A DNA stretch of 64,000 bases from an uncultured Peptococcaceae bacterium (GTDB lineage: Bacteria; Bacillota; Dehalobacteriia; UBA4068; UBA4997). The notes under the pieces were generated by a model. The model searched no databases, was not told where the DNA came from, and worked only from the letters and a program-made list of their open reading frames with translations. Below, one piece after another: positions 1 through 64,000 of this stretch. The stretch spans positions 120,963-184,962 of the forward strand of contig CANQPG010000001.1 of NCBI GenBank assembly GCA_947625705.1, written 5' to 3'. A program made the translations under genes and the position numbers. The first letter of the stretch is position 1, and each line of letters begins with the position of its first letter.

Positions 1-18
1 TTACGCCAGTGGGGGCGG

Positions 19-102
19 CTATCTCTTTGTTGTTATGTTGATAACCCCAAAGATAACAACAGCTAACAGGTTCAACAATAACATTGTCTCACCGATAGTC
101 AT
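19..102 (-). CDS. tiny single-span membrane peptide, holin-like toxin type
   Basis: A 27-residue peptide starts at an ATG preceded by AAAGGTGGTGATAGC, a good ribosome binding site. It begins MTIGETMLLLNLL, has one hydrophobic span (about residues 7-22) and ends in a basic TTKR tail. Size, the N-terminal polar residues, the single span and the basic end match the putative holin-like toxin family of Bacillota, which are type I toxin-like membrane peptides. The strand continues after the stop into a GC-rich sequence at the window edge that could be the start of a terminator hairpin. An antisense RNA partner cannot be judged because the window ends. The call rests on shape, not on catalytic motifs. 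Confidence 0.55.
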   Translation of the reverse strand: MTIGETMLLLNLLAVVIFGVINITTKR

Positions 103-206
103 GCTATCACCACCTTTGCAGGTAGTGGACAACCTTTGCCGCCTTTCTGATTACCGCCTAAGTTTAACACAAACGGGCGGCGAGTGCAACAAAAAACTTC
201 CAATAA

Positions 207-247
207 AATAGGCACCGTTTCTGTTTAAAGCAGAGACGGCGCCTATT
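207..247 (-). terminator. Rho-independent terminator after the stalk-protein operon
   Basis: Arms AATAGGC and GCCTATT enclose a further nine pairs with one mismatch and a seven-base loop. On the minus strand the hairpin is followed by TTTTATT, and on the plus strand by a T run, so it may work in both directions. It lies 14 bases past the stop of the last stalk gene. Confidence 0.8.
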
Positions 248-261
248 TTTTATCTTTGCGG

Positions 262-1455
262 CTATTGCGGCAGGGTATAGGTCAGCGTATACTGCTTGGT
301 TTCCCACCCCGCCCCGACATCATCGTCATACGGGCAGCACAGCGAAAAATACAGCACGCCGTCCTCTGCCCGCTCAAAGTACAGGTACGGCCAGGGATCT
401 ACCGGATTTTCAACGCCGAAGTTCTGCCAATACATTTCGTCAAGCCTGCTGCGCCATTTGCCCAATGCCTGCAAATCTGTTTCGGCCTGCGCCTTTACCT
501 CCGGGGTCACCAGCTCTTCTTCCATGTCGGTATATTCGGCGGTTTTGATGTCATAAACGCTGAAATCACAGCCATTGCCCACCAGCATAAAACGCCCGTC
601 CGTCCAATAGCAGCTGCCGACGTCATATTCCGTCACTGCGCCGGTCTTGTCATTGACGGAGAAAGTACCGCTTTGACCGGAAAGCCACAGCACATCGCCC
701 ACCCAAATAGGTTCGGGCGCCACGGTCATCAGCTTGGCAGTATAGACTGCGACGGCTTCGCCACCCGCCTTGGGCACCCAGGCGTACATATACAACTGCT
801 GGGTTATGCCGCCGAAATATATGCCGTTGCCGGTGAGCAGATAATTGCCGTTTTTGGTCAGCTCCACGGTGAAATAAGAGAGGCTGGCATAGTTGAAGCC
901 GCGGGAGGAAAGCATTGCCAGCTCGCCCAGCTTTTGCGTCTTTCCGTTCAGCGATAACGTCAGCTCTCCGGAGAGCTTGTTCAGCGTATACACGCCGCCG
1001 TTTGCGTCTTTATACGTCAGCTTGGGCGCGGCAATGGCTATCCGCTGTTTGTTGTAATCCACCTCATACCCCATCGCGTCGGAAATCAGCCGTACGGGCA
1101 GATAAACCTTGCCGCGCTGGCTGAATGGCCGCTGCTCCGTCAGGCCGTAAGTACCGGTGCCGTTGGCCGAATAATGCACCGTCATTTCGTCGCCCTTAAG
1201 CGGTATTTCCGTCCAGGTTCCGTCCGCCTCGGCAGCGATAACGCGCTGATTTTTCGCGTCCCATTGCACTTTCGCGCCCAGCGCTTCATAAATTGCGCGC
1301 ATAGGCAGATAACTGACACCGTTTTTCACCAGCGCAGGCTCGGCAATTTTCTGCCCCTCGACGAATACGGGCAAATTGTTCGCCGCCGGCGCGGGCATGG
1401 CGATACCCAGCGCCAGCGCAAACGTCATAATAAGGCTCAACACAACTTTTTTCAC
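262..1455 (-). CDS. secreted stalk-domain protein (copy 1)
   Basis: This 397-residue exported protein has a signal peptide (basic KK start, hydrophobic core, PAPAANN cleavage region) followed by two repeats of the copper amine oxidase N-terminal-like stalk fold. Each repeat carries the typical core, YLPMRAIYEALGAKV near residue 50 and YLPVRLISDAMGYEV near residue 120. The remaining C-terminal half is predicted beta-rich and is not recognised. The start is taken as GTG at 1455, six bases after GAGGTG, because it gives the same MKKxVLSL start as copy 3. It is the last gene of a three-gene tandem array and lies 18 bases after copy 2. Stalk domains in Clostridia usually occur in cell-surface proteins; the function of this one is unknown. 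Confidence 0.8.
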   Translation of the reverse strand: MKKVVLSLIMTFALALGIAMPAPAANNLPVFVEGQKIAEPALVKNGVSYLPMRAIYEALGAKVQWDAKNQRVIAAEADGTWTEIPLKGDEMTVHYSANGTGTYGLTEQRPFSQRGKVYLPVRLISDAMGYEVDYNKQRIAIAAPKLTYKDANGGVYTLNKLSGELTLSLNGKTQKLGELAMLSSRGFNYASLSYFTVELTKNGNYLLTGNGIYFGGITQQLYMYAWVPKAGGEAVAVYTAKLMTVAPEPIWVGDVLWLSGQSGTFSVNDKTGAVTEYDVGSCYWTDGRFMLVGNGCDFSVYDIKTAEYTDMEEELVTPEVKAQAETDLQALGKWRSRLDEMYWQNFGVENPVDPWPYLYFERAEDGVLYFSLCCPYDDDVGAGWETKQYTLTYTLPQ

Positions 1456-1473
1456 AGCTATCACCTCGGTTTT

Positions 1474-2673
1474 TTACTTGGGCAGGGCATAGGTCAGCGT
1501 CTGCACGGCGGGCGGGTCAATTACCTGCCCCTCTATGCCGAACAGATAATAGAGCTTGCCGTCCTGCTTTTGGTCAGTAGTCTCCTTATCAAACCGCAGG
1601 AAGACGTGCGCGTCCAAACTCATATCATTATTGATATTCTTCCAAACATAGTCATAATCGGCAAAATAATCCTGCTCGATCCATGCGTCGATTTTAGCCC
1701 GCGCTTCGTCGGTGATAAGTTCTGCGGAAAAATCGGTCAGCTTGGCGTTTGCGGTATCATATACCGTGCAGCCGGCCAGAACAAACCGCCCGTCCGACCA
1801 GATGGGGCAGCCAAAATCCGCCACCGGCGTCACCATGCCGGCAACGGTGTCAGCGGCGTCGTCAATATACGCCGCGCCGTCGTCAAAATCATACACCCAC
1901 AACTTGCTGCCCGCCCAGACCGGCTGATAGTTTTCGCCGCACACGCAGGTTTTTACCGTGCTGCTCGCCGTGTCTATCCAGCCCGTGACCTGATACAAAA
2001 ACGTCAGGGCGCCGCTGCCCATGCCGTCACATAACGCCAGATAATGGCCGTTAGGCGTTTGGCTTATTTGGAAGCTGCTGGGGTCATAATAGTTTGACAT
2101 CTCGTCAAGGCTGGGCAAAGCCAGCCTGCCGAGAATATGCCGCCCGCCGCCTGCCGCCAGCTGCGACACCTCGCCCGTCTGCAAGTCCAGCCGGCACATT
2201 CCGGTCTCCGCCGTGCCGTTCACCAGATAACGCTTTTCAATGTCAACGCGCCCGTTTGCCCACGTCACGTCGTATCCCATCAGCTCGGAAGCCAGCCGCA
2301 CCGGGATATAGACGCAGTCATTTTGGGCAAACGGCTTGCGCCCGGTGTAATCCACCGTAAGCTCCGCGCCGCCTGCCACCGCAAGATTAGCGCTTTTGGC
2401 GTTTAGCGGCAGCGTTGCCTTAGCGTATGTTCCAGCGCTGCCAAACCGCTCCGCCGTCACCGTTTGAGTTTTGCCGTTCCAGCTGACGCTGGCGTAAATG
2501 GCTTCATAAATCGCGCGCATAGGCAAATAACTGACGCCGTTTTGCACCAGCGCGGGTTCGGCGACTTTCTGCCCCTCGACAAATACGGGCAAATTGTTCG
2601 CCGCCGGCGCGGGCATGGCGATACCCAGCGCCAGCGCAAACGTCATAATAAGGCTCAACACAACTTTTTTCAC
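1474..2673 (-). CDS. secreted stalk-domain protein (copy 2)
   Basis: This 399-residue paralogue of its two neighbours has a GTG start after GAGGTG, a signal peptide and two stalk repeats (YLPMRAIYEAIYASV and YIPVRLASELMGYDV). A beta-rich C-terminal region with little similarity to copy 1 follows. The DNA for the signal peptide and the first stalk repeat is almost identical to copy 1, whereas the rest has diverged strongly. This mosaic suggests gene conversion or selection on the 5' part. It lies 17 bases downstream of copy 3, presumably in one transcript. The C-terminal region may carry the specific binding role, but no known motif was seen. Confidence 0.8.
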   Translation of the reverse strand: MKKVVLSLIMTFALALGIAMPAPAANNLPVFVEGQKVAEPALVQNGVSYLPMRAIYEAIYASVSWNGKTQTVTAERFGSAGTYAKATLPLNAKSANLAVAGGAELTVDYTGRKPFAQNDCVYIPVRLASELMGYDVTWANGRVDIEKRYLVNGTAETGMCRLDLQTGEVSQLAAGGGRHILGRLALPSLDEMSNYYDPSSFQISQTPNGHYLALCDGMGSGALTFLYQVTGWIDTASSTVKTCVCGENYQPVWAGSKLWVYDFDDGAAYIDDAADTVAGMVTPVADFGCPIWSDGRFVLAGCTVYDTANAKLTDFSAELITDEARAKIDAWIEQDYFADYDYVWKNINNDMSLDAHVFLRFDKETTDQKQDGKLYYLFGIEGQVIDPPAVQTLTYALPK

Positions 2674-2690
2674 AACTATCACCTCGGTTT

Positions 2691-3944
2691 TTACTGCGGC
2701 AGCTGATAGGTCACGTGGAACGTCTTATCCCTGCCGTTGGCCATCGGGTTGCCGTTTTCGTCAACTGCCCAGTAATGCACTATTAAATCAAAATACAGCA
2801 CGTTATCCTCCGCTTTGGTAAACCGCAGATAAACCACCTCGTCGCCGCAGGGCAGGTTGATCCATGTGCTGCCCAGATGCTTCCACAGACTTTCAAACTG
2901 CTCCGGTGTGTTGGCGCCCCAAGAATTCTTCTGCATAAACGTCTGCACCTGCGCCTTGATATCCGGTTCCAGCATGGCGCTCTTAAGGTCGGTCAGCTCC
3001 CCAGTCTTGATGTCGTAAACGTCAAAATCCGCGCCGCCGCCCAGCAGCATAAACCGCCCGTCCGTCCAATAGCACATATCGTAGCGTTCCTCGCCGTAAA
3101 TATCCGCCGTTTTATATTCGGTTATTTTGTTGGTTTTTTCGTCAATGGCAAAGGTAACGCCCTCGCCGGGCAGCCACAGCACGTCGCCAACCCAGCAATG
3201 CTTCGGCAGCGGGTCAAGCACGGAGGCCGCATAAGTCGTAACCGCCCGGCTGCCGTCCTTGGGCAGCCACGCGCGCACATCAAGCCCATTGGTCAGCGCG
3301 CCCTGCATCACACCGCTGCTCTTGAACAGATAATTGCCGTTTTTGGTCAGCTCCACGCTGAAATCAAACAGCCGGGCTGAACTCCAGCCACGGTTGGAAG
3401 GCATTGCCACCGCGCCCAGCCGCTTAACGCCGCCGTTTTGCGCAAGTTTCAGCTCGCCGGTGAGCAGATTCAGCGTGTAGACGCCGCCCTGGCCGTCGTC
3501 ATACGTCAGCCGGGGCGCAGCAATAGCCACCCGCTGTTTGTTATAGTCCACCTGATACCCCATCATGTCGGATACCAGCCGCACCGGCAGATACACCTTG
3601 CCGCCCTGGGCAAAAGGCCGCCGCCCCTCCAGATTAGCCTGCGAGCTGCTGCTGGCGGAATAATGCACCTCCAGCCAGTCGCCCTTAAGCGGAATTTCCG
3701 TCCAGGCGCCGCTCGGTTCGGTGGCGATGACGCGCTGGTTTTTCGCGTCCCAATCCACCTTGGCGCCCAACGCTTCATAGATCGCGCGCATGGGCAGATA
3801 GCTGGTATTGTTTTTCACCAGCGCCGGCTCGGCGACTTTCTGCCCCTCGACGAAAACGGGCAAATTGTTCGCCGCCAGCGCGGGCGCCGCCACCCCCAGC
3901 GCGAGAGCAAATGTCAGCACAAGGCTCAACACGGTTTTTTTCAT
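2691..3944 (-). CDS. secreted stalk-domain protein (copy 3, first of operon)
   Basis: The 417-residue protein starts at ATG 3944 behind TAAAAGGAGGG and is the promoter-proximal member of the array. Its signal peptide (MKKTVLSLVLTFALALG, cleavage near ALAANN) is followed by two stalk repeats containing YLPMRAIYEALGAKV and YLPVRLVSDMMGYQV. The C-terminal part resembles copy 1 in its recurring pattern: a T-rich strand, a CYWTDGRFML motif and a DVYDIKTGELTDL motif. Copies 1 and 3 are therefore full-length relatives, and copy 2 is more distant. An upstream in-frame extension of 21 codons has no ribosome binding site and was rejected. It is likely surface-exposed; the ligand is unknown. Confidence 0.8.
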   Translation of the reverse strand: MKKTVLSLVLTFALALGVAAPALAANNLPVFVEGQKVAEPALVKNNTSYLPMRAIYEALGAKVDWDAKNQRVIATEPSGAWTEIPLKGDWLEVHYSASSSSQANLEGRRPFAQGGKVYLPVRLVSDMMGYQVDYNKQRVAIAAPRLTYDDGQGGVYTLNLLTGELKLAQNGGVKRLGAVAMPSNRGWSSARLFDFSVELTKNGNYLFKSSGVMQGALTNGLDVRAWLPKDGSRAVTTYAASVLDPLPKHCWVGDVLWLPGEGVTFAIDEKTNKITEYKTADIYGEERYDMCYWTDGRFMLLGGGADFDVYDIKTGELTDLKSAMLEPDIKAQVQTFMQKNSWGANTPEQFESLWKHLGSTWINLPCGDEVVYLRFTKAEDNVLYFDLIVHYWAVDENGNPMANGRDKTFHVTYQLPQ

Positions 3945-3983
3945 ATTATCCCTCCTTTTATCGTCTTGAGATAGTTCTCTAAC

Positions 3984-4014
3984 CTTTAATACCCTGAGAA
4001 ACGGCAAAATGCCA
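3984..4014 (-). promoter_or_regulatory. conserved upstream block shared by two stalk operons
   Basis: About 32 bases upstream of stalk copy 3 match, with about four differences, a block at 11046-11076 upstream of the other stalk/propeller operon. Both contain the palindrome GGCAAAATGCC (here 4003-4013). It may be an operator or a promoter/leader element. No known riboswitch was recognised. Confidence 0.5.
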
Positions 4015-4067
4015 CATGGTTACAATGTTTTTTTTCGCGTACAATCGCAGTACCCCGCAAGGGCTTG

Positions 4068-4120
4068 GATAATACTTTTCCACTGATTTAGCGAAGGTCA
4101 TGAAGTGGAAAAGTATTATC
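4068..4120. repeat. palindromic intergenic repeat, copy A1
   Basis: A 53-base imperfect palindrome with ends GATAATACTTTTCCACT and AGTGGAAAAGTATTATC, and a centre that reads TCATGACCTTCGCTAAATC on the minus strand. The palindrome extends into flanking AGGGCT/GGAGCCCT. The same sequence recurs at 23984-24036 and, with variation, at four other intergenic sites in the window. Confidence 0.8.
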
Positions 4121-4146
4121 GGAGCCCTGTTAATCCGGTGGTCATT

Positions 4147-4208
4147 GATAAAACTTTCCGCTACATGAGTTCCGCTTCGCTGCACTAAATTTCGCGGAAA
4201 GTATTATC
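4147..4208. repeat. palindromic intergenic repeat, copy A2
   Basis: A 62-base member of the same family. It starts GATAAAACTTTCC, ends GGAAAGTATTATC, and has a longer centre with a TTCCGCTTCGCTG insertion and ACTAAATTTCGCG. It lies 26 bases from copy A1, so the two form a pair between the fumarase genes and the stalk operon. Confidence 0.75.
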
Positions 4209-4227
4209 AATGCCCGCCTTAAACAAA

Positions 4228-4254
4228 AAGGGAACGGCATTAAGCCGTTCCCTT
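4228..4254 (-). terminator. terminator after the fumarase operon
   Basis: AAGGGAACGGC and GCCGTTCCCTT pair perfectly over 11 bases around a five-base loop. On the minus strand the stem is followed by TTTTGTTT. It lies 12 bases past the stop of the fumarase beta gene. Confidence 0.85.
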
Positions 4255-4266
4255 GGTCGAATTACG

Positions 4267-4824
4267 TTAATCTTTAATATATGGTAACTTGCCGGTTTCG
4301 TAGATGTTCCCGCCAGAAGCGTCGCACGCCACAAAGCAGATAAGGTCTTCCACTTCCAGCTTATGTATCGCCTCCGGCCCCAAGTCCTCATACGCGATGA
4401 CCTCGCAGGTTTTCACGGCCTTGGCGATGACCGCCGCCGCGCCGCCGATGGCCGCCATATACACGGCCTTATGCTTTTTCAGCGCCGCCATAACGTCGGC
4501 ATTTCTGGGGCCTTTGCCGATAATGCCTTTCATGCCCTGCTCCAGCATCGCCGGGGTATAGGGATCCATGCGGTAAGAGCTGGTCGGCCCACAGGAGCCG
4601 ATCGGCTGGCCGGGCTTGGCCGGCGAGGGGCCGACGTAATAGATGATCTGGCCGGCAAGCTCCACCGGCAACTTTTCGCCGCGCTCCAGGCACTCCACCA
4701 GCCGCTTATGCGCCGCGTCGCGCCCGGTATAGATGATACCGCTGATACTCACAACGTCGCCCGCATGGAGCTTCATCACGTCCTCGTCCTTAAGAGGAGT
4801 CTGCAATTTGATAATATCCGCCAT
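4267..4824 (-). CDS. fumB: class I fumarate hydratase, beta subunit
   Basis: The 185-residue protein corresponds to the C-terminal half of iron-sulfur class I fumarases. Together with the alpha subunit it interconverts fumarate and malate. Supporting sequence includes SGIIYTGRDAAHKR near residue 30, a GPTSSYRMDPYTP segment near residue 80 that helps form the substrate pocket, and IGGAAAVIAKAV near residue 125. The length is normal for the split two-subunit form. It follows the alpha gene by 15 bases in the same direction. L-tartrate dehydratase beta is the main alternative, but the malic enzyme gene upstream favours fumarase. The symbol is used in the clostridial two-subunit sense. Confidence 0.88.
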   Translation of the reverse strand: MADIIKLQTPLKDEDVMKLHAGDVVSISGIIYTGRDAAHKRLVECLERGEKLPVELAGQIIYYVGPSPAKPGQPIGSCGPTSSYRMDPYTPAMLEQGMKGIIGKGPRNADVMAALKKHKAVYMAAIGGAAAVIAKAVKTCEVIAYEDLGPEAIHKLEVEDLICFVACDASGGNIYETGKLPYIKD

Positions 4825-4839
4825 TTTTCTCTCCTCCTT

Positions 4840-5685
4840 TTACAGTTCCACGCTGCTGTGACGCTGGCTGTGGCAATTCATCGTGACGAAAACGGGCAGC
4901 GAGGCGATATGGCAGGGGAAATATTCCACATTCACCGCCAGCGCCGATACGACGCCGCCCAAGCCCTGCGGCCCAATGCCCAGGTTATTGATACGCTCAA
5001 GCAGGTCTTCTTCCATTTTGGCATAGTTGGGGTTGGGGTTATGCTCGCCGATCTTGCGGTTCAGCGCCTTTTTGGAAAGGTAGGCCGCGTAATCGGAGGT
5101 GCCGCCGACGCCGACGCCCACGACGCCGGGCGGGCAGCATTTGCCGCCGGCGTTTTTCACCGTCTCCACCACGAAGTCCATCACGCCCTGGAGGCCGTCC
5201 GCCGGGCGCAGCATCTTCACGGCCGAGCAGTTCTCCGCGCCGCCGCCCTTGGGAAGCAGCGTGATCTTCAAACCATCGCCGGGCTTGATCTCGTAATGAA
5301 TGACGGCGGGGGTGTTGTCCTTGGTGTTGGTGCGGTCGAAGATCGGCTCGGCCACCATGGATTTGCGCAGATACCCGTTGATATAACCGCGCGCCACGCC
5401 CTCGTTGATGGCGTCCTCGAAGCCGCCGCCGGTGATGACCAGCTCCTGCCCCATTTCGATGATGAACAGAGCCGTGCCGGTGTCCTGGCAAAGCGGCATT
5501 TGCTCGGCTGCCGCCACCTCGTAATTCTCACAGCACTGCTGCAACACATATTGGCCGGTGGGGGAAACTTCCCGGTCTCTCCCCTCGGCCAGCGCCTGCT
5601 TCACGTCCTCCGGCAGGTAATATCCCGCGTCGAGGCAAAGCTTCTCCACCGCGTCGGCAATAACGCTTGCTTTAATTTCCCGCAT
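4840..5685 (-). CDS. fumA: class I fumarate hydratase, alpha subunit
   Basis: A 281-residue oxygen-sensitive hydro-lyase subunit that would carry the catalytic [4Fe-4S] cluster. Three conserved cysteines are visible: in PLCQDTGTA (about residue 66), in ENCSAVKML (about 154) and in GGKCCPPGVVG (about 195). The spacing is that of class I fumarase or tartrate dehydratase alpha subunits. The start ATG follows AAGGAGG-type sequence. The gene sits between malic enzyme and the beta subunit in what looks like one operon, linking malate decarboxylation with fumarate/malate exchange. An iron-sulfur hydratase suits an anaerobe. Confidence 0.88.
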   Translation of the reverse strand: MREIKASVIADAVEKLCLDAGYYLPEDVKQALAEGRDREVSPTGQYVLQQCCENYEVAAAEQMPLCQDTGTALFIIEMGQELVITGGGFEDAINEGVARGYINGYLRKSMVAEPIFDRTNTKDNTPAVIHYEIKPGDGLKITLLPKGGGAENCSAVKMLRPADGLQGVMDFVVETVKNAGGKCCPPGVVGVGVGGTSDYAAYLSKKALNRKIGEHNPNPNYAKMEEDLLERINNLGIGPQGLGGVVSALAVNVEYFPCHIASLPVFVTMNCHSQRHSSVEL

Positions 5686-5718
5686 GGTTGTTCCTCCTTA
5701 TGCAGTTTCAGTTTTCCG

Positions 5719-6900
5719 TCAGATACGCGCCACGCCGGAAGCTTTGGCGGCTTCGCCCACCGCTTTGGCGATGACGGCGGCCACGTTCTTGTCCAGCGCG
5801 CTGGGGATAATGTTCTCCACGCCCAGCTCGTCGTCCGGGATATAAGCGGCCAGAGCTTTCGCGGCGGCCAGCTTCATTTCCTCATTAATATCGCTGGCGC
5901 GCACGGCCAAAGCGCCCTTAAACAGCCCCGGGAACACCAGCACGTTGTTGATCTGGTTGGGATAATCGGAACGCCCGGTGCCGACGACAGCCGCGCCGCC
6001 CGCTTTGGCGTCCTCCGGGAAAATTTCCGGCGTCGGGTTGGCCATCGCGAAGATGATCGCGTCTTTCGCCATCGTCTTCACCATCTCAGTCGTAACGAGG
6101 CCGGGCTTGGAAACGCCGACGAAAACGTCCGCGCCCTGCAATGCTTCGGCCAGGCCGCCCTTTCTGCCCTCGTGATTGGTCTTGCCGGCCAAGTCCTTGT
6201 GGTTGTCGTTCAGCATGGTCTCCGGCACGTCTTTGTTCAAAATGCCTTTCATATCCACCAGGAACATTTCCTTAACGCCCATGGCCAGGATAATACGGGC
6301 AATGGCGCTGCCTGCCGCGCCGCAGCCGTTGATGACCACCGTCAAATCGGCGAAATTCTTCTTCACCACTTTGGCCGCATTGATGATCGCGGAAAGCACG
6401 CAGACCGCCGTGCCGTGCTGGTCGTCGTGGAAGATCGGGATATCGGTGACCTCTTTCAGCCGCCGCTCGATCTCAAAGCAGCGGGGCGCCGCGATATCCT
6501 CCAGATTGACGCCGCCGAACACCGGGGCGATGTTTTTCACCGTGCGGATAATTTCCTCGTCGTCCTGCGTATCCACGCAGATGGGAAAAGCGTCCACGTC
6601 GGCGAACTCCTTAAACAAAATGCACTTGCCCTCCATTACCGGGATAGCCGCTTTTGCGCCGATATTGCCCAGACCCAGCACCGCGCTGCCGTCGGAAACC
6701 ACCGCCACCAGGTTGCCCTTGGCGGTGTACTTGTAGACGTCGTCGGCGTTATCGCGGATCTGGCGGCAAGGCTCGGCCACGCCGGGGGTATAGGCGGTGC
6801 TTAAATCGTCGCGGGTCTTCACCGCCACCTTGCTGACAACTTCGATTTTGCCCTGATGCTTTTCGTGCATTTCCAAAGCTAATTTGTTGTAATCTGCCAT
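5719..6900 (-). CDS. NAD(P)-dependent malic enzyme
   Basis: The 393-residue enzyme oxidatively decarboxylates malate to pyruvate and CO2. It belongs to the short bacterial malic enzyme class without a phosphotransacetylase tail. Visible features are STAYTPGVAEPCR near residue 36, the GLGNIGAKAAIPVMEGK segment near 78, HDDQHGTAVCVLSA near 160 with metal-binding acidic residues, and the Rossmann motif NGCGAAGSAIAR near 192. The start at ATG 6900 behind GAAAGGGAG was preferred over an upstream in-frame start without a ribosome site. It is the first gene of the malic enzyme-fumarase operon, with a promoter at 6991-7019. Cofactor preference cannot be decided here. Confidence 0.88.
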   Translation of the reverse strand: MADYNKLALEMHEKHQGKIEVVSKVAVKTRDDLSTAYTPGVAEPCRQIRDNADDVYKYTAKGNLVAVVSDGSAVLGLGNIGAKAAIPVMEGKCILFKEFADVDAFPICVDTQDDEEIIRTVKNIAPVFGGVNLEDIAAPRCFEIERRLKEVTDIPIFHDDQHGTAVCVLSAIINAAKVVKKNFADLTVVINGCGAAGSAIARIILAMGVKEMFLVDMKGILNKDVPETMLNDNHKDLAGKTNHEGRKGGLAEALQGADVFVGVSKPGLVTTEMVKTMAKDAIIFAMANPTPEIFPEDAKAGGAAVVGTGRSDYPNQINNVLVFPGLFKGALAVRASDINEEMKLAAAKALAAYIPDDELGVENIIPSALDKNVAAVIAKAVGEAAKASGVARI

Positions 6901-6990
6901 CTCGAAACTCCCTTTCTCATCTGCTAATATTTTATTGATTTTCCGCCCTGCCCGCCAGTGCCTGATGGACAAAGCTTCCTCCCTACTATA

Positions 6991-7019
6991 ATAATAAACT
7001 ATTTGCCCGCCAATTACAA
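6991..7019 (-). promoter_or_regulatory. sigma-A-type promoter of the malic enzyme-fumarase operon
   Basis: On the minus strand, TTGTAA (7014-7019) and TATTAT (6991-6996) are separated by 17 bases, about 90 bases upstream of the malic enzyme start. Both boxes match the consensus in four or five of six positions. Confidence 0.55.
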
Positions 7020-7053
7020 CAGCATTTTTGCCGCTTTCGACAATTCGCGCCGC

Positions 7054-8742
7054 TTACAGCGAAAGATGATCGTCTTTCGCGAGCACCCGCGCCTTTAAGC
7101 GCAGATATTCGCCGTCCAGCCAGCAGCCCGTCTGGGATTCCGGCAGGTCTGCCCCAAACGCCCGGCGGGAGAGCGCCAGCACCGGCGGCGCCTGCAAACG
7201 CTTCGCCACCGAGAGCCCCTTGTATAAGCCCCACCAATGCTCCAAGTCGTCCATGAAGCTTTTGCGCGTGGGGAACAGCTCCGCCAGCTGCTCGGTGCCG
7301 CAGCCGATGACCTCGGCCAGCCGCCCGTCATTATAATAGGTAAGCGTATCGGATATATCCTCGCCCCATTCCACCCAGCTGCGGAACAGATAATCGTGGT
7401 AGGCGTAGCAAAGCGGGTCGCCCTTGCCCTGCTCAATACTCTGTGCGTCGGAAAGCTCGGCGGAAGGGTGTATCTCCAGCGCGGCGATGGGAATACGTGC
7501 CGTGGTGTCGTAAACATATTTGGCCAGCTCATACACCTGACACTTCCAAAGGTCGCCGATGGGGGCAAAATAGCCCGTCGCGTCGCCGTACATGGTGGCA
7601 TAGCCCACGGTGAATTCGCTCTTGTTGCCGTTGCAGACCACGGCGCCGCCGAACGCCGCGGCCGCCGCCGCCAAAATGCCCGCGCCGCGGGTGCGCGCCT
7701 GCACGTTCTCCATAGCCTGCGTATCCAGCGGCAGGTCAATAGCGGCGAGAGCGTCCGCCGTATCTTCCACCAGCTTTTCAATGGGGCAAATTTCGTAGCG
7801 GATACCGAGGTTGGCCGCCAGCTTAGCCGCGATTTCCTTGGTAGCGTCGCAGTTATAGCGGGTGGGCAGGTTGATACCCAGCACATTTTCCGCCCCCAGC
7901 GCGTCCACCAGCAGGCAGGCGGAGAGGCAGGAATCAATGCCGCCGGAAAGCCCGATGACCGCGCGGCTGATACCAAGGTGCAGCGAATATTCGCGGATCG
8001 CGTGGACGATACCCTGATACAGCGCCTCGGTGCTGTCGGTTGGGGCAATTTCGATCGGTTTATGCTCCGCCGCCGTATCCACCAGCAGCAGCTCCTCGGC
8101 GAACTGCCCCGCCGCCGCGATCATAGCGCCGCCGGGGGCGAAGACGGCACTGCCGCCGTCATAGACGTAGACCGGCTTGCCCGCGTCCTGCACGCCCACG
8201 TGGTTGGCGTAGACCAGCGTCTTATCATAGGTTTTGGCAAAGGCCGCAAAGCTCTGGCGGAACTGCGGCGTTTTATCATGGAAGAAAAACGAGGTGGCCA
8301 GCCGCAGCACGATGGGCGCCGCCGGCTGCTGCTGCTGTTCGGTCAGCAGACCGAAGTTGATATTCTGCCCGCCAATTTTGACGTTGAAATTGCCGCCGGG
8401 CGAGGATATCTGCCGCCCGGACTGCGCCACGTATATGGCGCTGGCGGGCTGTTCCACGCCGTTTTGGTTTTTCATCAGCCCAATGCTGCCAAAGACCACC
8501 GCCATCTCGCCCGTGGCCGTGGTGGCCGAAACCAGCTTCTGGCTGTAACGCTGGCATTCATGCAGTATGCCGGGGCTGCTCCACGCCTGCCCCAGGAAGC
8601 TGCCGGTCATCGCGAGCTCCGGGAAGACGCATATTTCCGCCCCCGCCTCCGCCGCCTGGTGCATATAGCGCAGCATGGTTTTGTAATTTAAGTCCGGCCG
8701 GCCGGCGCGGACGTTGATCTGGGCTACGGCAATTTTCGTCAT
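7054..8742 (-). CDS. nadE: NAD+ synthetase with degenerate glutaminase domain
   Basis: The 562-residue protein has an N-terminal nitrilase-fold domain (1-225) and a C-terminal ATP-pyrophosphatase NAD synthetase domain (about 240-540). The synthetase half looks intact: SGGIDS at 266-271, GNKSEFTVGYATMYGD and FAPIGDLWKCQVYELAKYV. It would amidate deamido-NAD to NAD. In the nitrilase half the catalytic Glu is present (FPELAMTG, E42), but the segment that normally holds the catalytic Lys is missing. Where the catalytic Cys normally stands (GVxxCED) the sequence reads FGLLTEQQQ, so glutamine hydrolysis is doubtful and free ammonia may be used. The start is ATG 8742 after AGAGGAG. Confidence 0.85.
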   Translation of the reverse strand: MTKIAVAQINVRAGRPDLNYKTMLRYMHQAAEAGAEICVFPELAMTGSFLGQAWSSPGILHECQRYSQKLVSATTATGEMAVVFGSIGLMKNQNGVEQPASAIYVAQSGRQISSPGGNFNVKIGGQNINFGLLTEQQQQPAAPIVLRLATSFFFHDKTPQFRQSFAAFAKTYDKTLVYANHVGVQDAGKPVYVYDGGSAVFAPGGAMIAAAGQFAEELLLVDTAAEHKPIEIAPTDSTEALYQGIVHAIREYSLHLGISRAVIGLSGGIDSCLSACLLVDALGAENVLGINLPTRYNCDATKEIAAKLAANLGIRYEICPIEKLVEDTADALAAIDLPLDTQAMENVQARTRGAGILAAAAAAFGGAVVCNGNKSEFTVGYATMYGDATGYFAPIGDLWKCQVYELAKYVYDTTARIPIAALEIHPSAELSDAQSIEQGKGDPLCYAYHDYLFRSWVEWGEDISDTLTYYNDGRLAEVIGCGTEQLAELFPTRKSFMDDLEHWWGLYKGLSVAKRLQAPPVLALSRRAFGADLPESQTGCWLDGEYLRLKARVLAKDDHLSL

Positions 8743-8774
8743 AATATTCTCCTCTTTTCGGTTATTTAACAGCA

Positions 8775-8803
8775 AAAGGGGCGGGCCAGCCGCCCACCCC
8801 TTT
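8775..8803 (-). terminator. terminator between a membrane-protein gene and nadE
   Basis: AAAGGGG...CCCCTTT arms with inner GC pairs form a strong hairpin. On the minus strand it is followed by TTTTGCTG. It lies between the stop at 8834 and the nadE start. Confidence 0.65.
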
Positions 8804-8833
8804 ATTTTACCACGTTTACGCCGTCAATTACAA

Positions 8834-9565
8834 CTATTCCTGCGGCAGTAATTCCAGCAGCAAGTCTTCATATAAATCGTGCAGCTTGGCGTTCTGGCAG
8901 TCGCCGTCCCACGTATCATAGGGGCGCGACTGATAGAGCGCGGGTTCCCTGCCGCCGTCGTCAAATATGTAATACCTGCCCCAAAAGCCGGTATGCTCCT
9001 CCTCCTCGCCGGGGAAAGTGTAGGTAACTTCATGCCCCAGCGAAATGCGCTCCTGATAGCCGTTCGGGTAAGTCAGCCGGAAATGCCATTCCGGGTTATC
9101 AATGGGGATAGTATCCGCCTGCTCAACCTGCCATTCCTTGTAATAATCGACGTCTTGCAGCAGCTTCACCAGCTTCTTCGTATCCTTGGCGGATAAATCC
9201 TGCCATTCGCCGTCGCCCACATACACCGCCGCGGCGCTCAGGTCCTCCGCCCGCAAGCCCTGATACGGCATAACATGGCTGTTGTTTATCACATGGCCGT
9301 TCCAAATGGCCAGCAGCAGCAAAACAGCGGTGATTGCCACGCCCGCCTTGCAGGCCGGCAATGCCAGCTTCGGATCCTTCGCCAGGCCGCCGATCAGCAG
9401 CAGCGCGATTATCACCGGCGGCGCAAACAGCGTAAAAAACGGAAACAAGCCGCTGACAACATACATATCGCCAAAGATGGTCATACCGTAGATAACCAGC
9501 CACAGCGGCAGCATCAGCACCATTGCCAGCAATGCCAGACGCTTCCATACACCCAAATTATTCAT
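8834..9565 (-). CDS. uncharacterised membrane-anchored protein
   Basis: No family was recognised for this 243-residue protein. It has three likely membrane spans: residues 8-28, 37-60 (FPFFTLFAPPVIIALLLIGG) and 72-90. A soluble C-terminal domain of about 150 residues follows and is rich in acidic and aromatic residues. The start has GGAGTGATAGCAG before ATG. The gene follows a secreted stalk/propeller protein by 29 bases on the same strand, so the two are probably co-transcribed and may work together at the cell surface. Product and role are unknown. Confidence 0.6.
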   Translation of the reverse strand: MNNLGVWKRLALLAMVLMLPLWLVIYGMTIFGDMYVVSGLFPFFTLFAPPVIIALLLIGGLAKDPKLALPACKAGVAITAVLLLLAIWNGHVINNSHVMPYQGLRAEDLSAAAVYVGDGEWQDLSAKDTKKLVKLLQDVDYYKEWQVEQADTIPIDNPEWHFRLTYPNGYQERISLGHEVTYTFPGEEEEHTGFWGRYYIFDDGGREPALYQSRPYDTWDGDCQNAKLHDLYEDLLLELLPQE

Positions 9566-9594
9566 CTGCTATCACTCCTTACTTTTTGCCGCGC

Positions 9595-11001
9595 TTACTT
9601 AAGACGCTCCGCCCGCCAGACGGGGTTGTTGATATCCGTCACGTCAGAATAGAGGATAACGTCGCGGAAAACGTAGAAATACGCCGTCTTCACCAGCGTC
9701 ACCTGCGTCATATTCTGGCCGTTCAAGTCCATGCGCCAAACCGCGCCGAACGTGCCGCCCGTCTTGCCCGGCATATATTCCGCCAGGTCACTGACGGCAA
9801 CGTAAAGATAATTCCCCACCACCTGCATACGGCCAAAGCTGAAAAAACGCCCCGAAGCGGTGATGTTGAAAATTTCCTGCGCTGCCTGATCGCCGGGGCG
9901 CACGCGATACAGCTTCAAATCGCCGTCGCCGCCCTGCGACGTGTAATAATACCAGCCCGCGTCATATGCCTTAAGCCCGCTTACAGAACCCCGCAGGAAC
10001 CCCAGCTTCTGCGCGCCGCTGCCGTCCAAGTTAGCCTGAAACACCTTGCCCGCCCAGTCATTGTAATACAGCGTCTCGCCGATAAACCAGAAATGGTGGA
10101 TATTGGAAGCCAGCTTCTGCGCCGCGCCCTGCGGCAGGCCGCCCGCCAGCGCCACACGATACAGATCGCCGTAAGTGCTCGGCGCGGTTTGGTAATAAAG
10201 CCAGCCGTTATATATTTGATAGCGATAACTTTTGTTATTAAGCCGTTCGTCCTCCGCCGCCGGGTATGTCGTCTGCCCGGTGGCCGGGTCAAAAACCGTC
10301 AGCCGCCCCTCGTCATGCTTATAGCTGTAATCGCCGCTGCAATAAATTTTGCCGCCCCAGACGTTCAGCGCACTGTAATCGGCATATGGCGTGTCGCCGC
10401 TTGCAAGCGGCTCCGCCGGGGTGATAGCCAGTTCCTCCTGCTCCAGCGTCTTTCGGTTCACACGCCACATTTTGCCGTCATAACCGCCGTAATAAATGTA
10501 TTCGGCGGTGTCGTCCGCCCCTATGCAGCCTATCTGCTTGGGGATATCCGGGAGAACCGTTCCCGCCGCCGGGTGAATATCCACCGCATGGTTAGCATAC
10601 TGCACCGTGGCGCCCAACTGCTCGCTGACAAAGCGCAGCGGCACCATGATACGCCCGCTATCCGTGCGCGGCGCGGCGAAAAGCCGTACGCTTTGGCCGT
10701 TCACATTGGCGTTCGGCTCGCCGGGGCGCAGGGTGATCGTCTTATCCCCCTGCACGATCCTGGCCTCACCGTTCTGCCAGCTGACCTCCGCGCCCAGGGC
10801 GCTGCTCACCACGCGCAGCGGCACAAACGTTGTTCCCTCCGCCAAAAGCGGCATGGTATCCAGCGGCAGATATTGGTTGTTCACGTAGATGGCCGTGCCG
10901 GTAAGCGGCGTAAATTCCGCCGTGGGCGCGGCCAAAGCGCCGCCGCAGCCCAGGCACAGCAGCAGCACCGCCAGCGTCATAATTATCCGGCATTTTTTCA
11001 T
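9595..11001 (-). CDS. secreted stalk-domain protein with beta-propeller-like repeats
   Basis: This 468-residue exported protein has a signal peptide (KKCRIIMTLAVLLLCLGCGGALA), two stalk repeats (FVPLRVVSSALGAEV near 65 and MVPLRFVSEQLGATV near 122) and a C-terminal region of about 300 residues. That region shows repeated YYNDWAGKVFQANLDGSG-like units (for example YYGGYDGKMWRVNRKT), as in DUF5050/propeller sensor domains. The cysteine in LCLGCGG could be a lipobox, but lipid anchoring is uncertain. The start chosen is ATG 11001, eight bases after AAAGGAAG, in preference to an upstream GTG. The upstream region resembles that of the stalk operon at 2.7-3.9 kb, suggesting shared control. Confidence 0.75.
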   Translation of the reverse strand: MKKCRIIMTLAVLLLCLGCGGALAAPTAEFTPLTGTAIYVNNQYLPLDTMPLLAEGTTFVPLRVVSSALGAEVSWQNGEARIVQGDKTITLRPGEPNANVNGQSVRLFAAPRTDSGRIMVPLRFVSEQLGATVQYANHAVDIHPAAGTVLPDIPKQIGCIGADDTAEYIYYGGYDGKMWRVNRKTLEQEELAITPAEPLASGDTPYADYSALNVWGGKIYCSGDYSYKHDEGRLTVFDPATGQTTYPAAEDERLNNKSYRYQIYNGWLYYQTAPSTYGDLYRVALAGGLPQGAAQKLASNIHHFWFIGETLYYNDWAGKVFQANLDGSGAQKLGFLRGSVSGLKAYDAGWYYYTSQGGDGDLKLYRVRPGDQAAQEIFNITASGRFFSFGRMQVVGNYLYVAVSDLAEYMPGKTGGTFGAVWRMDLNGQNMTQVTLVKTAYFYVFRDVILYSDVTDINNPVWRAERLK

Positions 11002-11045
11002 CACTATCACTTCCTTTGGTCGTTTTAAGGTATCGCCCTCTACCC

Positions 11046-11076
11046 CTTAATACCTTGAAAAACGGCAAAATGCCAC
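11046..11076 (-). promoter_or_regulatory. second copy of the stalk-operon upstream block
   Basis: It matches 3984-4014 with about four changes and contains the palindrome GGCAAAATGCC at 11064-11074. It lies about 45-75 bases upstream of the stalk/propeller gene. In the transcript, AAGGTAT and ATACCTT downstream of it could also pair. Confidence 0.5.
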
Positions 11077-11115
11077 GCCGCCGCCGTGTTTTTTTATCCG
11101 TACATTATACAAAAA

Positions 11116-11142
11116 AACGGGAACGGCCATGCCGCCCCCGTT
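11116..11142 (-). terminator. terminator after pckA
   Basis: AACGGG/CCCGTT and an inner CGGC/GCCG pair around a short loop. On the minus strand the stem runs into TTTTTTTG. It lies 12 bases after the pckA stop. Confidence 0.8.
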
Positions 11143-11154
11143 TTTAACTGTCAA

Positions 11155-12732
11155 TTATGCGTTAGGCCCGGCGTTTACGATATCGTCGTCCACGCCGTGG
11201 TAAGTCTTGAAATTCTCCACAAACAGCTTCGCCAGCTTCTTGGCCGCTTCATCATAAGCAGCCTTATCTTCCCAGGTGTTGCGCGGGTTCAAAACCTCGG
11301 CGGGAACATTGGGGCAGGCCGTGGGGATCGAGAGACCGAAATTTGCTTCCTGCTCAAAATCCACGCCGACCAGCGAGCCGTCCAGAATAGCCGTCACCAT
11401 CGCGCGGGTATAGGCCAGCTTCATGCGGCTGCCCACGCCATAAGGCCCGCCCGTCCAGCCGGTGTTCAGCATGTAAACCTCGGTGCCGTATTTTTGCAGG
11501 TTAGCGCGCAGCAGCTTGGCGTATTCACCCACCGCACGGGGCAGGAAAGGCGCGCCGAACCCGGCGGAGAATGTCGCCTGCGGCTCGGTAATGCCGCGTT
11601 CCGTGCCCGCCAGCTTGCTGGTGTAGCCGGAGAGGTAATAATAGCTGGCCTGGTTTATGTCCAGCTTGGCGATCGGCGGCAGCACGCCAAACGCGTCCGC
11701 CGTAAGAAAGATGATGGCGGACGGGTGACCGCCCTGACCGGAAAGCACGGCGTCCGGAATAAAATCGACGGGATAGCCCGTGCGGATATTCTCCGTCAAG
11801 CTGTCGTCGTCATAATCGGCCACGCGGGTCTCGGGATCCATCACCACGTTTTCGATCACTGAGCCGAATTTGATGGCGTCCCAGATCTGCGGTTCGGTCT
11901 CATGCGTGATCTTGATGGCCTTGGCATAGCAGCCGCCCTCAAAATTGAAGATACCGCTTTCCGACCAGCCATGCTCGTCATCGCCGATAAGATAGCGGTT
12001 CGGATCGGCGGAAAGGGTGGTCTTGCCGGTACCGGAAAGACCGAAGAACAGAGCCGTCCTGCCGCCCTTGCCAATGTTGGCCGAACAGTGCATCGGGCAG
12101 ACGCCGCGCTCCGGCATCATGTAATTCATGTAGCTGAAGCAGGCTTTCTTCATCTCGCCCGCATAGGAAGCCGCGCCGATCAATATCTCGCGGCTGGTGA
12201 AGTTCAGAATAATGAACGCTTCGGAATTGGTTTTATCCAGCTCCGGAATGGCCTTGAAGCCGGGCGTGCAGACCAAAGTGACCTCCGGTTTAAACGCCGC
12301 CAGCTCCTCCGCCGTGGGACGGCGCAGCAGGTTGCGGATAAACAGGTTTTCCCAGGCGCACTCGGTGATGACGCGCACCGGGATACGGTATTTTTCGTCC
12401 GCGCCCACAAAGCCCTCAAAAACGAAAACGTCTTTCCCCTCCAGATAAGCCTTCTGGCGGGAGCGCAGCGCGTTAAACGCCTCGGCGTCAAACGGCTTGT
12501 TGATCTTGCCCCAGTCCACGGTGTCATGCGTCGTCGCGTCGTCCACGATAAAGCGATCCTCCGGCGAGCGGCCGGTGTATTTGCCGGTCTCCACGGCCAG
12601 CGCACCGGTGGAGGAAAGCCGCCCCTCGCCGCGCTGCAATGCCAGCTCAACCAGCTGCACCGGCGGCAGATTTTCGTAAATTTTGCCCAAATTTATGTAC
12701 CCGGCGGCTGCCAGGGTTTCTCGCATAGTCAT
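11155..12732 (-). CDS. pckA: ATP-dependent phosphoenolpyruvate carboxykinase
   Basis: The 525-residue cytosolic enzyme converts oxaloacetate plus ATP to PEP, CO2 and ADP; in fermenters it often runs in the carboxylating direction. It has the ATP-type signature: P-loop GLSGTGKTT at 231-239, then GDDEHGW with the metal-binding Asp pair, and the GGCYAK lysine region. GRSPEDRFIV near 55 forms part of the oxaloacetate site. The start ATG 12732 follows GGAAAGGACGAGG; an upstream in-frame start was rejected. It lies 75 bases after ndk. With malic enzyme and fumarase nearby it fits a C4-C3 carbon node. Confidence 0.95.
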   Translation of the reverse strand: MTMRETLAAAGYINLGKIYENLPPVQLVELALQRGEGRLSSTGALAVETGKYTGRSPEDRFIVDDATTHDTVDWGKINKPFDAEAFNALRSRQKAYLEGKDVFVFEGFVGADEKYRIPVRVITECAWENLFIRNLLRRPTAEELAAFKPEVTLVCTPGFKAIPELDKTNSEAFIILNFTSREILIGAASYAGEMKKACFSYMNYMMPERGVCPMHCSANIGKGGRTALFFGLSGTGKTTLSADPNRYLIGDDEHGWSESGIFNFEGGCYAKAIKITHETEPQIWDAIKFGSVIENVVMDPETRVADYDDDSLTENIRTGYPVDFIPDAVLSGQGGHPSAIIFLTADAFGVLPPIAKLDINQASYYYLSGYTSKLAGTERGITEPQATFSAGFGAPFLPRAVGEYAKLLRANLQKYGTEVYMLNTGWTGGPYGVGSRMKLAYTRAMVTAILDGSLVGVDFEQEANFGLSIPTACPNVPAEVLNPRNTWEDKAAYDEAAKKLAKLFVENFKTYHGVDDDIVNAGPNA

Positions 12733-12807
12733 TATTCCTCGTCCTTTCCGCATTATCTCTTTTCTTTTGTTTAGTTTCTCTTGATACTCCGGTCGGGCTT
12801 GCCCATC

Positions 12808-13209
12808 TTACTTGCCAAAGAAGCGCTTGATCTCAATTTCCGCATTCTCCACGCTGTCCGAACCGTGGATCAGATTTTCCGTCGTGCAGAAAGCATAGTC
12901 GCCGCGGATCGTGCCGGGGGTTGCTTCCTCCCACTTGGTGGCGCCCATCAAAATGCGCATACCCTGCACCACATCAGGCCCCTCCACGATCATCGCCAGC
13001 ACCGGGCCGCTGGTCATATACTCCACCAGCTCGGGGAAGAAAGGCTTGTCAGCGATATGGGCATAATGCTCTTTCAAAATCGCCTCGCCCAGCTGCATCG
13101 TTTTGGCCTCCACGATCTTGTAGCCTTTCCGTTCAATGCGGGAAATGATCTCGCCCGCCACGCCGCGCTTCAAAGCGTCGGGCTTCAGCATGATATAAGT
13201 ACGTTCCAT
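12808..13209 (-). CDS. ndk: nucleoside-diphosphate kinase
   Basis: The 133-residue enzyme balances NTP pools by moving a phosphate from ATP to NDPs through a phosphohistidine. The signature NLIHGSDS places the catalytic His at residue 115, and the N-terminal TYIMLKPDALKRG is the standard first strand and helix. Length is typical for bacterial NDK. AAGGAGGAG precedes the ATG. It lies between purA and pckA on the same strand with short gaps, consistent with a nucleotide-linked transcript starting at the purA promoter. Confidence 0.95.
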   Translation of the reverse strand: MERTYIMLKPDALKRGVAGEIISRIERKGYKIVEAKTMQLGEAILKEHYAHIADKPFFPELVEYMTSGPVLAMIVEGPDVVQGMRILMGATKWEEATPGTIRGDYAFCTTENLIHGSDSVENAEIEIKRFFGK

Positions 13210-13277
13210 ACAAATCTCCTCCTTAATAAATAGCTGTTATATATTTTTATATTACTGCCTGATCAAAACATCTTCTA

Positions 13278-14673
<1,396 letters not shown>

Positions 14674-14698
14674 TAAAATCCGCGCGGCAAAACACAAA

Positions 14699-14734
14699 AA
14701 GCGCGCCCGGTAAAAAAATTACCAAACGCGCTTG
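14699..14734. terminator. hairpin terminator between tRNA cluster and purA
   Basis: AAGCGCG and CGCGCTT form the outer arms and GGTAA/TTACC an inner stem. On the minus strand TTTTTGTG follows. It probably acts as the second stop for the tRNA transcript. Confidence 0.65.
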
Positions 14735-14776
14735 ACTATTTTTTAAGCTTCAGCCGGCAAGCCATACTTTTAGGAA

Positions 14777-14801
14777 AAGCCCCCGCGGCGGGCAGGGGCT
14801 T
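14777..14801 (-). terminator. terminator after the tRNA cluster
   Basis: AAGCCCC and GGGGCTT arms, with TTTTCC after them on the minus strand, start five bases past the 3' CCA of tRNA-Glu. Confidence 0.65.
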
Positions 14802-14805
14802 AGGC

Positions 14806-14882
14806 TGGTGACACGTATGGGATTCGAACCCATGAATGCCAGCGTGAAAGGCTGGTGAGTTAAACCTCTTCTCCAACGTGCC
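14806..14882 (-). tRNA. tRNA-Glu (UUC anticodon)
   Basis: The minus strand folds as a cloverleaf: acceptor GGCACGT pairs with ACGTGTC (one G-U pair), the anticodon arm CCAGC-CTTTCAC-GCTGG gives anticodon UUC, and the T arm contains GGTTCGAATCC. The 3' CCA is encoded. It is the third tRNA in the transcript. Confidence 0.93.
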
Positions 14883-14885
14883 GTA

Positions 14886-14961
14886 TGGTGATCCATCCGC
14901 GATTCGAACGCGGGACACCCTGATTAAAAGTCAGGTGCTCTGCCGGCTGAGCTAATGGATC
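14886..14961 (-). tRNA. tRNA-Lys (UUU anticodon)
   Basis: The minus strand reads GATCCATTAGCTCAGCCGG at the 5' end. The anticodon arm CCTGA-CTTTTAA-TCAGG gives UUU, the T loop is GTTCGAATC, and CCA is encoded. Three bases separate it from tRNA-Glu and three from the other tRNA-Lys. Confidence 0.94.
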
Positions 14962-14964
14962 AAA

Positions 14965-15040
14965 TGGTGGACCATCACGGACTCGAACCGTGGACATTCT
15001 GATTAAGAGTCAGCTACTCTACCAACTGAGTTAATGGTCC
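14965..15040 (-). tRNA. tRNA-Lys (CUU anticodon)
   Basis: The minus strand has acceptor GGACCAT/ATGGTCC, anticodon arm CTGA-CTCTTAA-TCAG giving CUU, T loop GTTCGAGTC and encoded CCA. It is the first tRNA of the cluster, and the two lysine isoacceptors lie side by side. Confidence 0.94.
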
Positions 15041-15080
15041 ATACCCCTTAGCGCAGCAAATCTTCATACTGCAATAATAG

Positions 15081-15109
15081 ATTATACCTTGCGCCGGGCG
15101 GCTTGTCAA
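15081..15109 (-). promoter_or_regulatory. tRNA cluster promoter
   Basis: Perfect consensus boxes on the minus strand: TTGACA (15104-15109) and TATAAT (15081-15086) with a 17-base spacer, about 40 bases before the first tRNA. Confidence 0.9.
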
Positions 15110-15303
15110 GCATTTTTTTGCAAAAATTTTGCGGAGGGAGCGGGGCTTAGGCGTTTAATTCGGCTTTTTGGGCAAATCCGCCGAATACGCGGCGATTTCC
15201 CCGCAATTTGCGTTACGCCGCCGACACCGTTTGCGTAAATTCTCCGCCCCGGCGCACTATAATAGTTAATAATATTTATGGCTGAAAAACGGGAGGAAAC
15301 CCC

Positions 15304-16422
15304 ATGCGAAAATTTGCCGTCTGCCTGCTGCTGCTGATGCTGCTATGCTGCCCCGCCGCCCACGCCGAAACCCTGGCCGAGGTTTGGCCGGATATGCCGG
15401 AGGTTTTACCGGAAGCCCCGGCGGCAATTACCCCGGCGGCAAACGAATGGCTGCTGCGTATTATTACCCAAGCAGGCGATACTTATAATGAAGCGGAACA
15501 TTTATTAAGCCTTGATTATACCGCGGGCGGCGTGGCGTATACGCTGGAAGAGCCTTATCTGCCGCTGCGCCTGCTGGCCGAAGCGGGCAATGTGCCGCTT
15601 TACTGGCGGAGCTTTGACGGGCAGGGCGCCGTCCTCTGGGCGGAGGCAAAAACGGCGCGGCTGTTTCTGGCCGGCCGCCCGGAAGTCTGGCATATCGTGC
15701 GGCAGAATGATAGCTGGCAGGCCGTGCCCGAAGTGCAGGTGGAGCAGCCGCGCCTGCTTGAAGGCAGCTTCTGTATCCCGATCAGCTATTTGGCATGTTT
15801 CGGCTTTACATACGAGGTGGACGCGGCGGCTCAAAGCGTGACCGTTTATCTGCCCGAGACGGCGGCGGCGGACGGCGCGGCATTGTGGGCGGCGGCGGAA
15901 CCGCAAGTGCAAAAGCTGCTGACCCCGCCCGTCACCCTGCTGGCCGAAGCGGTGACGTCGTTTGACCCGCAGAATTTAAACCGCAGCCAAAATCTGCTGC
16001 TGGCCGCTTCTGCCCTGCACGGGCTGGTGATCGAGCCGGGCGGCGAGTTTTCGTTCAACCGGACGGTGGGCAAGCGCACGGCGGCGCGCGGCTATCGTGT
16101 GGCCATCGTGTTTGAGGACGGCGAGCAGGTGCCGGGGCTGGGCGGCGGCGTCTGCCAGGTCAGCAGCACGGTTTATCAGGCGGCGCGCCGGGCAGGCATG
16201 ACGATCACCGAACGCCACCCGCACTCGCTCCCCGTGGCCTATGCCAGGGCCGGCAATGACGCGACGGTGGCCTGGGGCACAAAAGACCTGCGCTGGCGCA
16301 ACGACACCCAATTCCCGGTGCAGCTGGCCTGCCAAATCAAGGACGGCCGCCTTTCGGTTCAAATATTCCGGCTGGACGACCCGGCGGCGGCAGAGCGCTT
16401 CCTCGGCAACGTGGCGGAATAA
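15304..16422 (+). CDS. secreted VanW-domain protein
   Basis: This 372-residue protein has a signal peptide (KFAVCLLLLMLLCCPAAHA) and a middle region of two stalk-like segments (LEEPYLPLRLLAEAG near 80 and GSFCIPISYLACFGFTYEV near 158). A C-terminal VanW domain follows (about 220-350): NLNRSQNLLLAAS, PGGEFSFNRTVGKRT, GGGVCQVSSTVYQ and ERHPHSLPVAYARAGNDATV are the family hallmarks. VanW proteins occur in Gram-positive envelopes and are named from vancomycin clusters, but their biochemical role is not settled. GGGAGG precedes the ATG. It meets the next gene tail to tail with no gap, and there are no van genes nearby, so resistance should not be inferred. Confidence 0.85.
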   Translation: MRKFAVCLLLLMLLCCPAAHAETLAEVWPDMPEVLPEAPAAITPAANEWLLRIITQAGDTYNEAEHLLSLDYTAGGVAYTLEEPYLPLRLLAEAGNVPLYWRSFDGQGAVLWAEAKTARLFLAGRPEVWHIVRQNDSWQAVPEVQVEQPRLLEGSFCIPISYLACFGFTYEVDAAAQSVTVYLPETAAADGAALWAAAEPQVQKLLTPPVTLLAEAVTSFDPQNLNRSQNLLLAASALHGLVIEPGGEFSFNRTVGKRTAARGYRVAIVFEDGEQVPGLGGGVCQVSSTVYQAARRAGMTITERHPHSLPVAYARAGNDATVAWGTKDLRWRNDTQFPVQLACQIKDGRLSVQIFRLDDPAAAERFLGNVAE

Positions 16423-16842
16423 TTATTCGGCGGCGGCCTGCAAATGCTTGACCTTGCGGCTTAAATGACGGCTGCTGTAACCCACCGCGTCGGCGACGTT
16501 CTCCCAGGTCAGCCCGTCGATGTAATACAGGCGCAGTATCCGCCGATCCTCTGCGGGATAGGCGTCGATGGTCTGCTCGATCTCCAGGCGGAGGGCGATC
16601 AACTCGTTCAGCTTGTTCGCGATCAGCTGAGCCAGCTGCCACATTTTGGCGGCCAGCTCGCCGGTCGGGTCGCCCGGCTGGCCTTTCGGCGCGTATACCC
16701 CCACCGGCCAGCTGGAGGGTATCCGCCCCTCGGCCAGCGCCTGCTTCTCCGCCTCCAGCTCGGCGATCTCCCGGCACAGCTGCCGATACTGCTTCAGCTT
16801 ATTAAAATCCACCCTTCCCGTTAATTCAGCCTGTTCCGCCAT
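16423..16842 (-). CDS. phage-type sigma-70 region-4-like regulator
   Basis: A 139-residue protein with a helical, coiled-coil-prone N-terminus (KLKQYRQLCREIAELEAEKQAL), a linker, and a C-terminal helix-turn-helix (about 95-135: YPAEDRRILRLYYIDGL then WENVADAVGYSSRHLSRKVK). This resembles sigma-70 region 4 as in DUF1492, ArpU or RinA-like phage late regulators. It is divergent from an S24-type repressor. Its promoter overlaps two perfect palindromes, so it is very likely a repressor target. No other phage gene is visible within 10 kb. Its regulon is unknown. Confidence 0.7.
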   Translation of the reverse strand: MAEQAELTGRVDFNKLKQYRQLCREIAELEAEKQALAEGRIPSSWPVGVYAPKGQPGDPTGELAAKMWQLAQLIANKLNELIALRLEIEQTIDAYPAEDRRILRLYYIDGLTWENVADAVGYSSRHLSRKVKHLQAAAE

Positions 16843-16882
16843 TTACTCTCCCCCTTTATCCGCGTCAGTTTGGTGCGGCTTT

Positions 16883-16899
16883 TTTGCTTATCATGCACC
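16883..16899. promoter_or_regulatory. degenerate operator-like site in the switch
   Basis: TTTGCTTATCATGCACC matches the 17-bp operator at 16924-16940 in most positions, but the outer symmetry is broken. It lies between the leftward promoter and the sigma-like gene start. Confidence 0.35.
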
Positions 16900-16923
16900 A
16901 AAACGCAGCTCTATTCAGCAAAA

Positions 16924-16940
16924 GTTGCTTGTCATGCAAC
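16924..16940. promoter_or_regulatory. repressor operator O1
   Basis: GTTGCTTGTCATGCAAC is a palindrome with half-sites GTTGC/GCAAC, extendable by one A/T pair. It lies just downstream of the leftward -10 box. Binding of the S24 repressor is inferred. Confidence 0.7.
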
Positions 16941-16941
16941 T

Positions 16942-16970
16942 AATATAGCACAACTTTTGTTGCTCGTCAA
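16942..16970 (-). promoter_or_regulatory. leftward promoter of the sigma-like gene
   Basis: On the minus strand TTGACG (16965-16970) and TATATT (16942-16947) have a 17-base spacer. The -35 box lies inside operator O2 and the -10 box directly abuts O1, so a bound repressor would block it. Confidence 0.7.
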
Positions 16971-16975
16971 GCAAC
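16959..16975. promoter_or_regulatory. repressor operator O2
   Basis: GTTGCTCGTCAAGCAAC has the same half-sites as O1, and the two centres are 35 bp apart. It covers the leftward -35 box. Confidence 0.7.
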
Positions 16976-17001
16976 TTTTTGGCAAATTTTACCAAAAAGT
17001 T
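16973..17001. promoter_or_regulatory. inverted repeat in the switch region
   Basis: AACTTTTTGG and CCAAAAAGTT are perfect 10-base arms around nine A/T-rich bases, and outer GCAAC/GTTGC-type half-sites extend the symmetry. It links O2 with the rightward promoter and may be a further regulatory site. Confidence 0.5.
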
Positions 17002-17002
17002 G

Positions 17003-17032
17003 TTGCATAATACGCACTATTTGTGTTATACT
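17003..17032 (+). promoter_or_regulatory. rightward promoter of the S24 repressor gene
   Basis: TTGCAT (17003-17008) and TATACT (17027-17032) are 18 bases apart, about 45 bases before the repressor start. GTTGC-ATAATAC-GCAC at 17002-17017 is an operator-like half palindrome over the -35 box, so the gene may be autoregulated. Confidence 0.55.
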
Positions 17033-17077
17033 CCAAATATATGACATTTTATGACAGCTTTAGCCGAGGTGATGACG

Positions 17078-17689
17078 ATGTCTTTGGGCAGCAATCTGAG
17101 AGAAGAGCGGAAACGGCACGGCCTGACGCTGGCCGAGTTATCGGCGCAGGTGGGGTTAAGCCGCCAGACGCTTTCGCGCTATGAAAACGGCATAATTGCC
17201 AACATTCCTCCGGATAATATTGAAAGGCTGGCGCGGGCGCTGGAGACCACCCCCGCCCTGCTGATGGGCTGGCAGGACGATTTCAGCGACTATCACCCCA
17301 CCCGGCGGATCCCCATTTTGGGGCGCATCTCCGCCGGGCTGCCGCTGTACGCGGAGGAACAGGTGGAGGGCAGCGTCGCCACCGACCTCTCCGGTGCGGA
17401 CGAATATTTCGCCCTGCGCGTCAAAGGCGACAGCATGGACGCGGCGCACATCTTCGAGGGCAATATTCTGATCGTGCGCAAGCAGGACATGGTGGAAAAC
17501 GGCGAGATCGCCGTGGTGATGATCGGCGACAACGACGCCACCGTAAAAAGGTTCTATTGCCACGACCAGACGGTGACGTTAATGCCGCAGTCCACCAACC
17601 CGCGCCACCTGCCGCAGATATACGACATGGCCAAAACGCCGGTGCGCGTGATCGGCAAGGTGGTGAAAAACGAGATCGCGTTTGAATAA
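17078..17689 (+). CDS. HTH/S24 LexA-like self-cleaving repressor
   Basis: The 203-residue protein has an N-terminal XRE helix-turn-helix (about 8-62: LTLAELSAQVGLSRQTLSRYENG) and a C-terminal S24 peptidase domain. The cleavage site Ala86-Gly87 (RISAGLPL), catalytic Ser119 (KGDSMDAAH) and Lys157 (ATVKRF) are all in place. Such proteins act as phage CI-like or LexA-like repressors that cleave themselves when RecA is activated. The start ATG 17078 lies seven bases after GAGGT. It faces the sigma-like gene across a region with palindromic operators. LexA itself is a possible alternative, but the N-terminal domain is XRE-type rather than winged-helix LexA. Confidence 0.85.
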   Translation: MSLGSNLREERKRHGLTLAELSAQVGLSRQTLSRYENGIIANIPPDNIERLARALETTPALLMGWQDDFSDYHPTRRIPILGRISAGLPLYAEEQVEGSVATDLSGADEYFALRVKGDSMDAAHIFEGNILIVRKQDMVENGEIAVVMIGDNDATVKRFYCHDQTVTLMPQSTNPRHLPQIYDMAKTPVRVIGKVVKNEIAFE

Positions 17690-17783
17690 GGCAGGATATG
17701 CCGGGAGCCGCGGCGAATTAGTAATCGGAAATATTTGACAATTTTCACGGTAATATAAGGTAATTTATAAGGAGGTTCGGCAA

Positions 17784-18719
17784 ATGGCACTTATCAACAC
17801 CACGGAAATGTTCCAAAAGGCTTATGCCGGGGGCTATGCCGTCGGCGCGTTCAACGTGAACAACATGGAGAACATTCAGGGTATCACCGAGGCCGCGGCG
17901 GAAACGCAATCGCCGCTGATTTTGCAGGTGAGCGCCGGGGCGCGCAAATACGCTAAGCACGCTTATCTGGTGAAGCTGGTGGAGGCCGCAATGGAGGACA
18001 CCGGGCTGGATATCGCGCTGCATCTGGATCACGGCGAGGACTTCGCCATCTGCAAAGCATGCATTGACGGCGGTTTTTCCTCCGTGATGATCGACGGCTC
18101 CAAGCACAGCTTCGAGGATAACATCGCGATGACCAAGGAAGTTGTTGACTATGCGCACAAATTCGGCGTGACGGTGGAGGGCGAGCTGGGACGTCTGGCC
18201 GGCGTGGAAGACGACGTGAACGTCAGCGCCGCCGACTCCTCTTACACCGACCCGGCGCAGGTGGAGGAATTTGTCTCCCGCACGGGGGTCGATTCGCTGG
18301 CTATCGCCATCGGCACCAGCCACGGCGCCTATAAATTCAAGCCCGGCACCAAGCCGCAGCTGCGCTTCGATATTCTGGCCGAGGTGGAACGGCGTCTGCC
18401 CGGCTTCCCCATCGTGCTGCACGGCGCGTCTTCCGTCATGCAGGATTACGTCGCCAAGGTAAACCAATACGGCGGCTCCATGCCCGACGCCATCGGCGTA
18501 CCTGAGGATATGCTGCGCGAGGCCGCCAAAATGGCCGTCTGCAAGATCAATATCGACTCTGACCTGCGCCTGGCGATGACCGCCGCCGTGCGCGAGCATC
18601 TGGCCAACCACCCGGAAGATTTTGACCCCCGCCAGTATTTGAAGCCCGCCCGCGAGGCGATCAAGGAGGTCGTGGCGCACAAAATGATCAACGTTTTGGG
18701 CTGCGCCGGCAAAAGATAA
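17784..18719 (+). CDS. fba: class II fructose-bisphosphate aldolase
   Basis: The 311-residue zinc enzyme splits fructose-1,6-bisphosphate into DHAP and glyceraldehyde-3-phosphate. The family signature HLDHGED at 80-86 gives the catalytic Asp82 and zinc ligand His83; His180 (GTSHGAYK) and His213 (VLHGAS) are the other ligands, and VEGELG near 131 is conserved. TAAGGAGGTTCGGCAA precedes the ATG. The stop overlaps the next ATG as TAATG, so the glycosyltransferase is translationally coupled. It supports glycolysis and gluconeogenesis along with PEPCK upstream. Confidence 0.94.
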   Translation: MALINTTEMFQKAYAGGYAVGAFNVNNMENIQGITEAAAETQSPLILQVSAGARKYAKHAYLVKLVEAAMEDTGLDIALHLDHGEDFAICKACIDGGFSSVMIDGSKHSFEDNIAMTKEVVDYAHKFGVTVEGELGRLAGVEDDVNVSAADSSYTDPAQVEEFVSRTGVDSLAIAIGTSHGAYKFKPGTKPQLRFDILAEVERRLPGFPIVLHGASSVMQDYVAKVNQYGGSMPDAIGVPEDMLREAAKMAVCKINIDSDLRLAMTAAVREHLANHPEDFDPRQYLKPAREAIKEVVAHKMINVLGCAGKR

Positions 18720-19969
18720 TGCGTATTGCCCTGTTTGCAGAAACTTATCTGCCCAACATCAGCGGCGTGGTGACGCACGTCCACGCCCTGCGTGTGGGGC
18801 TGGAGCGGCTGGGGCACGAGGTACTGGTGGTCTGCGGCGACAACAGCTATGGCCAGCACGTCCTTAAGGACAACGTACTGTACTGCCCCGGTTTCGTCTC
18901 CCAAAAATTTTACGGCTACACCCTCTCCACCCCGTGGAGCCGGGAACGCGCCCGCTACATCAACGAATTTAAGCCCGATATCGTCCACCTGCACACCGAG
19001 TTCGGTATCGGCTTTTTCGGCATGCACTGGGCCATGCAGCATAATGTGCCGCTGGTCTACACGCTGCACACCATGTATGACGATTACGTCTATTATATCG
19101 CGCCCAAGCCGTTTATCCCGGCGGCGCGGAGCTTATCGCACCAATTCTTCGGGCGCTACATCAAAAACTGCGACGCCATCACCGGCCCCTCGCTGAAATG
19201 CCAGGAATATGTGGACGCGCTGGGGCTTTCCCGCCATGTTCATATCATTCCCAACCCCGTGGAGCTGGATAAATTCGCCCCCGGCGCAGTCAGCCCGGCG
19301 GCCGTGGCGGCGGCGCGGCAACAGCTGGCGCTGCCCGAGGACTGCACCTGCGTGCTGTTCGTGGGGCGGCTGGGGCGCGAGAAAAGCTGCGATGTGCTGC
19401 TGGACTGCTGGGCTAAGGCCGTCTCGCCGGCGGATAATTTGCGGCTGCTGATCATCGGCGACGGCCCCGCCCGCCCGGAGTTAATGCAGCAGGCGCAAGC
19501 CCTCGGCATAACGGATACCGTCAGCTTCCCCGGCAAGGTCATGCACGACGATATCCCGCCGTATCTGGCGCTGGGCTCGCTTTACGCCACCGCCTCGCTT
19601 TCCGACACCAACTCCATCTCCATGCTGGAGGGTATGGCGAGCGGCCTGCCGGTGCTGCAATTATATGACCCCTTAAACGGCGACCAGGTGACGGAGGGCG
19701 TGAACGGCTTCGTGTTCCGCGACGCGGCGGAGCTTAAACAGAAGCTGGCGGCCTATCAGGCCATGCCGACGGAGGAAAAGCAGCGGCTGGCCGAAAGCAC
19801 CCGCCAGTCCGTCGCCAAAAAGGGCTATGAAGCGCTGGCCGAAAACCTGCTGGCCGTCTATGCCGAGGCGGCGGAGCATAAAAAGAATTCGGACACCCCG
19901 CGGCTTTATCTGAAGCTGCGGCGCGGCCTGAAGCACGCCGTCGGCAAGATATACAAGCGGCCGCGTTAA
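18719..19969 (+). CDS. family 4 (GT-B) glycosyltransferase, probably lipid-directed
   Basis: The 416-residue GT-B protein has the N-terminal donor-acceptor cleft motif ETYLPNISGVVTHV near residue 8 and the C-terminal nucleotide-sugar site with FVGRLGREKSCD near 217. An E-x7-E-type SDTNSISMLEGMASGLPVL follows near 296. It resembles the diacylglycerol glucosyltransferases of Bacillota that make glycolipid anchors. The C-terminus is strongly basic (LKLRRGLKHAVGKIYKRPR), which would suit membrane association. It overlaps the aldolase stop by one base. Acceptor and sugar cannot be settled from sequence alone. Confidence 0.8.
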   Translation: MRIALFAETYLPNISGVVTHVHALRVGLERLGHEVLVVCGDNSYGQHVLKDNVLYCPGFVSQKFYGYTLSTPWSRERARYINEFKPDIVHLHTEFGIGFFGMHWAMQHNVPLVYTLHTMYDDYVYYIAPKPFIPAARSLSHQFFGRYIKNCDAITGPSLKCQEYVDALGLSRHVHIIPNPVELDKFAPGAVSPAAVAAARQQLALPEDCTCVLFVGRLGREKSCDVLLDCWAKAVSPADNLRLLIIGDGPARPELMQQAQALGITDTVSFPGKVMHDDIPPYLALGSLYATASLSDTNSISMLEGMASGLPVLQLYDPLNGDQVTEGVNGFVFRDAAELKQKLAAYQAMPTEEKQRLAESTRQSVAKKGYEALAENLLAVYAEAAEHKKNSDTPRLYLKLRRGLKHAVGKIYKRPR

Positions 19970-19997
19970 TGTGTTATGAATACATGGGCGCGCGGCC

Positions 19998-20026
19998 TTG
20001 CGGCAGGCGGCCAAATCCACTATAAT
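19998..20026 (+). promoter_or_regulatory. dapL promoter
   Basis: TTGCGG (19998-20003) and TATAAT (20021-20026) have a 17-base spacer, about 60 bases before the dapL start. Confidence 0.7.
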
Positions 20027-20029
20027 AAC

Positions 20030-20057
20030 AGGCAGGGCGGCGCAGACTGCCCTGCCT
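20030..20057 (+). promoter_or_regulatory. perfect stem-loop in the dapL leader
   Basis: AGGCAGGGC and GCCCTGCCT form a nine-pair stem directly after the predicted transcription start, followed by AATAATTATTTTA. It could stabilise the 5' end or act as a weak attenuator. No known riboswitch fold was recognised. Confidence 0.5.
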
Positions 20058-20084
20058 AATAATTATTTTAACGGAGATCACGCT

Positions 20085-21290
20085 ATGGTTTTAATTAACG
20101 AAAACTTTTTGCAATTAAAGGACAGCTATCTTTTCTCCACCATCGCCCAAAAGCGGGCGGCGTATCAGGCGGCGCACCCCGAGGCCAACGTCATCAGCCT
20201 TGGTATCGGCGACGTGACCCAGCCGCTCTGCCCCGCCGTGGTGCAGGCGATGACTGACGCGGTGGCCGAGATGAGCCGGGCGGAAACGTTCCGCGGCTAT
20301 GGGCCGGAGCAGGGTTACGACTTTCTGCGGCAGGCGATTTTGGAGCATGATTACCGCGCGCGCGGCGTGGAGCTGGACGAGGACGAAATTTTCATCAGCG
20401 ACGGCAGCAAAAGCGACACCGGCAATATCGGGGATATCCTCGGCGCCGCCAATATCGTGGCAATACCCGACCCCGTCTATCCCGTCTATGTGGATACCAA
20501 CGTGATGGCCGGGCGCGAAATTAAAATTCTGCCCACCAGCGCGGCAGGCGGTTTCTGCGCCGCCCCGCCCGATTTCCACGCCGATATGGTCTATCTCTGC
20601 TCGCCCAACAACCCCACCGGCACGGTGCTTGACCGCGAGCAGCTGGCGGCCTGGGTAAATTACGCCAAACGCGAGGGCGCGCTGCTGCTGTTTGACGCGG
20701 CCTATAAGGCGTTCATCACCGACCCGGCGCTGCCGCAGAGCATTTACGAGATACCGGGCGCGAAAGAATGTGCCATTGAGTTTTGCAGCTTTTCCAAAAC
20801 GGCCGGGTTCACGGGGACGCGCTGTGCGTTCGCCGTCGTGCCCAAGGCGCTTATGGGGCAGACGGCGGCAGGGGAAAAAGTCTCGCTGAACACACTTTGG
20901 AACCGCCGCCACAGCACCAAATTCAACGGCACGCCATACATCGTGCAGCGCGGCGCGGCGGCCATCTACACGGCGGAGGGGCAAAAGCAGATCCGGCAGA
21001 CGCTTGCCTATTACCGCGAGAACGCCCTGCTCATTAAAAACGCCTTAACGGAGCTGGGCTTCACCTGCTTCGGCGGCGAACATTCGCCCTACGTTTGGCT
21101 GCAAACGCCGAACGGCCTGACCTCATGGGAATTCTTCGACCTGCTGCTGGAAAAATTAAACGTCGTCGGCACGCCGGGCAGCGGCTTCGGCGCTTCCGGT
21201 GAGGGGTATTTCCGCCTGACCGCTTTCGGCAGCCATGAGCAGACGACGGAAGCGATGGAACGCTTCAAAAAATACTTCGGTAAGAAGTGA
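20085..21290 (+). CDS. dapL: LL-diaminopimelate aminotransferase
   Basis: The 401-residue PLP enzyme makes LL-diaminopimelate directly from tetrahydrodipicolinate, bypassing the succinyl or acetyl steps, for lysine and peptidoglycan. Typical DapL motifs are [11 protein letters not shown] near 38, [10 protein letters not shown] near 72, [14 protein letters not shown] near 105, [10 protein letters not shown] near 173 and the PLP lysine in [15 protein letters not shown] near 231. ACGGAGATCACGCT precedes the ATG; earlier in-frame codons overlap the promoter and were rejected. It is monocistronic, with its own promoter and a downstream bidirectional terminator. Confidence 0.94.
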
Positions 21291-21423
21291 CAATAGCACG
21301 TCATCTGCTTTGTCGCGGCTTGTTTCGGCTCGGCTCGCGTATTTCAATACAGCTCCCTCGCCTCGACAAGCCACTTCGCGCATCTAACGCACTCTTGCAC
21401 TTCTTAGAATTTACCTATATAAA
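21291..21423. other. noncoding GC-rich stretch with internal inverted repeats
   Basis: No coding or RNA gene was found. AAGAAGTG at its left edge and CACTTCTT near its right end are complementary, and CGGCTTGT with ACAAGCC pair inside. It could fold into a long imperfect hairpin and lies between two convergent genes. It may be an intergenic repeat, but no second copy was seen here. Confidence 0.4.
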
Positions 21424-21448
21424 AAGGCTTCTGCAACGCAGAAGCCTT
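21424..21448. terminator. bidirectional terminator between dapL and the SDR gene
   Basis: AAGGCTTCTGC and GCAGAAGCCTT form an 11-pair stem around AAC, with T runs on both strands. Confidence 0.9.
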
Positions 21449-21456
21449 TTTTCTTA

Positions 21457-22185
21457 TTAAAATCCTCCGGTAACCCCCAGCACCTCGCCGGTGATGAATG
21501 ACGCCGCGTCCGACGCCAGAAATTTTACCGCCGCCGCCACTTCGTCAGGCGTACCAATACGCATGAGCGGCGTTTCCGCCGCCAGCATCGCCATATCGGC
21601 AGGAGTGAGCCGCGCATTCATCGCGGTATCGATCACACCGGGGGCGACGCAGTTGACCCGCACACCGCTTGGCCCCACTTCCTTGGCCAGCGCACGGGTA
21701 AAAGCGATCAAACCGCCCTTGCTGGCGGAATAAGCCGTCTCACAGCTGGCTCCTGCTCTGCCCCAAATCGAGGCGACATTCACAATGCAGCCGCGCTTGT
21801 TATGCAGCATATCCGGCAGCGCCTCGCGGCAGCAAAAAAACGCGCCGTCCAAATTCACGGCCAGCAGCCGGCGCCACTCCACCGCCGTCATCTCTTGCAG
21901 CAGGCCGAAATGCGCCACCCCGGCGTTATTTACCAAAAGCTGCGGCGCGCCAAGCTCCCGCCGCACCCGGCGGAACATCTCTGCCACCTGCGCTTCCTCC
22001 GCCACGTCGGCCCGAAAAGGAGCGGCCACGCCCCCCGCCGCCGCGATTGCAGCGCAAGTATCCGCCGCCGCCTGTTCGTTTTGGCAGAAATTGACGGCCA
22101 CCTGCCAGCCCGCCGCCGCCAAAGCAGCCGCCACCGCCCGACCAATGCCGCGCCCGGCTCCGGTGACCAGCGCAACCTTACTCAT
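21457..22185 (-). CDS. short-chain dehydrogenase, FabG / EF-P aminopentanone reductase type
   Basis: This 242-residue NAD(P)H-dependent reductase has the Rossmann motif TGAGRGIG at 8-15, NNAGV at 86-90, and catalytic Ser139, Tyr152 and Lys156 (YSASK). The segment SIWGRAGASCETAYSASK is reminiscent of the YmfI group, which reduces 5-aminopentanonyl-EF-P in Bacillota, and less of the fatty-acid FabG. The start is ATG 22185 after GGAGGTG. No fatty-acid genes lie nearby; lgt is directly upstream. General SDR identity is secure but the substrate is not. Confidence 0.8.
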   Translation of the reverse strand: MSKVALVTGAGRGIGRAVAAALAAAGWQVAVNFCQNEQAAADTCAAIAAAGGVAAPFRADVAEEAQVAEMFRRVRRELGAPQLLVNNAGVAHFGLLQEMTAVEWRRLLAVNLDGAFFCCREALPDMLHNKRGCIVNVASIWGRAGASCETAYSASKGGLIAFTRALAKEVGPSGVRVNCVAPGVIDTAMNARLTPADMAMLAAETPLMRIGTPDEVAAAVKFLASDAASFITGEVLGVTGGF

Positions 22186-22200
22186 CTGCACCCACCTCCG

Positions 22201-22971
22201 TCAGCGCCGCCGGCGGCTGGGCGCAAATGTGAACTCATGCCAGGGATAGGCGCGGTTCACCCAGAACATCAGCAGACCCGCCAGCACGCCCACGATACCG
22301 ATGACCTGCGCCATGCGCAGCGGCCCCAGCATTAAACTATCCGTGCGGAAAGACTCGATCACGAACCTTCCTACGGAATAATAGATCAGATAGCAGGCGG
22401 CAATATCGCCGACTTGACGCGTCTTCCACCAATGCCACAGCGCCAGCAGCAGCAGGCAGCCCAAAAGATCCCAAATGCTTTCGTATAAAAACGTGGGGTG
22501 GCGGTAGGCGCCGTCAATGAACATCGCCCACGGCAGATCCGTTTCGTAGCCGTAAGCCTCCTGATTGAAGAAATTGCCCCAGCGGCCGATGGCCTGCGCC
22601 AAGATCAGCCCCGGCACAATGATGTCGCCCCACTGGCGGAACGACTGCCCCTTATGCCGCGCCACCAGCCAAAGCCCCAGCATACCGCCCAGGATAGAGC
22701 CGTGCACCGCGAGGCCGCCGTGCCACACCGCGATGATCTCGCCCGGGTTTTCGGCATAATACGGCCAGCGGAACAGCACATAATAAGCCCGCGCGCAGAT
22801 GATACCCAGCGGCACCATCACCAGCGCGTAGTCCATGATGTCGTCAAACGACAGATTTTTTTTGCCCGCCAGATAGCGGCACATTAAGATGGCCACGACA
22901 ATGCCGGTGACGATCAATATGCCGTACCAGCGCACCGTCAGCGGCCCCAGCGTAAAAGCAATCGGTGACAT
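22201..22971 (-). CDS. lgt: prolipoprotein diacylglyceryl transferase
   Basis: The 256-residue integral membrane enzyme moves diacylglycerol from phosphatidylglycerol to the lipobox cysteine of prolipoproteins. About seven hydrophobic spans are visible. The signature GRWGNFFNQEAYG near residue 130 and the HGGLAVHGSILGG segment near 84 with the essential His are intact. GGAAATG-type sequence precedes the start. It is followed on the same strand by the SDR gene 15 bases later. At least one clear lipoprotein substrate occurs in the window (48333-48719). Confidence 0.93.
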   Translation of the reverse strand: MSPIAFTLGPLTVRWYGILIVTGIVVAILMCRYLAGKKNLSFDDIMDYALVMVPLGIICARAYYVLFRWPYYAENPGEIIAVWHGGLAVHGSILGGMLGLWLVARHKGQSFRQWGDIIVPGLILAQAIGRWGNFFNQEAYGYETDLPWAMFIDGAYRHPTFLYESIWDLLGCLLLLALWHWWKTRQVGDIAACYLIYYSVGRFVIESFRTDSLMLGPLRMAQVIGIVGVLAGLLMFWVNRAYPWHEFTFAPSRRRR

Positions 22972-23125
22972 TTCCGCCCTCCCGCCAAATTTTTCTTCTA
23001 TAATATAACACTATAACACACGGCGGCGCAAAAATCCAGCCCGACGCCCTCGCTTGCGGATAATATTTGCCGTTTGGGGGATATATATTAGCAAAGAGGG
23101 TTATTTGACGGGAAAGGGTGATATT

Positions 23126-23827
23126 TTGCGCAACAGGCTTTTAACCGCGGCAGCTTTTGTATGGGGGCTGTTTTTCTGCGCCAACTGCGGCGTGGCGCAG
23201 GCGGATTATACAGACGGCACGCGGGTCTATCTGGCCGAGGCGGGCGACACGTTTGCCATTCTCTCGCGGCGGCTGGGCTTTGAAAGCGAGCTTTTGGCCG
23301 CGATGAACGACCTTTCCCCCGGCTATTGCTGCCGGGGCGGCGAGAAAATTCTGCTGCCGGTGGAGCCACCGCTTGATTTAAGCCGCCTGGCCTCCCGCGG
23401 GTCATACGGCGAGGCGCTCCGCGCCGGAAGCACCGGCGGCAAGATCTGGCAGGAACCGCTTCAGGGCGTTTTGACCTCCGCCTTTGCCAGCAGCCGCAGC
23501 GGCGGCACTCATCACCACGGGCTGGATATCGCGGCGGACGCGGGCAGCGCCATCAAAGCGGCACATGGCGGCACGGTGCTGGAAGCGGGCTGGAAGAACA
23601 GCATTTACGGCTACGCGGTGGTGATCGACCACGGCAACGGCTGGCAGACGCTATACGGCCATTGCAGCAAGGTGTTGGTGAAACCCGGCGAACAGGTGAC
23701 GCAGGGGCAGAAGATAGCTCTGGTGGGCTCCACCGGCAACAGCACGGGGCCTCACCTGCACTTGGAGCTTATCAAGGACGGCGTGTATCTGAACCCCAAC
23801 GCGTATTTCAGCGATTTGGCGGTGTAA
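23126..23827 (+). CDS. secreted LysM-like / M23 peptidoglycan endopeptidase
   Basis: The 233-residue exported protein is predicted to cut peptidoglycan cross-links. A signal peptide (about 1-26, ending CGVAQA) is followed by a LysM-like segment (VYLAEAGDTFAILSRRLGF). The M23 lysostaphin-type domain (about 110-230) has zinc motifs HHHGLDIA and HLHLE plus GYAVVIDHGNGW. TTG 23126 is taken as the start because GAAAGGGTG stands at the right distance; further upstream in-frame codons would spoil the signal peptide. Proteins of this build act in cell separation or sporulation; which applies is unknown. Confidence 0.82.
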   Translation: MRNRLLTAAAFVWGLFFCANCGVAQADYTDGTRVYLAEAGDTFAILSRRLGFESELLAAMNDLSPGYCCRGGEKILLPVEPPLDLSRLASRGSYGEALRAGSTGGKIWQEPLQGVLTSAFASSRSGGTHHHGLDIAADAGSAIKAAHGGTVLEAGWKNSIYGYAVVIDHGNGWQTLYGHCSKVLVKPGEQVTQGQKIALVGSTGNSTGPHLHLELIKDGVYLNPNAYFSDLAV

Positions 23828-23837
23828 ATAAAAAAGG

Positions 23838-23863
23838 CGGGCTGGTGTTAAAACATCAGCCCG
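23838..23863 (+). terminator. terminator after the M23 peptidase gene
   Basis: CGGGCTGGTGTT and AACATCAGCCCG form the stem (one G-U pair), followed by TTTTGCTG. Confidence 0.75.
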
Positions 23864-23892
23864 TTTTGCTGCTCTCCACATTAAGGGACTTT

Positions 23893-23954
23893 GATAATTT
23901 TTTTCGCGAAATTTAGCGCAGCGAAGCGGAGGTCATGTAGCGAAAAAATTTATC
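23893..23954. repeat. palindromic intergenic repeat, copy B1
   Basis: A 62-base copy in the opposite orientation to C1. It has ends GATAATTTTTTTCGCG and CGAAAAAATTTATC, with a centre reading CATGACCTCCGCTTCGCTGCG on the minus strand. It is the most diverged copy at its ends. Confidence 0.7.
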
Positions 23955-23983
23955 AAAGCCACTTTTGGTTCCGGCGGGGCTCC

Positions 23984-24036
23984 GATAAAACTTTTCCACT
24001 TCATGACCTGCGCTAAATCAGTGGAAAAGTATTATC
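23984..24036. repeat. palindromic intergenic repeat, copy B2
   Basis: A 53-base copy nearly identical to A1. Its arms extend into flanking GGGGCTCC and GGAGCCCC-type sequence, giving about 25 paired bases around the conserved centre TCATGACCTGCGCTAAATC. Confidence 0.8.
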
Positions 24037-24068
24037 CGAGCCCCTTTGGCGTTATTTTTGCGGGCACT

Positions 24069-24119
24069 GATAAAACTTTCCACTTCATGACCTGCGCTAA
24101 TTACGTGGAAAGTATTATC
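24069..24119. repeat. palindromic intergenic repeat, copy B3
   Basis: A 51-base copy with arms GATAAAACTTTCCAC and GTGGAAAGTATTATC and centre TTCATGACCTGCGCTAATTAC. It is the third of three copies in a row between convergent genes; the flanks GGGCACT and AGTGTCC extend the stem. Confidence 0.8.
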
Positions 24120-24139
24120 AGTGTCCGCTGACCGGGATA

Positions 24140-24508
24140 TCAATAGTCCGCGTTATCCTCGCGAATAAACTCGCAATCCTCCTTCAAATCGTCACGTACA
24201 GACCCTTTCCACAGCGGAATACCGTAATGATACGCCGCCTTGGCGATCATATGCGAGCCGATCGGGGAAGAAACCGCGATGAACACCAGCGAAAGTATGC
24301 TCTGGACGGAAAGGCCGACGCCCGACCAGTAAAAGTAAATGGTGGCCGCCAGCATAAAGCAGATTATGCCCATCGTGGTGCCTTTGCCGAGCGCGTGCAT
24401 ACGGCAATAGGTGTCGGGAAAGCGCAGAATACCAACCGCGCCGCCCAGCAGGAAAATGGCGCCGAACAGTATCAGCAGCGAAACAACGATCTCAATAAAC
24501 AATGACAT
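24140..24508 (-). CDS. mnhG: Na+/H+ antiporter subunit G (Mrp/Mnh)
   Basis: The 122-residue membrane subunit closes the seven-gene Mrp operon. It has three hydrophobic spans and the family segment GGAVGILRFPDTYCRMHALGKG near residue 23, and is of normal length plus a short acidic tail. MrpG is needed for assembly and activity of the hetero-oligomeric antiporter. It lies 12 bases after mnhF. The next sequence downstream is the B repeat cluster, and no clear terminator hairpin other than those palindromes was seen. Confidence 0.88.
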   Translation of the reverse strand: MSLFIEIVVSLLILFGAIFLLGGAVGILRFPDTYCRMHALGKGTTMGIICFMLAATIYFYWSGVGLSVQSILSLVFIAVSSPIGSHMIAKAAYHYGIPLWKGSVRDDLKEDCEFIREDNADY

Positions 24509-24520
24509 ATCTGCGCCCCC

Positions 24521-25030
24521 TTATTTGCGGTTACGGTGCCGCCGGTGCTGGTGCTGCTGACGCTTGGCAAGCGGCACTTGATTTTCGGCGGTTTTCTGGC
24601 GGGCTGCCTCGGCCTTTTTCTGCAATTCCTCGCTGGCCTCGGGGTTTTCCTTATCTTTCAGATACTCGGCCTCCTCAATGTTCAGCACGATGTTGCCGGT
24701 ATCGACGATATTGCCGCTTTGGATATATTTGCTAAGGCTCACCATGCCGATAAAGCCCAAAATGGCGATGACCAGCGCACATGACATATAAAGGCTGGTG
24801 CCCTGGCGAATGGAATAGATGACGATCAGGCTCATCACCGCCACGCCGCAGGAGTCCATCGCCACCGCGCGGTCGGCCAGCGCCGGCCCTTTGATGACGC
24901 GGTAAAGATAACACAGCAGATTAAAACAGCAGATCAGCATGGCGATATCCAGAAAAACCGGCAGGATATGCAGGTTTTGCAGGAACGGGTTTACCGTGGC
25001 CTCGCCGAATAAGGTTTCTAAGATACTCAC
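24521..25030 (-). CDS. mnhF: Na+/H+ antiporter subunit F (Mrp/Mnh) with extended tail
   Basis: The 169-residue product has a normal MrpF core in roughly the first 110 residues: three spans and YRVIKGPALADRAVAMDSCG near 43. An unusual charged C-terminal tail of about 60 residues follows. The tail is rich in Glu, Lys and Ala and ends in a His/Arg cluster (RQQHQHRRHRNRK). MrpF proteins are usually 90-100 residues, so the tail is an addition, probably cytosolic. The start overlaps the mnhE stop by four bases. No frameshift is needed to explain the tail. Confidence 0.85.
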   Translation of the reverse strand: MSILETLFGEATVNPFLQNLHILPVFLDIAMLICCFNLLCYLYRVIKGPALADRAVAMDSCGVAVMSLIVIYSIRQGTSLYMSCALVIAILGFIGMVSLSKYIQSGNIVDTGNIVLNIEEAEYLKDKENPEASEELQKKAEAARQKTAENQVPLAKRQQHQHRRHRNRK

Positions 25031-25512
25031 GGCTTATACACCTCCTGAATTTTCTTTTCAAAGGTGCCTTTAATGTCCGAGACAATGCTGTCCTCGTTGT
25101 CGATGTTCAGACAATGCACGTAAAAATACTTGTTGTCCGGCGAAACCTCCACCGTGAGAGTGCCGGGGGTCAGCGTGATCATGTTCGCCAGCGTGGTGAT
25201 CCAGAACGGCCCCTCCACCTCCACCGGCACCTTGATAATGCCGGGCTTGATGTTCAGCTTCGGCGAAAACACCTTGGCCAGCACCGTCAGGTTGGCCATC
25301 AGCAGCTCAAACAGGAAGATGAAGAACAGCTGGATCAGCGGGATAATGTGGCGAATGTTCAGCTTCAGCACCGTAAGCGTGCGCTTGCCGAACAGGTTGA
25401 TGATGATAACGCCGAGCAGCAGCCCCACCACGAAGGTGGCCAGCGTCAGCTCGCCCGTCAGCCCCACCCACACAAGAGCCAGCACCAATGTTAATAAAAT
25501 TTCTACCAGCAT
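25027..25512 (-). CDS. mnhE: Na+/H+ antiporter subunit E (Mrp/Mnh)
   Basis: The 161-residue membrane subunit has N-terminal spans and a C-terminal soluble part with the conserved TLANMITLTPGTLTVEVSPD near residue 110. This is the clearest MrpE signature, and the length is typical. It is translated from an ATG in a GGAGG context and is coupled to mnhF by an ATGA-type overlap. It works only as part of the complex. Confidence 0.9.
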   Translation of the reverse strand: MLVEILLTLVLALVWVGLTGELTLATFVVGLLLGVIIINLFGKRTLTVLKLNIRHIIPLIQLFFIFLFELLMANLTVLAKVFSPKLNIKPGIIKVPVEVEGPFWITTLANMITLTPGTLTVEVSPDNKYFYVHCLNIDNEDSIVSDIKGTFEKKIQEVYKP

Positions 25513-25532
25513 AGCTTTGCCTCCTTCCCCGC

Positions 25533-27041
25533 TTAACCGCGCACACCGGGCACGGCCATCACCGAGTTGATGTAAAGCTCAGGGTTCATCAGCTGGTTGG
25601 CGGCAGAGAGCGCCACCTCCAGCATCGGCTGCGCCGCCAGACCCATGCCGATCGAGATCAGCACCAGTGCAAAGCAGCAGGGCAGCATTCTGCCCCATTT
25701 GACCGTTTTGGCAGTTTCCGGCAGCGGCTTTTCCTCGCCCCAAAAGACGTAGAAGAAAATCTTGCTCATCGAGAACAGCGTGAAGAAGCCGGTGATCAGC
25801 GCCACCGCCATGATCCAGTAATTGTCGATCTGCGCCGCGCCCGTCATCAGCGCGAATTTGCTGAAGAAGCCGGAAAGCGGCGGCACGCCGGCCAGCGACA
25901 TGGCCGCCACAAAGAAGCCCCAGCCCAGCACGGGATATTTATTGAGCAAACCGCCCATTTCTTTCAGCTTGCCGGTGCCGGTGATGGCCTCCGTTACGCC
26001 CTCGAACAGGAACAGGCTGGATTTGACCACCATGTTGTGCGCGATATGCAGAATGGAGCCCGCCAGCCCCCACGGGGTGTAAAGGCCAAGACCCATGATC
26101 ATGTAGCCGACCTGGCTGATAATATGAATGGAAAGGATCCGCTTGAAGTCCATCTGAGCGATCGCACCGAAAACGCCCAACAGCATGGTCAGCGCCGCCA
26201 CGATCAGAATGATCGTGTGGGTGAAGCCCACGTTGCCGACGAACATCAGCGTGAACACGCGGATCATCGCGTAAACGCCGACCTTGGTCAGCACGCCGCC
26301 GAACAGTGCCGAGATCGGCGCGGGCGGCTCAACATAAGTGCGCGGCAGCCAGAAATACAGCGGGAACACCGCGCCCTTTAAGCCAAACACCACGAAGAAA
26401 ATCATCGAGCAGACGGTGATCAGGCTTTGATCCTCCACCTGGGCGATTTTCTGCGACAGGTCGGCCATGTTCAGCGTGCCCATCATGCCGTAAAGCAGCG
26501 CCAGCGCCACCACGAAAATGGTGGACGAGATGATGTTGATCATCAGATATTTGAACGATTCACGCAGCTGGCCGGGCGTGCAGCCGATAACGGAAAGCAC
26601 GTAACTCGCCATCAGCATGATCTCGAACATAACGTAAAGGTTGAAGATATCGCCGGTGACGAACGAGCCGCTGATACCCATCATGATCGCGAACCAGACG
26701 GGATAGAAATAATTTTCCTCCCGCGCCCGGTCCAGCGAGGTGAACGCCAGATACAGGCAGGCCGCCGAAACGATGTTGGCCATCAGCACCATAATGGCCG
26801 AGAACATATCCACCGCCAGCACGATACCGAACGGCGCCGCCCAGCCGCTGGCCGTGAACACCAGCACCGTTTCGCCGTCCAGCACGCGGCCGAAGATAGC
26901 CAGTCCGACGCCGATCGAACAAATGGCCGAAAGCGCCGCCACCACCCGCTGCAGGCGGATATCCCGCCCGTGCAGAAACATACAGATGATAGCCGTCAGC
27001 ATGGGGATAGCGATTGGCATAACGATCAGATTAGTGCTCAT
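25533..27041 (-). CDS. mnhD: Na+/H+ antiporter subunit D (Mrp/Mnh)
   Basis: The 502-residue polytopic protein belongs to the proton-translocating NuoN/NuoM-like family, with about 14 predicted spans. Conserved features include EIMLMASYVL near 140 with the key Glu, KGAVFPLYFWLPRTYVEPPAPISALFGG near 215 with the key Lys, and HIISQVGYMIMGLG near 300. In Mrp complexes subunits A and D carry ion translocation. The start overlaps the mnhC stop by 11 bases. NuoN alone is excluded by the complete Mrp gene order. Confidence 0.92.
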   Translation of the reverse strand: MSTNLIVMPIAIPMLTAIICMFLHGRDIRLQRVVAALSAICSIGVGLAIFGRVLDGETVLVFTASGWAAPFGIVLAVDMFSAIMVLMANIVSAACLYLAFTSLDRAREENYFYPVWFAIMMGISGSFVTGDIFNLYVMFEIMLMASYVLSVIGCTPGQLRESFKYLMINIISSTIFVVALALLYGMMGTLNMADLSQKIAQVEDQSLITVCSMIFFVVFGLKGAVFPLYFWLPRTYVEPPAPISALFGGVLTKVGVYAMIRVFTLMFVGNVGFTHTIILIVAALTMLLGVFGAIAQMDFKRILSIHIISQVGYMIMGLGLYTPWGLAGSILHIAHNMVVKSSLFLFEGVTEAITGTGKLKEMGGLLNKYPVLGWGFFVAAMSLAGVPPLSGFFSKFALMTGAAQIDNYWIMAVALITGFFTLFSMSKIFFYVFWGEEKPLPETAKTVKWGRMLPCCFALVLISIGMGLAAQPMLEVALSAANQLMNPELYINSVMAVPGVRG

Positions 27042-27381
27042 CGGTAAAATCCCCCCTCATCTGTTCGGTTTCGTCGGTGCCCAGCTCCTGATAGCAGCGA
27101 TAAGCAAGCACCAGCGAGAACGCCGTGGTGGCAAAACCGATAACGATAGCCGTCAAAATCAGCGCCTGCGGAATGGGGTCGACGTAAACCGCGTCCTCCA
27201 CACCGTCCACAATGATCGGCGGCGCGCCGCGCTTCAGCTTGCCCACCGTCATCAGCATCAGCAGCGTCCCGTGCGAGAGAAAAGCCGTGCCGATGATAAT
27301 TTTCAGCAGCTTATGGCTCAGCATCATGTAAACGCCGACGGCGAACAGAATACCAACCAGAATTGCAATCAACAGTTCCAT
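27031..27381 (-). CDS. mnhC: Na+/H+ antiporter subunit C (Mrp/Mnh)
   Basis: A 116-residue NuoK-like subunit with three spans and the family core LKIIIGTAFLSHGTLLMLM near residue 30, followed by DPIPQALILTAIVIGFATTAF near 68. Length and position between B and D are standard. The C-terminus is acidic and short. Confidence 0.92.
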   Translation of the reverse strand: MELLIAILVGILFAVGVYMMLSHKLLKIIIGTAFLSHGTLLMLMTVGKLKRGAPPIIVDGVEDAVYVDPIPQALILTAIVIGFATTAFSLVLAYRCYQELGTDETEQMRGDFTDEH

Positions 27382-27414
27382 AACCCAAGACCTCTCATAT
27401 CTCCGCCCGCGGGC

Positions 27415-27963
27415 TTATTTGTTCTCGCCGATGTTCATGATGATGGTGAGGCAGGTGCCGATAACCACCAAAAACACACCGAAATCGAACACCGAGGCGG
27501 AAGTAAGCTCCCAATCGCCGAAGAACGGCAGTTCCACGTGGCCGAAGGCATGGGTCAAAAACGGCTTGCCGAAGAAGCAGCCCGCCAAGCCCGTGCCAAG
27601 GGCACAGCTTAAGCCGATCGGCAGCAGTATGCGGAAGTTGATCCGCAGATTGCTGGCAAAAGGCTTGCCGAAGCACAGATACAGCAGCACCGCGCCGCCT
27701 GATACCATCAGCCCGGCAATAAAGCCGCCGCCCGGCGCGTTATGCCCCGCCACCAGAATATACAGGCTGGTCAATATAATGAAGCAAATCAATATCATCG
27801 AGGCCGTTTTCAGCAGCACATTGTTGATGCCGCCGCGTTTCGGCTCGTAGTTGTTCTCCACGGCTTCGATGACCTTACTGCTTTCGATACGTTTTTCGCG
27901 CTTTTCCGCTTCCGATACCATCTTGCCCAGCGGATTGGGCTGTTCGATATTTTTGTTAGCCAT
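27415..27963 (-). CDS. mnhB: Na+/H+ antiporter subunit B (Mrp/Mnh)
   Basis: The 182-residue protein has a soluble N-terminal arm of about 45 residues and then four spans of the MnhB domain. The motif LVAGHNAPGGGFIAGLMVSGGAVLL near 66 is diagnostic. The N-terminal arm (NIEQPNPLGKMVSEAEKREKR) is longer than in many homologues. It stands between mnhA and mnhC, in the canonical order. Confidence 0.9.
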   Translation of the reverse strand: MANKNIEQPNPLGKMVSEAEKREKRIESSKVIEAVENNYEPKRGGINNVLLKTASMILICFIILTSLYILVAGHNAPGGGFIAGLMVSGGAVLLYLCFGKPFASNLRINFRILLPIGLSCALGTGLAGCFFGKPFLTHAFGHVELPFFGDWELTSASVFDFGVFLVVIGTCLTIIMNIGENK

Positions 27964-28006
27964 ATTGATCTCTCCTCCCTGTACTTATTTTTCAGGACGC
28001 GCCGCT

Positions 28007-30481
28007 TTAAAGCGGGCTGATCGGGAATTGCAAATCGTTATCGTCCTGGAAGTACGGGTCGGTCTCGATAACCACGGTATCGTTGCCGGCGTCGTTAAAT
28101 TCGGTTTTCTGCTCTTCCTCCGGCTCCACACCGTGACGGTCATACAAATGATTGCGCCCCAGCTTGATCATGATATAGACGCCGATCGCGGCCAGGCTCA
28201 GCACCGTGATCTCGCCCATCGTATCGAAGCCTCGGAAGTCCACGATCGTCACGTTGACGATGTTGTGGCCGCCCGCCAGCTTCAGCGAATTTTCATTATA
28301 ATACCAGGCAATGCTGTCGAAATACTTGCAGCCCTGCCCCAGCATACACACCGTGAAGCCCATCAAGCCCACCAGGCAGCCGATCAGCGCATTGATAGTA
28401 CGGCGGCCGTTGGGTATCGGCGGGTTATTGGAAAGCATACCGTAAGGCAGCTTATACAGCGCCAGCAGATACAGCACCGTGCTGATCGTCTCCACCATCA
28501 GCTGGGTCAAAGCCAAGTCCGGCGCGCGCATCAGCACGAAATAGAACGACACGCAATAGCCGACGACGGAAAGCGCCAAAATCGCCCAGATGCGCCGCTT
28601 GGTCAGCGCCACAAACAGGGCGGCGCAGGTGGCCACCACCGCCAGCACGATCTCCAGCGCGTCCACCGGCGCCAGATCGGAAATGTCGATATGGCTCCAC
28701 GCGTTGTAATAGATCATCGGCCCCAAAACCAGCAGCAGCGCGCCGCACAGCGTAAACGCCACATAGTCGCTCAATCTGCCGTTGATCTGCAGGTCGGTCA
28801 GCTTGCCGGTTAAGGCCGGGAAGCCGTGCAGGAATTTCTGATAGAATTTCTCCGCGCCGATCCGGCTGCTGTAAGAAAGGAACAGGTTTTTCACCCAATC
28901 GTAATGCCAGTAGACGAACAAGCCCAGCCCCACCACAATGAGCGTCATAATCAGGGCAGGCGTAATTCCGTGCCAGAACGCGATGTGCATATCATAGCCG
29001 TGGCCGATGACCGAATTGATGGCGCCTTTTAACACCAGCCCCGCCGCCGCGTTGGGGAACAGGGCGATGATGATGTTAAAGCTCACCAGGCACAGCGCCG
29101 GGATCAGCATACCCAGGCTGCCCTCTTTGGGCTGCTTCGGCGTGGTGGTCGTCGTCTCGCCGCCGAAGAAGATCTTAAAGAACAGGGCGATCGAATAAAC
29201 GAACGTGAAGATGCTGGCCACCACCGCCACAAACGGGATCAGATAGGCCAGGTCGCCCATAAACGCCAGGTTGGAAGCGTGCGCCTGTTCGGCGGCTTCC
29301 ATGAACATTTCCTTGCTTAAGAAACCGGAAAACGGCGGCAGACCCGCCATCGAGAAGCTGCCGATACACGCCACCAGCGCCGAAAGCGGCATGACCTTGC
29401 CCAAGCCGTGCAGCAGGCGTGTATCACGCGTGCCCGTCTGGTGATCGACAATACCGGTCATCAAAAACAGGCTGCCCTTAAACGTCGAATGGTTCAGCAG
29501 ATGGAACAGGCCGCCGGCAATGGCGGCGTCCGTGCCGAAGCCGAACAGCGAAATGATCAAGCCCAGCTGGCTGATCGTGGAATAGGCCAGAATACCTTTC
29601 ATATCAAACTGGCGGATCGCCATCAGCGAACCGAACAGCAGCGATGTAAGACCCACCACCGTGATAATGCCGCCCCACATGGCCGTGCCGCCCAAGATCG
29701 GCGTCATGCGCGCGATCAAGTAGATACCGGCTTTCACCATCGTGGCCGAGTGCAGATAGCAGCTGATGGGCGTCGGCGCTTCCATGGCCGTGGGCAGCCA
29801 GATGTGGAAAGGCACCTGGGCGCTTTTGGCAAACGCGCCGATCAAAAGCAGGATAACGATAGCGGGATAAAGCGGGCTGGCCTGGATCAGATCGGCCTGC
29901 GCGATCAGCTCGTCAAACGCAAAGGTTCCGGCCACGCGATAGATCAGAATGATGCCCGCCAAAATGCAAAAACCGCCGGCCATGGTCACCAGCAGTGCTT
30001 TCTGCGCGCCGAGACGCGGGTTCTCTTTCTCATACCAGAAACCGATCAGCAGGAACGAGGAAACCGAGGTAAGCTCCCAAAACAGATACATGCAAACCAG
30101 ATTGGCCGACGTGCAGACGCCCAGCATCGCGCCCATAAACAGCATGATGAACGTGTAGAAATTGCCCAGACGCTCTTTTGCCCCCAGATAGAAAATGGAG
30201 TAGACCATCACCGCCAGACCGATACCGCTGATCAGCAGCACGAAAAGCAGCGAAAGCCCGTCCAGCCGCACCGCCAGGTCCACGCCCAGCGTCGGGATCC
30301 AATGCAGCGCATAGGCGATATGCTCCCCTGCGTTCACTTTCGGCAGCAGCGACAAAAATGAGGCAAACAACACCAGCGGCACCAGCACCGCCGCATAGCC
30401 AACCTTGTTTTTGAGGATCTTGCTGAGAAGCGGCATCAAAAAGGCGGCCGCAAACGGCAGCAAAACCAAACCCAAAAGCAT
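28007..30481 (-). CDS. mnhA: Na+/H+ antiporter subunit A (Mrp/Mnh)
   Basis: The 824-residue protein is the largest subunit. A NuoL-like proton-translocating part comes first (LSLLFVLLISGIGLAVMVYS near 70, WELTSVSSFLLIGFWYE near 120, KSAQVPFHIWLPTAMEAPTPISCYLHSATMVKAG-type segment near 220). A C-terminal MbhD/MbhE-like part follows with MRAPDLALTQLMVETISTVLYL near 650. The start ATG 30481 sits after GGAAAGGGAGGTG; an in-frame start 48 bases upstream would place that ribosome site inside the gene. It opens a seven-gene operon that exchanges cytosolic Na+ for H+. Confidence 0.93.
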   Translation of the reverse strand: MLLGLVLLPFAAAFLMPLLSKILKNKVGYAAVLVPLVLFASFLSLLPKVNAGEHIAYALHWIPTLGVDLAVRLDGLSLLFVLLISGIGLAVMVYSIFYLGAKERLGNFYTFIMLFMGAMLGVCTSANLVCMYLFWELTSVSSFLLIGFWYEKENPRLGAQKALLVTMAGGFCILAGIILIYRVAGTFAFDELIAQADLIQASPLYPAIVILLLIGAFAKSAQVPFHIWLPTAMEAPTPISCYLHSATMVKAGIYLIARMTPILGGTAMWGGIITVVGLTSLLFGSLMAIRQFDMKGILAYSTISQLGLIISLFGFGTDAAIAGGLFHLLNHSTFKGSLFLMTGIVDHQTGTRDTRLLHGLGKVMPLSALVACIGSFSMAGLPPFSGFLSKEMFMEAAEQAHASNLAFMGDLAYLIPFVAVVASIFTFVYSIALFFKIFFGGETTTTTPKQPKEGSLGMLIPALCLVSFNIIIALFPNAAAGLVLKGAINSVIGHGYDMHIAFWHGITPALIMTLIVVGLGLFVYWHYDWVKNLFLSYSSRIGAEKFYQKFLHGFPALTGKLTDLQINGRLSDYVAFTLCGALLLVLGPMIYYNAWSHIDISDLAPVDALEIVLAVVATCAALFVALTKRRIWAILALSVVGYCVSFYFVLMRAPDLALTQLMVETISTVLYLLALYKLPYGMLSNNPPIPNGRRTINALIGCLVGLMGFTVCMLGQGCKYFDSIAWYYNENSLKLAGGHNIVNVTIVDFRGFDTMGEITVLSLAAIGVYIMIKLGRNHLYDRHGVEPEEEQKTEFNDAGNDTVVIETDPYFQDDNDLQFPISPL

Positions 30482-30755
30482 AAACCGCACCTCCCTTTCC
30501 ATACAAACGCCCCGCGCGGGAAACCCCATCAGGCGGCGTCAAAAATTAACTATTAAAAAATCAACCAATTATAAAAAATGTTGCTACTCCCCCACTTTCC
30601 TAAAATAATAGCACTTTTGCCGCATTAATTCCATACCTTTGGGGAAAATTTTGCGAAAATAGTTAATAGTTTGAACAAATCGGCTGAATTGACCGGGCAT
30701 TTCCCGGCGGCGGTGAAAAATTTGTGAAAAGCCCGCCGAAATTGCCGCAAAACCC
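30482..30755. other. intergenic region between divergent mnhA and rpmE
   Basis: No gene was found in this part of the 417-base gap. It is AT-rich in the middle, with TATAAT on the minus strand at 30568-30573 but no convincing -35 box. GACGCC and GGCGT near 30505-30540 can pair in the mnhA leader. The mnhA promoter must lie here, but I could not place it with confidence. Confidence 0.4.
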
Positions 30756-30784
30756 TTTACAACGCGCCCCGTTTGTGCTATAAT
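30756..30784 (+). promoter_or_regulatory. rpmE promoter
   Basis: TTTACA (30756-30761) and TATAAT (30779-30784) are separated by 17 bases. A leader of about 105 bases, including GC-rich segments, precedes the rpmE start. Confidence 0.75.
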
Positions 30785-30898
30785 TTGAAAGCTATTGAGC
30801 ATGCTGCGCTCTGCTTGGGGCGCGGTTGTTTTGAGAGCGGTGCGGAAGTTGACCCCCGCGCCGCGATAAGCGAGAAACAACAGAAAGAGGTGAAAAGG

Positions 30899-31102
30899 AT
30901 GAAAGAAGGTATCCATCCGAAATATCAAGAGGTTGAAGTGACCTGCGCCTGCGGCAACAAATTCATGTCCGGCTCCACTTCCAAGGAGATCAAGGTCGAG
31001 GTTTGCTCCAAATGCCACCCGTTCTACACCGGCAGCAAGCGGCTGATGGTGGAAGCCGGCGGCAGAGTTGATAAATTCAAGAAAAAATACGGCCTCAAAT
31101 AG
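30899..31102 (+). CDS. rpmE: 50S ribosomal protein L31
   Basis: The 67-residue zinc-containing L31 has Cys16, Cys18, Cys36 and Cys39 (CACGN...CSKCH), so it is the metal-binding form rather than the zinc-free alternative used in zinc starvation. The conserved MKEGIHPKY start and HPFYTG motif are present. AAGAGGTGAAAAGG precedes the ATG. It starts the classical Bacillota block that continues with yqhQ and prfA. Confidence 0.96.
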
Positions 31103-31121
31103 TCTGGCTGCATTTGTATGG

Positions 31122-31151
31122 GCGGTGACGCTGCGCAAGCGGCTTCACCGC
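31122..31151 (+). terminator. terminator after rpmE
   Basis: GCGGTGA and TCACCGC arms with inner GC pairs are followed by TTTTTCC, 20 bases after the rpmE stop. Confidence 0.75.
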
Positions 31152-31225
31152 TTTTTCCATACCGCCGCAAACACGCGAATTTTATATAGTGTATTGTTAT
31201 ATAGTAGATTTTTGAGGGAAAAATT

Positions 31226-31324
31226 ATGCCAAAAACCAAAAGCCCGGAATATTTCGGCGGCCAGGCGCTGCATAAAAAAAGTCTCTTTTTTATTAAAGCT
31301 TTTTTGCAAAATTTGTCTTTGTAA
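31226..31324 (+). pseudogene. truncated second copy of the yqhQ 5' end
   Basis: A 32-codon frame begins [15 protein letters not shown] and mirrors the start of the following gene ([15 protein letters not shown]), including its ribosome-binding region. After the 15th codon similarity stops and an AT-rich tail (HKKSLFFIKAFLQNLSL) runs to a stop. Most differences within the shared part are in codon third positions. The fragment therefore comes from a diverged but once functional homologue, not from a fresh duplication. It may be a recombination scar, and a leader-peptide role is possible but unproven. Confidence 0.6.
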
Positions 31325-31344
31325 TTATTTTTGAGGAAAAAATT

Positions 31345-32322
31345 ATGTCAAAAAATAAGACACCTGAGTATTTCGGCGGGCAAGCCCTGATCGAGGGCGT
31401 GATGATGCAGGGCAGCCAGGGCTATGCGATGGCCGCCCGCGCCGCCGGCGGGCGTATCGTTTATAAATGCGGCAAGCGGCGCTCCTTTAAAAGCCGCAGC
31501 AAGCTGTTCGGTCTGCCGCTGATCCGCGGCGTTATCTCGTTTGCCGAGTCGATGTACGTCGGCTTTTCCTCGCTGACCTGGTCGGCGTTCCAATCCGGCG
31601 AGGAGGAGGAAGAGCAGCTAAGCTGGAAAGAAATGGCGTTCGCCATCGTTTCGGCGCTCCTGCTCACCATCGTTTTCTTTGTGATACTGCCGGTGTTCGC
31701 GGCCTCGTTCACGCTGGAGTATCTGGGGCCGTTCGGGCGCTCGCTGGTGGAGGGGCTGATCCGCGTCGCCATCTTCCTGGGCTATGTTATCGCGATCCGC
31801 CGTCTGCCCGATATCGCGCGGGTGTTTGAATATCACGGCGCCGAGCATAAAACCATCAATGCCTGGGAGGCGGGGCTGCCGCTCACCGTGGCCAACGTCA
31901 AAAAGCAGTCGCGTATCAACTGCCGCTGCGGCACCAGCTTCATCATGATGAGCCTGATCCTGATGGTCATCGTCTTTACGTTTATCGGCAACACCAGCGT
32001 TCTCGGGCGTATCGCCACCAAAATCATCGCTATGCCGCTGGTGATGGGCATTGCCTATGAGGTGTTCCGCCTGCCGCTGAAATACCCGAACAACAAGCTG
32101 GTGCAGATTTTGATCGCCCCCGGCCTTTGGTTACAGCGGCTGACCACCAAGGAGCCGGACGCCCAGCAGATCGAAGTGGCGCTGACGGCGCTTTTGAAGG
32201 TGCCGGCCTTCCCCGGCGCGGCCTATAACCAGCCCCCGGCAAATATCATCAGCGAAGCGGAGCTGGAAGCCGAAAAGCGCGCGCCCCAGCCCGAAGCAGC
32301 CATCACCACGGAGGGTATATAA
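31345..32322 (+). CDS. yqhQ: DUF1385 / YqhQ family membrane protein
   Basis: The 325-residue protein has the YqhQ start [14 protein letters not shown] at about 10-23, then [19 protein letters not shown] near 51. It has four to five membrane spans and the conserved core [13 protein letters not shown] near 168 with [11 protein letters not shown] near 192. The biochemical function of the family is unknown. Its place between rpmE and prfA is widely conserved in Bacillota. TGAGGAAAAAATT precedes the ATG, and the stop overlaps the prfA start by one base. Confidence 0.9.
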
Positions 32323-33389
32323 TGGAAGAAAAACTGACCGCTCTCGCGGAAAAATACGACGAACTGACGGCGGCGATCGCCCAACCGGAGATCATCGCCG
32401 ACCAGGCCAACTGGCAGAAGCTGATGAAGCAGCACGCCGATCTGGAGCCGGTGGTGCTGGCGTTCCGCGAATATCAGGCGGCTCTCGCCGCCGTGGCGGA
32501 AGCCAAAGAGCTGCTGGCCGAGGAAAAAGACGCGGAGTTGCGCGAACTCGCCGAGCTGGAAATGGCCGAGCAGAAAGCAAAGGCGGCCGATCTGGAGCAA
32601 CAGCTGAAAATCCTGCTGCTGCCGAAAGACGCCAACGACGACAAGAACGTTATTCTGGAAATCCGCGCCGGCACCGGCGGCGAGGAAGCCGGGCTGTTCG
32701 CCGGCGACCTGCAAAAGATGTACAGCCGCTACGCCGAGCGCCAGGGCTGGCGGCAGGAGATACTTTCCAGCAGCTACACCGACCTGGGCGGTATCAAGGA
32801 AATGATCATGCTGATCGAGGGGCGCGGCGCGTACAGCAAGCTGAAATTTGAAAGCGGCGTCCACCGCGTGCAGCGCGTACCGGAGACGGAATCCGGCGGG
32901 CGTATCCACACCTCGGCGGCCACGGTGGCCGTGCTGCCCGAGGCCGAGGAGGTGGAGCTGGAATTTGCCCCCGGCGATATCCGCGTCGATCTGTTCTGCG
33001 CCAGCGGCCCCGGCGGCCAATGCGTCAACACCACGCAGAGCGCCGTGCGGCTGACCCATATCCCCACCGGCATTGTCGTCAGCTGCCAGGACGAGAAAAA
33101 CCAGCACAAAAACCGCGAAAAGGCGGAAAAGGTGCTGCGCGCCCGCGTGCTGGAGAAAATGCAGCAGGAGGCGCACGGCTCCGAGGCCGAGCAGCGCAAA
33201 AGCATGGTCGGCAGCGGCGACCGCTCGGAGCGTATCCGCACCTATAACTTCCCGCAGGGGCGCGTGACGGATCACCGTATCGGCCTGACGCTGCACAAGC
33301 TGGACGCCGTTTTGCAGGGCATGCTGGACGAAATAATCGAAGCGCTGATCACCTCCGATCAGGCGGAAAAGCTGAAAGCGGTGGATTAA
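32322..33389 (+). CDS. prfA: peptide chain release factor 1
   Basis: The 355-residue factor ends translation at UAA and UAG. The GGQ tripeptide is at 231-233 ([13 protein letters not shown]), and the stop-codon recognition motif PxT is PET at 187-189, as in RF1 rather than RF2. Length is normal. It is coupled to yqhQ by a one-base overlap and to prmC with no gap; prmC methylates the GGQ glutamine. Confidence 0.96.
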
Positions 33390-34214
33390 ATGCGGCTTTT
33401 CGCGTTGCTGGCGGAGCTGCAACCGCTGCTTGCCGGGGCGGAGCATGAACTGCTTTGGCTGGCCGCCCACTATCTCAACCTGAGCAAAAGCGAGGTACAG
33501 ACGCGCCGCGATTATGCCGTCTCCCCCGCGCAGGAGCAGCAGCTGCGGGAAGCCGTGGCGCGCCGCCGGGCGGGCGAACCCCTGCAATACATCACGGGTT
33601 TGCAGCCGTTCTGGGATTTTGATTTGATCGTTACGCCCGACGTTTTGATCCCCCGCTGGGACAGCGAAACGGTCATCGAACAGGCGTTAACGCTGCTGCC
33701 AAAGGGAGAGGCACTCGCCGTCTGCGACGTCTGCACCGGCAGCGGCGCCTATGCGCTGGCGCTTAAATATGAGCGCCCGGAGGTCAGCATGACCGCCTGC
33801 GATATCAGCGAGGCGGCGCTGGACGTAGCGCGCCAAAACGCCGCCAAATATAACCTTAATATCAGCTGCCGCCGGGGCGATCTGCTGGACGCGCTGCCCC
33901 CCGGCGCGAAGTTTGATTTAATTGTCAGCAACCCGCCGTATATCCGGCAGGACGCAATCTTGCCCGCCGATGTGCGCCGGGAGCCGCCGCTGGCGCTGTT
34001 CGGCGGCGCGGACGGGCTGGATTTTTACCGCCGCCTGACTGCGGAAGCCGGGGCATATCTGACCCCCGGCGGGCATTTGCTGCTGGAAATTGGCGCCGAC
34101 CAAAAGGCCGCCGTGAGCGGGCTGCTCCGCGCGGGCGGCTTTACGAACGTCATAAGCGGGCAAGATTTGGCGGGCTGTGACCGTTGGGTGCAGGGCGCAT
34201 GGGAGGAGGCGTAA
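33390..34214 (+). CDS. prmC: release factor glutamine methyltransferase
   Basis: This 274-residue SAM-dependent enzyme N5-methylates the GGQ glutamine of release factors. The N-terminal helical domain carries RRAGEPLQYITG near 50. The Rossmann part has the SAM loop CDVCTGSGAYALAL near 113, and the catalytic SNPPYI motif is near 187. It starts directly after the prfA stop. Confidence 0.94.
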   Translation: MRLFALLAELQPLLAGAEHELLWLAAHYLNLSKSEVQTRRDYAVSPAQEQQLREAVARRRAGEPLQYITGLQPFWDFDLIVTPDVLIPRWDSETVIEQALTLLPKGEALAVCDVCTGSGAYALALKYERPEVSMTACDISEAALDVARQNAAKYNLNISCRRGDLLDALPPGAKFDLIVSNPPYIRQDAILPADVRREPPLALFGGADGLDFYRRLTAEAGAYLTPGGHLLLEIGADQKAAVSGLLRAGGFTNVISGQDLAGCDRWVQGAWEEA

Positions 34215-34217
34215 GGC

Positions 34218-35294
34218 ATGGAAACCGAAGTTTTCGATTACTTTGCCGCGCTTTACGGCGGCCAGGATCTGACCGCGCCGTTTGACCGCGCCGCCGAACT
34301 CCTAAAAGCGGGCGAGCTGGTGGCGTTCCCCACCGAGACGGTTTACGGCCTGGGCGCGGACGCACTGAACCCGGCGGCCGTCGCGAAAATTTATCAGGCC
34401 AAAGGCCGCCCCTCCGATAACCCGCTGATCGTGCATATCGCGGACGAGGCGATGGCCGAAGAGCTGGCGGAAGTATCCCCGCTTGCCAAAGAGCTGATGG
34501 CCGCCTTTTGGCCGGGGCCGCTGACGCTGGTGCTGCCCGCGAAAGATATCCTCCCCCGCGTCACCACCGGTGGGCTGGACACCGTAGGGCTGCGTATGCC
34601 CGCGCACTCGGCGGCGCTTCAACTCATCGAAGCGGCGAACCTCCCGATCGCCGCGCCCAGCGCCAACCTGAGCGGCCGCCCCAGCCCCACCAGCGCCGCC
34701 CACGTCTATCACGATATGCGGGGCAAAATTCCCCTGATCATTGACGGCGGCGAGGCGGCGGCCGGTCTGGAATCAACGGTGCTTGATCTGGCCTCGCCCG
34801 TGCCGGCGATACTGCGCCCCGGCGTGATCACGGCGGCGGACCTGGCCGAATTTATCCCGGGGCTGGCGGAGGAAACACGCCTCCCCACCGGCGGCATCGC
34901 GCGCGCCCCCGGCATGAAATACCGCCATTACGCGCCCAAAGCCCGCGTCGTCCTCTGCGACCGGGCGGATATTTACCCGACATACGCGGCGGCGCTCACG
35001 CAGTTTGCGGCCAAGGGCAATTTCCACCCCAAAATCGCCGTCCTTGCCACGCTGGACGGTCTGGCCGGGCTGAACGAGGCGGAAAACTGCTTTCTGCTGG
35101 GCGAAAATATGCGGCAGGCGGCGCAGAACCTGTTTACGGCGCTGCGCTGGACGGACGAGATCGAAGCCGATCTGGTGCTGGCCGAGAAATTCCCCGAAAC
35201 GGGGCTGGGCATTGCCATTATGAACCGATTGAACAAGGCGGCGGCGAACGAACCGAAGCCGCCCGCCGATAAGCAAGGTGAGCAACATGACTGA
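34218..35294 (+). CDS. tsaC: L-threonylcarbamoyladenylate synthase (Sua5/YwlC type)
   Basis: The 358-residue enzyme makes threonylcarbamoyl-AMP from Thr, bicarbonate and ATP for the t6A37 modification of tRNAs. The YrdC domain (about 25-220) has GELVAFPTETVYGLGADA near 33, KGRPSDNPLIVHI near 64 and APSANLSGRPSPTSAAHV near 152. The Sua5 C-terminal domain follows after the linker TGGIARAPGMKYRHYAPKA. The end overlaps the next gene by eight bases. The two-domain length shows the Sua5 rather than the short TsaC form. Confidence 0.93.
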   Translation: METEVFDYFAALYGGQDLTAPFDRAAELLKAGELVAFPTETVYGLGADALNPAAVAKIYQAKGRPSDNPLIVHIADEAMAEELAEVSPLAKELMAAFWPGPLTLVLPAKDILPRVTTGGLDTVGLRMPAHSAALQLIEAANLPIAAPSANLSGRPSPTSAAHVYHDMRGKIPLIIDGGEAAAGLESTVLDLASPVPAILRPGVITAADLAEFIPGLAEETRLPTGGIARAPGMKYRHYAPKARVVLCDRADIYPTYAAALTQFAAKGNFHPKIAVLATLDGLAGLNEAENCFLLGENMRQAAQNLFTALRWTDEIEADLVLAEKFPETGLGIAIMNRLNKAAANEPKPPADKQGEQHD

Positions 35295-35751
35295 TCAAAA
35301 ACCGCAAATCGAACGGCTGCTGTTCGTCTGCACCGGCAACACCTGCCGCAGCCCGATGGCCGAGGCGATGTGCCGCGCGAAACTGCCGGATATCGAGGTG
35401 CTTTCCGCCGGGGTGGGCGCGACAAACGGCCTCCCCGCCAGCATTGGCGCGATCGACGCGATGGACGCGCGGGGCTTGAATATCGACCACCACCGCAGCC
35501 GGGCGCTTTCCTCGTATCTTCTGGCCGACGCCGACCTGGTGCTCTGCATGAGCAAAAGCCACCGCGACGTAATACTTTCCGCCCTGCCCGAGCTGGCGGA
35601 TAAGGTGTTCACGCTGGCCGAATATGTGGGCGAGGACGCCGAGATCGCCGACCCTTTCGGCGGCGACGCGGCAGAATACAACGCCTGCGCCGACCAGATC
35701 GAAGCCCTGCTGGACAAATTGGCGGCCAAGCTGAAAGGCGCCCCCGCCTAA
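35287..35751 (+). CDS. ywlE: low-molecular-weight protein tyrosine/arginine phosphatase
   Basis: The 154-residue phosphatase has the P-loop C15-TGNTC-R21-S22 and the general-acid DPFG motif near residue 121. In Bacillota the homologue beside tsaC and rpiB is YwlE, shown in Bacillus to act on phosphoarginine; the Thr in the CTGNTCRS loop is the residue linked to arginine preference. Whether a McsB kinase exists here cannot be seen. AAGGTGAGC precedes the chosen ATG at 35287. Confidence 0.87.
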   Translation: MTDQKPQIERLLFVCTGNTCRSPMAEAMCRAKLPDIEVLSAGVGATNGLPASIGAIDAMDARGLNIDHHRSRALSSYLLADADLVLCMSKSHRDVILSALPELADKVFTLAEYVGEDAEIADPFGGDAAEYNACADQIEALLDKLAAKLKGAPA

Positions 35752-35771
35752 AAAAGGAAATCACCGCATAG

Positions 35772-35836
35772 CAGCGAATACTTAACAGGCAAGCGCCCCC
35801 GAAGCGCCTGCGGGTTTGGTTTCGCTGTTTTTTATT
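35772..35836 (+). terminator. structured terminator before rpiB
   Basis: Outer arms CAGCGAA (35772-35778) and TTCGCTG (35821-35827) enclose a smaller GC-rich hairpin and are followed by TTTTTTATTT. It separates the tsaC-ywlE transcript from rpiB, though read-through is likely. Confidence 0.55.
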
Positions 35837-35852
35837 TATAATAGGAGGGAAT

Positions 35853-36350
35853 ATGATGAAAATTGCATTGGGCTGCGACCACGCGGCATATCAGCTGAAG
35901 GAACAAGTCAAGGCGCACATCGAGGCGCTGGGTTATGAGACGCATGATTTCGGCACGTTTGACGAGGCGTCGGTGGATTACCCCGATTACGCTTTCTTCG
36001 TGGGCAAGGCCGTAACAAGCGGCGACTGTGAGCGCGGAATTCTGCTCTGCGGCACCGGTATCGGCATCGGCATTGCCGCCAACAAGATACCCGGTATCCG
36101 CGCGGCGCTGTGCCATGATCTGTTCTCCGCCGAGTGCAGCCGCAAGCACAACAACGCCAATATCCTTACGATGGGGGCGCGCGTTATCGACCCCGCTTTG
36201 GCGCTGAAGATCGTCGATATCTGGCTGAACACCGAATTTGAGGGCGGCCGCCACCAGCGCCGTCTGGATAAGATCAGCAACATCGAGGATACCATGGCGG
36301 TGGAGCGCGCCGGGCAGCTGGCGAAGATCGTCAAGGAGCAGAACAAATGA
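35853..36350 (+). CDS. rpiB: ribose-5-phosphate isomerase B
   Basis: The 165-residue enzyme interconverts ribose-5-phosphate and ribulose-5-phosphate. The signature GCDHAAYQLKE at 7-17, the catalytic Cys in ILLCGTGIGIGIAANK near 65 and HNNANILTMGARVI near 99 are intact. AGGAGG precedes two adjacent ATG codons, and the first was taken. It feeds pentose phosphates to the phosphoketolase and purine routes also present in the window. The ATGA overlap couples it to the next gene. Confidence 0.94.
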   Translation: MMKIALGCDHAAYQLKEQVKAHIEALGYETHDFGTFDEASVDYPDYAFFVGKAVTSGDCERGILLCGTGIGIGIAANKIPGIRAALCHDLFSAECSRKHNNANILTMGARVIDPALALKIVDIWLNTEFEGGRHQRRLDKISNIEDTMAVERAGQLAKIVKEQNK

Positions 36351-36922
36351 GCGAATATATCGAAACCGAGCTGACCGCGGACGAGCAGGCCGCCCTCCGC
36401 GCCGATACCCGCCAAATTCTGGCCGAGCTTTTGGAGGCAGCGCAGCCGGAGGCGGGCGCGCTGCTGGTCGTCGGCTGCTCCACCAGCGAGGTTTTGGGGC
36501 AGCACATCGGCCGCGCCGGGTGCGAGGTGTTAGGCAAAATCATCGCGGAAGAAGTCCTCGCTGCGGCCAAGCAGCACCAAATTTACGCCGCCGCGCAGTG
36601 CTGCGAGCATTTGAACCGGGCGCTGGCGCTGGAAAAGGCCTGCGCGCAGCATTTCGGTTATCAAATCGTCAGCGCGGTGCCGAAACCCCACGCCGGCGGC
36701 AGCTTTGCCGCCGCTTTTTATCCGCTGCTGGAGCACCCCGTGCTGGTGGAGGGCGTCCAGGCCGATTTGGGGCTGGATATCGGCCTGACGCTGATCGGTA
36801 TGCACTTAAAAAGGGTGGCCGTGCCGCTGCGCTTAAGCGTTACGCACCTGGGGCAAGCCGTGATCACCGCCGCCAAAACCCGGCCGCCGCTGATCGGCGG
36901 GGAGAGGGCGCAATATCAATGA
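36347..36922 (+). CDS. ywlG: TIGR01440 / DUF436 (YwlG) family protein
   Basis: The 191-residue cytosolic protein belongs to a conserved Bacillota family of unknown function. Recognisable segments are LVVGCSTSEVLGQHIG near 41, QCCEHLNRAL near 84, VPKPHAGGSFA near 110 and GMHLKRVAVPLR near 151. The order rpiB-ywlG is the usual one. It overlaps rpiB by four bases and the next gene by four. Conserved Cys and His residues suggest a metal or catalytic site, but this is not established. Confidence 0.87.
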   Translation: MSEYIETELTADEQAALRADTRQILAELLEAAQPEAGALLVVGCSTSEVLGQHIGRAGCEVLGKIIAEEVLAAAKQHQIYAAAQCCEHLNRALALEKACAQHFGYQIVSAVPKPHAGGSFAAAFYPLLEHPVLVEGVQADLGLDIGLTLIGMHLKRVAVPLRLSVTHLGQAVITAAKTRPPLIGGERAQYQ

Positions 36923-37836
36923 GCCACGGCAGTCTTTATATCGTCGCGGGGGCGGCGCTTTGGGGCATGATCGGCGTTTTCTTCAATAGTCTTTCGGCGC
37001 TGGGCTTGATGCCCATGCAGATCGTGGCGCTGCGTGTGGGCAGCGCGGCGCTGGCGTTTACGCTGTATCTGGCGCTTTCCGGGCGCAAAGACCTCTTAAA
37101 GATCGCGCCGCGCGACGCCATCTACTTCGTCGGCACCGGCATTTTCAGTCTGGTCTTCTTCAACTGGTGTTATTTCAACACCATCGAGCTGGCCTCCCTC
37201 GCGGTGGCCGCCGTGCTGCTCTATACCTCGCCCGTCTGGATCGTGCTGCTGGCGGCGGTCTTCTTCCATGAACGGCTGACGCCGCAGAAAATTCTCGCCG
37301 TGCTGCTGACGCTGCTGGGCACCGCCCTGATCGTGGGCATATTTTCCGCCGGCGGCGATAAACTGTCCCCGCTGGCCGTGCTGCTGGGCTTAGGCTCCGG
37401 TTTCGGCTATGCGCTTTACAGTATCTTCGGCAAATTCGCGCTGGCCAAATACGCCCCGGAGACGGTGAGCGCCTACACGTTCATCTTCGCCACGCTGGGC
37501 GCCGTGCCGCTGGCCGCCGCCTATGGCCGGAACCCGGCGTATCTTTTGCCGGAGACCTGGCTTTATACGCTGGGTATCGGCGTGCTTTGCTGCCTGCTGC
37601 CGTTTGTGTTATACACGCGGGGGTTAGAGCAGGTGGAGGCGGGCAAGGCCGCAGTGCTGGCCACGGTGGAGCCGGCGGTGGCCGCCCTGTTCAGCGTGAT
37701 GTTATACCACGAGCCGCTCTCCGCCGCCAAAATCGGCGGCATGGCGCTGATATTTTTGGCCATTTTGCTGCTTAACCTGAAATTGCCAGGCAAAAATCCG
37801 TTAAAAAAAACCGCCGAAAGCCTGCCGAAAAGTTGA
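36919..37836 (+). CDS. EamA/DMT-family transporter
   Basis: The 305-residue protein has ten hydrophobic spans arranged as two EamA repeats, each of five. Typical segments are AALWGMIGVFFNSL near 10, SLAVAAVLLYTSPVWIVLLAAVFFHERLT-like near 93 and AAVLATVEPAVAALFSVMLYHEPLS-like near 250. Such carriers export amino acids or metabolites, but the substrate cannot be told. The ATG at 36919 overlaps ywlG by four bases. A much longer in-frame reading upstream is only the shadow of rpiB/ywlG and was rejected. Confidence 0.85.
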   Translation: MSHGSLYIVAGAALWGMIGVFFNSLSALGLMPMQIVALRVGSAALAFTLYLALSGRKDLLKIAPRDAIYFVGTGIFSLVFFNWCYFNTIELASLAVAAVLLYTSPVWIVLLAAVFFHERLTPQKILAVLLTLLGTALIVGIFSAGGDKLSPLAVLLGLGSGFGYALYSIFGKFALAKYAPETVSAYTFIFATLGAVPLAAAYGRNPAYLLPETWLYTLGIGVLCCLLPFVLYTRGLEQVEAGKAAVLATVEPAVAALFSVMLYHEPLSAAKIGGMALIFLAILLLNLKLPGKNPLKKTAESLPKS

Positions 37837-37861
37837 CTTGCGGCGCGAATACTGTTATTAT
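37833..37861 (+). promoter_or_regulatory. promoter of the DUF1836-AICAR formyltransferase pair
   Basis: TTGACT (37833-37838) and TATTAT (37856-37861) are 17 bases apart and overlap the stop of the transporter gene, 34 bases before the next start. Confidence 0.65.
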
Positions 37862-37894
37862 TTAATATGAAGCAATATTAAGGAGGTGTCGCCG

Positions 37895-38407
37895 ATGCCG
37901 GAATTACCCAAGGCGGAGGTTTTGCAGTTTCACTGCCCGCGCTATGCCGAGTTCCCGCAGGTGGAGCTTTATATGGATCAGGTCTTGCAGGTTATGGAGC
38001 AGGCGCTGGCTCCGTTTGACCCGCCGGGGCGCGAAAAATTGCTGACTTCCACCATGGTGAACAATTATGTGAAGCAAAATCTGGTGCCGCCGCCCTTAAA
38101 AAAACGCTATGGACGCGACCACCTGGCCTATCTGCTGATGATCTGCGTGCTGAAGCAGGTGCTGCCGATCGGCGATATTTATCAGCTGATCCACCTGCAA
38201 ACCGACGCCTGCCCCACGGCGCAGGCCTACGATTACTTCTGCGATACGCTGGAGGCGGCCCTCTCGACGGTTTTCACCGAGGAGGGCGCGGGGGCTCCCG
38301 CCCCGCCGCCGGGGACGCTCCCCGAGGCCAAGCTAGTGTGGACGGCGGCCTATGCGTTTGCCAATAAGGTTTATCTGCAAAAATATCTGGCCGCACTGGC
38401 CAAATAA
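37895..38407 (+). CDS. DUF1836 domain protein
   Basis: The 170-residue protein fits the DUF1836 family: a leading PRYAEFPQVELYMDQVL segment, LLTSTMVNNYVKQNLVPPPLKKRYGRDHLAYLLMIC-like winged-helix core near 50, and LPIGDIYQLI near 92. The MerR-like phrase about a non-matching helix and YGRDHLAYL suggests a DNA-binding or MerR-like helix-turn-helix, but function is not known. The start ATG 37895 lies eight bases after AGGAGG. It is 21 bases upstream of the AICAR formyltransferase gene. Confidence 0.75.
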   Translation: MPELPKAEVLQFHCPRYAEFPQVELYMDQVLQVMEQALAPFDPPGREKLLTSTMVNNYVKQNLVPPPLKKRYGRDHLAYLLMICVLKQVLPIGDIYQLIHLQTDACPTAQAYDYFCDTLEAALSTVFTEEGAGAPAPPPGTLPEAKLVWTAAYAFANKVYLQKYLAALAK

Positions 38408-38428
38408 ATTCAATAAGGAGAAGCCATC

Positions 38429-39601
38429 ATGCAAGAATTAGCTTTGAAATACGGCTGCAACCCCAATCAGCAGCCGGCGCGGGTGTTCATGCCGCAGGGC
38501 AAGCTCCCTTTCACCGTTTTGAACGGACGCCCCGGCTACATCAATCTGCTGGACGCTCTGAACAGCTGGCAGCTGGTATGCGAACTGAAAGCGGCGACGG
38601 GGCTGCCTGCCGCGGCCTCGTTCAAGCACGTCAGCCCCGCCGGTGCGGCGGTGGCCGTGCCGCTTTCCCCCACCTTGCAGCAGATTTATTTCACCGAGGG
38701 CGCGGAGCTTTCCCCCATCGCCACGGCTTATGTGCGGGCGCGCGGGGCGGATAGAATGTCCTCCTACGGTGATTTTGCCGCCCTTTCCGACGAATGTGAC
38801 GCGGCGACGGCGAACTTCCTGCTGCACGAGGTATCAGACGGCATTATCGCGCCCGGCTATACCCCCGAGGCGCTGGAAATTCTGCGGCAAAAGCGCAAGG
38901 GCACGTATCTGGTGCTGCAAATGGACGCGGCCTATCAGCCCGAACCGCTGGAGGTGAAGCAGGTTTTCGGCGTTTCCTTTGAGCAGCGCCGCAACGACGT
39001 GAAAATTGACGAAACGCTGCTGGCCGACCGCCCCACCAAAAATCAGCAAATCCCGGCGGAGGCGGCGCGCGACTTAATCATCGCTCTGATCACGCTGAAA
39101 TACACGCAGTCCAACTCCGTCTGCTACGCCAAAGACGGCCAGGCCATCGGTATCGGCGCGGGGCAGCAGTCGCGAATACATTGCACGCGGCTGGCCGGCA
39201 ACAAGGCCGACGTCTGGCACCTGCGCCAGCACCCGAAAGTTTTGGCTCTGCCGTTCCTGCCGGGTATCCGCCGGCCTGACCGCGACAACACCATCGACGT
39301 TTATATCTCGGACGAGCATGACGACGTTTTGCGTGACGGCGCCTGGCAGCAATATTTCACCGAACAGCCGGAGGTTTTGACCGAAGCGGAGAAAAAGGCC
39401 TGGCTGGCCGAAGTATCAGGTGTGAGCTTAGGCTCCGACGCGTTTTTCCCGTTCGGCGACAACATCGAGCGCGCGCATAAAAGCGGCGTTTCTTACATCG
39501 CCGAGACCGGCGGCTCCGTCCGCGACGACCATGTGATCGCAACCTGCGATAAATACAACATCGCGATGGCGTTCACCGGCGTGCGCCTGTTCCACCACTA
39601 A
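38429..39601 (+). CDS. stand-alone AICAR formyltransferase
   Basis: The 390-residue enzyme transfers a formyl group from 10-formyl-THF to AICAR, the penultimate step of IMP synthesis. Family motifs: LKYGCNPNQQPA at 6-17, SFKHVSPAGAAVA near 64 with the catalytic Lys-His, RGADRMSSYGDFAALS near 104, TQSNSVCYAKDGQAIGIGAGQQSR near 227, and FPFGDNIERAHKSGV near 338. The IMP cyclohydrolase domain of PurH is absent and the gene is not truncated. The cyclohydrolase must be encoded elsewhere or replaced by PurO. Confidence 0.9.
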   Translation: MQELALKYGCNPNQQPARVFMPQGKLPFTVLNGRPGYINLLDALNSWQLVCELKAATGLPAAASFKHVSPAGAAVAVPLSPTLQQIYFTEGAELSPIATAYVRARGADRMSSYGDFAALSDECDAATANFLLHEVSDGIIAPGYTPEALEILRQKRKGTYLVLQMDAAYQPEPLEVKQVFGVSFEQRRNDVKIDETLLADRPTKNQQIPAEAARDLIIALITLKYTQSNSVCYAKDGQAIGIGAGQQSRIHCTRLAGNKADVWHLRQHPKVLALPFLPGIRRPDRDNTIDVYISDEHDDVLRDGAWQQYFTEQPEVLTEAEKKAWLAEVSGVSLGSDAFFPFGDNIERAHKSGVSYIAETGGSVRDDHVIATCDKYNIAMAFTGVRLFHH

Positions 39602-39634
39602 GCATTATATTGGGATATATTGGAGGTTTTTGCG

Positions 39635-40924
39635 TTGCAGAAAGTTTTTGTGCATAAGTGTATAATTGGGCTGATTTGTTTGATTTTGGCCTTTGCGGCC
39701 TCGCCCGCCGGGGCATGGGCAGACGCCACCCCCGTACCGGACGAGACGATCGCCGTCGTCACCCCGGACGAGCCGGTGGACGATGATAATGAAACGCCGA
39801 ACGAGAAAACGCCTGACGAGGAGCAGCCGCCCGCCGAGGAGGATCCCTCTGCCGGCGATCTGCCGGTGTTGGAGCTGCCCCAGCTGGCGGACAAGCTGAC
39901 CGTCTGGCTTTATGACCCGGCCTTGGGCACAAGCCGCAAAACGGAAGTGACGCCGGTGCATTTGGCGTTTGACGGCGCCTATCTTGAGAGCGACGTGCCG
40001 GGCATGGCCGTCTCCGGGCGGACGCTGGTGCCCGTGCGGCTGATCAGCGAGCAGCTGAAAGCCGAGGTCGTCTGGCAGAAAGAGAACAACACCGTAACCA
40101 TCGCGCTTGGCGGCAAAACGATCATACTCACTATCGGCAGCAACACCGCGCTGATCGACGGCCAGGTGGTAGCCGTGCCGGATAACGTCAGCGTGTCGCT
40201 GGTAAATTTTGAGGGCGTGGCGCGGACGATGGTGCCCGTGCGCTTCGTATCGGAAAACTTAAACGCGCTGGTGGATTATGACCAGGCACAGCGTCTGGTC
40301 AGCATCACGCCGCAGGAAGTTGACCCGGACGATAACGAGCCGGTCTACGTGAAGCCCGTCGGCCAGGACGATTACGGCAATTTATACCGCCGCGTGGTTA
40401 TCGACGCGGGGCACGGCGGCACTGACCCCGGCACCAACGGCGGCGGCCAGATCGAAAAGGATCTGACGCTGGCCGTCTCGCAGCAGGTGCGCGATCTGCT
40501 GGAGGACGCCGGCTATGAGGTCATCATGGCGCGCGACGACGATACTTACATCGGCCTGGTGGATAGGGCCGCGCTCACCACGCAGTATGACGCGCCGCTG
40601 TTTGTAAGTATCCACTGCAACGCGGCCGAAAACGCCCCCGCCGCCAGCGGTATTGAAACGTATGCCGCACCGGACGACGCGGGCGACCTGGAGCTGGCCG
40701 GTTATCTGCAAAAGCGGCTGATCGCCGCCACCGCCGCCAAGGATCGCGGCGTTAAAACCTCGCGGCTGGTGGTGCTGACGCACAATGTCGTCCCCGCCGC
40801 GCTGGTGGAGATCGGCTTCATGACCAACGCCGAAGAGTGCGCCAAGCTGGGCGACGCTTCCTATCAGCAGACGCTGGCCGCCGCCATCACCGCCGGGATT
40901 GAAGATTATTTTGCCGCCCATTAA
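39635..40924 (+). CDS. secreted stalk-domain N-acetylmuramoyl-L-alanine amidase
   Basis: This 429-residue exported hydrolase removes stem peptides from peptidoglycan. Signal peptide (about 1-29), then an acidic Pro/Glu/Asp linker (30-75), two stalk repeats (LVPVRLISEQLKAEV near 130, MVPVRFVSENLNALV near 200), and a C-terminal Amidase_3 domain (about 250-428). Zinc ligands are visible in DAGHGGTDPG, IEKDLT and SIHCNA, and the catalytic Glu in LVEIGFMTN. TTG 39635, seven bases after GGAGGT, is the start. It shares the stalk module with four other exported proteins here. Confidence 0.88.
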   Translation: MQKVFVHKCIIGLICLILAFAASPAGAWADATPVPDETIAVVTPDEPVDDDNETPNEKTPDEEQPPAEEDPSAGDLPVLELPQLADKLTVWLYDPALGTSRKTEVTPVHLAFDGAYLESDVPGMAVSGRTLVPVRLISEQLKAEVVWQKENNTVTIALGGKTIILTIGSNTALIDGQVVAVPDNVSVSLVNFEGVARTMVPVRFVSENLNALVDYDQAQRLVSITPQEVDPDDNEPVYVKPVGQDDYGNLYRRVVIDAGHGGTDPGTNGGGQIEKDLTLAVSQQVRDLLEDAGYEVIMARDDDTYIGLVDRAALTTQYDAPLFVSIHCNAAENAPAASGIETYAAPDDAGDLELAGYLQKRLIAATAAKDRGVKTSRLVVLTHNVVPAALVEIGFMTNAEECAKLGDASYQQTLAAAITAGIEDYFAAH

Positions 40925-40930
40925 AACAGA

Positions 40931-40962
40931 AACAGCATGGCCGCGCGCCGTGCTGTTTTTTT
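40931..40962. terminator. terminator after the amidase gene
   Basis: AACAGCA and TGCTGTT arms with an inner GC-rich pairing are followed by TTTTTT. Confidence 0.75.
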
Positions 40963-41095
40963 ACAATTTCGCCAAATGGTATGAAAACGCGCCGCCCTGC
41001 CCCATAATATAAGTATCAGTTCACAAAGAATTAATTTTGGCGCGTTAAAATATTGGCAAAATTTACCGCAAACCAAGCCAAAGGAGGCTGAAAAA

Positions 41096-43480
41096 ATGAC
41101 GACCCAAACCAAAAAACCGCTCTCACCGGGGGAGCTGCACCTGCTGAACGCCTATTGGCGGGCGTGCAATTACCTCTCCGTCGGGCAGCTGTACCTGCGG
41201 GATAACCCGCTTTTGAAAGAGCCGCTGGAGCTTAAGCACATCAAACCGAACGTGGTGGGGCATTGGGGCACCGCGCCCGGCCAGAATTTCATCTACACCC
41301 ACTTGAACCGCCTGATCAAACAGCATGACCTGAACATGATCTACATCAGCGGCCCCGGCCACGGCGGTCAGGCGATGGTAGCCAACTGCTGGCTGGAGGG
41401 CTCATACACCGAGGTCTATCCGGACATCACCCGCGACGAGGCGGGCATGAAGAAGATGTTCAAGCGCTTCAGCTTCCCCGGCGGCATTTCCAGCCACGTG
41501 GCGCCCGAAACCCCCGGCTCCATCAACGAGGGCGGCGAGCTGGGCTATTCGCTGGCGCACGCGTTCGGCGCGGTGCTGGATAACCCGACGCTGATCGCGG
41601 CCTGCGTGGTGGGCGACGGCGAGGCCGAAACCGGGGCTCTGGCCACCGCCTGGCAGGGCAACAAGCTATTAAACCCCGGCACCGACGGCGTGGTGCTGCC
41701 GATACTGCACTTAAACGGCTTCAAAATCGCCAACCCCACCATTTTCTCGCGCATTTCCAAGGAGGAGCTGACCTCGTTCTTCATGGGCTGCGGCTGGCTG
41801 CCGTATTTCGTCGAGGGCGCCGAGCCCGAGGATATGCACCAGCAGATGGCAGCCGCCCTGGACGCGGCCTACGACGATATCCGCCGTATCAAGCAGAACG
41901 CGGCGGGCGGCGATCACTCGCGCCCCGTGTGGCCAATGCTGGTGCTGCGCTCTCCCAAAGGGTGGACAGGGCCCAAAGAAGCCGACGGCAAGCAGATCGA
42001 GGGCAGCTTCCGCGCCCATCAGGTGCCCATCACCGTGAACGCCGAACACCCCGAAAACGTGGCGCTGCTGGAAAAATGGCTGAAAAGCTATCACCCGGAG
42101 GAGCTGTTCGATGAGCAGGGCCGCCCCGTGCCGGAGCTTTCGGCCTTGATACCCGAGGGCGCGCACCGCATGGGCGCCAACCCCGTGGCCAACGGCGGCC
42201 TGCTGCTGCATGACCTGCGGCTGCCTGATTTCCGCGATTACGCCGTGAAGTTCAACGTGCACGGCAGCGAGCTGGCGCAGGATATGCTGGTTTTGGGGCG
42301 CTTTGTACGGGATATTATCCGCGATAACGCCGAAGAGCGCAACTTCCGCATTTTCGGCCCCGACGAGACGATGAGCAACCGGCTTTCCGCCGTCTTCGAG
42401 ACCACCAACCGCCAGTTTGAGGGCGATATCGACGAAAATGACGAATTTCTCGCCAACGACGGCCGCGTCATCGACAGCATGCTTTCCGAGCACATGTGCG
42501 AGGGTATGCTGGAGGGTTATCTTTTGACCGGCCGCCACGGCTTCTTCAACAGCTACGAGGCATTTATCCGCATCGTCGATTCGATGTTCAGCCAGCACGC
42601 CAAATGGCTGAAAGTGTGCCAGCACCTGCCCTGGCGGCAGAAGATCGCCTCGCTGAATTTCGTGCTGGCGTCGCACGTCTGGCAGCAGGATCACAACGGC
42701 TTCACGCACCAAGACCCCGGCTTCCTCGACCACGTGGCCAACAAAAAGGCCGACATCGTGCGCATTTACCTGCCGCCGGACGCCAACTGCCTGCTCTCCT
42801 GCTTCGATCACTGTATCCGCACGCGCGATTATGTGAACGTGCTGGTGGCCTCCAAGCACCCGCGCCCGCAGTGGCTGACGATGGACGAGGCCGTGAAGCA
42901 CTGCACGCAGGGTATCGGCATTTGGCAATGGGCCAGCAACGACCAGGACGCCGAACCGGATATCGTGATGGCCTGCTGCGGCGACACGCCGACGCTGGAA
43001 ACGCTGGCCGCCGTCTCCATTCTGCGCAACCACCTGCCGGAGCTGAAAATCCGCGTGGTCAATGTGGTAGACCTGTTCAAGCTCCAGCCGAATTATGAGC
43101 ACCCGCACGGCCTCACCGACGCTGATTATGATATGCTGTTCACCGCCAACAAGCCGATTTTGTTCGCCTACCACGGCTATCCCAGCCTGATCCGCGAGCT
43201 CACCTATCGCCGCCACAACCGCAACCTGACGGTGCGCGGCTATGTGGAGGAGGGCACTATCACCACGCCGTTCGATATGCGCGTGCAGAACGCGCTGGAT
43301 CGCTTCCACTTGGTGCAGGACGCCATCGGGCTGCTGCCGCAGCTGGGCAACCGCGGCGCTTATCTCGTCCAGAGCATGAAAGATAAGCTGGTGGAGCACA
43401 AGCAGTATATCAAGGAAAACGGCCAGGATCTGCCGGAAATTCTCGACTGGACTTGGGAAAAAAGCATGAAGCAGTTATAA
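41096..43480 (+). CDS. xfp: phosphoketolase
   Basis: The 794-residue thiamine diphosphate enzyme cleaves xylulose-5-phosphate (and often fructose-6-phosphate) with phosphate to acetyl phosphate plus an aldose phosphate. [17 protein letters not shown] near 51, SGPGHGGQA near 86, [25 protein letters not shown]-type loop near 122 and the TPP motif GDGEAETG near 175 are intact. So is [12 protein letters not shown] near 535. Length is normal. AAAGGAGG precedes the ATG. It provides an ATP-yielding route from pentoses to acetate. Xpk versus Xfp specificity cannot be read from the sequence. Confidence 0.94.
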
Positions 43481-43484
43481 GAAA

Positions 43485-43514
43485 AACCCCCTCGGCATTA
43501 GCCGGGGGGGGGTT
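43485..43514. terminator. bidirectional terminator between phosphoketolase and ilvC
   Basis: AACCCCCTCGGC and GCCGGGGGGGGTT form a GC-rich stem around ATTA. A-rich sequence lies to the left and TTCATTTTC to the right. Confidence 0.8.
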
Positions 43515-43531
43515 CATTTTCTGTTGTCGCT

Positions 43532-44632
<1,101 letters not shown>

Positions 44633-44715
44633 CTAACATCGCTAAAAAACAATAGCCCCCGCGGCCAAAATTGCCATTTTTACGGGAAAATACTGCATAC
44701 AAGCCGCCCGCCCGC

Positions 44716-45114
44716 TCAAATCAGGCTGAAGATCCAGCCGATCAGCATGTTGCAGAGGGAAATGACGATACTGGCCAATATCGCTGCGCCGAAGCCGGAG
44801 ACCGTGCAGCCCGGTATCAGCCACACCACCAGCCACAGCATAAAGCCGTTCAGCACCAGCGCAAACACGCCGAACGTCAGCACAGTCAGCGGCAGCGCCG
44901 CCAGCTGCAACACCGGCTTGATACTCATATTAAGCGCCGTGAACAGCGCCGCCGCCACCAGCACCGAAAGCAGGCTGGCAAAATGCAGGCCGCTCACCAG
45001 CCGCTCCGCCACCAGCATGGCCACGGCATTGGTCAGCGCGATCGTCAGCAGCTGCTCACGTGTTCTGCCGGGCTTAACGTAGTTGCCCCGGTTGTCGATA
45101 TATCCACCGCTCAT
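44716..45114 (-). CDS. YvlD-type phage holin 4-2 family membrane protein
   Basis: The 132-residue protein has four hydrophobic spans and the family core ALNMSIKPVLQLAALPLTVLTFGVFALVLNG-like stretch from residue 60. This matches PF04020, a widespread chromosomal family (YvlD in Bacillus) despite the phage-holin name. The N-terminus is polar (SGGYIDNRGNYVKPGRTREQ). There is no lysin or phage gene beside it. Function is unknown, possibly linked to envelope stress. Confidence 0.8.
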   Translation of the reverse strand: MSGGYIDNRGNYVKPGRTREQLLTIALTNAVAMLVAERLVSGLHFASLLSVLVAAALFTALNMSIKPVLQLAALPLTVLTFGVFALVLNGFMLWLVVWLIPGCTVSGFGAAILASIVISLCNMLIGWIFSLI

Positions 45115-45260
45115 AAAAAACCCTCCCTCTCAGACGATATTATTAAAATGTAGATTGTTTTTTCCGGCCAAATTGGCTAAAATAAGTTTAGCATTATCCG
45201 ACGGAAAAAGCAACAGCCGCCGCCGGGCAAATAATTTATTTATGGCGAAAGGAAACGAAT

Positions 45261-46379
45261 ATGCAAGACCCAAGGATTAAACAGCTGGCGCAGAATTTGG
45301 TGCGCTATTCCACCCATATCCGGCCGGGCGAAAAGGTGCTGCTGGAAATCAACGGCGAGGCGAAAGAGCTGACCCTGGCTCTGATCGACGAGGTTTACGC
45401 GGCAGGCGGCCTCCCGTTTGTCACCATCAAGCAGGAGGAAGTAAAGGCCGCGCTGCTGGCCGGGGCGACCAAAGAGCAGATGGAGCTTTGCGCCAAATAT
45501 GAGGCCGAGCGTATGCGGGATATGGACGCCTACATCGGCGTGCGCGCCGGTGAGAACAGCTTTGCCATGTCCGATCTCGCGCAGGAAAAAGTCGATCTCT
45601 ACAACAAATACTGGCAGCAGCCGGTGCATATGGATATCCGCGTCCCCCAGACGAAATGGGTGATACTGCGCTGGCCGAACCACAGCATGGCGCAGCTGGC
45701 CAAAATGCCCACCCGCCGTTTCGAGGATTATTATTTTGCCGTCTGCAACCTGGATTACGGCAAGATGAGCCGCGAGATGGACGCGCTGGTGCAGCTGATG
45801 AACGCGACCGACCGGGTGGAGATCAAAGCCCCCGGCACCGACCTTTCTTTCAGCATTAAGGATATCCCCGCCGTGAAATGCGCCGGCGAGTGCAATATCC
45901 CCGACGGCGAGGTATACACCGCCCCGGTGCGCAATTCCGTGAACGGCGAGCTGACCTATAACGCGCCCTCGCTGTATCAAGGGACGACGTTTGAAAATGT
46001 GCATTTGAAGTTTGAGAATGGCAAGATCGTGGCCGCCGACGCGGGGCAGAACACCGAAAAACTGAACAAAATCCTCGACGCGGACGAGGGCGCCCGCTAT
46101 ATCGGCGAGTTTGCGCTGGGGCTGAACCCCAACGTCACTACGCCGATCTGCGATATCCTGTTCGACGAGAAAATTCGCGGCAGCTTCCACTTCACCCCCG
46201 GCGACTGCTATGACGACGCGGATAACGGCAACAAAAGCAGTATCCATTGGGATATGGTGCAGATACAGACGCCGGAGGCGGGCGGCGGCGAGATCTATTT
46301 CGATGGCCGCCTGGTGCGCAAAGACGGCCTGTTCGTTTTAGACGAGCTCAAGGGGCTGAACCCGGAAAATCTGCTTTAG
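45261..46379 (+). CDS. M29-family metallo-aminopeptidase
   Basis: The 372-residue enzyme resembles the thermophilic aminopeptidases (AmpS/PepS, family M29) that need two metal ions. Conserved pieces: RPGEKVLLEINGEAKEL near 22, NIPDGEVYTAPV near 213 with a metal-binding Glu, GEFALGLNP near 279 and SIHWDMVQI near 330 with His and Asp ligands. It would trim peptides in the cytosol. GAAAGGAAACGAAT precedes the ATG. A kinase gene follows after 24 bases. Confidence 0.88.
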   Translation: MQDPRIKQLAQNLVRYSTHIRPGEKVLLEINGEAKELTLALIDEVYAAGGLPFVTIKQEEVKAALLAGATKEQMELCAKYEAERMRDMDAYIGVRAGENSFAMSDLAQEKVDLYNKYWQQPVHMDIRVPQTKWVILRWPNHSMAQLAKMPTRRFEDYYFAVCNLDYGKMSREMDALVQLMNATDRVEIKAPGTDLSFSIKDIPAVKCAGECNIPDGEVYTAPVRNSVNGELTYNAPSLYQGTTFENVHLKFENGKIVAADAGQNTEKLNKILDADEGARYIGEFALGLNPNVTTPICDILFDEKIRGSFHFTPGDCYDDADNGNKSSIHWDMVQIQTPEAGGGEIYFDGRLVRKDGLFVLDELKGLNPENLL

Positions 46380-46403
46380 GCACATATAAGAGAGGAACGC
46401 ACG

Positions 46404-48113
46404 ATGAAGCAAGAAAATATCACCGCAAAAATTACCGAAAATATTACCGTAGATTGGACATGGAACGATGAACAGGGCAGCCTGGCCACCGCCCCCGGCC
46501 GGCGCTTAGGCGAGCTGACGCCGCCGCCGCGCGAAGACCGGCCGCCCATTGTGGCCGCTCTCGTGGGGCATATTCTGAAAGATTTGACGTATCCCGTCTT
46601 CTGCAATGCGGATATCACCTGGCTGGACGGCGCCTCGCCGCTGGGGAGCCGTATTCTGCAAAATTCGCTGGCGTTTCTGCTGGCGGTGGCGGCAGAGCAG
46701 GAATTCCCGGACTATAAGCTGCACATCTTCCATTCGCTGCGGAACGGCCGCTATTGCACGCTTTTCCCCAATAACGGCGCGCCCAAGCTCACCGCGGCGG
46801 CCATCGCGCGGCTGGAGGCGGCCATGCGTGAGCTGGCGCGGCAGGATCTCCCGATCATCAAAAACACCGTCACCAAGGCGGACGCGGTCAGCTTCTTCCG
46901 CCGCGCGGGCGACGAGCCGAAAGCCGAAACGCTGGAGCAGCTGCCGGATAAGCGGGTGACGCTTTACACGCTCTGCGGCGTCACCCGGCATATGTTCAGC
47001 AAACTTGTGCCCTCCACCGGAACGCTCGGCGATTTCTCGCTGCACCCGTTTGAGGACGGCTTTGTGCTGGCCGTCGACTCCCCCGGCGCGGACGGCAAGC
47101 CCGCCTGGCCGACTTTCGCCTATCCCAAAACGCTGAATGCCACGCTGGATAATTACGATAAATGGATCGACATGCAGGACGTCAATTTCTGCTGCGATCT
47201 GAACCGCTGCGTGCGCCAGAACGATTTCAACAGCCTGGTCATCATGGCCGAAGAGCGCCAGACCAGAAGCCTGCAGCAAATTGCCGACAACATTGCCGAC
47301 GCTTTCCCGAAAGTGCGGCTGGTGCTGATCGCCGGCCCCTCCAGCAGCGGCAAAACGTCGTTCTGCAACCGCCTGGCGATCGAGCTCAGAAGCCTGGGGC
47401 TGAAGCCCATCACCCTTTCGATGGACAATTACTTCCGCAACAACCGCGATCTGCCCCCGGCGGAGGACGGCCAGCCCGATTTTGAAGCCGTAACGGCGGT
47501 GGATACCGAGCTTTTCAACCAGCAGCTTTTGCAGATGATCGCGGGCGAGGCGGTGGAAATGCCTGTGTTCGATTTTGTCAAAGGCGAGCGCAGCGACCGC
47601 ACCATTCCGGTGCAGCTAGGCGCGGAGCATATCCTGCTTGTGGAGGGAATCCACGGCATTAATGAGGCGCTGACGCGCGACGTGCCCGCCGCCAACAAGC
47701 TGAAAATTTACATTTCGTGCATGACGGCGCTGAACATGGACAGCCTGACGCCGATCTCCACCAGCGATAACCGCGAGATCCGCCGCCTGGTGCGCGACGT
47801 CAAATTCCGCGGCATTTCCGCCGAAAAAACGCTGCTCACCTGGCAAAAGGTGCGCCGCGGCGAGGAGAAAAACATCTTCCCGTTCCAGGACTCCGCCGAT
47901 TTTTACTTCAACACGTCGCTGATCTACGAATTTTCGCTGCTGGCGCCGCTGATCACGCCGTATTTGCAGCAGATAGACGAAAGCAGCCCGGCTTATCCGG
48001 AAGCGCGGCGGCTGCTGCGGCTGGTCAGCTGCTTTGTCGCGGCAGACCCGAAGCCCGTCCCCGCCTACTCGCTGTTACAGGAGTTTTTGGGCGGCAGCGT
48101 GTTCGAGGTGTAA
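46404..48113 (+). CDS. uridine-kinase-like nucleoside kinase with ThrRS-like N-terminal part
   Basis: The 569-residue protein has an N-terminal half related to the editing/TGS side of threonyl-tRNA synthetase (FHSLRNGRYCTLFPNNG, and PIIKNTVTKADAVSFFRRAGD near 150). Its C-terminal phosphoribulokinase/uridine kinase domain carries the P-loop AGPSSSGKTSF near 310 and the substrate loop SMDNYFRNNRDLPP near 345. This two-part kinase is common in Clostridia; uridine or cytidine is the expected substrate but has not been shown here. It is followed by an intergenic palindromic repeat. Confidence 0.85.
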   Translation: MKQENITAKITENITVDWTWNDEQGSLATAPGRRLGELTPPPREDRPPIVAALVGHILKDLTYPVFCNADITWLDGASPLGSRILQNSLAFLLAVAAEQEFPDYKLHIFHSLRNGRYCTLFPNNGAPKLTAAAIARLEAAMRELARQDLPIIKNTVTKADAVSFFRRAGDEPKAETLEQLPDKRVTLYTLCGVTRHMFSKLVPSTGTLGDFSLHPFEDGFVLAVDSPGADGKPAWPTFAYPKTLNATLDNYDKWIDMQDVNFCCDLNRCVRQNDFNSLVIMAEERQTRSLQQIADNIADAFPKVRLVLIAGPSSSGKTSFCNRLAIELRSLGLKPITLSMDNYFRNNRDLPPAEDGQPDFEAVTAVDTELFNQQLLQMIAGEAVEMPVFDFVKGERSDRTIPVQLGAEHILLVEGIHGINEALTRDVPAANKLKIYISCMTALNMDSLTPISTSDNREIRRLVRDVKFRGISAEKTLLTWQKVRRGEEKNIFPFQDSADFYFNTSLIYEFSLLAPLITPYLQQIDESSPAYPEARRLLRLVSCFVAADPKPVPAYSLLQEFLGGSVFEV

Positions 48114-48131
48114 AACTCTTTGCAGGGCTCC

Positions 48132-48194
48132 GATAAAACTTTCCCACTTCATGACCTCCGCTTCGCTTCGCTAAATTTCGCGGAAAGTATTATC
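48132..48194. repeat. palindromic intergenic repeat, copy C1
   Basis: A 63-base member with ends GATAAAACTTTCCC and GGAAAGTATTATC and centre TCATGACCTCCGCTTCGCTTC, preceded by GGGCTCC as in copy B2. It lies between the kinase gene and the lipoprotein gene. Confidence 0.8.
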
Positions 48195-48332
48195 AACACC
48201 CACTTATCAATATGTTTCTATTGCGTTTTCTCTTTTGTCAAAAAATACAGCTAATAGTTTCTTGTTCTCCGCCAATACTAAAGCCAGACCGACAAACGGC
48301 AGCAAAAATTTAGTTAAACGGAGGATAAAAAA

Positions 48333-48719
48333 ATGAAGAAATTTATCAGCCTGATGGCAGCCTGCCTGTTGATACTGGGCTGCTTGGCCGGCTGCGGCAA
48401 CGACAGCAACAGCGGCACTAAGGGTACCGGCACCAGCACCGGCATGGGCACGGACGGCATGAACGCCACCAACACCGGCGTGGATTATTACGGCGACAGC
48501 TATGACACCAACGACGGCTTCGGCGACAACACCGGTATGAGCGGCAACGGTATCACCACCGGCTTTGGCGGCAGCCAGATCGGCCACACCAACACCGGCC
48601 GGCTGACCAGTGAGCCCTCCCGCAACGACGGCATGGACGGCACCAACGGCGGCGACTACCAGAACAGCGGCGTTATCGGCGCCGGCAGCAGCAGCTCCCG
48701 CATTACGGCGGATATGTAA
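48333..48719 (+). CDS. low-complexity lipoprotein
   Basis: The 128-residue protein has a lipoprotein signal peptide (KKFISLMAACLLILGCLAGC, lipobox LAGC). The mature chain of about 105 residues consists mostly of Gly, Thr, Asn, Ser and Asp with short imperfect repeats such as GTGTSTGMGTDGM. There is no recognisable domain, and no positively charged residue until the last third. After lipidation by Lgt it would be tethered outside the membrane, probably as a disordered surface chain. CGGAGG precedes the ATG. Family unknown. Confidence 0.7.
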   Translation: MKKFISLMAACLLILGCLAGCGNDSNSGTKGTGTSTGMGTDGMNATNTGVDYYGDSYDTNDGFGDNTGMSGNGITTGFGGSQIGHTNTGRLTSEPSRNDGMDGTNGGDYQNSGVIGAGSSSSRITADM

Positions 48720-48734
48720 CCGAATTTTGGGCGC

Positions 48735-48772
48735 AAAAAAAGACGGCGTGTTTAACAGCGCCGTCTTTTTTT
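48735..48772. terminator. bidirectional terminator between lipoprotein gene and ilvN
   Basis: AAAAAAAGACGGCG and CGCCGTCTTTTTTT are nearly perfect arms with A/T runs on both sides. Confidence 0.9.
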
Positions 48773-48781
48773 ATGTTCGCG

Positions 48782-49288
48782 CTACATTATCTGGTCGGTG
48801 AAGCTGACGGGCAGAATACTCAGCGAAATTTCGCCGGTGCGGATAATTTCGATTATGCCGTATTTTTTCATCAGCTCGCAGAAAGAGTCGATCTTCTTAC
48901 TATCGTTAGTCACCTCGATGACCATCGCTTCGGCGTTGAAGTCAAGAATACGCCCCGTGAAAACGTCGACAATGCTCATAATTTCCTGCCGGTATTGATC
49001 GGAGGTCTTGATTTTGATCAGCGCCAGCTCACGGCTCATCGACGCGGCTTTCTGCAAATGCACCACGCGATACACCTGCACCAGCTTCTCGATCTGCGCC
49101 ATGATCTGCTCCAGCTGCCAGTCCTCGTCGATCTGCACCACCAGCGATATGCGGGTGATACCCTCTTTTTCCGTTTTGGAGGCGGCAATGGATTCGATGT
49201 TATAGCCGCGGCGGGAGATGAGACCCGAAACGTGGGTCAATACGCCGGGGCTATCCTCTACCAATACGGCCAACTGCTTGCGTTTCAT
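48782..49288 (-). CDS. ilvN: acetolactate synthase small (regulatory) subunit
   Basis: The 168-residue subunit has an N-terminal ACT domain (VLVEDSPGVLTHVSGLISRRGYNIES-type start) that usually binds valine, and a second conserved half with ELALIKIK near 86 and IVDVFTGRILDF near 108. The ATG at 49288 overlaps the ilvB stop (ATGA), so the two subunits are translated together. The length is that of the standard IlvH/IlvN regulatory subunit. Confidence 0.93.
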   Translation of the reverse strand: MKRKQLAVLVEDSPGVLTHVSGLISRRGYNIESIAASKTEKEGITRISLVVQIDEDWQLEQIMAQIEKLVQVYRVVHLQKAASMSRELALIKIKTSDQYRQEIMSIVDVFTGRILDFNAEAMVIEVTNDSKKIDSFCELMKKYGIIEIIRTGEISLSILPVSFTDQIM

Positions 49289-50970
49289 CAATAGTCGCCC
49301 CCTTCCAGCACCATTTCGGAAAGCGATTTGCCGGGCGCCACCATCGGCATCACGTCCTCCAGCTCGTCCACCATGACCTCGATCACGACCGGCCCCGGGA
49401 TAGCCGCCGCTTTGGCCAGAGCGGGCGCCAGATCCTCCGGCTGCTCCACCGTGATACCCGCGCAGCCCATCGCCTCGCCCAGCTTGGCAAAGCTCATTTT
49501 AAACTCATGCTTGGAGGCCGACATGCGGTGGCCGAAGAACATACGCTGCCATTGCCGCACCATGCCCAAGCCCCGGTTGTTCAGCACCAGCGCTTTTACG
49601 GGCAGGTTTTCCTCGGCGAGGGTGGCCATCTCCTGGCAGTTCATCATAATGCTGCCGTCGCTGGAGACCAGCCAGACGGGCTTATCGTCCGCCGCCAGCG
49701 CCGCGCCCATCGCGGCGGGCAGGCCAAAGCCCATGGTGCCGAGGCCGCCGCTGGTCAGGAACGTGCGCGGCTCCTTAAACGTCATATACTGCGCCGTCCA
49801 CATCTGGTGCTGGCCGACGTCGGTGGCAATGACCGCCTCGCCCTTGGTCAGCTCGTTCAGCGCCTCGATCACGGCTTCCGGTTTAATTACCTTATCGGAT
49901 TTTGTGTAGCTCATCGGGTGCTCCGCTTTCCATTTGCGGCAGCTTTCGTGCCATTCGTCCAGGTTTCCGGTCTCGGCGCCCTGCAAAAGCGAGAGCGACC
50001 ATTGCAGATCGCCGGCCAGGCGGTAATCCACCCGCACGTTTTTGTTGAATTCCGCCGGGTCAATATCCAAATGCACCACGCGCGCCCCGGCCGCAAACGT
50101 ATTCAGCGTGCCGGTCACGCGGTCGTCAAAGCGCACGCCCAGGCCAAGCAAAAGGTCGGCGTGCTGCACCGCCATGTTGGCCGCATAGCTGCCGTGCATA
50201 CCCAGCATGCCCAAATGCAGCGGGTCATCGGTGGGGAAAGCCGTCAGCCCCATCAGGCTGGCCACCACGGGTATCTGCGTGTGCTGCACAAACTGCCGCA
50301 GCAGCCCGGACGCACCGGAAAGCACCACGCCGCCGCCCACAAACAGCACCGGGCTGTGGCTGCGATTGATCACGTCAAGAATAGCCTGCAAATCGGCGGT
50401 GCTGCCCTCCCGCTTTGGCTTATAGCTCCAATTCAGGCTGTCCAGATCGGTGGAATAATCAAACTCCGCCTCCTCCAACAGAATATCTTTCGGGATATCC
50501 ACCACCACCGGGCCGGGGCGGCCGGTGCGCGCGATGTAAAACGCCTTTTTCAGCGTCAGCGCCAGCTCACCCGTGTCCTGCACCAGAAAATTATGCTTGG
50601 TGATCGGCGTGGTCACGCCCATGATGTCCGCTTCCTGGAAGCTGTCTTTGCCGATGGAAGCGCGGGGCACCTGGCAGGTTATGCAGACCAGCGGAATGGA
50701 ATCCATGTTGGCCGTGGCAATACCCGTCACCAAATTCGTCGCCCCGGGGCCGCTGGTGGAAATGCAGACGCCCACCTTGCCGCTGCGTCTGGCATAACCG
50801 TCCGCCGCGTGTACCGCGCCCTGCTCGTGGCGCGTCAAAACGTGGCGCAGCCCGCTGTCATAAATCGCATCATAAAGCGGCAGAGCCTGGCCGCCCGGAT
50901 AACCGAAAATCGTCTCGATCCCCTCAGCCTTGATGGCCTCCACCACCATTTTTGCACCGCTTAATCGCAT
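49288..50970 (-). CDS. ilvB: acetolactate synthase large (catalytic) subunit
   Basis: The 560-residue thiamine diphosphate and FAD enzyme condenses two pyruvates, or pyruvate with 2-oxobutyrate, to start branched-chain amino-acid synthesis. The catalytic Glu lies in TRHEQGAVHAADGYAR near 47, the anabolic-type CISTSGPGATNLVTGIA follows near 74, and the TPP motif SSDGSIMMN is near 440. The ribosome site AAAGGAGG lies inside the end of the SCIFF maturase gene, whose last ten bases overlap ilvB, so both genes share a transcript. Confidence 0.95.
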   Translation of the reverse strand: MRLSGAKMVVEAIKAEGIETIFGYPGGQALPLYDAIYDSGLRHVLTRHEQGAVHAADGYARRSGKVGVCISTSGPGATNLVTGIATANMDSIPLVCITCQVPRASIGKDSFQEADIMGVTTPITKHNFLVQDTGELALTLKKAFYIARTGRPGPVVVDIPKDILLEEAEFDYSTDLDSLNWSYKPKREGSTADLQAILDVINRSHSPVLFVGGGVVLSGASGLLRQFVQHTQIPVVASLMGLTAFPTDDPLHLGMLGMHGSYAANMAVQHADLLLGLGVRFDDRVTGTLNTFAAGARVVHLDIDPAEFNKNVRVDYRLAGDLQWSLSLLQGAETGNLDEWHESCRKWKAEHPMSYTKSDKVIKPEAVIEALNELTKGEAVIATDVGQHQMWTAQYMTFKEPRTFLTSGGLGTMGFGLPAAMGAALAADDKPVWLVSSDGSIMMNCQEMATLAEENLPVKALVLNNRGLGMVRQWQRMFFGHRMSASKHEFKMSFAKLGEAMGCAGITVEQPEDLAPALAKAAAIPGPVVIEVMVDELEDVMPMVAPGKSLSEMVLEGGDY

Positions 50971-52325
50971 ATCGCCGCCTCCTTTTGTTTAACCGCCAGC
51001 CAAATGGCACATTCCAGTCTCATTCGGCTGATTTGGCAGCCCATTTCATAGGGCTGCATGATATCGTGATGGAAAAGATCCGCGTTGGCATGGCAGCCGC
51101 CGCTGCAGAAGAACCGCGCCCAGCAGCCGCGGCAGCTCTCCTTATTATAAACGTGCGCGCTGCGGAACTTATCCACGATTGCCTTAGATTTCGGCCAAAC
51201 GCCCTCGTCCACCGTGCCCAGCTTATATTCCTCCCGCCCGACGAACTGATGGCAGGGATAAAGATCGCCCTCCGGCGTCACCACCATATACTCATAGCCC
51301 GCGCCGCAGCCCGTCAGCCGCTTGGGCAGGCACGGCCCGTGCGTCAGATCCAGCTTGAAGTGGAAGAAGTCAAACGGCTCCCCCGCCTCGCGCCGCTGTT
51401 GGAAAAGTTTGGCCAGCTTCCAGTATTCCTCCTGCAAGCCCGGCAGGTCTTCCTCATGCAGCTTGCGGGGGCCGTCCAGCTCCACCGCCGGCTCCATGGA
51501 GAGCCGCGGGAAGCCCAGCTCCAGCCAGTGCTTGATATCCTCGCAGAAATCCTTGTTGTAGGCCGTGTAGGTGCCGCGCACGATGGCGTTGCCGCGCTTG
51601 TTATGCGCCAGGAAGTATTTGATGTTCTTCGTCACCACGTCATAGCTGCCCGCGCCGTTCGGGAACACGCGCTGGCGGTCATGCACCTCCGGGCGGCCGT
51701 CGTGGCTCAGCACCACGCTGATGTTGTTGTCCTCCGCCCAGGCGGATATCTCCGGCGTCAGCCCCACGCAGTTGGTGGTAAACGTAAAGCGGAACGTTTT
51801 GCCGTATTCCTTTTCGCGCTCGCGGCCATACTCCACCAGCTGCTTCACCACTTTGATGTTTAAGAGCGGTTCGCCGCCGAAGAAGTCAACCTCCAGAAAT
51901 TTGCGGTTGCCGCTGTGTTCCAGCACATAATCCAGCGCTTTGGCGCCCACCTCAAAGCTCATCATGCTGCGTTTGCCGCCGAAGCTGCCGGTGGACGCAA
52001 AACAATAGCGGCAGCGCAGGTCGCAGTCATGGCAGATGTTCAAACACAGCGATTTCAGCACCGGGGCGGGCGGTATGTATTTGCCGAGGTAGGCGTCCTC
52101 GCTGAACAAAACGCCCTGCTCCTTTAATTCCAGCAGCTCCGCCGCAATTTCAGCTTCCGCGGGCGAAAGCTCCGCCCCCGCCGCGATCTTATCCAGACAT
52201 TTGGCCGTGTCCGCGTCGATCCGCATAACGGAGCCGCTGTTCACGTCCAGCAGCAGCCAGCCGTCCGGAACATCGAACCAGTGCAGCTTCTGCGCCTCCG
52301 CCGGCGCAATATTGATCATTTTCAT
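50961..52325 (-). CDS. scfB: SCIFF radical SAM maturase
   Basis: The 454-residue radical SAM/SPASM enzyme forms Cys-to-Thr thioether links in the SCIFF peptide. The SAM cluster motif is C101-DLR-C105-RY-C108. The C-terminal SPASM part holds the auxiliary-cluster cysteines (TGCGAGYEY, LYPCHQF, CRGCWARFFCSGGCHAN, MGCQIS). The N-terminal HWFDVPDGWLLLDVNSG segment resembles a peptide-binding RRE-like start. The substrate gene lies 86 bases upstream. A TTG at 52337 with GAGGG before it is an alternative start. It overlaps ilvB by ten bases. SCIFF systems are nearly universal in Clostridia, but their role is unknown. Confidence 0.93.
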   Translation of the reverse strand: MKMINIAPAEAQKLHWFDVPDGWLLLDVNSGSVMRIDADTAKCLDKIAAGAELSPAEAEIAAELLELKEQGVLFSEDAYLGKYIPPAPVLKSLCLNICHDCDLRCRYCFASTGSFGGKRSMMSFEVGAKALDYVLEHSGNRKFLEVDFFGGEPLLNIKVVKQLVEYGREREKEYGKTFRFTFTTNCVGLTPEISAWAEDNNISVVLSHDGRPEVHDRQRVFPNGAGSYDVVTKNIKYFLAHNKRGNAIVRGTYTAYNKDFCEDIKHWLELGFPRLSMEPAVELDGPRKLHEEDLPGLQEEYWKLAKLFQQRREAGEPFDFFHFKLDLTHGPCLPKRLTGCGAGYEYMVVTPEGDLYPCHQFVGREEYKLGTVDEGVWPKSKAIVDKFRSAHVYNKESCRGCWARFFCSGGCHANADLFHHDIMQPYEMGCQISRMRLECAIWLAVKQKEAAICD

Positions 52326-52373
52326 AACACTTTCCAAGAATATCCCTCAAATCCGCTTAAGAATAAACCAAAC

Positions 52374-52395
52374 GGAGGCGCCGCCAAGCGCCCCC
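52374..52395 (-). terminator. hairpin between SCIFF peptide and maturase genes
   Basis: GGAGGCGC and GCGCCCCC form the arms (one G-U-type mismatch); on the minus strand GTTTGGTTTATT follows. It may be a partial terminator that makes the peptide more abundant than its enzyme. Confidence 0.5.
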
Positions 52396-52411
52396 GCTGA
52401 TTCTGCAAAAC

Positions 52412-52552
52412 TTATTTTTCGCAGGCCTGATTGCCTACCGTGCAAGAGGTTTTGCAAGCAGACTGGCAGGAGCTTTGGCAGTTGCCGCAGCCGCCGGTTT
52501 TGGCGCTCTCCTGTAACTTACCCTTAAAGACGACCTGTACATGCTTAGTCAT
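52412..52552 (-). CDS. scfA: SCIFF precursor peptide
   Basis: The 46-residue peptide has a leader starting MTKHVQVVFKGKLQESAKTGG and a core with six cysteines at 22, 25, 29, 33, 37 and 44. This is exactly the six-cysteines-in-forty-five pattern. Thr35 and Thr38 lie between core cysteines and are candidate thioether partners, as shown for related peptides. GGGGGAGAGTTA precedes ATG 52552. The gene is too short for many gene finders. Its maturase follows directly. The mature product, export and function are unknown. Confidence 0.93.
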   Translation of the reverse strand: MTKHVQVVFKGKLQESAKTGGCGNCQSSCQSACKTSCTVGNQACEK

Positions 52553-52637
52553 TAACTCTCCCCCTCTGCCGCGCACATTCGCGGCGAATTTTTTGCCAAA
52601 GCCGCCGCCTTTGGCGGTAGCTTCCTGAATAGAACAA

Positions 52638-52666
52638 TTATAGCACATATTTAGTGCTGCGGCAAG
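52638..52666 (-). promoter_or_regulatory. scfA promoter with palindrome in the spacer
   Basis: On the minus strand TTGCCG (52661-52666) and TATAAT (52638-52643) are 17 bases apart. The spacer holds the palindrome AGCAC-ATATTTA-GTGCT (52643-52659), well placed to be an operator. Confidence 0.65.
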
Positions 52667-52768
52667 AAATTTCTTTGTAAATTCGGCGTTTTAAGCAAAC
52701 TTGGCCGCACCCGCCGCCCTGCCGCCGCATAACCTGTACTATAAACCAAAAACAAGGAGGGCTATCAA

Positions 52769-53062
52769 ATGGCCTGTTGTAATAATTGCTCCAATAATAC
52801 TTTCAATACCCGTAACAATTCCTGCGGCTGCGGCTGCAATCGCAATACCCGCTCCGGCAGCTGCAACAACAACAGCTGCGATTTTGGCGGCCTCGGCATT
52901 TTCGGGCGGCGCTTCCCGCTGGGCGGCGTAACGCGCTTTGGCTGCGGCTGTAACGGCGGCGTCGGTTTCCCCAGCTTCTTCAATAATGGCTTTGGCTTCG
53001 GCTTCCGCAATAACTGCGGCTGCGGCTGTAACAGAAGCTGCGGCTGCGGCTGCGACGACTGA
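52769..53062 (+). CDS. cysteine-, asparagine- and glycine-rich small protein
   Basis: The 97-residue protein has 16 cysteines, many in CGCGC runs (near 19, 57, 83 and 91), separated by Asn/Gly/Phe-rich stretches. It has no signal peptide and no membrane span. AAGGAGGGCTATCAA before the ATG is strong. It is the first of three rightward genes divergent from scfA. I do not recognise the family. Clostridial spore-coat or exosporium proteins can be cysteine-rich in this way, and an unusual RiPP substrate or metal-binding protein is also possible; none is proven. Confidence 0.65.
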   Translation: MACCNNCSNNTFNTRNNSCGCGCNRNTRSGSCNNNSCDFGGLGIFGRRFPLGGVTRFGCGCNGGVGFPSFFNNGFGFGFRNNCGCGCNRSCGCGCDD

Positions 53063-53104
53063 ATATTAAATGGCCGGGCGCCTAAATAAACTCAGGTGTC
53101 AAAC

Positions 53105-53150
53105 ACGGCGGGCGGGAAAAGCCCAGGTTTTTTGCACCACCCGCCGCTGT
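53105..53150 (+). terminator. hairpin region after the first cysteine-rich gene
   Basis: GGCGGGCGGG and CCCGCCGC can pair across about 25 bases and are followed by TGTTTTTC. A smaller GGGC/GCCC hairpin followed by TTTTTT lies inside, so two stop structures overlap. Confidence 0.55.
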
Positions 53151-53195
53151 TTTTCATAAATATAAATATCAAAACTTAAAAGGAGGTCATCATCT

Positions 53196-53444
53196 ATGCT
53201 TTCCAATTCTATCTTCGGCACCTGCGGCTGCAACAGCTGCAACAATGGCACCTGCGGCTGCAATAACGGCTGCGGCTGTGGCTGCGGCAACAACAATGGG
53301 GTTTTGGGCGCCAGCACCGGCAACAACCTCGGCAGCTCCGCTTTCTGCTTTGTCGGCGAGTGGGTAAACATCGTCGTTACCCTGACTGTGCTGCAAAGTA
53401 TCCTCGGTTTGGTCTGCAACTGGAACTGCGGCTGCAACAACTAA
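53196..53444 (+). CDS. cysteine-rich small protein with a hydrophobic segment
   Basis: The 82-residue protein has 12 cysteines. The N-terminal half is a Cys/Gly/Asn repeat (TCGCNSCNNGTCGCNNGCGCGCG); the second half contains a hydrophobic stretch (VGEWVNIVVTLTVLQSILGLV, about 53-73) and ends CNWNCGCNN. AAAGGAGG stands before the ATG. The shared CGCGC signature and adjacent position make it a sister of the gene upstream. Family not recognised; an assembled, disulfide-bonded or metal-bound surface layer is one possibility. Confidence 0.65.
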   Translation: MLSNSIFGTCGCNSCNNGTCGCNNGCGCGCGNNNGVLGASTGNNLGSSAFCFVGEWVNIVVTLTVLQSILGLVCNWNCGCNN

Positions 53445-53489
53445 ACCGCCCTAAGCCAGACGTTTTAAAGCTCTTAAGCAAGCCACGCG

Positions 53490-53518
53490 GGGCGGCCGGT
53501 GCTTTCCGGCCGCCCTTT
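53490..53518 (+). terminator. terminator after the second cysteine-rich gene
   Basis: GGGCGGCCGG and CCGGCCGCCC are perfect ten-base arms with a six-base loop, followed by TTT. AGCCA and TGGCT extend the stem outside. Confidence 0.75.
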
Positions 53519-53559
53519 GGCTGTAAACTCCGTTTTTGCGCAAAAAAGGAGGTTTTTTA

Positions 53560-54255
53560 ATGAATAAGCAAGATCTGATCGAGCGCCTGCTGGATTGCAG
53601 CCAAACGCTGCAAACCCTGGCCGAGCATTTGCAGGCCGCCGAGCCCGCCGCCCCGGCGGGTGACGCCGACGCTTCGGCTGATGACGCGGCCGTTGCCGCA
53701 GATGACGAGCCAACCCCGCCCGTTAATGCCGAAGTTTTGGCCGATGACGAGCCGGTTTCGGCAGAAACGGCAGAAGCCGCCGCGCCCGCCAAAGCCGAGC
53801 CGCCGAAAAACGTCAACCCGCTGGCAAAGCTGCTCTCCGGTTTCAATCCGCCCAATTTAAATCTGCCGGGCGGCGGCAATCCCATGCAGCTGCTGAATAT
53901 GTTCGGCGGCGGGCTCCCCGGCATACCCGGCGGCAATCTTCCCGGCACTCTGGCCGAGCTGCACGATAACCCGCAGCTGATGAGTATGATCAATCAGGTG
54001 GCCGCCAACCCGCAGAGCCTTTCGATGATCGCGTCGCTGACCGGGCAGGATCCGCAGCACCTGCAAGCCATGCTGCAAAGTCTCGCCCCGGCTGCGGCTG
54101 CTCCGGTAGTGGAGACTGCCGCCCCGGCGGCGGAAGCTGCCCCGGTCATCGCTACTGCGCCGACGCCCATGCCTGTTCCTTCCGCCACCGCTCATTTGGA
54201 CAGCTTACTGGCGGAATGGCATTGGCAGCCCTATGCCCGGGTATGGCAAAGCTAA
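53560..54255 (+). CDS. Ala/Pro-rich protein of unknown function
   Basis: The 231-residue protein has three parts. It opens with a short helical segment (NKQDLIERLLDCSQTLQTLAEHL, 1-25), followed by a low-complexity Ala/Asp/Glu/Pro region (26-85). A central Gly/Asn/Leu/Met-rich part follows (NPLAKLLSGFNPPN, LPGGGNPMQLLNMFGGGLPG), with LMSMINQVAANPQSLSMIASLTG and LQAMLQSLAP helices. The end is WHWQPYARVWQS. AAAGGAGG precedes the ATG at 53560. No signal peptide or span is visible. Its position after two cysteine-rich genes suggests a shared structure, perhaps spore or surface related; unproven. Confidence 0.6.
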   Translation: MNKQDLIERLLDCSQTLQTLAEHLQAAEPAAPAGDADASADDAAVAADDEPTPPVNAEVLADDEPVSAETAEAAAPAKAEPPKNVNPLAKLLSGFNPPNLNLPGGGNPMQLLNMFGGGLPGIPGGNLPGTLAELHDNPQLMSMINQVAANPQSLSMIASLTGQDPQHLQAMLQSLAPAAAAPVVETAAPAAEAAPVIATAPTPMPVPSATAHLDSLLAEWHWQPYARVWQS

Positions 54256-54260
54256 AGACA

Positions 54261-54289
54261 AAAAATGGGCTGAACATCAGCCCATTTTT
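54261..54289. terminator. bidirectional terminator between the unknown gene and recF
   Basis: AAAAATGGGCTGA and TCAGCCCATTTTT pair perfectly around ACA. The right arm reaches the recF stop codon. Confidence 0.88.
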
Positions 54290-55418
54290 ATTTTTGCAAA
54301 CTTGCCTTGCCGCCCTGCACGCGGAACAGGTAATAATCCTCTGGGGGCAGGCCGCAAAGCTCCCCGCCCACCTCGGTGGCGGTAATGAATATCTGCGCCT
54401 TGTGCAGCATTAAGCGCAAAAGCGCCTGCCGGCGCCCCGCGTCCAGCTCGGAAAACACATCGTCCAGCAGCAGCAGCGGATAATAACCCGCCACCTGCCG
54501 CACCAGCTCCACCTCGGAAAGCTTCAGCGCCAGCGCCGCCGTGCGCTGTTGCCCTTGCGAGCCGAAATAACGCCCCTCGACGTCATTGATATAAATGCGG
54601 AAGTCGTCGCGGTGAGGGCCAAGCAGCGTCTGCCGCCGCCGAATATCCTCCTCACGCCCGGCAGCATAAAGTGAGCGCAGGCGTTCCGCCAGCTGCGCTT
54701 CGTCTGCCGCCGCGTCCTCGCTCAACTCACCCAGCGGCGAAAGATATACCAGACGCAGCGTTTCTGCCCCACCGGAAAGCTCGCCGTGGATATCGCGGCT
54801 GATCGCGTCCAGCCGTTTGATCAGCTGATAACGCATTTTAACGATCACCGCGCCGTTAACGGCCAGCTGCTCCTCCCAAACGGCCAGCTCATCGTCCGCC
54901 GGGGTATTAAAATCAAGCTGCTTTAAAAAATTGTTGCGCTGTAATAACGCCTTTTTGTAATTGTTCAGATACAAATGATAGCCGCGGTAAAGCTGGATCA
55001 TCTCGCGGTCGAGAAAATGCCGCCGCACCTCCGGCCCTTTCTTCACCAGCTCCAGATCCTCCGGCTGAAAGACCACGGTATGCAGCAGCCCGGCAATTTC
55101 GCTGATCTTGCGGCAGGGCTGCTCGTCCTTTTTCCAGAAGCGCCGCCGCTGCTGATACCCGGCGGAAAGTGTATGCGCGCCGTCTTTGGCGCAAAGCTCC
55201 GCCTTAAGAAAGAAAAAATCCGCCTGCCAGCGCTTGATCTTATCCTCATTCTGCTCGCGGAAAGATGAACCGAGGCTTAAATAGGCCACGGCTTCCAGCA
55301 AATTGGTTTTGCCCTGCGCGTTATCGCCGCAGATGACGTTCAGCCGGGGGTGAAAATCCAGGCAGCACTCCCGGTAATTGCGCCAATTCCGCAGCAGCAG
55401 ACTGTTCAGCCGCAGCAT
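54288..55418 (-). CDS. recF: DNA replication and repair protein RecF
   Basis: The 376-residue SMC-like ATPase loads RecA at single-strand gaps. The Walker A motif GDNAQGKT is at 31-38. LGSSFRE near 50, the signature GSQGQQRTAALALKLSE near 300 and the Walker B LLLDDVFSELD near 330 are present. It follows dnaN by 15 bases. The S4-like yaaA gene often found between them is absent, and gyrB does not follow: the next genes run the other way. Confidence 0.93.
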   Translation of the reverse strand: MLRLNSLLLRNWRNYRECCLDFHPRLNVICGDNAQGKTNLLEAVAYLSLGSSFREQNEDKIKRWQADFFFLKAELCAKDGAHTLSAGYQQRRRFWKKDEQPCRKISEIAGLLHTVVFQPEDLELVKKGPEVRRHFLDREMIQLYRGYHLYLNNYKKALLQRNNFLKQLDFNTPADDELAVWEEQLAVNGAVIVKMRYQLIKRLDAISRDIHGELSGGAETLRLVYLSPLGELSEDAAADEAQLAERLRSLYAAGREEDIRRRQTLLGPHRDDFRIYINDVEGRYFGSQGQQRTAALALKLSEVELVRQVAGYYPLLLLDDVFSELDAGRRQALLRLMLHKAQIFITATEVGGELCGLPPEDYYLFRVQGGKASLQK

Positions 55419-55433
55419 ATTTCCCCGCCCCGC

Positions 55434-56546
55434 TTAGCCTACCAGACGCAGCGGCAGAATGATATAGGTGAAGCTCTCATTGTCCTCCTCCGTCATGGTG
55501 CCGGGGGTCAGATTACCGGAAAGCTTCATATATATATGCTCGCTGCCGCTCACTTTCAAAAAGTCCAGAATATATTTCAGGTTATAGCCCACCAGCAGCT
55601 CATCGCCCGCTACCTTGGCCGGGATAACCTCGCGGATATTGCCGATATCGCTGGTGTTGGCCGTCATCACAATGCCCTCCGGGGCAAATTCCAGCCGCAC
55701 GGTGTTGTTGGCGTCCTTGCTCAAAAGACTGGCGCGCTTCAGCGAACCGTTAAAATCATTGCGGTTCACGTAAATTTGGTGAACCAGCTTGTCCTCCGCC
55801 GGAATGATCGGCCGGTAATCCGGAAACTGTCCGGAGATCAGCCGCGAAATGATCAAAGTGCTGCCGATCTTGAAGCAGATGTTGCTGCGGCTGAGCGTGA
55901 TGGCAACTTCCTCCTCCACCGCCGCCAGATTGGCCACCTCCAGCATTGTCTTGGCGGGAACGATGGCCTGCTGCGCCGCGTCGTTATCCGTCTGCCAAAT
56001 CGCCCTGGAAAGCGTCAGACGGTGAAAATCCGTCGCCACAAAGTTGATATTTTTGCCGTTGATATCCAGCATAATGCCGGTCAGTATCGGCTGAATATCA
56101 TCGTTGGCCGCCGCAATGGAGGTCTGCCGCACGACGCGGGCAAACACATCGCCGCGCATTGTGCCCGTCATCTCACCCTTAAGGTCGGGCAGCTGCGGGA
56201 ACTGGTCGCTCTCAAAGCCGCGCAGGTTAACGGAAGATACGCCGTAATTGATATTGACGTCAAAATCGTTGATCAGGCTGATGTTGATATTATTATCCGG
56301 CAGCTGGCGCACCAAGTCGATGAAACGCTTGCCGTCGGCGATCACCAACCGCCCCTCCTCCGCCACGTCGGCGGGCACGTCGCACTGCACGGCGATATCC
56401 AGGTCAGTCGCCCGCAGCGTCAGACGGTTCTGTTCGGCAATAATTAAAATGCCGGCCAGAATGGGCATGGTGTTTTTGGTAGAAATGGCTTTGCCGATGA
56501 TCTGCACGCCGAATAATAAATCTTCTTTCTGACAATTAAAATTCAT
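55434..56546 (-). CDS. dnaN: DNA polymerase III beta sliding clamp
   Basis: The 370-residue clamp subunit encircles DNA and tethers polymerase III. Three repeats of the clamp fold fit the length, and the typical end YIILPLRLVG is present. ISTKNTMPILAGILI near 20 and RATDLDIAVQCDVPA near 45 are standard early segments. The ATG 56546 follows GGGAGAGC; an in-frame codon 36 bases upstream was rejected. A 375-base gap with DnaA-box-like repeats separates it from dnaA. Confidence 0.95.
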   Translation of the reverse strand: MNFNCQKEDLLFGVQIIGKAISTKNTMPILAGILIIAEQNRLTLRATDLDIAVQCDVPADVAEEGRLVIADGKRFIDLVRQLPDNNINISLINDFDVNINYGVSSVNLRGFESDQFPQLPDLKGEMTGTMRGDVFARVVRQTSIAAANDDIQPILTGIMLDINGKNINFVATDFHRLTLSRAIWQTDNDAAQQAIVPAKTMLEVANLAAVEEEVAITLSRSNICFKIGSTLIISRLISGQFPDYRPIIPAEDKLVHQIYVNRNDFNGSLKRASLLSKDANNTVRLEFAPEGIVMTANTSDIGNIREVIPAKVAGDELLVGYNLKYILDFLKVSGSEHIYMKLSGNLTPGTMTEEDNESFTYIILPLRLVG

Positions 56547-56892
56547 AATGCTCTCCCTGCTCTCATAGAATATAGTGCGCAATTATAATTATTATTATCT
56601 AAACGGTAGTAATAATGGTAAGCGATGTGAAAACGGGGGAAAACCCGTTAAAAGCCGCCAATATTGCCGCATGAAGCCGTGGTAAAAAAAGGTGGAATAA
56701 GGCGGCAAAAAAATGGCATAAATCAAACTTTTCCAACGTATACCGGTTATATTACCAAATTTTTAACCGCCGCGGGGAAAAACTTTTCCTAAAATGTGGT
56801 AAAATCGGTGGAAAATTATTTTAGGCGGTAAAATCAGTATATTTATCTTAGCATAAACAACACGTTTTTTCAACATGATTATGCCAATAAAA
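56547..56892. other. probable oriC part: dnaA-dnaN intergenic region
   Basis: This AT-rich gap contains five 9-mers of the form xGTGG(T/A)AAA, or close to it: 56678-56686, 56691-56699, 56795-56803, 56807-56815 and 56824-56832. On the other strand they read like degenerate DnaA boxes (TTTACCACA, TTTTCCACC). A very AT-rich stretch at 56579-56615 with TAGTAATAATGGTAAG could be the unwinding element. No gene is present. The exact box TTATCCACA was not seen. Confidence 0.5.
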
Positions 56893-56916
56893 AAGCGTCC
56901 TCTTTTGAGGACGCTT
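56893..56916 (-). terminator. terminator after dnaA
   Basis: AAGCGTCCTC and GAGGACGCTT are perfect ten-base arms around TTTT; on the minus strand TTTTATT follows. Confidence 0.9.
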
Positions 56917-56921
56917 GAATT

Positions 56922-58274
56922 TTAACCGGTGATCAGCTCGGTCAGTTCCTTGATGTTCTTTTGCAGGTTGATGTCGGTCTGTAAATCGAGCGTGATTTTT
57001 TTGGTGCCGTGCAGCACGGTGGTGTGGTCGCGCTTGCCGAAGTTCTCGCCGATCTCGTTCAGGCTCATATTGAGCAAGGTCTGGCAGAGATACATTGCAA
57101 TGTGGCGTGGCTTGGTAATACTCTGGTCACGCCGGGGCGAAGCCAGATCGCTGCTTTGCAGGCCGAAATAGTTGGCCACGCAGTCCTTGATCAGCGCCGG
57201 GGACAACGCCTGCTTCTTCTTGTTGGGCAGGATATCCTCCATCACCGTCTCCGTCAGCCCCAGATTGATGACCGGCGAGTTGTTGACGATGGCGTAGTAT
57301 TTAACGCGGTTCAGCGCGCCCTCCAGCTCGCGGATATTCGAGGGAATATTGGACGCGATATACGCGATGGAATCCTCGGTGATTTTCAGATTGTCAATGC
57401 CCGCCTTGTATTGCAGAATGGCAATGCGGGTCTCCAGATCCGGCGGCTGGATATCGGTGATCAGACCACCTTCAAAACGGGAGCGCAGCCGCTCCTCCAG
57501 CGTCGCAATATCCTTGGGGTGCCGATCGGAGCTGATGACGATCTGTTTGCCCTGCTCGTAAAGCGCGTTGAAGGTGTGGAAAAATTCCTCCTGCGTGCCT
57601 TCTTTGCCGGTCAAAAACTGAATATCATCAACCAGGAAGATATCGGCCGTGCGGTAACGCGATTTGAATTTGTGCGCCGAGCCCTGGCGGACGGACGTAA
57701 TGAATTCATTGGTGAACGTCTCGGTCGATATATATAATATGTTGGTGTTGGGGCGCAGGTGCAGAACACGGTGGCCGATGGCGTGCATCAGATGCGTTTT
57801 GCCGAGGCCGCTGCCGCCGTAGATGAACAGCGGGTTATAATTTTTGGCGGGGCGGTCGGCCACCGCCAGCGCCGCCGCGTGGGCAAAGCGGTTGCTGCTG
57901 CCCACCACGAAGCTTTCAAACGTATAGCGCGGGTTAAAACGGTTCGGGTTGGGGTTCGGCTGGGGATTTTTCACATAGGGCGCCTGACGGCCGGCAAGCA
58001 CGGCGCTTTCCGCCGGGGCGGCGCTTGTCCCCTGCTCGTCCGCTATGTAGATAATATCGAGGTTTTCGTCAGCCACCTTGTTGGCGCTTTCCTGCAATAT
58101 CTGGGAATAATGCGTCTCCATCCAGGCCGCCTGCTCCTCCGAATAAACGCGCAGATACAGCGTGGACTGCTTCTTTTCCACTTCCAGCACGTTTTTGAAC
58201 CAGCGCTCAATAGTCTCCTCACTTAAATGGTTGGCCAGTTCCTGCAAAACCTCCGGCCAAAGCTCATACTTCAT
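56922..58274 (-). CDS. dnaA: chromosomal replication initiator DnaA
   Basis: The 450-residue AAA+ initiator has domain I (1-85) with WFKNVLEVEKKQS, a short linker rich in Asn and Pro, an ATPase domain with Walker A GGSGLGKT at 153-160 and Walker B LVDDIQFL near 215. Domain IV at the end carries the DNA-binding signature SLNEIGENFGKRDHTTVLHG-type motif near 400. It is divergent from rpmH, the normal arrangement in Bacillota. Its promoter contains a DnaA box, so it is probably autoregulated. Confidence 0.97.
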   Translation of the reverse strand: MKYELWPEVLQELANHLSEETIERWFKNVLEVEKKQSTLYLRVYSEEQAAWMETHYSQILQESANKVADENLDIIYIADEQGTSAAPAESAVLAGRQAPYVKNPQPNPNPNRFNPRYTFESFVVGSSNRFAHAAALAVADRPAKNYNPLFIYGGSGLGKTHLMHAIGHRVLHLRPNTNILYISTETFTNEFITSVRQGSAHKFKSRYRTADIFLVDDIQFLTGKEGTQEEFFHTFNALYEQGKQIVISSDRHPKDIATLEERLRSRFEGGLITDIQPPDLETRIAILQYKAGIDNLKITEDSIAYIASNIPSNIRELEGALNRVKYYAIVNNSPVINLGLTETVMEDILPNKKKQALSPALIKDCVANYFGLQSSDLASPRRDQSITKPRHIAMYLCQTLLNMSLNEIGENFGKRDHTTVLHGTKKITLDLQTDINLQKNIKELTELITG

Positions 58275-58361
58275 AAAATATCACCTGAAAATATCAACAA
58301 AAATTGGGGATAGAACGGCAAGGTTTGCGTCGAAACCTCACGAAAATTCCAGCCTTGTTTT

Positions 58362-58407
58362 ATAATAACAAAAATTATCCACTTTTACAAGCGGTTTTGG
58401 TGGAAAA
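58362..58407 (-). promoter_or_regulatory. dnaA promoter with overlapping DnaA boxes
   Basis: On the minus strand TTGTAA (58385-58390) and TATTAT (58362-58367) are 17 bases apart. TTATCCACT at 58375-58383, one base from the consensus box, lies in the spacer, and GGTGGAAAA at 58399-58407 lies just upstream. It forms the second half of a possible bipartite origin (58275-58586). Confidence 0.6.
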
Positions 58408-58445
58408 GTTAGGACATTTCCGGACATCTTTTTTTACCGCATATC

Positions 58446-58474
58446 TTGACAAACCTTTAATTTTTTATTATGAT
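58446..58474 (+). promoter_or_regulatory. rpmH promoter
   Basis: TTGACA (58446-58451) and TATGAT (58469-58474) have a 17-base spacer, about 110 bases before rpmH. A TATAAT a few bases further on may contribute. Confidence 0.7.
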
Positions 58475-58586
58475 ATAATTTACCTGTTATATGACCAGTT
58501 TTATCGGAAACAGGCAGGGGCGAAAGTGCGTTCGCCCGATATTTGATCATCAAAAAAGAGCGATATTTCAGAATGGAGGTATGATG

Positions 58587-58721
58587 ATGAAGAGAACTTA
58601 TCAGCCGAAGCGCCGCGTTCATAAGAGAGTACACGGCTTTCTGGCCCGCATGAGCAGCAAGGACGGCCGCAAGGTGCTGGCTCGCCGCCGCGCCAAGGGG
58701 CGCAAGGTTCTTTCCGCCTAG
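58587..58721 (+). CDS. rpmH: 50S ribosomal protein L34
   Basis: The 44-residue basic protein is a complete L34 ([18 protein letters not shown], ending GRKVLSA). Three ATG codons follow each other after GGAGGT; the third gives the canonical start and a six-base spacing. It opens the conserved rpmH-rnpA-yidD-yidC-jag-mnmE-mnmG series. Confidence 0.97.
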
Positions 58722-58742
58722 TTTTAATATAGAAGCAATTTT

Positions 58743-59093
58743 ATGTTAAAGCAGGCGAACCGTTTAAGAAGAAGGCAGGATTTTCGCCGCGTATATCAAC
58801 GGGGCAAGGCGCTGAAGTGCCGCGCTTTTGTGCTGTGTTTTCGCCCGGCGGCCAGGGGGGCCGTCCGCGTGGGCTTTTCCGTCTCCAAAAAACTGGGCAA
58901 GGCGGTGGAGCGCAACCGGGTGCGGCGGAAGCTGCGCGAAGCGGTGCGGCTGGAGCTGGCTGCTTTTGCTTCGGGCTATGATTATGTGCTGATCGCCCGG
59001 CTGGGTGCGAAGGAGGAAACTGTGGAGAGCCTTCGCCGCCAGATAAAGAAGCTGCTGAAAACGTCCGGCATCAGCCCCAGGACACGCGCGTAA
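58743..59093 (+). CDS. rnpA: ribonuclease P protein component
   Basis: The 116-residue basic protein helps the RNase P RNA bind pre-tRNA. The RNR motif region GFSVSKKLGKAVERNRVRRKLREA near 43 is complete, and the N-terminal LRRRQDFRRVYQRGK is typical. The ribosome site is weak (the sequence before the ATG is AT-rich), which is common for rnpA because it is translated after rpmH. It lies 21 bases downstream of rpmH. Confidence 0.95.
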   Translation: MLKQANRLRRRQDFRRVYQRGKALKCRAFVLCFRPAARGAVRVGFSVSKKLGKAVERNRVRRKLREAVRLELAAFASGYDYVLIARLGAKEETVESLRRQIKKLLKTSGISPRTRA

Positions 59094-59111
59094 ATTTTGG
59101 GGAGGGCGGCT

Positions 59112-59321
59112 ATGCGTAAGCTGTTTATATTGTTGATACGTTTTTATCAGCTGGCGATCTCGCCGTATTTTGGCCCTTGCTGCCGCTATACCCCGACGTG
59201 TTCGGCCTATGCCATCGAAGCCATCAGCAAATACGGTGTGCTGAAAGGCGGCTGGCTGGCCGTGAAGCGAATTTCCCGCTGCCACCCCTGGCATGAGGGG
59301 GGCTATGACCCGGTAAAGTGA
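59112..59321 (+). CDS. yidD: membrane protein insertion efficiency factor YidD
   Basis: The 69-residue protein has the family pattern: an amphipathic start ([19 protein letters not shown]), then [16 protein letters not shown] with conserved cysteines, [23 protein letters not shown] at the end. It assists YidC at the inner face of the membrane. GGGGAGGGCGGCT precedes the ATG. Confidence 0.94.
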
Positions 59322-59361
59322 ACATAACCGTCTCACGGTTAAGAAAGAGGAAACATATTTA

Positions 59362-60180
59362 ATGTTAACAGATTTTGTCGCCGGCTGCCTGGAGGGTATC
59401 TTCCAAGTCAGCCAGAGCTTGGGGTTTCCCAGCTACGCGCTGGCCATCGTGGTTATCGCCGTGGTTATCCGCGTGCTGCTGATGCCGCTGAATATGAAAC
59501 AGCTGCGTTCCACCATTGCCATGCAGCAAATTCAGCCGGAGCTTCAGGAAATTCAAACTAAATATGCCAGCAACCCGGAAGTCATGAACCAAAAGACGAT
59601 GGAGCTTTACAAGGATTATGACATCAATCCGCTGGCCGGGTGTCTGCCCATGCTGATCCAGTTCCCGATCATGGTCGGTCTGTATCAGGGCTTGCGCGCG
59701 TTTGTGCCGCAGCACCCGGAATTTTACAATTTCTTTTGGATCTCTGACTTAAATGATGTTGACACCACCTATATCATGGTGGTGCTGGTGGGCGTCAGCA
59801 CGTTTTTGCAAAGCTATATCATCACGGGCAAGCCGACGCAGCCCATGCAGAAATATATGCTGTTCGCCATGCCGCTGATGATGGCTTGGATGGCCGCGAA
59901 ATTCCCGGCGTTCCTGTGCATTTACTGGCTGGCTATCACGGTGGTGGGCATTTTGCAGCAGCTGCTGGTCACCAAACCGGTGAAAGCCAAGATGGAGCAG
60001 CGTCAGGCGGAGCTGGTGGAGGAAAAACGCCAAAAGCTGGCCGAGCGCAAAAACGCCAAAGGCAAACAGAACGCCCGCAAGGCAGAGCGTGCGGCCAAAC
60101 CTAAGGCAGAAAATGCGGCCGGGGAAACGGTTGCCGAGGGCGAGGAGGCGCCGAAGAAACGCCGCCGCCGCAGAAGATAG
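59362..60180 (+). CDS. yidC: membrane protein insertase YidC/Oxa1
   Basis: The 272-residue insertase is the short Gram-positive form without a large periplasmic domain. It has five spans, including VVIAVVIRVLLMPLNMKQ near 32, which carries the groove arginine, and GCLPMLIQFPIMVGLYQGLR near 93. The C-terminal tail of about 70 residues is strongly basic and Ala/Lys/Arg rich, ending in a run of arginines, as in insertases that bind ribosomes. No lipobox is obvious, unlike SpoIIIJ. Confidence 0.94.
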   Translation: MLTDFVAGCLEGIFQVSQSLGFPSYALAIVVIAVVIRVLLMPLNMKQLRSTIAMQQIQPELQEIQTKYASNPEVMNQKTMELYKDYDINPLAGCLPMLIQFPIMVGLYQGLRAFVPQHPEFYNFFWISDLNDVDTTYIMVVLVGVSTFLQSYIITGKPTQPMQKYMLFAMPLMMAWMAAKFPAFLCIYWLAITVVGILQQLLVTKPVKAKMEQRQAELVEEKRQKLAERKNAKGKQNARKAERAAKPKAENAAGETVAEGEEAPKKRRRRRR

Positions 60181-60206
60181 AGCAAGGTTGTAGGAGGAAG
60201 ACAACA

Positions 60207-60857
60207 ATGGTAGTAATAGAAAAATCGGCGAAAACTGTGGAACAGGCCGTTGAGCTGGCCTTGCAGGAGCTGGGCGCTGCGCGCGACGCGGTGGAGGTCG
60301 AGGTCATCGATCCCGGCGCGAAAGGCGTTTTGGGTCTCTTCGGCGGCAAGGACGCCCAGGTTCGCGTAACTTATAATGACAACGATCCCAGCCGGGACGC
60401 CATCAAATTTTTGCAGCCCATTTTTGCCAGCCTGCGCGTATCGCCCACCCACACGGTGGAGGAGCGCGAGGGTATCGTCTGGATCACGTTTCAGGGCAAG
60501 GGGCTGGGCGCGATCATCGGCCGCCGCGGCGAAACGCTGGACGCGCTGCAATATCTGACCAATCTGGCCGTAAACCGCCAGTTTGAGGAGAAGACCCGTA
60601 TCGTGCTGGACGTGGAGGGTTACCGAGCTGAGCGCGAAAAAACGCTGGCCAACCTGGCGCGCAAAATGGCCGACAAAGCCCGCCGTTCCGACCGCGACGT
60701 TATTCTGGAGCCGATGAGCCCGCATGAGAGGCGCATTATTCACATCGCGCTGCAAGACGCGGAGGGCGTCAAAACCGTCAGCGTAGGCGAGGAGCCGTAC
60801 CGCAAGGTCATCATCAAGCGGGTGCATGACAAAGCGCCCTATGACGACGCTGAATAG
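60207..60857 (+). CDS. jag: Jag/KhpB RNA-binding protein
   Basis: The 216-residue protein has a Jag-N domain (about 1-50, with PGAKGVLGLFGGKDAQVRV), a KH domain (GLGAIIGRRGETLDALQYL near 100) and an R3H domain (SPHERRIIHIAL near 170). It binds RNA and, in Gram-positives, pairs with KhpA to influence envelope growth and cell division. TAGGAGGAAGACAACA precedes the ATG. A terminator follows directly. Confidence 0.94.
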   Translation: MVVIEKSAKTVEQAVELALQELGAARDAVEVEVIDPGAKGVLGLFGGKDAQVRVTYNDNDPSRDAIKFLQPIFASLRVSPTHTVEEREGIVWITFQGKGLGAIIGRRGETLDALQYLTNLAVNRQFEEKTRIVLDVEGYRAEREKTLANLARKMADKARRSDRDVILEPMSPHERRIIHIALQDAEGVKTVSVGEEPYRKVIIKRVHDKAPYDDAE

Positions 60858-60864
60858 TAAAACG

Positions 60865-60886
60865 AACCGCCCGCTTGCGGGCGGTT
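60865..60886 (+). terminator. terminator after jag
   Basis: AACCGCCCGC and GCGGGCGGTT arms around a very short loop, then TTTT. mnmE starts 34 bases later. Confidence 0.85.
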
Positions 60887-60920
60887 TTTTCATATGAGAA
60901 GCTTTTGAGGAGTTTTGCTT

Positions 60921-62297
60921 ATGTTAGGACAAACCATCGCAGCCATCGCCACACCCCCGGGCGTGGGCGGCATCGGCATTATCCGGATCAGCGGCGGCGA
61001 GGCGCTGGCGGTGCTGCAAAAGGTGTTCCGCCCTGCTTCAGCTTGTGACGAGCCGGGCTTGGCGCCGCGACGCCTGTATCTGGGGCGGGTGCTGAGCGCG
61101 GCGGGCGAGGCGCTGGATCAGGTGCTGGCCGTTTATATGCCCGCACCCCATTCCTATACCGGCGAGGACGTGGCGGAAATCCAATGCCATGGCGGTTATG
61201 TCGTCTGCCGGGAGATTTTGGCGGCGGTTTTCGCGGCGGGCGCGGCGCCGGCGGAACCGGGCGAGTTCACTGCGCGGGCGTTCATCAACGGCAAAATGTC
61301 GCTCTCGCAGGCGGAGGCCGTCATCGACCTGATCGAAGCCAAAAGCGCCGAAGCACTGAAGATCTCCGAACGGCAGCTGGACGGCAGCTTACAGCGGGAG
61401 ATCGCCGCGCTGGCCGATAAGCTGCTGAATATTCTGGCGGAGCTGGAGCTTTTGATCGATTACCCGGACGAAGCGGCGGAGCCCCCGGCCGAACGCCTGG
61501 CGGCGGAGCTGGACGCGGCGCGGGCGGGCGTGCGGCAGCTGCTGGCGCAGGCGCGGGAGGGCAGGCTTTACCGCGAGGGGGCGCTGACGGCCATCGTCGG
61601 GCCGGCTAACGCGGGCAAATCCACCCTGCTGAACGCCCTTTTGGAGGAGGAACGCTCCATTGTCACGCCAATTCCCGGCACGACGCGCGACACGGTGGAG
61701 GAATATTATGTGCTTGCCGGGCTGCCGCTGCGTCTGGTGGATACGGCGGGTATCCGCGAGACGGACGACCCGGTGGAGCAGGCGGGCATTGCGCGCAGTC
61801 GGCGGGCGCTTAGTCAAGCCGATCTGATCCTGCTGGTGCTGGACGCGGCGACGCCGTTAGATGCCTTTTGGCGCGGGCTGATCGCCGAAAACGCGGCGCG
61901 GCCGCTGCTTATCCTGCTGAACAAATGTGACGCGGCCGACCCGGAAGCGCTTGCGGCGGCGCTGGCGGAAACTGCCCCGGGGGCGCCGGTGCTGGCCATT
62001 TCCGCCAAATTGTGCAAGGGTTTGGACGCCGTGAAGCAGGCGGCGCGGGAAATGCTGCTCTCTTCCGGCGGCGGTGAGCAGCTTTGCGGCCTTATCAACG
62101 AGCGGCAGCGGGCAGCGCTGGCGCGGGCGGAGGAAGCGCTTTCGCAGGCGGCGGCAGGTTTAGAGCTTGGCTTTGACGCCGAGCTTTTAAGCGTTGATTT
62201 GCAGACGGCATGGCAGGCGCTGGCCGAGATCAGCGGGAAGTTTGCGGCAGACGATATCATTGAGCGTGTCTTCTCCCGCTTTTGCCTGGGAAAATAG
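60921..62297 (+). CDS. mnmE: tRNA uridine-5-carboxymethylaminomethyl modification GTPase MnmE
   Basis: The 458-residue GTPase, together with MnmG, modifies the wobble uridine of several tRNAs. The folate-binding N-domain (1-118) starts [21 protein letters not shown]. The G domain has G1 GPANAGKS at 227-234, the switch GTTRDTVEE and G3 DTAGIRET. The helical end closes with FCLGK, holding the catalytic-type Cys. ATG 60921 is eight bases after GAGGAG. mnmG follows with its own promoter. Confidence 0.96.
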
Positions 62298-62342
62298 GCC
62301 AAATTCCGCTAAATATTGCCAAATTCGGCGAAAATCAAGCAA

Positions 62343-62373
62343 AACGCGGGCGTTTTTCACCCCGCGTTTTTTT
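62343..62373 (+). terminator. terminator after mnmE
   Basis: AACGCGGG and CCCGCGTT form an eight-pair stem with a ten-base loop, followed by TTTTTGTG. Confidence 0.8.
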
Positions 62374-62394
62374 GTGTCAAGTTTGCGGCGGCGC

Positions 62395-62423
62395 TTGACT
62401 GTGCCCCGCGTATCATATATAAT
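62395..62423 (+). promoter_or_regulatory. mnmG promoter
   Basis: TTGACT (62395-62400) and TATAAT (62418-62423) have a 17-base spacer. Transcription would begin just before the parS site. Confidence 0.8.
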
Positions 62424-62453
62424 AGATAAATCAAGCGTAGGTGTTTCACAGAT

Positions 62454-62469
62454 TGTTTCACGTGAAACA
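62454..62469. promoter_or_regulatory. parS chromosome-partition site
   Basis: TGTTTCACGTGAAACA is a perfect 16-bp palindrome identical to the consensus ParB/Spo0J site of Bacillota. It lies in the mnmG leader, between its promoter and start, 4 kb from dnaA. It should nucleate ParB spreading near the origin. No parAB genes are in the window, but mnmG is often followed by rsmG and parAB. Confidence 0.92.
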
Positions 62470-62490
62470 TCGCGGAAAGGAGGGGCGGCC

Positions 62491-64000
62491 ATGCCCGGTT
62501 TAACCGAGAAAAACGACGCGGATATCTTCCTGGCGGGGGAGTATGACGTGGTGGTGGTGGGCGCGGGGCACGCGGGCTGCGAGGCGGCGCTGGCGGCGGC
62601 GCGGCTGGGCGTCTCCACGCTGTTGGTGACGCTTTCGATGGACAGCGTGGCGATGGCTCCCTGCAACCCCTCCATCGGCGGCCCAGCCAAGGGCGTTATC
62701 GTGCGCGAGGTGGACGCGATGGGCGGCGCGATGGCCAAAATCACCGACCAAACGCAAATACAAATTCGCCTGCTGAACACCAGCAAGGGTGCGGCGGTGC
62801 AGGCTTTGCGCGCACAAATTGACAAAAAGGCCTATCAGCGCGCCATGCTGGCCTATCTGCAAGCCCAGCCGGGGCTGGACATCAAGCAGGGCGAAGTGAC
62901 GGATATTATCACGCGGGACGGCGCGGTAGCAGCGGTGCACCTTAGGACGGGCGCGGTCTATAACTGCCGGCGGCTGGTGCTGACCAGCGGCACTTACCTC
63001 AAAGGCAGCGTCATCATGGGGAGCTGCGCCTATCCCTCGGGCCCGGCGGGCTATCCCCCGGCCTCGTATCTTTCGGCGAGCCTGACGGCGCTGGGTTTAC
63101 GGCTTGGGCGTTTCAAAACCGGCACCCCGGCGCGGGTCGACCGCGATACGCTGGATTTCAGCCGGATGAGCGAGCAAAAGGGCGACGGCGGCGGGCTGCA
63201 TTTCTCGTTTACGCCGCCCAACGTCAAGCGCCCCAACGTCAGCTGCTGGCTCACCTACACCAACGCGGCCACGCACAAGGCGATTTTGGACAATATGCAC
63301 CGCTGCCCGCTCTATTCCGGACTGATCAAGGGCGTGGGGCCGCGTTATTGCCCTTCGATCGAGGACAAGCTGCGGCGCTTCCCCAACAACCCGCACCATC
63401 AGCTGTTTTTGGAACCGGAGGGGTTAGACACCAACGAATATTACGTGCAGGGTATGTCCACCAGCCTCCCGGAAGACGTGCAGTATGCGTTCATGCGCAC
63501 CATACCGGGGCTCGCGAATGTCAAAATTATTCGCCCGGCCTACGCGATCGAGTATGATTTCATTTATCCCACCCAGCTAAAGCGCACGCTGGAGGTGAAA
63601 ACCGTCCCCGGGCTGTACACGGCAGGGCAGATCAACGGCACCTCCGGTTATGAGGAGGCGGCGGGGCAGGGGCTTTATGCCGGGGCAAACGCGGCGTTAT
63701 CACTTTTGGGGCGGCCGCCGCTCCTGCTCTCGCGGGACGAGGCGTATCTGGGCGTGCTGATCGACGATCTGGTGACCAAGGGCGTCACCGAGCCGTACCG
63801 CATGTTCACCTCGCTGGCCGAATACCGCCTGCTGCTGCGCAACGACAACGCCGACCAGCGCTTGCTGGAGAAAGCATACCGCCTGGGGCTGACGGATAGC
63901 GCGGCGCAGGAACGGCTGCAAACGAAAATGGCGCAGGTGGCGCAGGAAAAGGCGTTTTTGCAGGCGGAAACGCTGCACGGCGACGATATCAGGCTGCATG
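62491..64000 (+). CDS. mnmG: tRNA uridine-5-carboxymethylaminomethyl modification enzyme MnmG (3' end beyond window)
   Basis: An open frame of 503 codons runs off the window; the full protein should be about 620-640 residues. The FAD-binding motif GAGHAG is at 24-29 after EYDVVVV, followed by [10 protein letters not shown] near 68. [13 protein letters not shown] near 155, [13 protein letters not shown] near 200, [10 protein letters not shown] near 289 and [13 protein letters not shown] near 384 are all MnmG signatures. AAGGAGGGGCGGCC precedes ATG 62491. It partners with MnmE to make cmnm5U34 in tRNAs. Confidence 0.96.

Follow-up and report, generated by a model that had tools for sequence, protein, structure and literature searches.

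A lineage-restricted gene trio of gut Peptococcaceae, with predicted sigma-K-type promoters, as a candidate spore-envelope set

In a 64,000-nucleotide stretch of DNA from an uncultured Peptococcaceae bacterium, here called the window, three consecutive plus-strand genes that we designate P1, P2 and P3 are likely, judging from their sequences and those of their relatives, to constitute a lineage-restricted spore-envelope gene set. P1 and P2 encode small proteins with a Cys content of 15–16% and each follows a sigma-K-like promoter, and P3 encodes an Ala/Pro-rich protein that is probably an accessory factor. The SCIFF operon on the opposite strand, which lies head-to-head with the trio, is apparently a separately controlled neighbour. 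The trio is carried by the genus of Ca. Avidehalobacter and by a sister genus, both of them Peptococcaceae of the gut that are known through metagenomes.

Genomes and locus

The window derives from a 1.60-Mb assembly (92% complete, 70 contigs). Homologues occupy the same place in nine genus members and in G009, a genome from a sister genus in the same family. Those relatives that have named records are metagenome-assembled genomes, where sporulation was read from genes. In the window, the genes for acetolactate synthase, ScfB and ScfA occupy the minus strand; the plus-strand genes P1, P2 and P3 follow, and then recF, again on the minus strand, beyond which lie dnaN-like and dnaA-like genes (as judged by sequence). 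Elsewhere in the window, positions 48333–48719 encode a protein of 128 residues that is rich in Gly, Asn and Thr, begins in a lipobox-like manner (LILGCLAGCG) and had no family match at cut-off.

Table 1. Features of the P1–P3 locus (positions are those of the window).
Feature	Position	Strand	Description and support
scfB	50961..52337	-	SCIFF radical SAM maturase; neighbour outside the set; TIGR03974 518 bits, cut-off 425
scfA	52412..52552	-	SCIFF ranthipeptide precursor; neighbour outside the set; Pfam SCIFF 77.9 bits, TIGR03973 74.2 bits
scfA promoter	52637..52665	-	sigma-A-like TTGCCG-17-TATAAT with extended -10; equivalents readable in relatives
P1 promoter	52707..52745	+	sigma-K-like; GCACC 52707-52711, CATA 52728-52731, then invariant TGTACTATAAA; motif, conservation
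P1	52769..53062	+	Cys/Asn/Gly-rich, LGIFGRRFPLGG motif (in most genus counterparts beside scfA); 97 aa, 16 Cys
P2 promoter	53134..53158	+	sigma-K-like; GCACC 53134-53138, CATA 53155-53158; motif, conservation
P2	53196..53444	+	Cys-rich, nearly invariant hydrophobic core EWVNIVVTLTVLQSILGLVCNWNCG; 82 aa, 12 Cys
P2–P3 hairpin	53490..53516	+	GC-rich, conserved, attenuator- or terminator-like; some compensatory changes
P3	53560..54255	+	Ala/Pro-rich, helical N-terminus, weak STI1/XPC-binding-like module, conserved C-terminus LDSLLAEWHWQPYARVW; 231 aa
P3–recF terminator	54261..54289		bidirectional; strong

P1, P2 and P3 are genuine genes of a restricted lineage

Positions, lengths and Cys counts of the three genes, and the Ala/Pro-rich nature of P3, are as given in the initial annotation (Table 1), as are the strong ribosome sites claimed there, since one of the AGGAGG type precedes the start codon in all three. 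Relative to the 1.6% Cys of seven neighbouring genes, the excess in P1 and P2 corresponds to binomial P values of 3e-12 and 7e-9. P2 and P3 have homologues in G009 and in 9/9 genus genomes, and P1 counterparts occur in most genomes with the trio, G001 and G007 having none in the scfA–P2 interval. In these two genomes (regions L052 7481–8153 and L053 3704–4358), scfA and P2 are only ~170 bases apart. Synonymous changes far exceed non-synonymous ones, with pS at 0.38–0.82 against pN at 0–0.06 for the P2 core and dN/dS at 0.1–0.3 for P3, and this, together with homologues at the same place, identifies P1–P3 as real genes under purifying selection, as opposed to ORFs that arose by chance.

None of the three proteins had a family match at cut-off in Pfam or NCBIfam. 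Moreover, among the 33 remaining genomes of the class and ~390 more from the phylum, the P2 core found no credible match, so that within this sampling the trio is restricted to the lineage. Five extra matches returned by a phylum-wide P2-core profile (E 0.003–0.009), two of them with stop codons, were judged to be chance.

The N-terminus of P2 is Cys-rich and variable, and its hydrophobic core, (E/D)WVNIVVTLT(V/I)LQSILGLVCNWNCG, is nearly invariant. P1 is more variable than P2, its most recognisable piece being LGIFGRxxPLGG. In P3, the parts retained are the helix at the N-terminus, a helical stretch punctuated by NP and, at the C-terminus, LLxEWHWQPYAR, which G009 preserves less well; the middle of the protein is of low complexity. 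AlphaFold models of P3 and P2 have low confidence (mean pLDDT of 54 and 45 respectively), and only their local helices are usable.

P1 and P2 each follow a predicted mother-cell promoter

We found CAC-N17-CATA in all 18 regions upstream of P1 (eight) or P2 (ten), spanning two genera and situated 53–85 nt before the start codon, with the sequence around it mostly diverged between relatives. In the window, both promoters take the form GCACC-N16-CATA, and only P1 and P2, among 75 ORFs preceded by a ribosome site, have CACC-N16-CATA at promoter distance; at the relatives' loci, too, it occurs at that distance only at the P1 and P2 counterparts. A genome-wide search with GCACC-N16-CATA (the pattern CATAANNT leaves out P2 by its last base) returned 27 matches compared to 19 in the control, which makes most of them chance matches and the motif by itself unspecific. 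Among the 27, the downstream gene has a strong ribosome site only at P1 and P2. A genome-wide regulon defined from the motif alone was dropped, given this degeneracy.

The −10 elements of P1 and P2 agree with CATA but fall short of the complete sigma-K −10 element, CATANNNTA, and hence the choice between sigma-E and sigma-K for either promoter rests on the AC of the −35 element. In C. difficile, the −10 element is common to sigma-E and sigma-K promoters, which differ at −35 in having ATA and AC respectively (PMC3789822), and sigma-K promoters in B. subtilis combine a 5-nt −35 and a 10-nt −10 element with a gap of 14–16 (PMC517825). The elements upstream of P1 and P2 fit the published sigma-K spacing and core, and a mother-cell (sigma-E/sigma-K) promoter is predicted for both genes. 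Downstream of the P1 −10 element, TGTACTATAAA (52735–52745) is identical in 8/8 genomes from two genera; it exceeds what a sigma-K −10 element needs and may serve as a binding site for a regulator or as a signal for transcript start.

The gene dpaA, which is assigned to the sigma-K regulon of C. difficile (PMC3789822), served as a positive control and has ACC-N16-CATA at the P1/P2 distance in six of 11 genomes. The dpaA gene of the window genome is without the ACC element: its upstream region (L110, ~2400, minus strand) contains CATAGGATATAG and lacks an ACC at −35 distance, as do those of the closest relatives but not those of six other genomes, and dpaA promoter control may have shifted in this branch. 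The sigK upstream regions, also taken as a positive control, had nothing clearly in common beyond CATA.

P3 is probably expressed by readthrough

Each of the three genes had initially been credited with its own terminator. This holds for P3, which is followed by the bidirectional terminator, whereas P2 has only the hairpin, which in the window genome lacks a good T-run and sits just before the P3 ribosome site, and no terminator was recognised after P1. Nor was a promoter recognised for P3. With no visible promoter and a conserved hairpin between P2 and P3, the latter is probably made at a lower dose via readthrough, and the hairpin could set that dose.

Within P3, residues 131–176 (53950–54087) form NP-punctuated helices that make up a weak STI1/XPC-binding-like module. 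Weak matches to STI1/HOP DP (PF17830) and RAD23 XPC-binding (PF09280) domains occur in 5–6 of the 10 P3 homologues (best E 0.0024), and P3 itself scores under the curated cut-offs (15.1 bits vs 29.1; 13.7 vs 26.4). Searching with a PDB sequence profile for P3 yielded only weak RAD23 and designed repeat protein matches, and Foldseek with the P3 model nothing significant. P3 therefore resembles these domains in its NP-punctuated helical stretch but differs from them in its scores below cut-off and in having no fold match. Speculatively, the weak but repeated likeness suggests that P3 binds hydrophobic segments. We regard it as unlikely that P3 goes as far as being a dedicated bacterial STI1-like chaperone, holding the hydrophobic core of P2 soluble in the mother cell until its placement on the spore.

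Resemblance to known Cys-rich spore proteins

Sporulation genes of the window genome include those for Spo0A, SASP, the late mother-cell sigma factor sigma-K (308 bits, cut-off 298.65) and the coat basement protein SpoIVA (720 bits, cut-off 460), and the organism thus probably forms spores. Three features of the class of Cys-rich spore coat and exosporium proteins are found here: high Cys in small low-complexity proteins, sporulation genes in the genome and a mother-cell promoter motif. A spore-coat-like layer, one of the options raised in the initial annotation, is accordingly supported by the sigma-K-type promoters in two genera, the sporulation genes and the Cys/Asn/Gly-rich low-complexity composition of the proteins.

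In C. difficile, CdeC and CdeM (9% and 8.7% Cys) are sigma-K-dependent, monocistronic exosporium proteins that are limited to their lineage and have no conserved domains (PMC6101409). P1 and P2 are like them in high Cys, Asn/Gly-rich repeats, lack of a conserved domain, sigma-K promoters (predicted for P1 and P2) and few relatives, but are shorter, richer in Cys and without a family match, and P2 in addition has its invariant hydrophobic core. The same design, in unrelated sequences, recurs in CsxA of C. sporogenes and ExsY/CotY of Bacillus, Cys-rich proteins for which disulfide-linked arrays or robust envelopes have been proposed (PMC7333573), a design that P1 and P2 would share. Ordered lattices have been demonstrated for CsxA and ExsY/CotY, whereas for P1 and P2 an envelope role is predicted. 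No kinship of P1–P3 to CdeC/CdeM, CsxA or ExsY/CotY was detected in a comparison made via Pfam and NCBIfam profiles only. The P1–P3 families are new; their kind is already known. By analogy, we infer that P1 and P2 would be disulfide-cross-linked spore coat or exosporium proteins working like CdeC/CdeM, CsxA or ExsY/CotY.

Relation to the SCIFF operon and other readings of the locus

The initial identification of scfA and scfB is genuine by profile (TIGR03973, TIGR03974), and the trio lies head-to-head with scfA in 9/9 genomes of the genus (across contig breaks in G003 and G004, where the pieces agree), so that the adjacency to SCIFF is real and conserved at the genus level. This arrangement, and the fact that P1 and P2, like SCIFF products, are small and Cys-rich, would suit P1 and P2 as further substrates or partners of ScfB that receive thioether cross-links. 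Also in favour is the report that disruption of SCIFF-type ranthipeptide genes in C. beijerinckii strongly lowered sporulation gene expression (reviewed in PMC8102284), which makes an indirect relation between SCIFF and sporulation possible, though the trio looks to be outside the SCIFF operon. However, the synteny with scfAB proposed as a check, while holding in the nine genus genomes, fails in the sister genus: in G009 the trio lies at ~29.6–31 kb of contig C48 and scfB at 63.2 kb of the same contig, placing scfAB ~32 kb off, yet the trio is still flanked by murI and recF. The stable anchor of the trio is its recF side. Conversely, scfB is found in most relatives without the trio. (In one order-level relative, the scfB-like match, G010:C3:12629-13834, has one in-frame TAA.) Neither the SCIFF leader nor its six-Cys core (TIGR03973/PF13165) was found in P1 or P2, which gave no meaningful alignment to ScfA, and the promoter types differ, being of the sigma-A type for scfA and of the sigma-K type for P1 and P2. 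With no leader, a different promoter and synteny lost, P1 and P2 were rejected as SCIFF substrates, a role that we consider highly improbable, and the link to SCIFF that position had suggested is not borne out.

The initial annotation also raised a metal or redox store. Small proteins with CxC and CGC blocks could be metal- or thiol-storage proteins of a metallothionein-like kind, possibly loaded in the spore, but P2 counterparts contain between 9 and 20 Cys residues and those of P1 between 10 or so and 37, Cys positions are not conserved and the part of P2 that is conserved is hydrophobic. Variable number and position speak against a fixed metal site, and no metallothionein family match was found in Pfam or NCBIfam. 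We rejected a metallothionein identity because the Cys residues are not positionally conserved, and find a storage function quite improbable. The hydrophobic core of P2 bears on another reading, in which P1–P3 are expressed in sporulation but are non-structural, for instance small membrane or regulatory proteins of the mother cell with the core as a transmembrane helix: it is modelled as a single long helix with hydrophobicity sufficient to span a membrane, and all 10 P2 members have a weak, below-cut-off match to a family of transmembrane hairpins (best E 0.028). Nonetheless, the P2 model is of low confidence, and Cys/Asn/Gly-rich low-complexity stretches like those of P1 and P2 typify structural envelope proteins (PMC6101409, PMC7333573), leaving the non-structural reading with a low probability.

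A model for P1–P3 in the spore envelope, and its significance

In the spore-envelope reading that we favour, sigma-K RNA polymerase of the mother cell would, late in sporulation, transcribe P1 and P2 from their separate promoters, and P3 would probably be made from P2 transcripts that read through the conserved hairpin. No signal peptide is evident in P1–P3, and because of this we would place their synthesis in the mother-cell cytoplasm, with subsequent deposition on the forespore. There, the nearly invariant hydrophobic core of P2 may pack or anchor the subunit and the variable Cys/Asn/Gly blocks of P1 and P2 may become the disulfide cross-links of a tough outer layer, as the analogy to CdeC/CdeM, CsxA and ExsY/CotY suggests. 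P3 might then, more speculatively, act as an accessory scaffold or chaperone.

The outer layers of spores consist of fast-changing Cys-rich proteins that are difficult to trace by homology across lineages, and this locus shows that promoter footprinting can flag such proteins where homology searches fail. Setting the trio apart from the SCIFF system, moreover, avoids a false functional link based on position. If P3 did prove to be a chaperone, the locus would unite subunits and their chaperone in one self-contained kit, for a spore layer so far unseen outside this lineage. For the genus of Ca. Avidehalobacter and its sister genus, the locus provides a concrete and testable set of candidate spore-layer genes.
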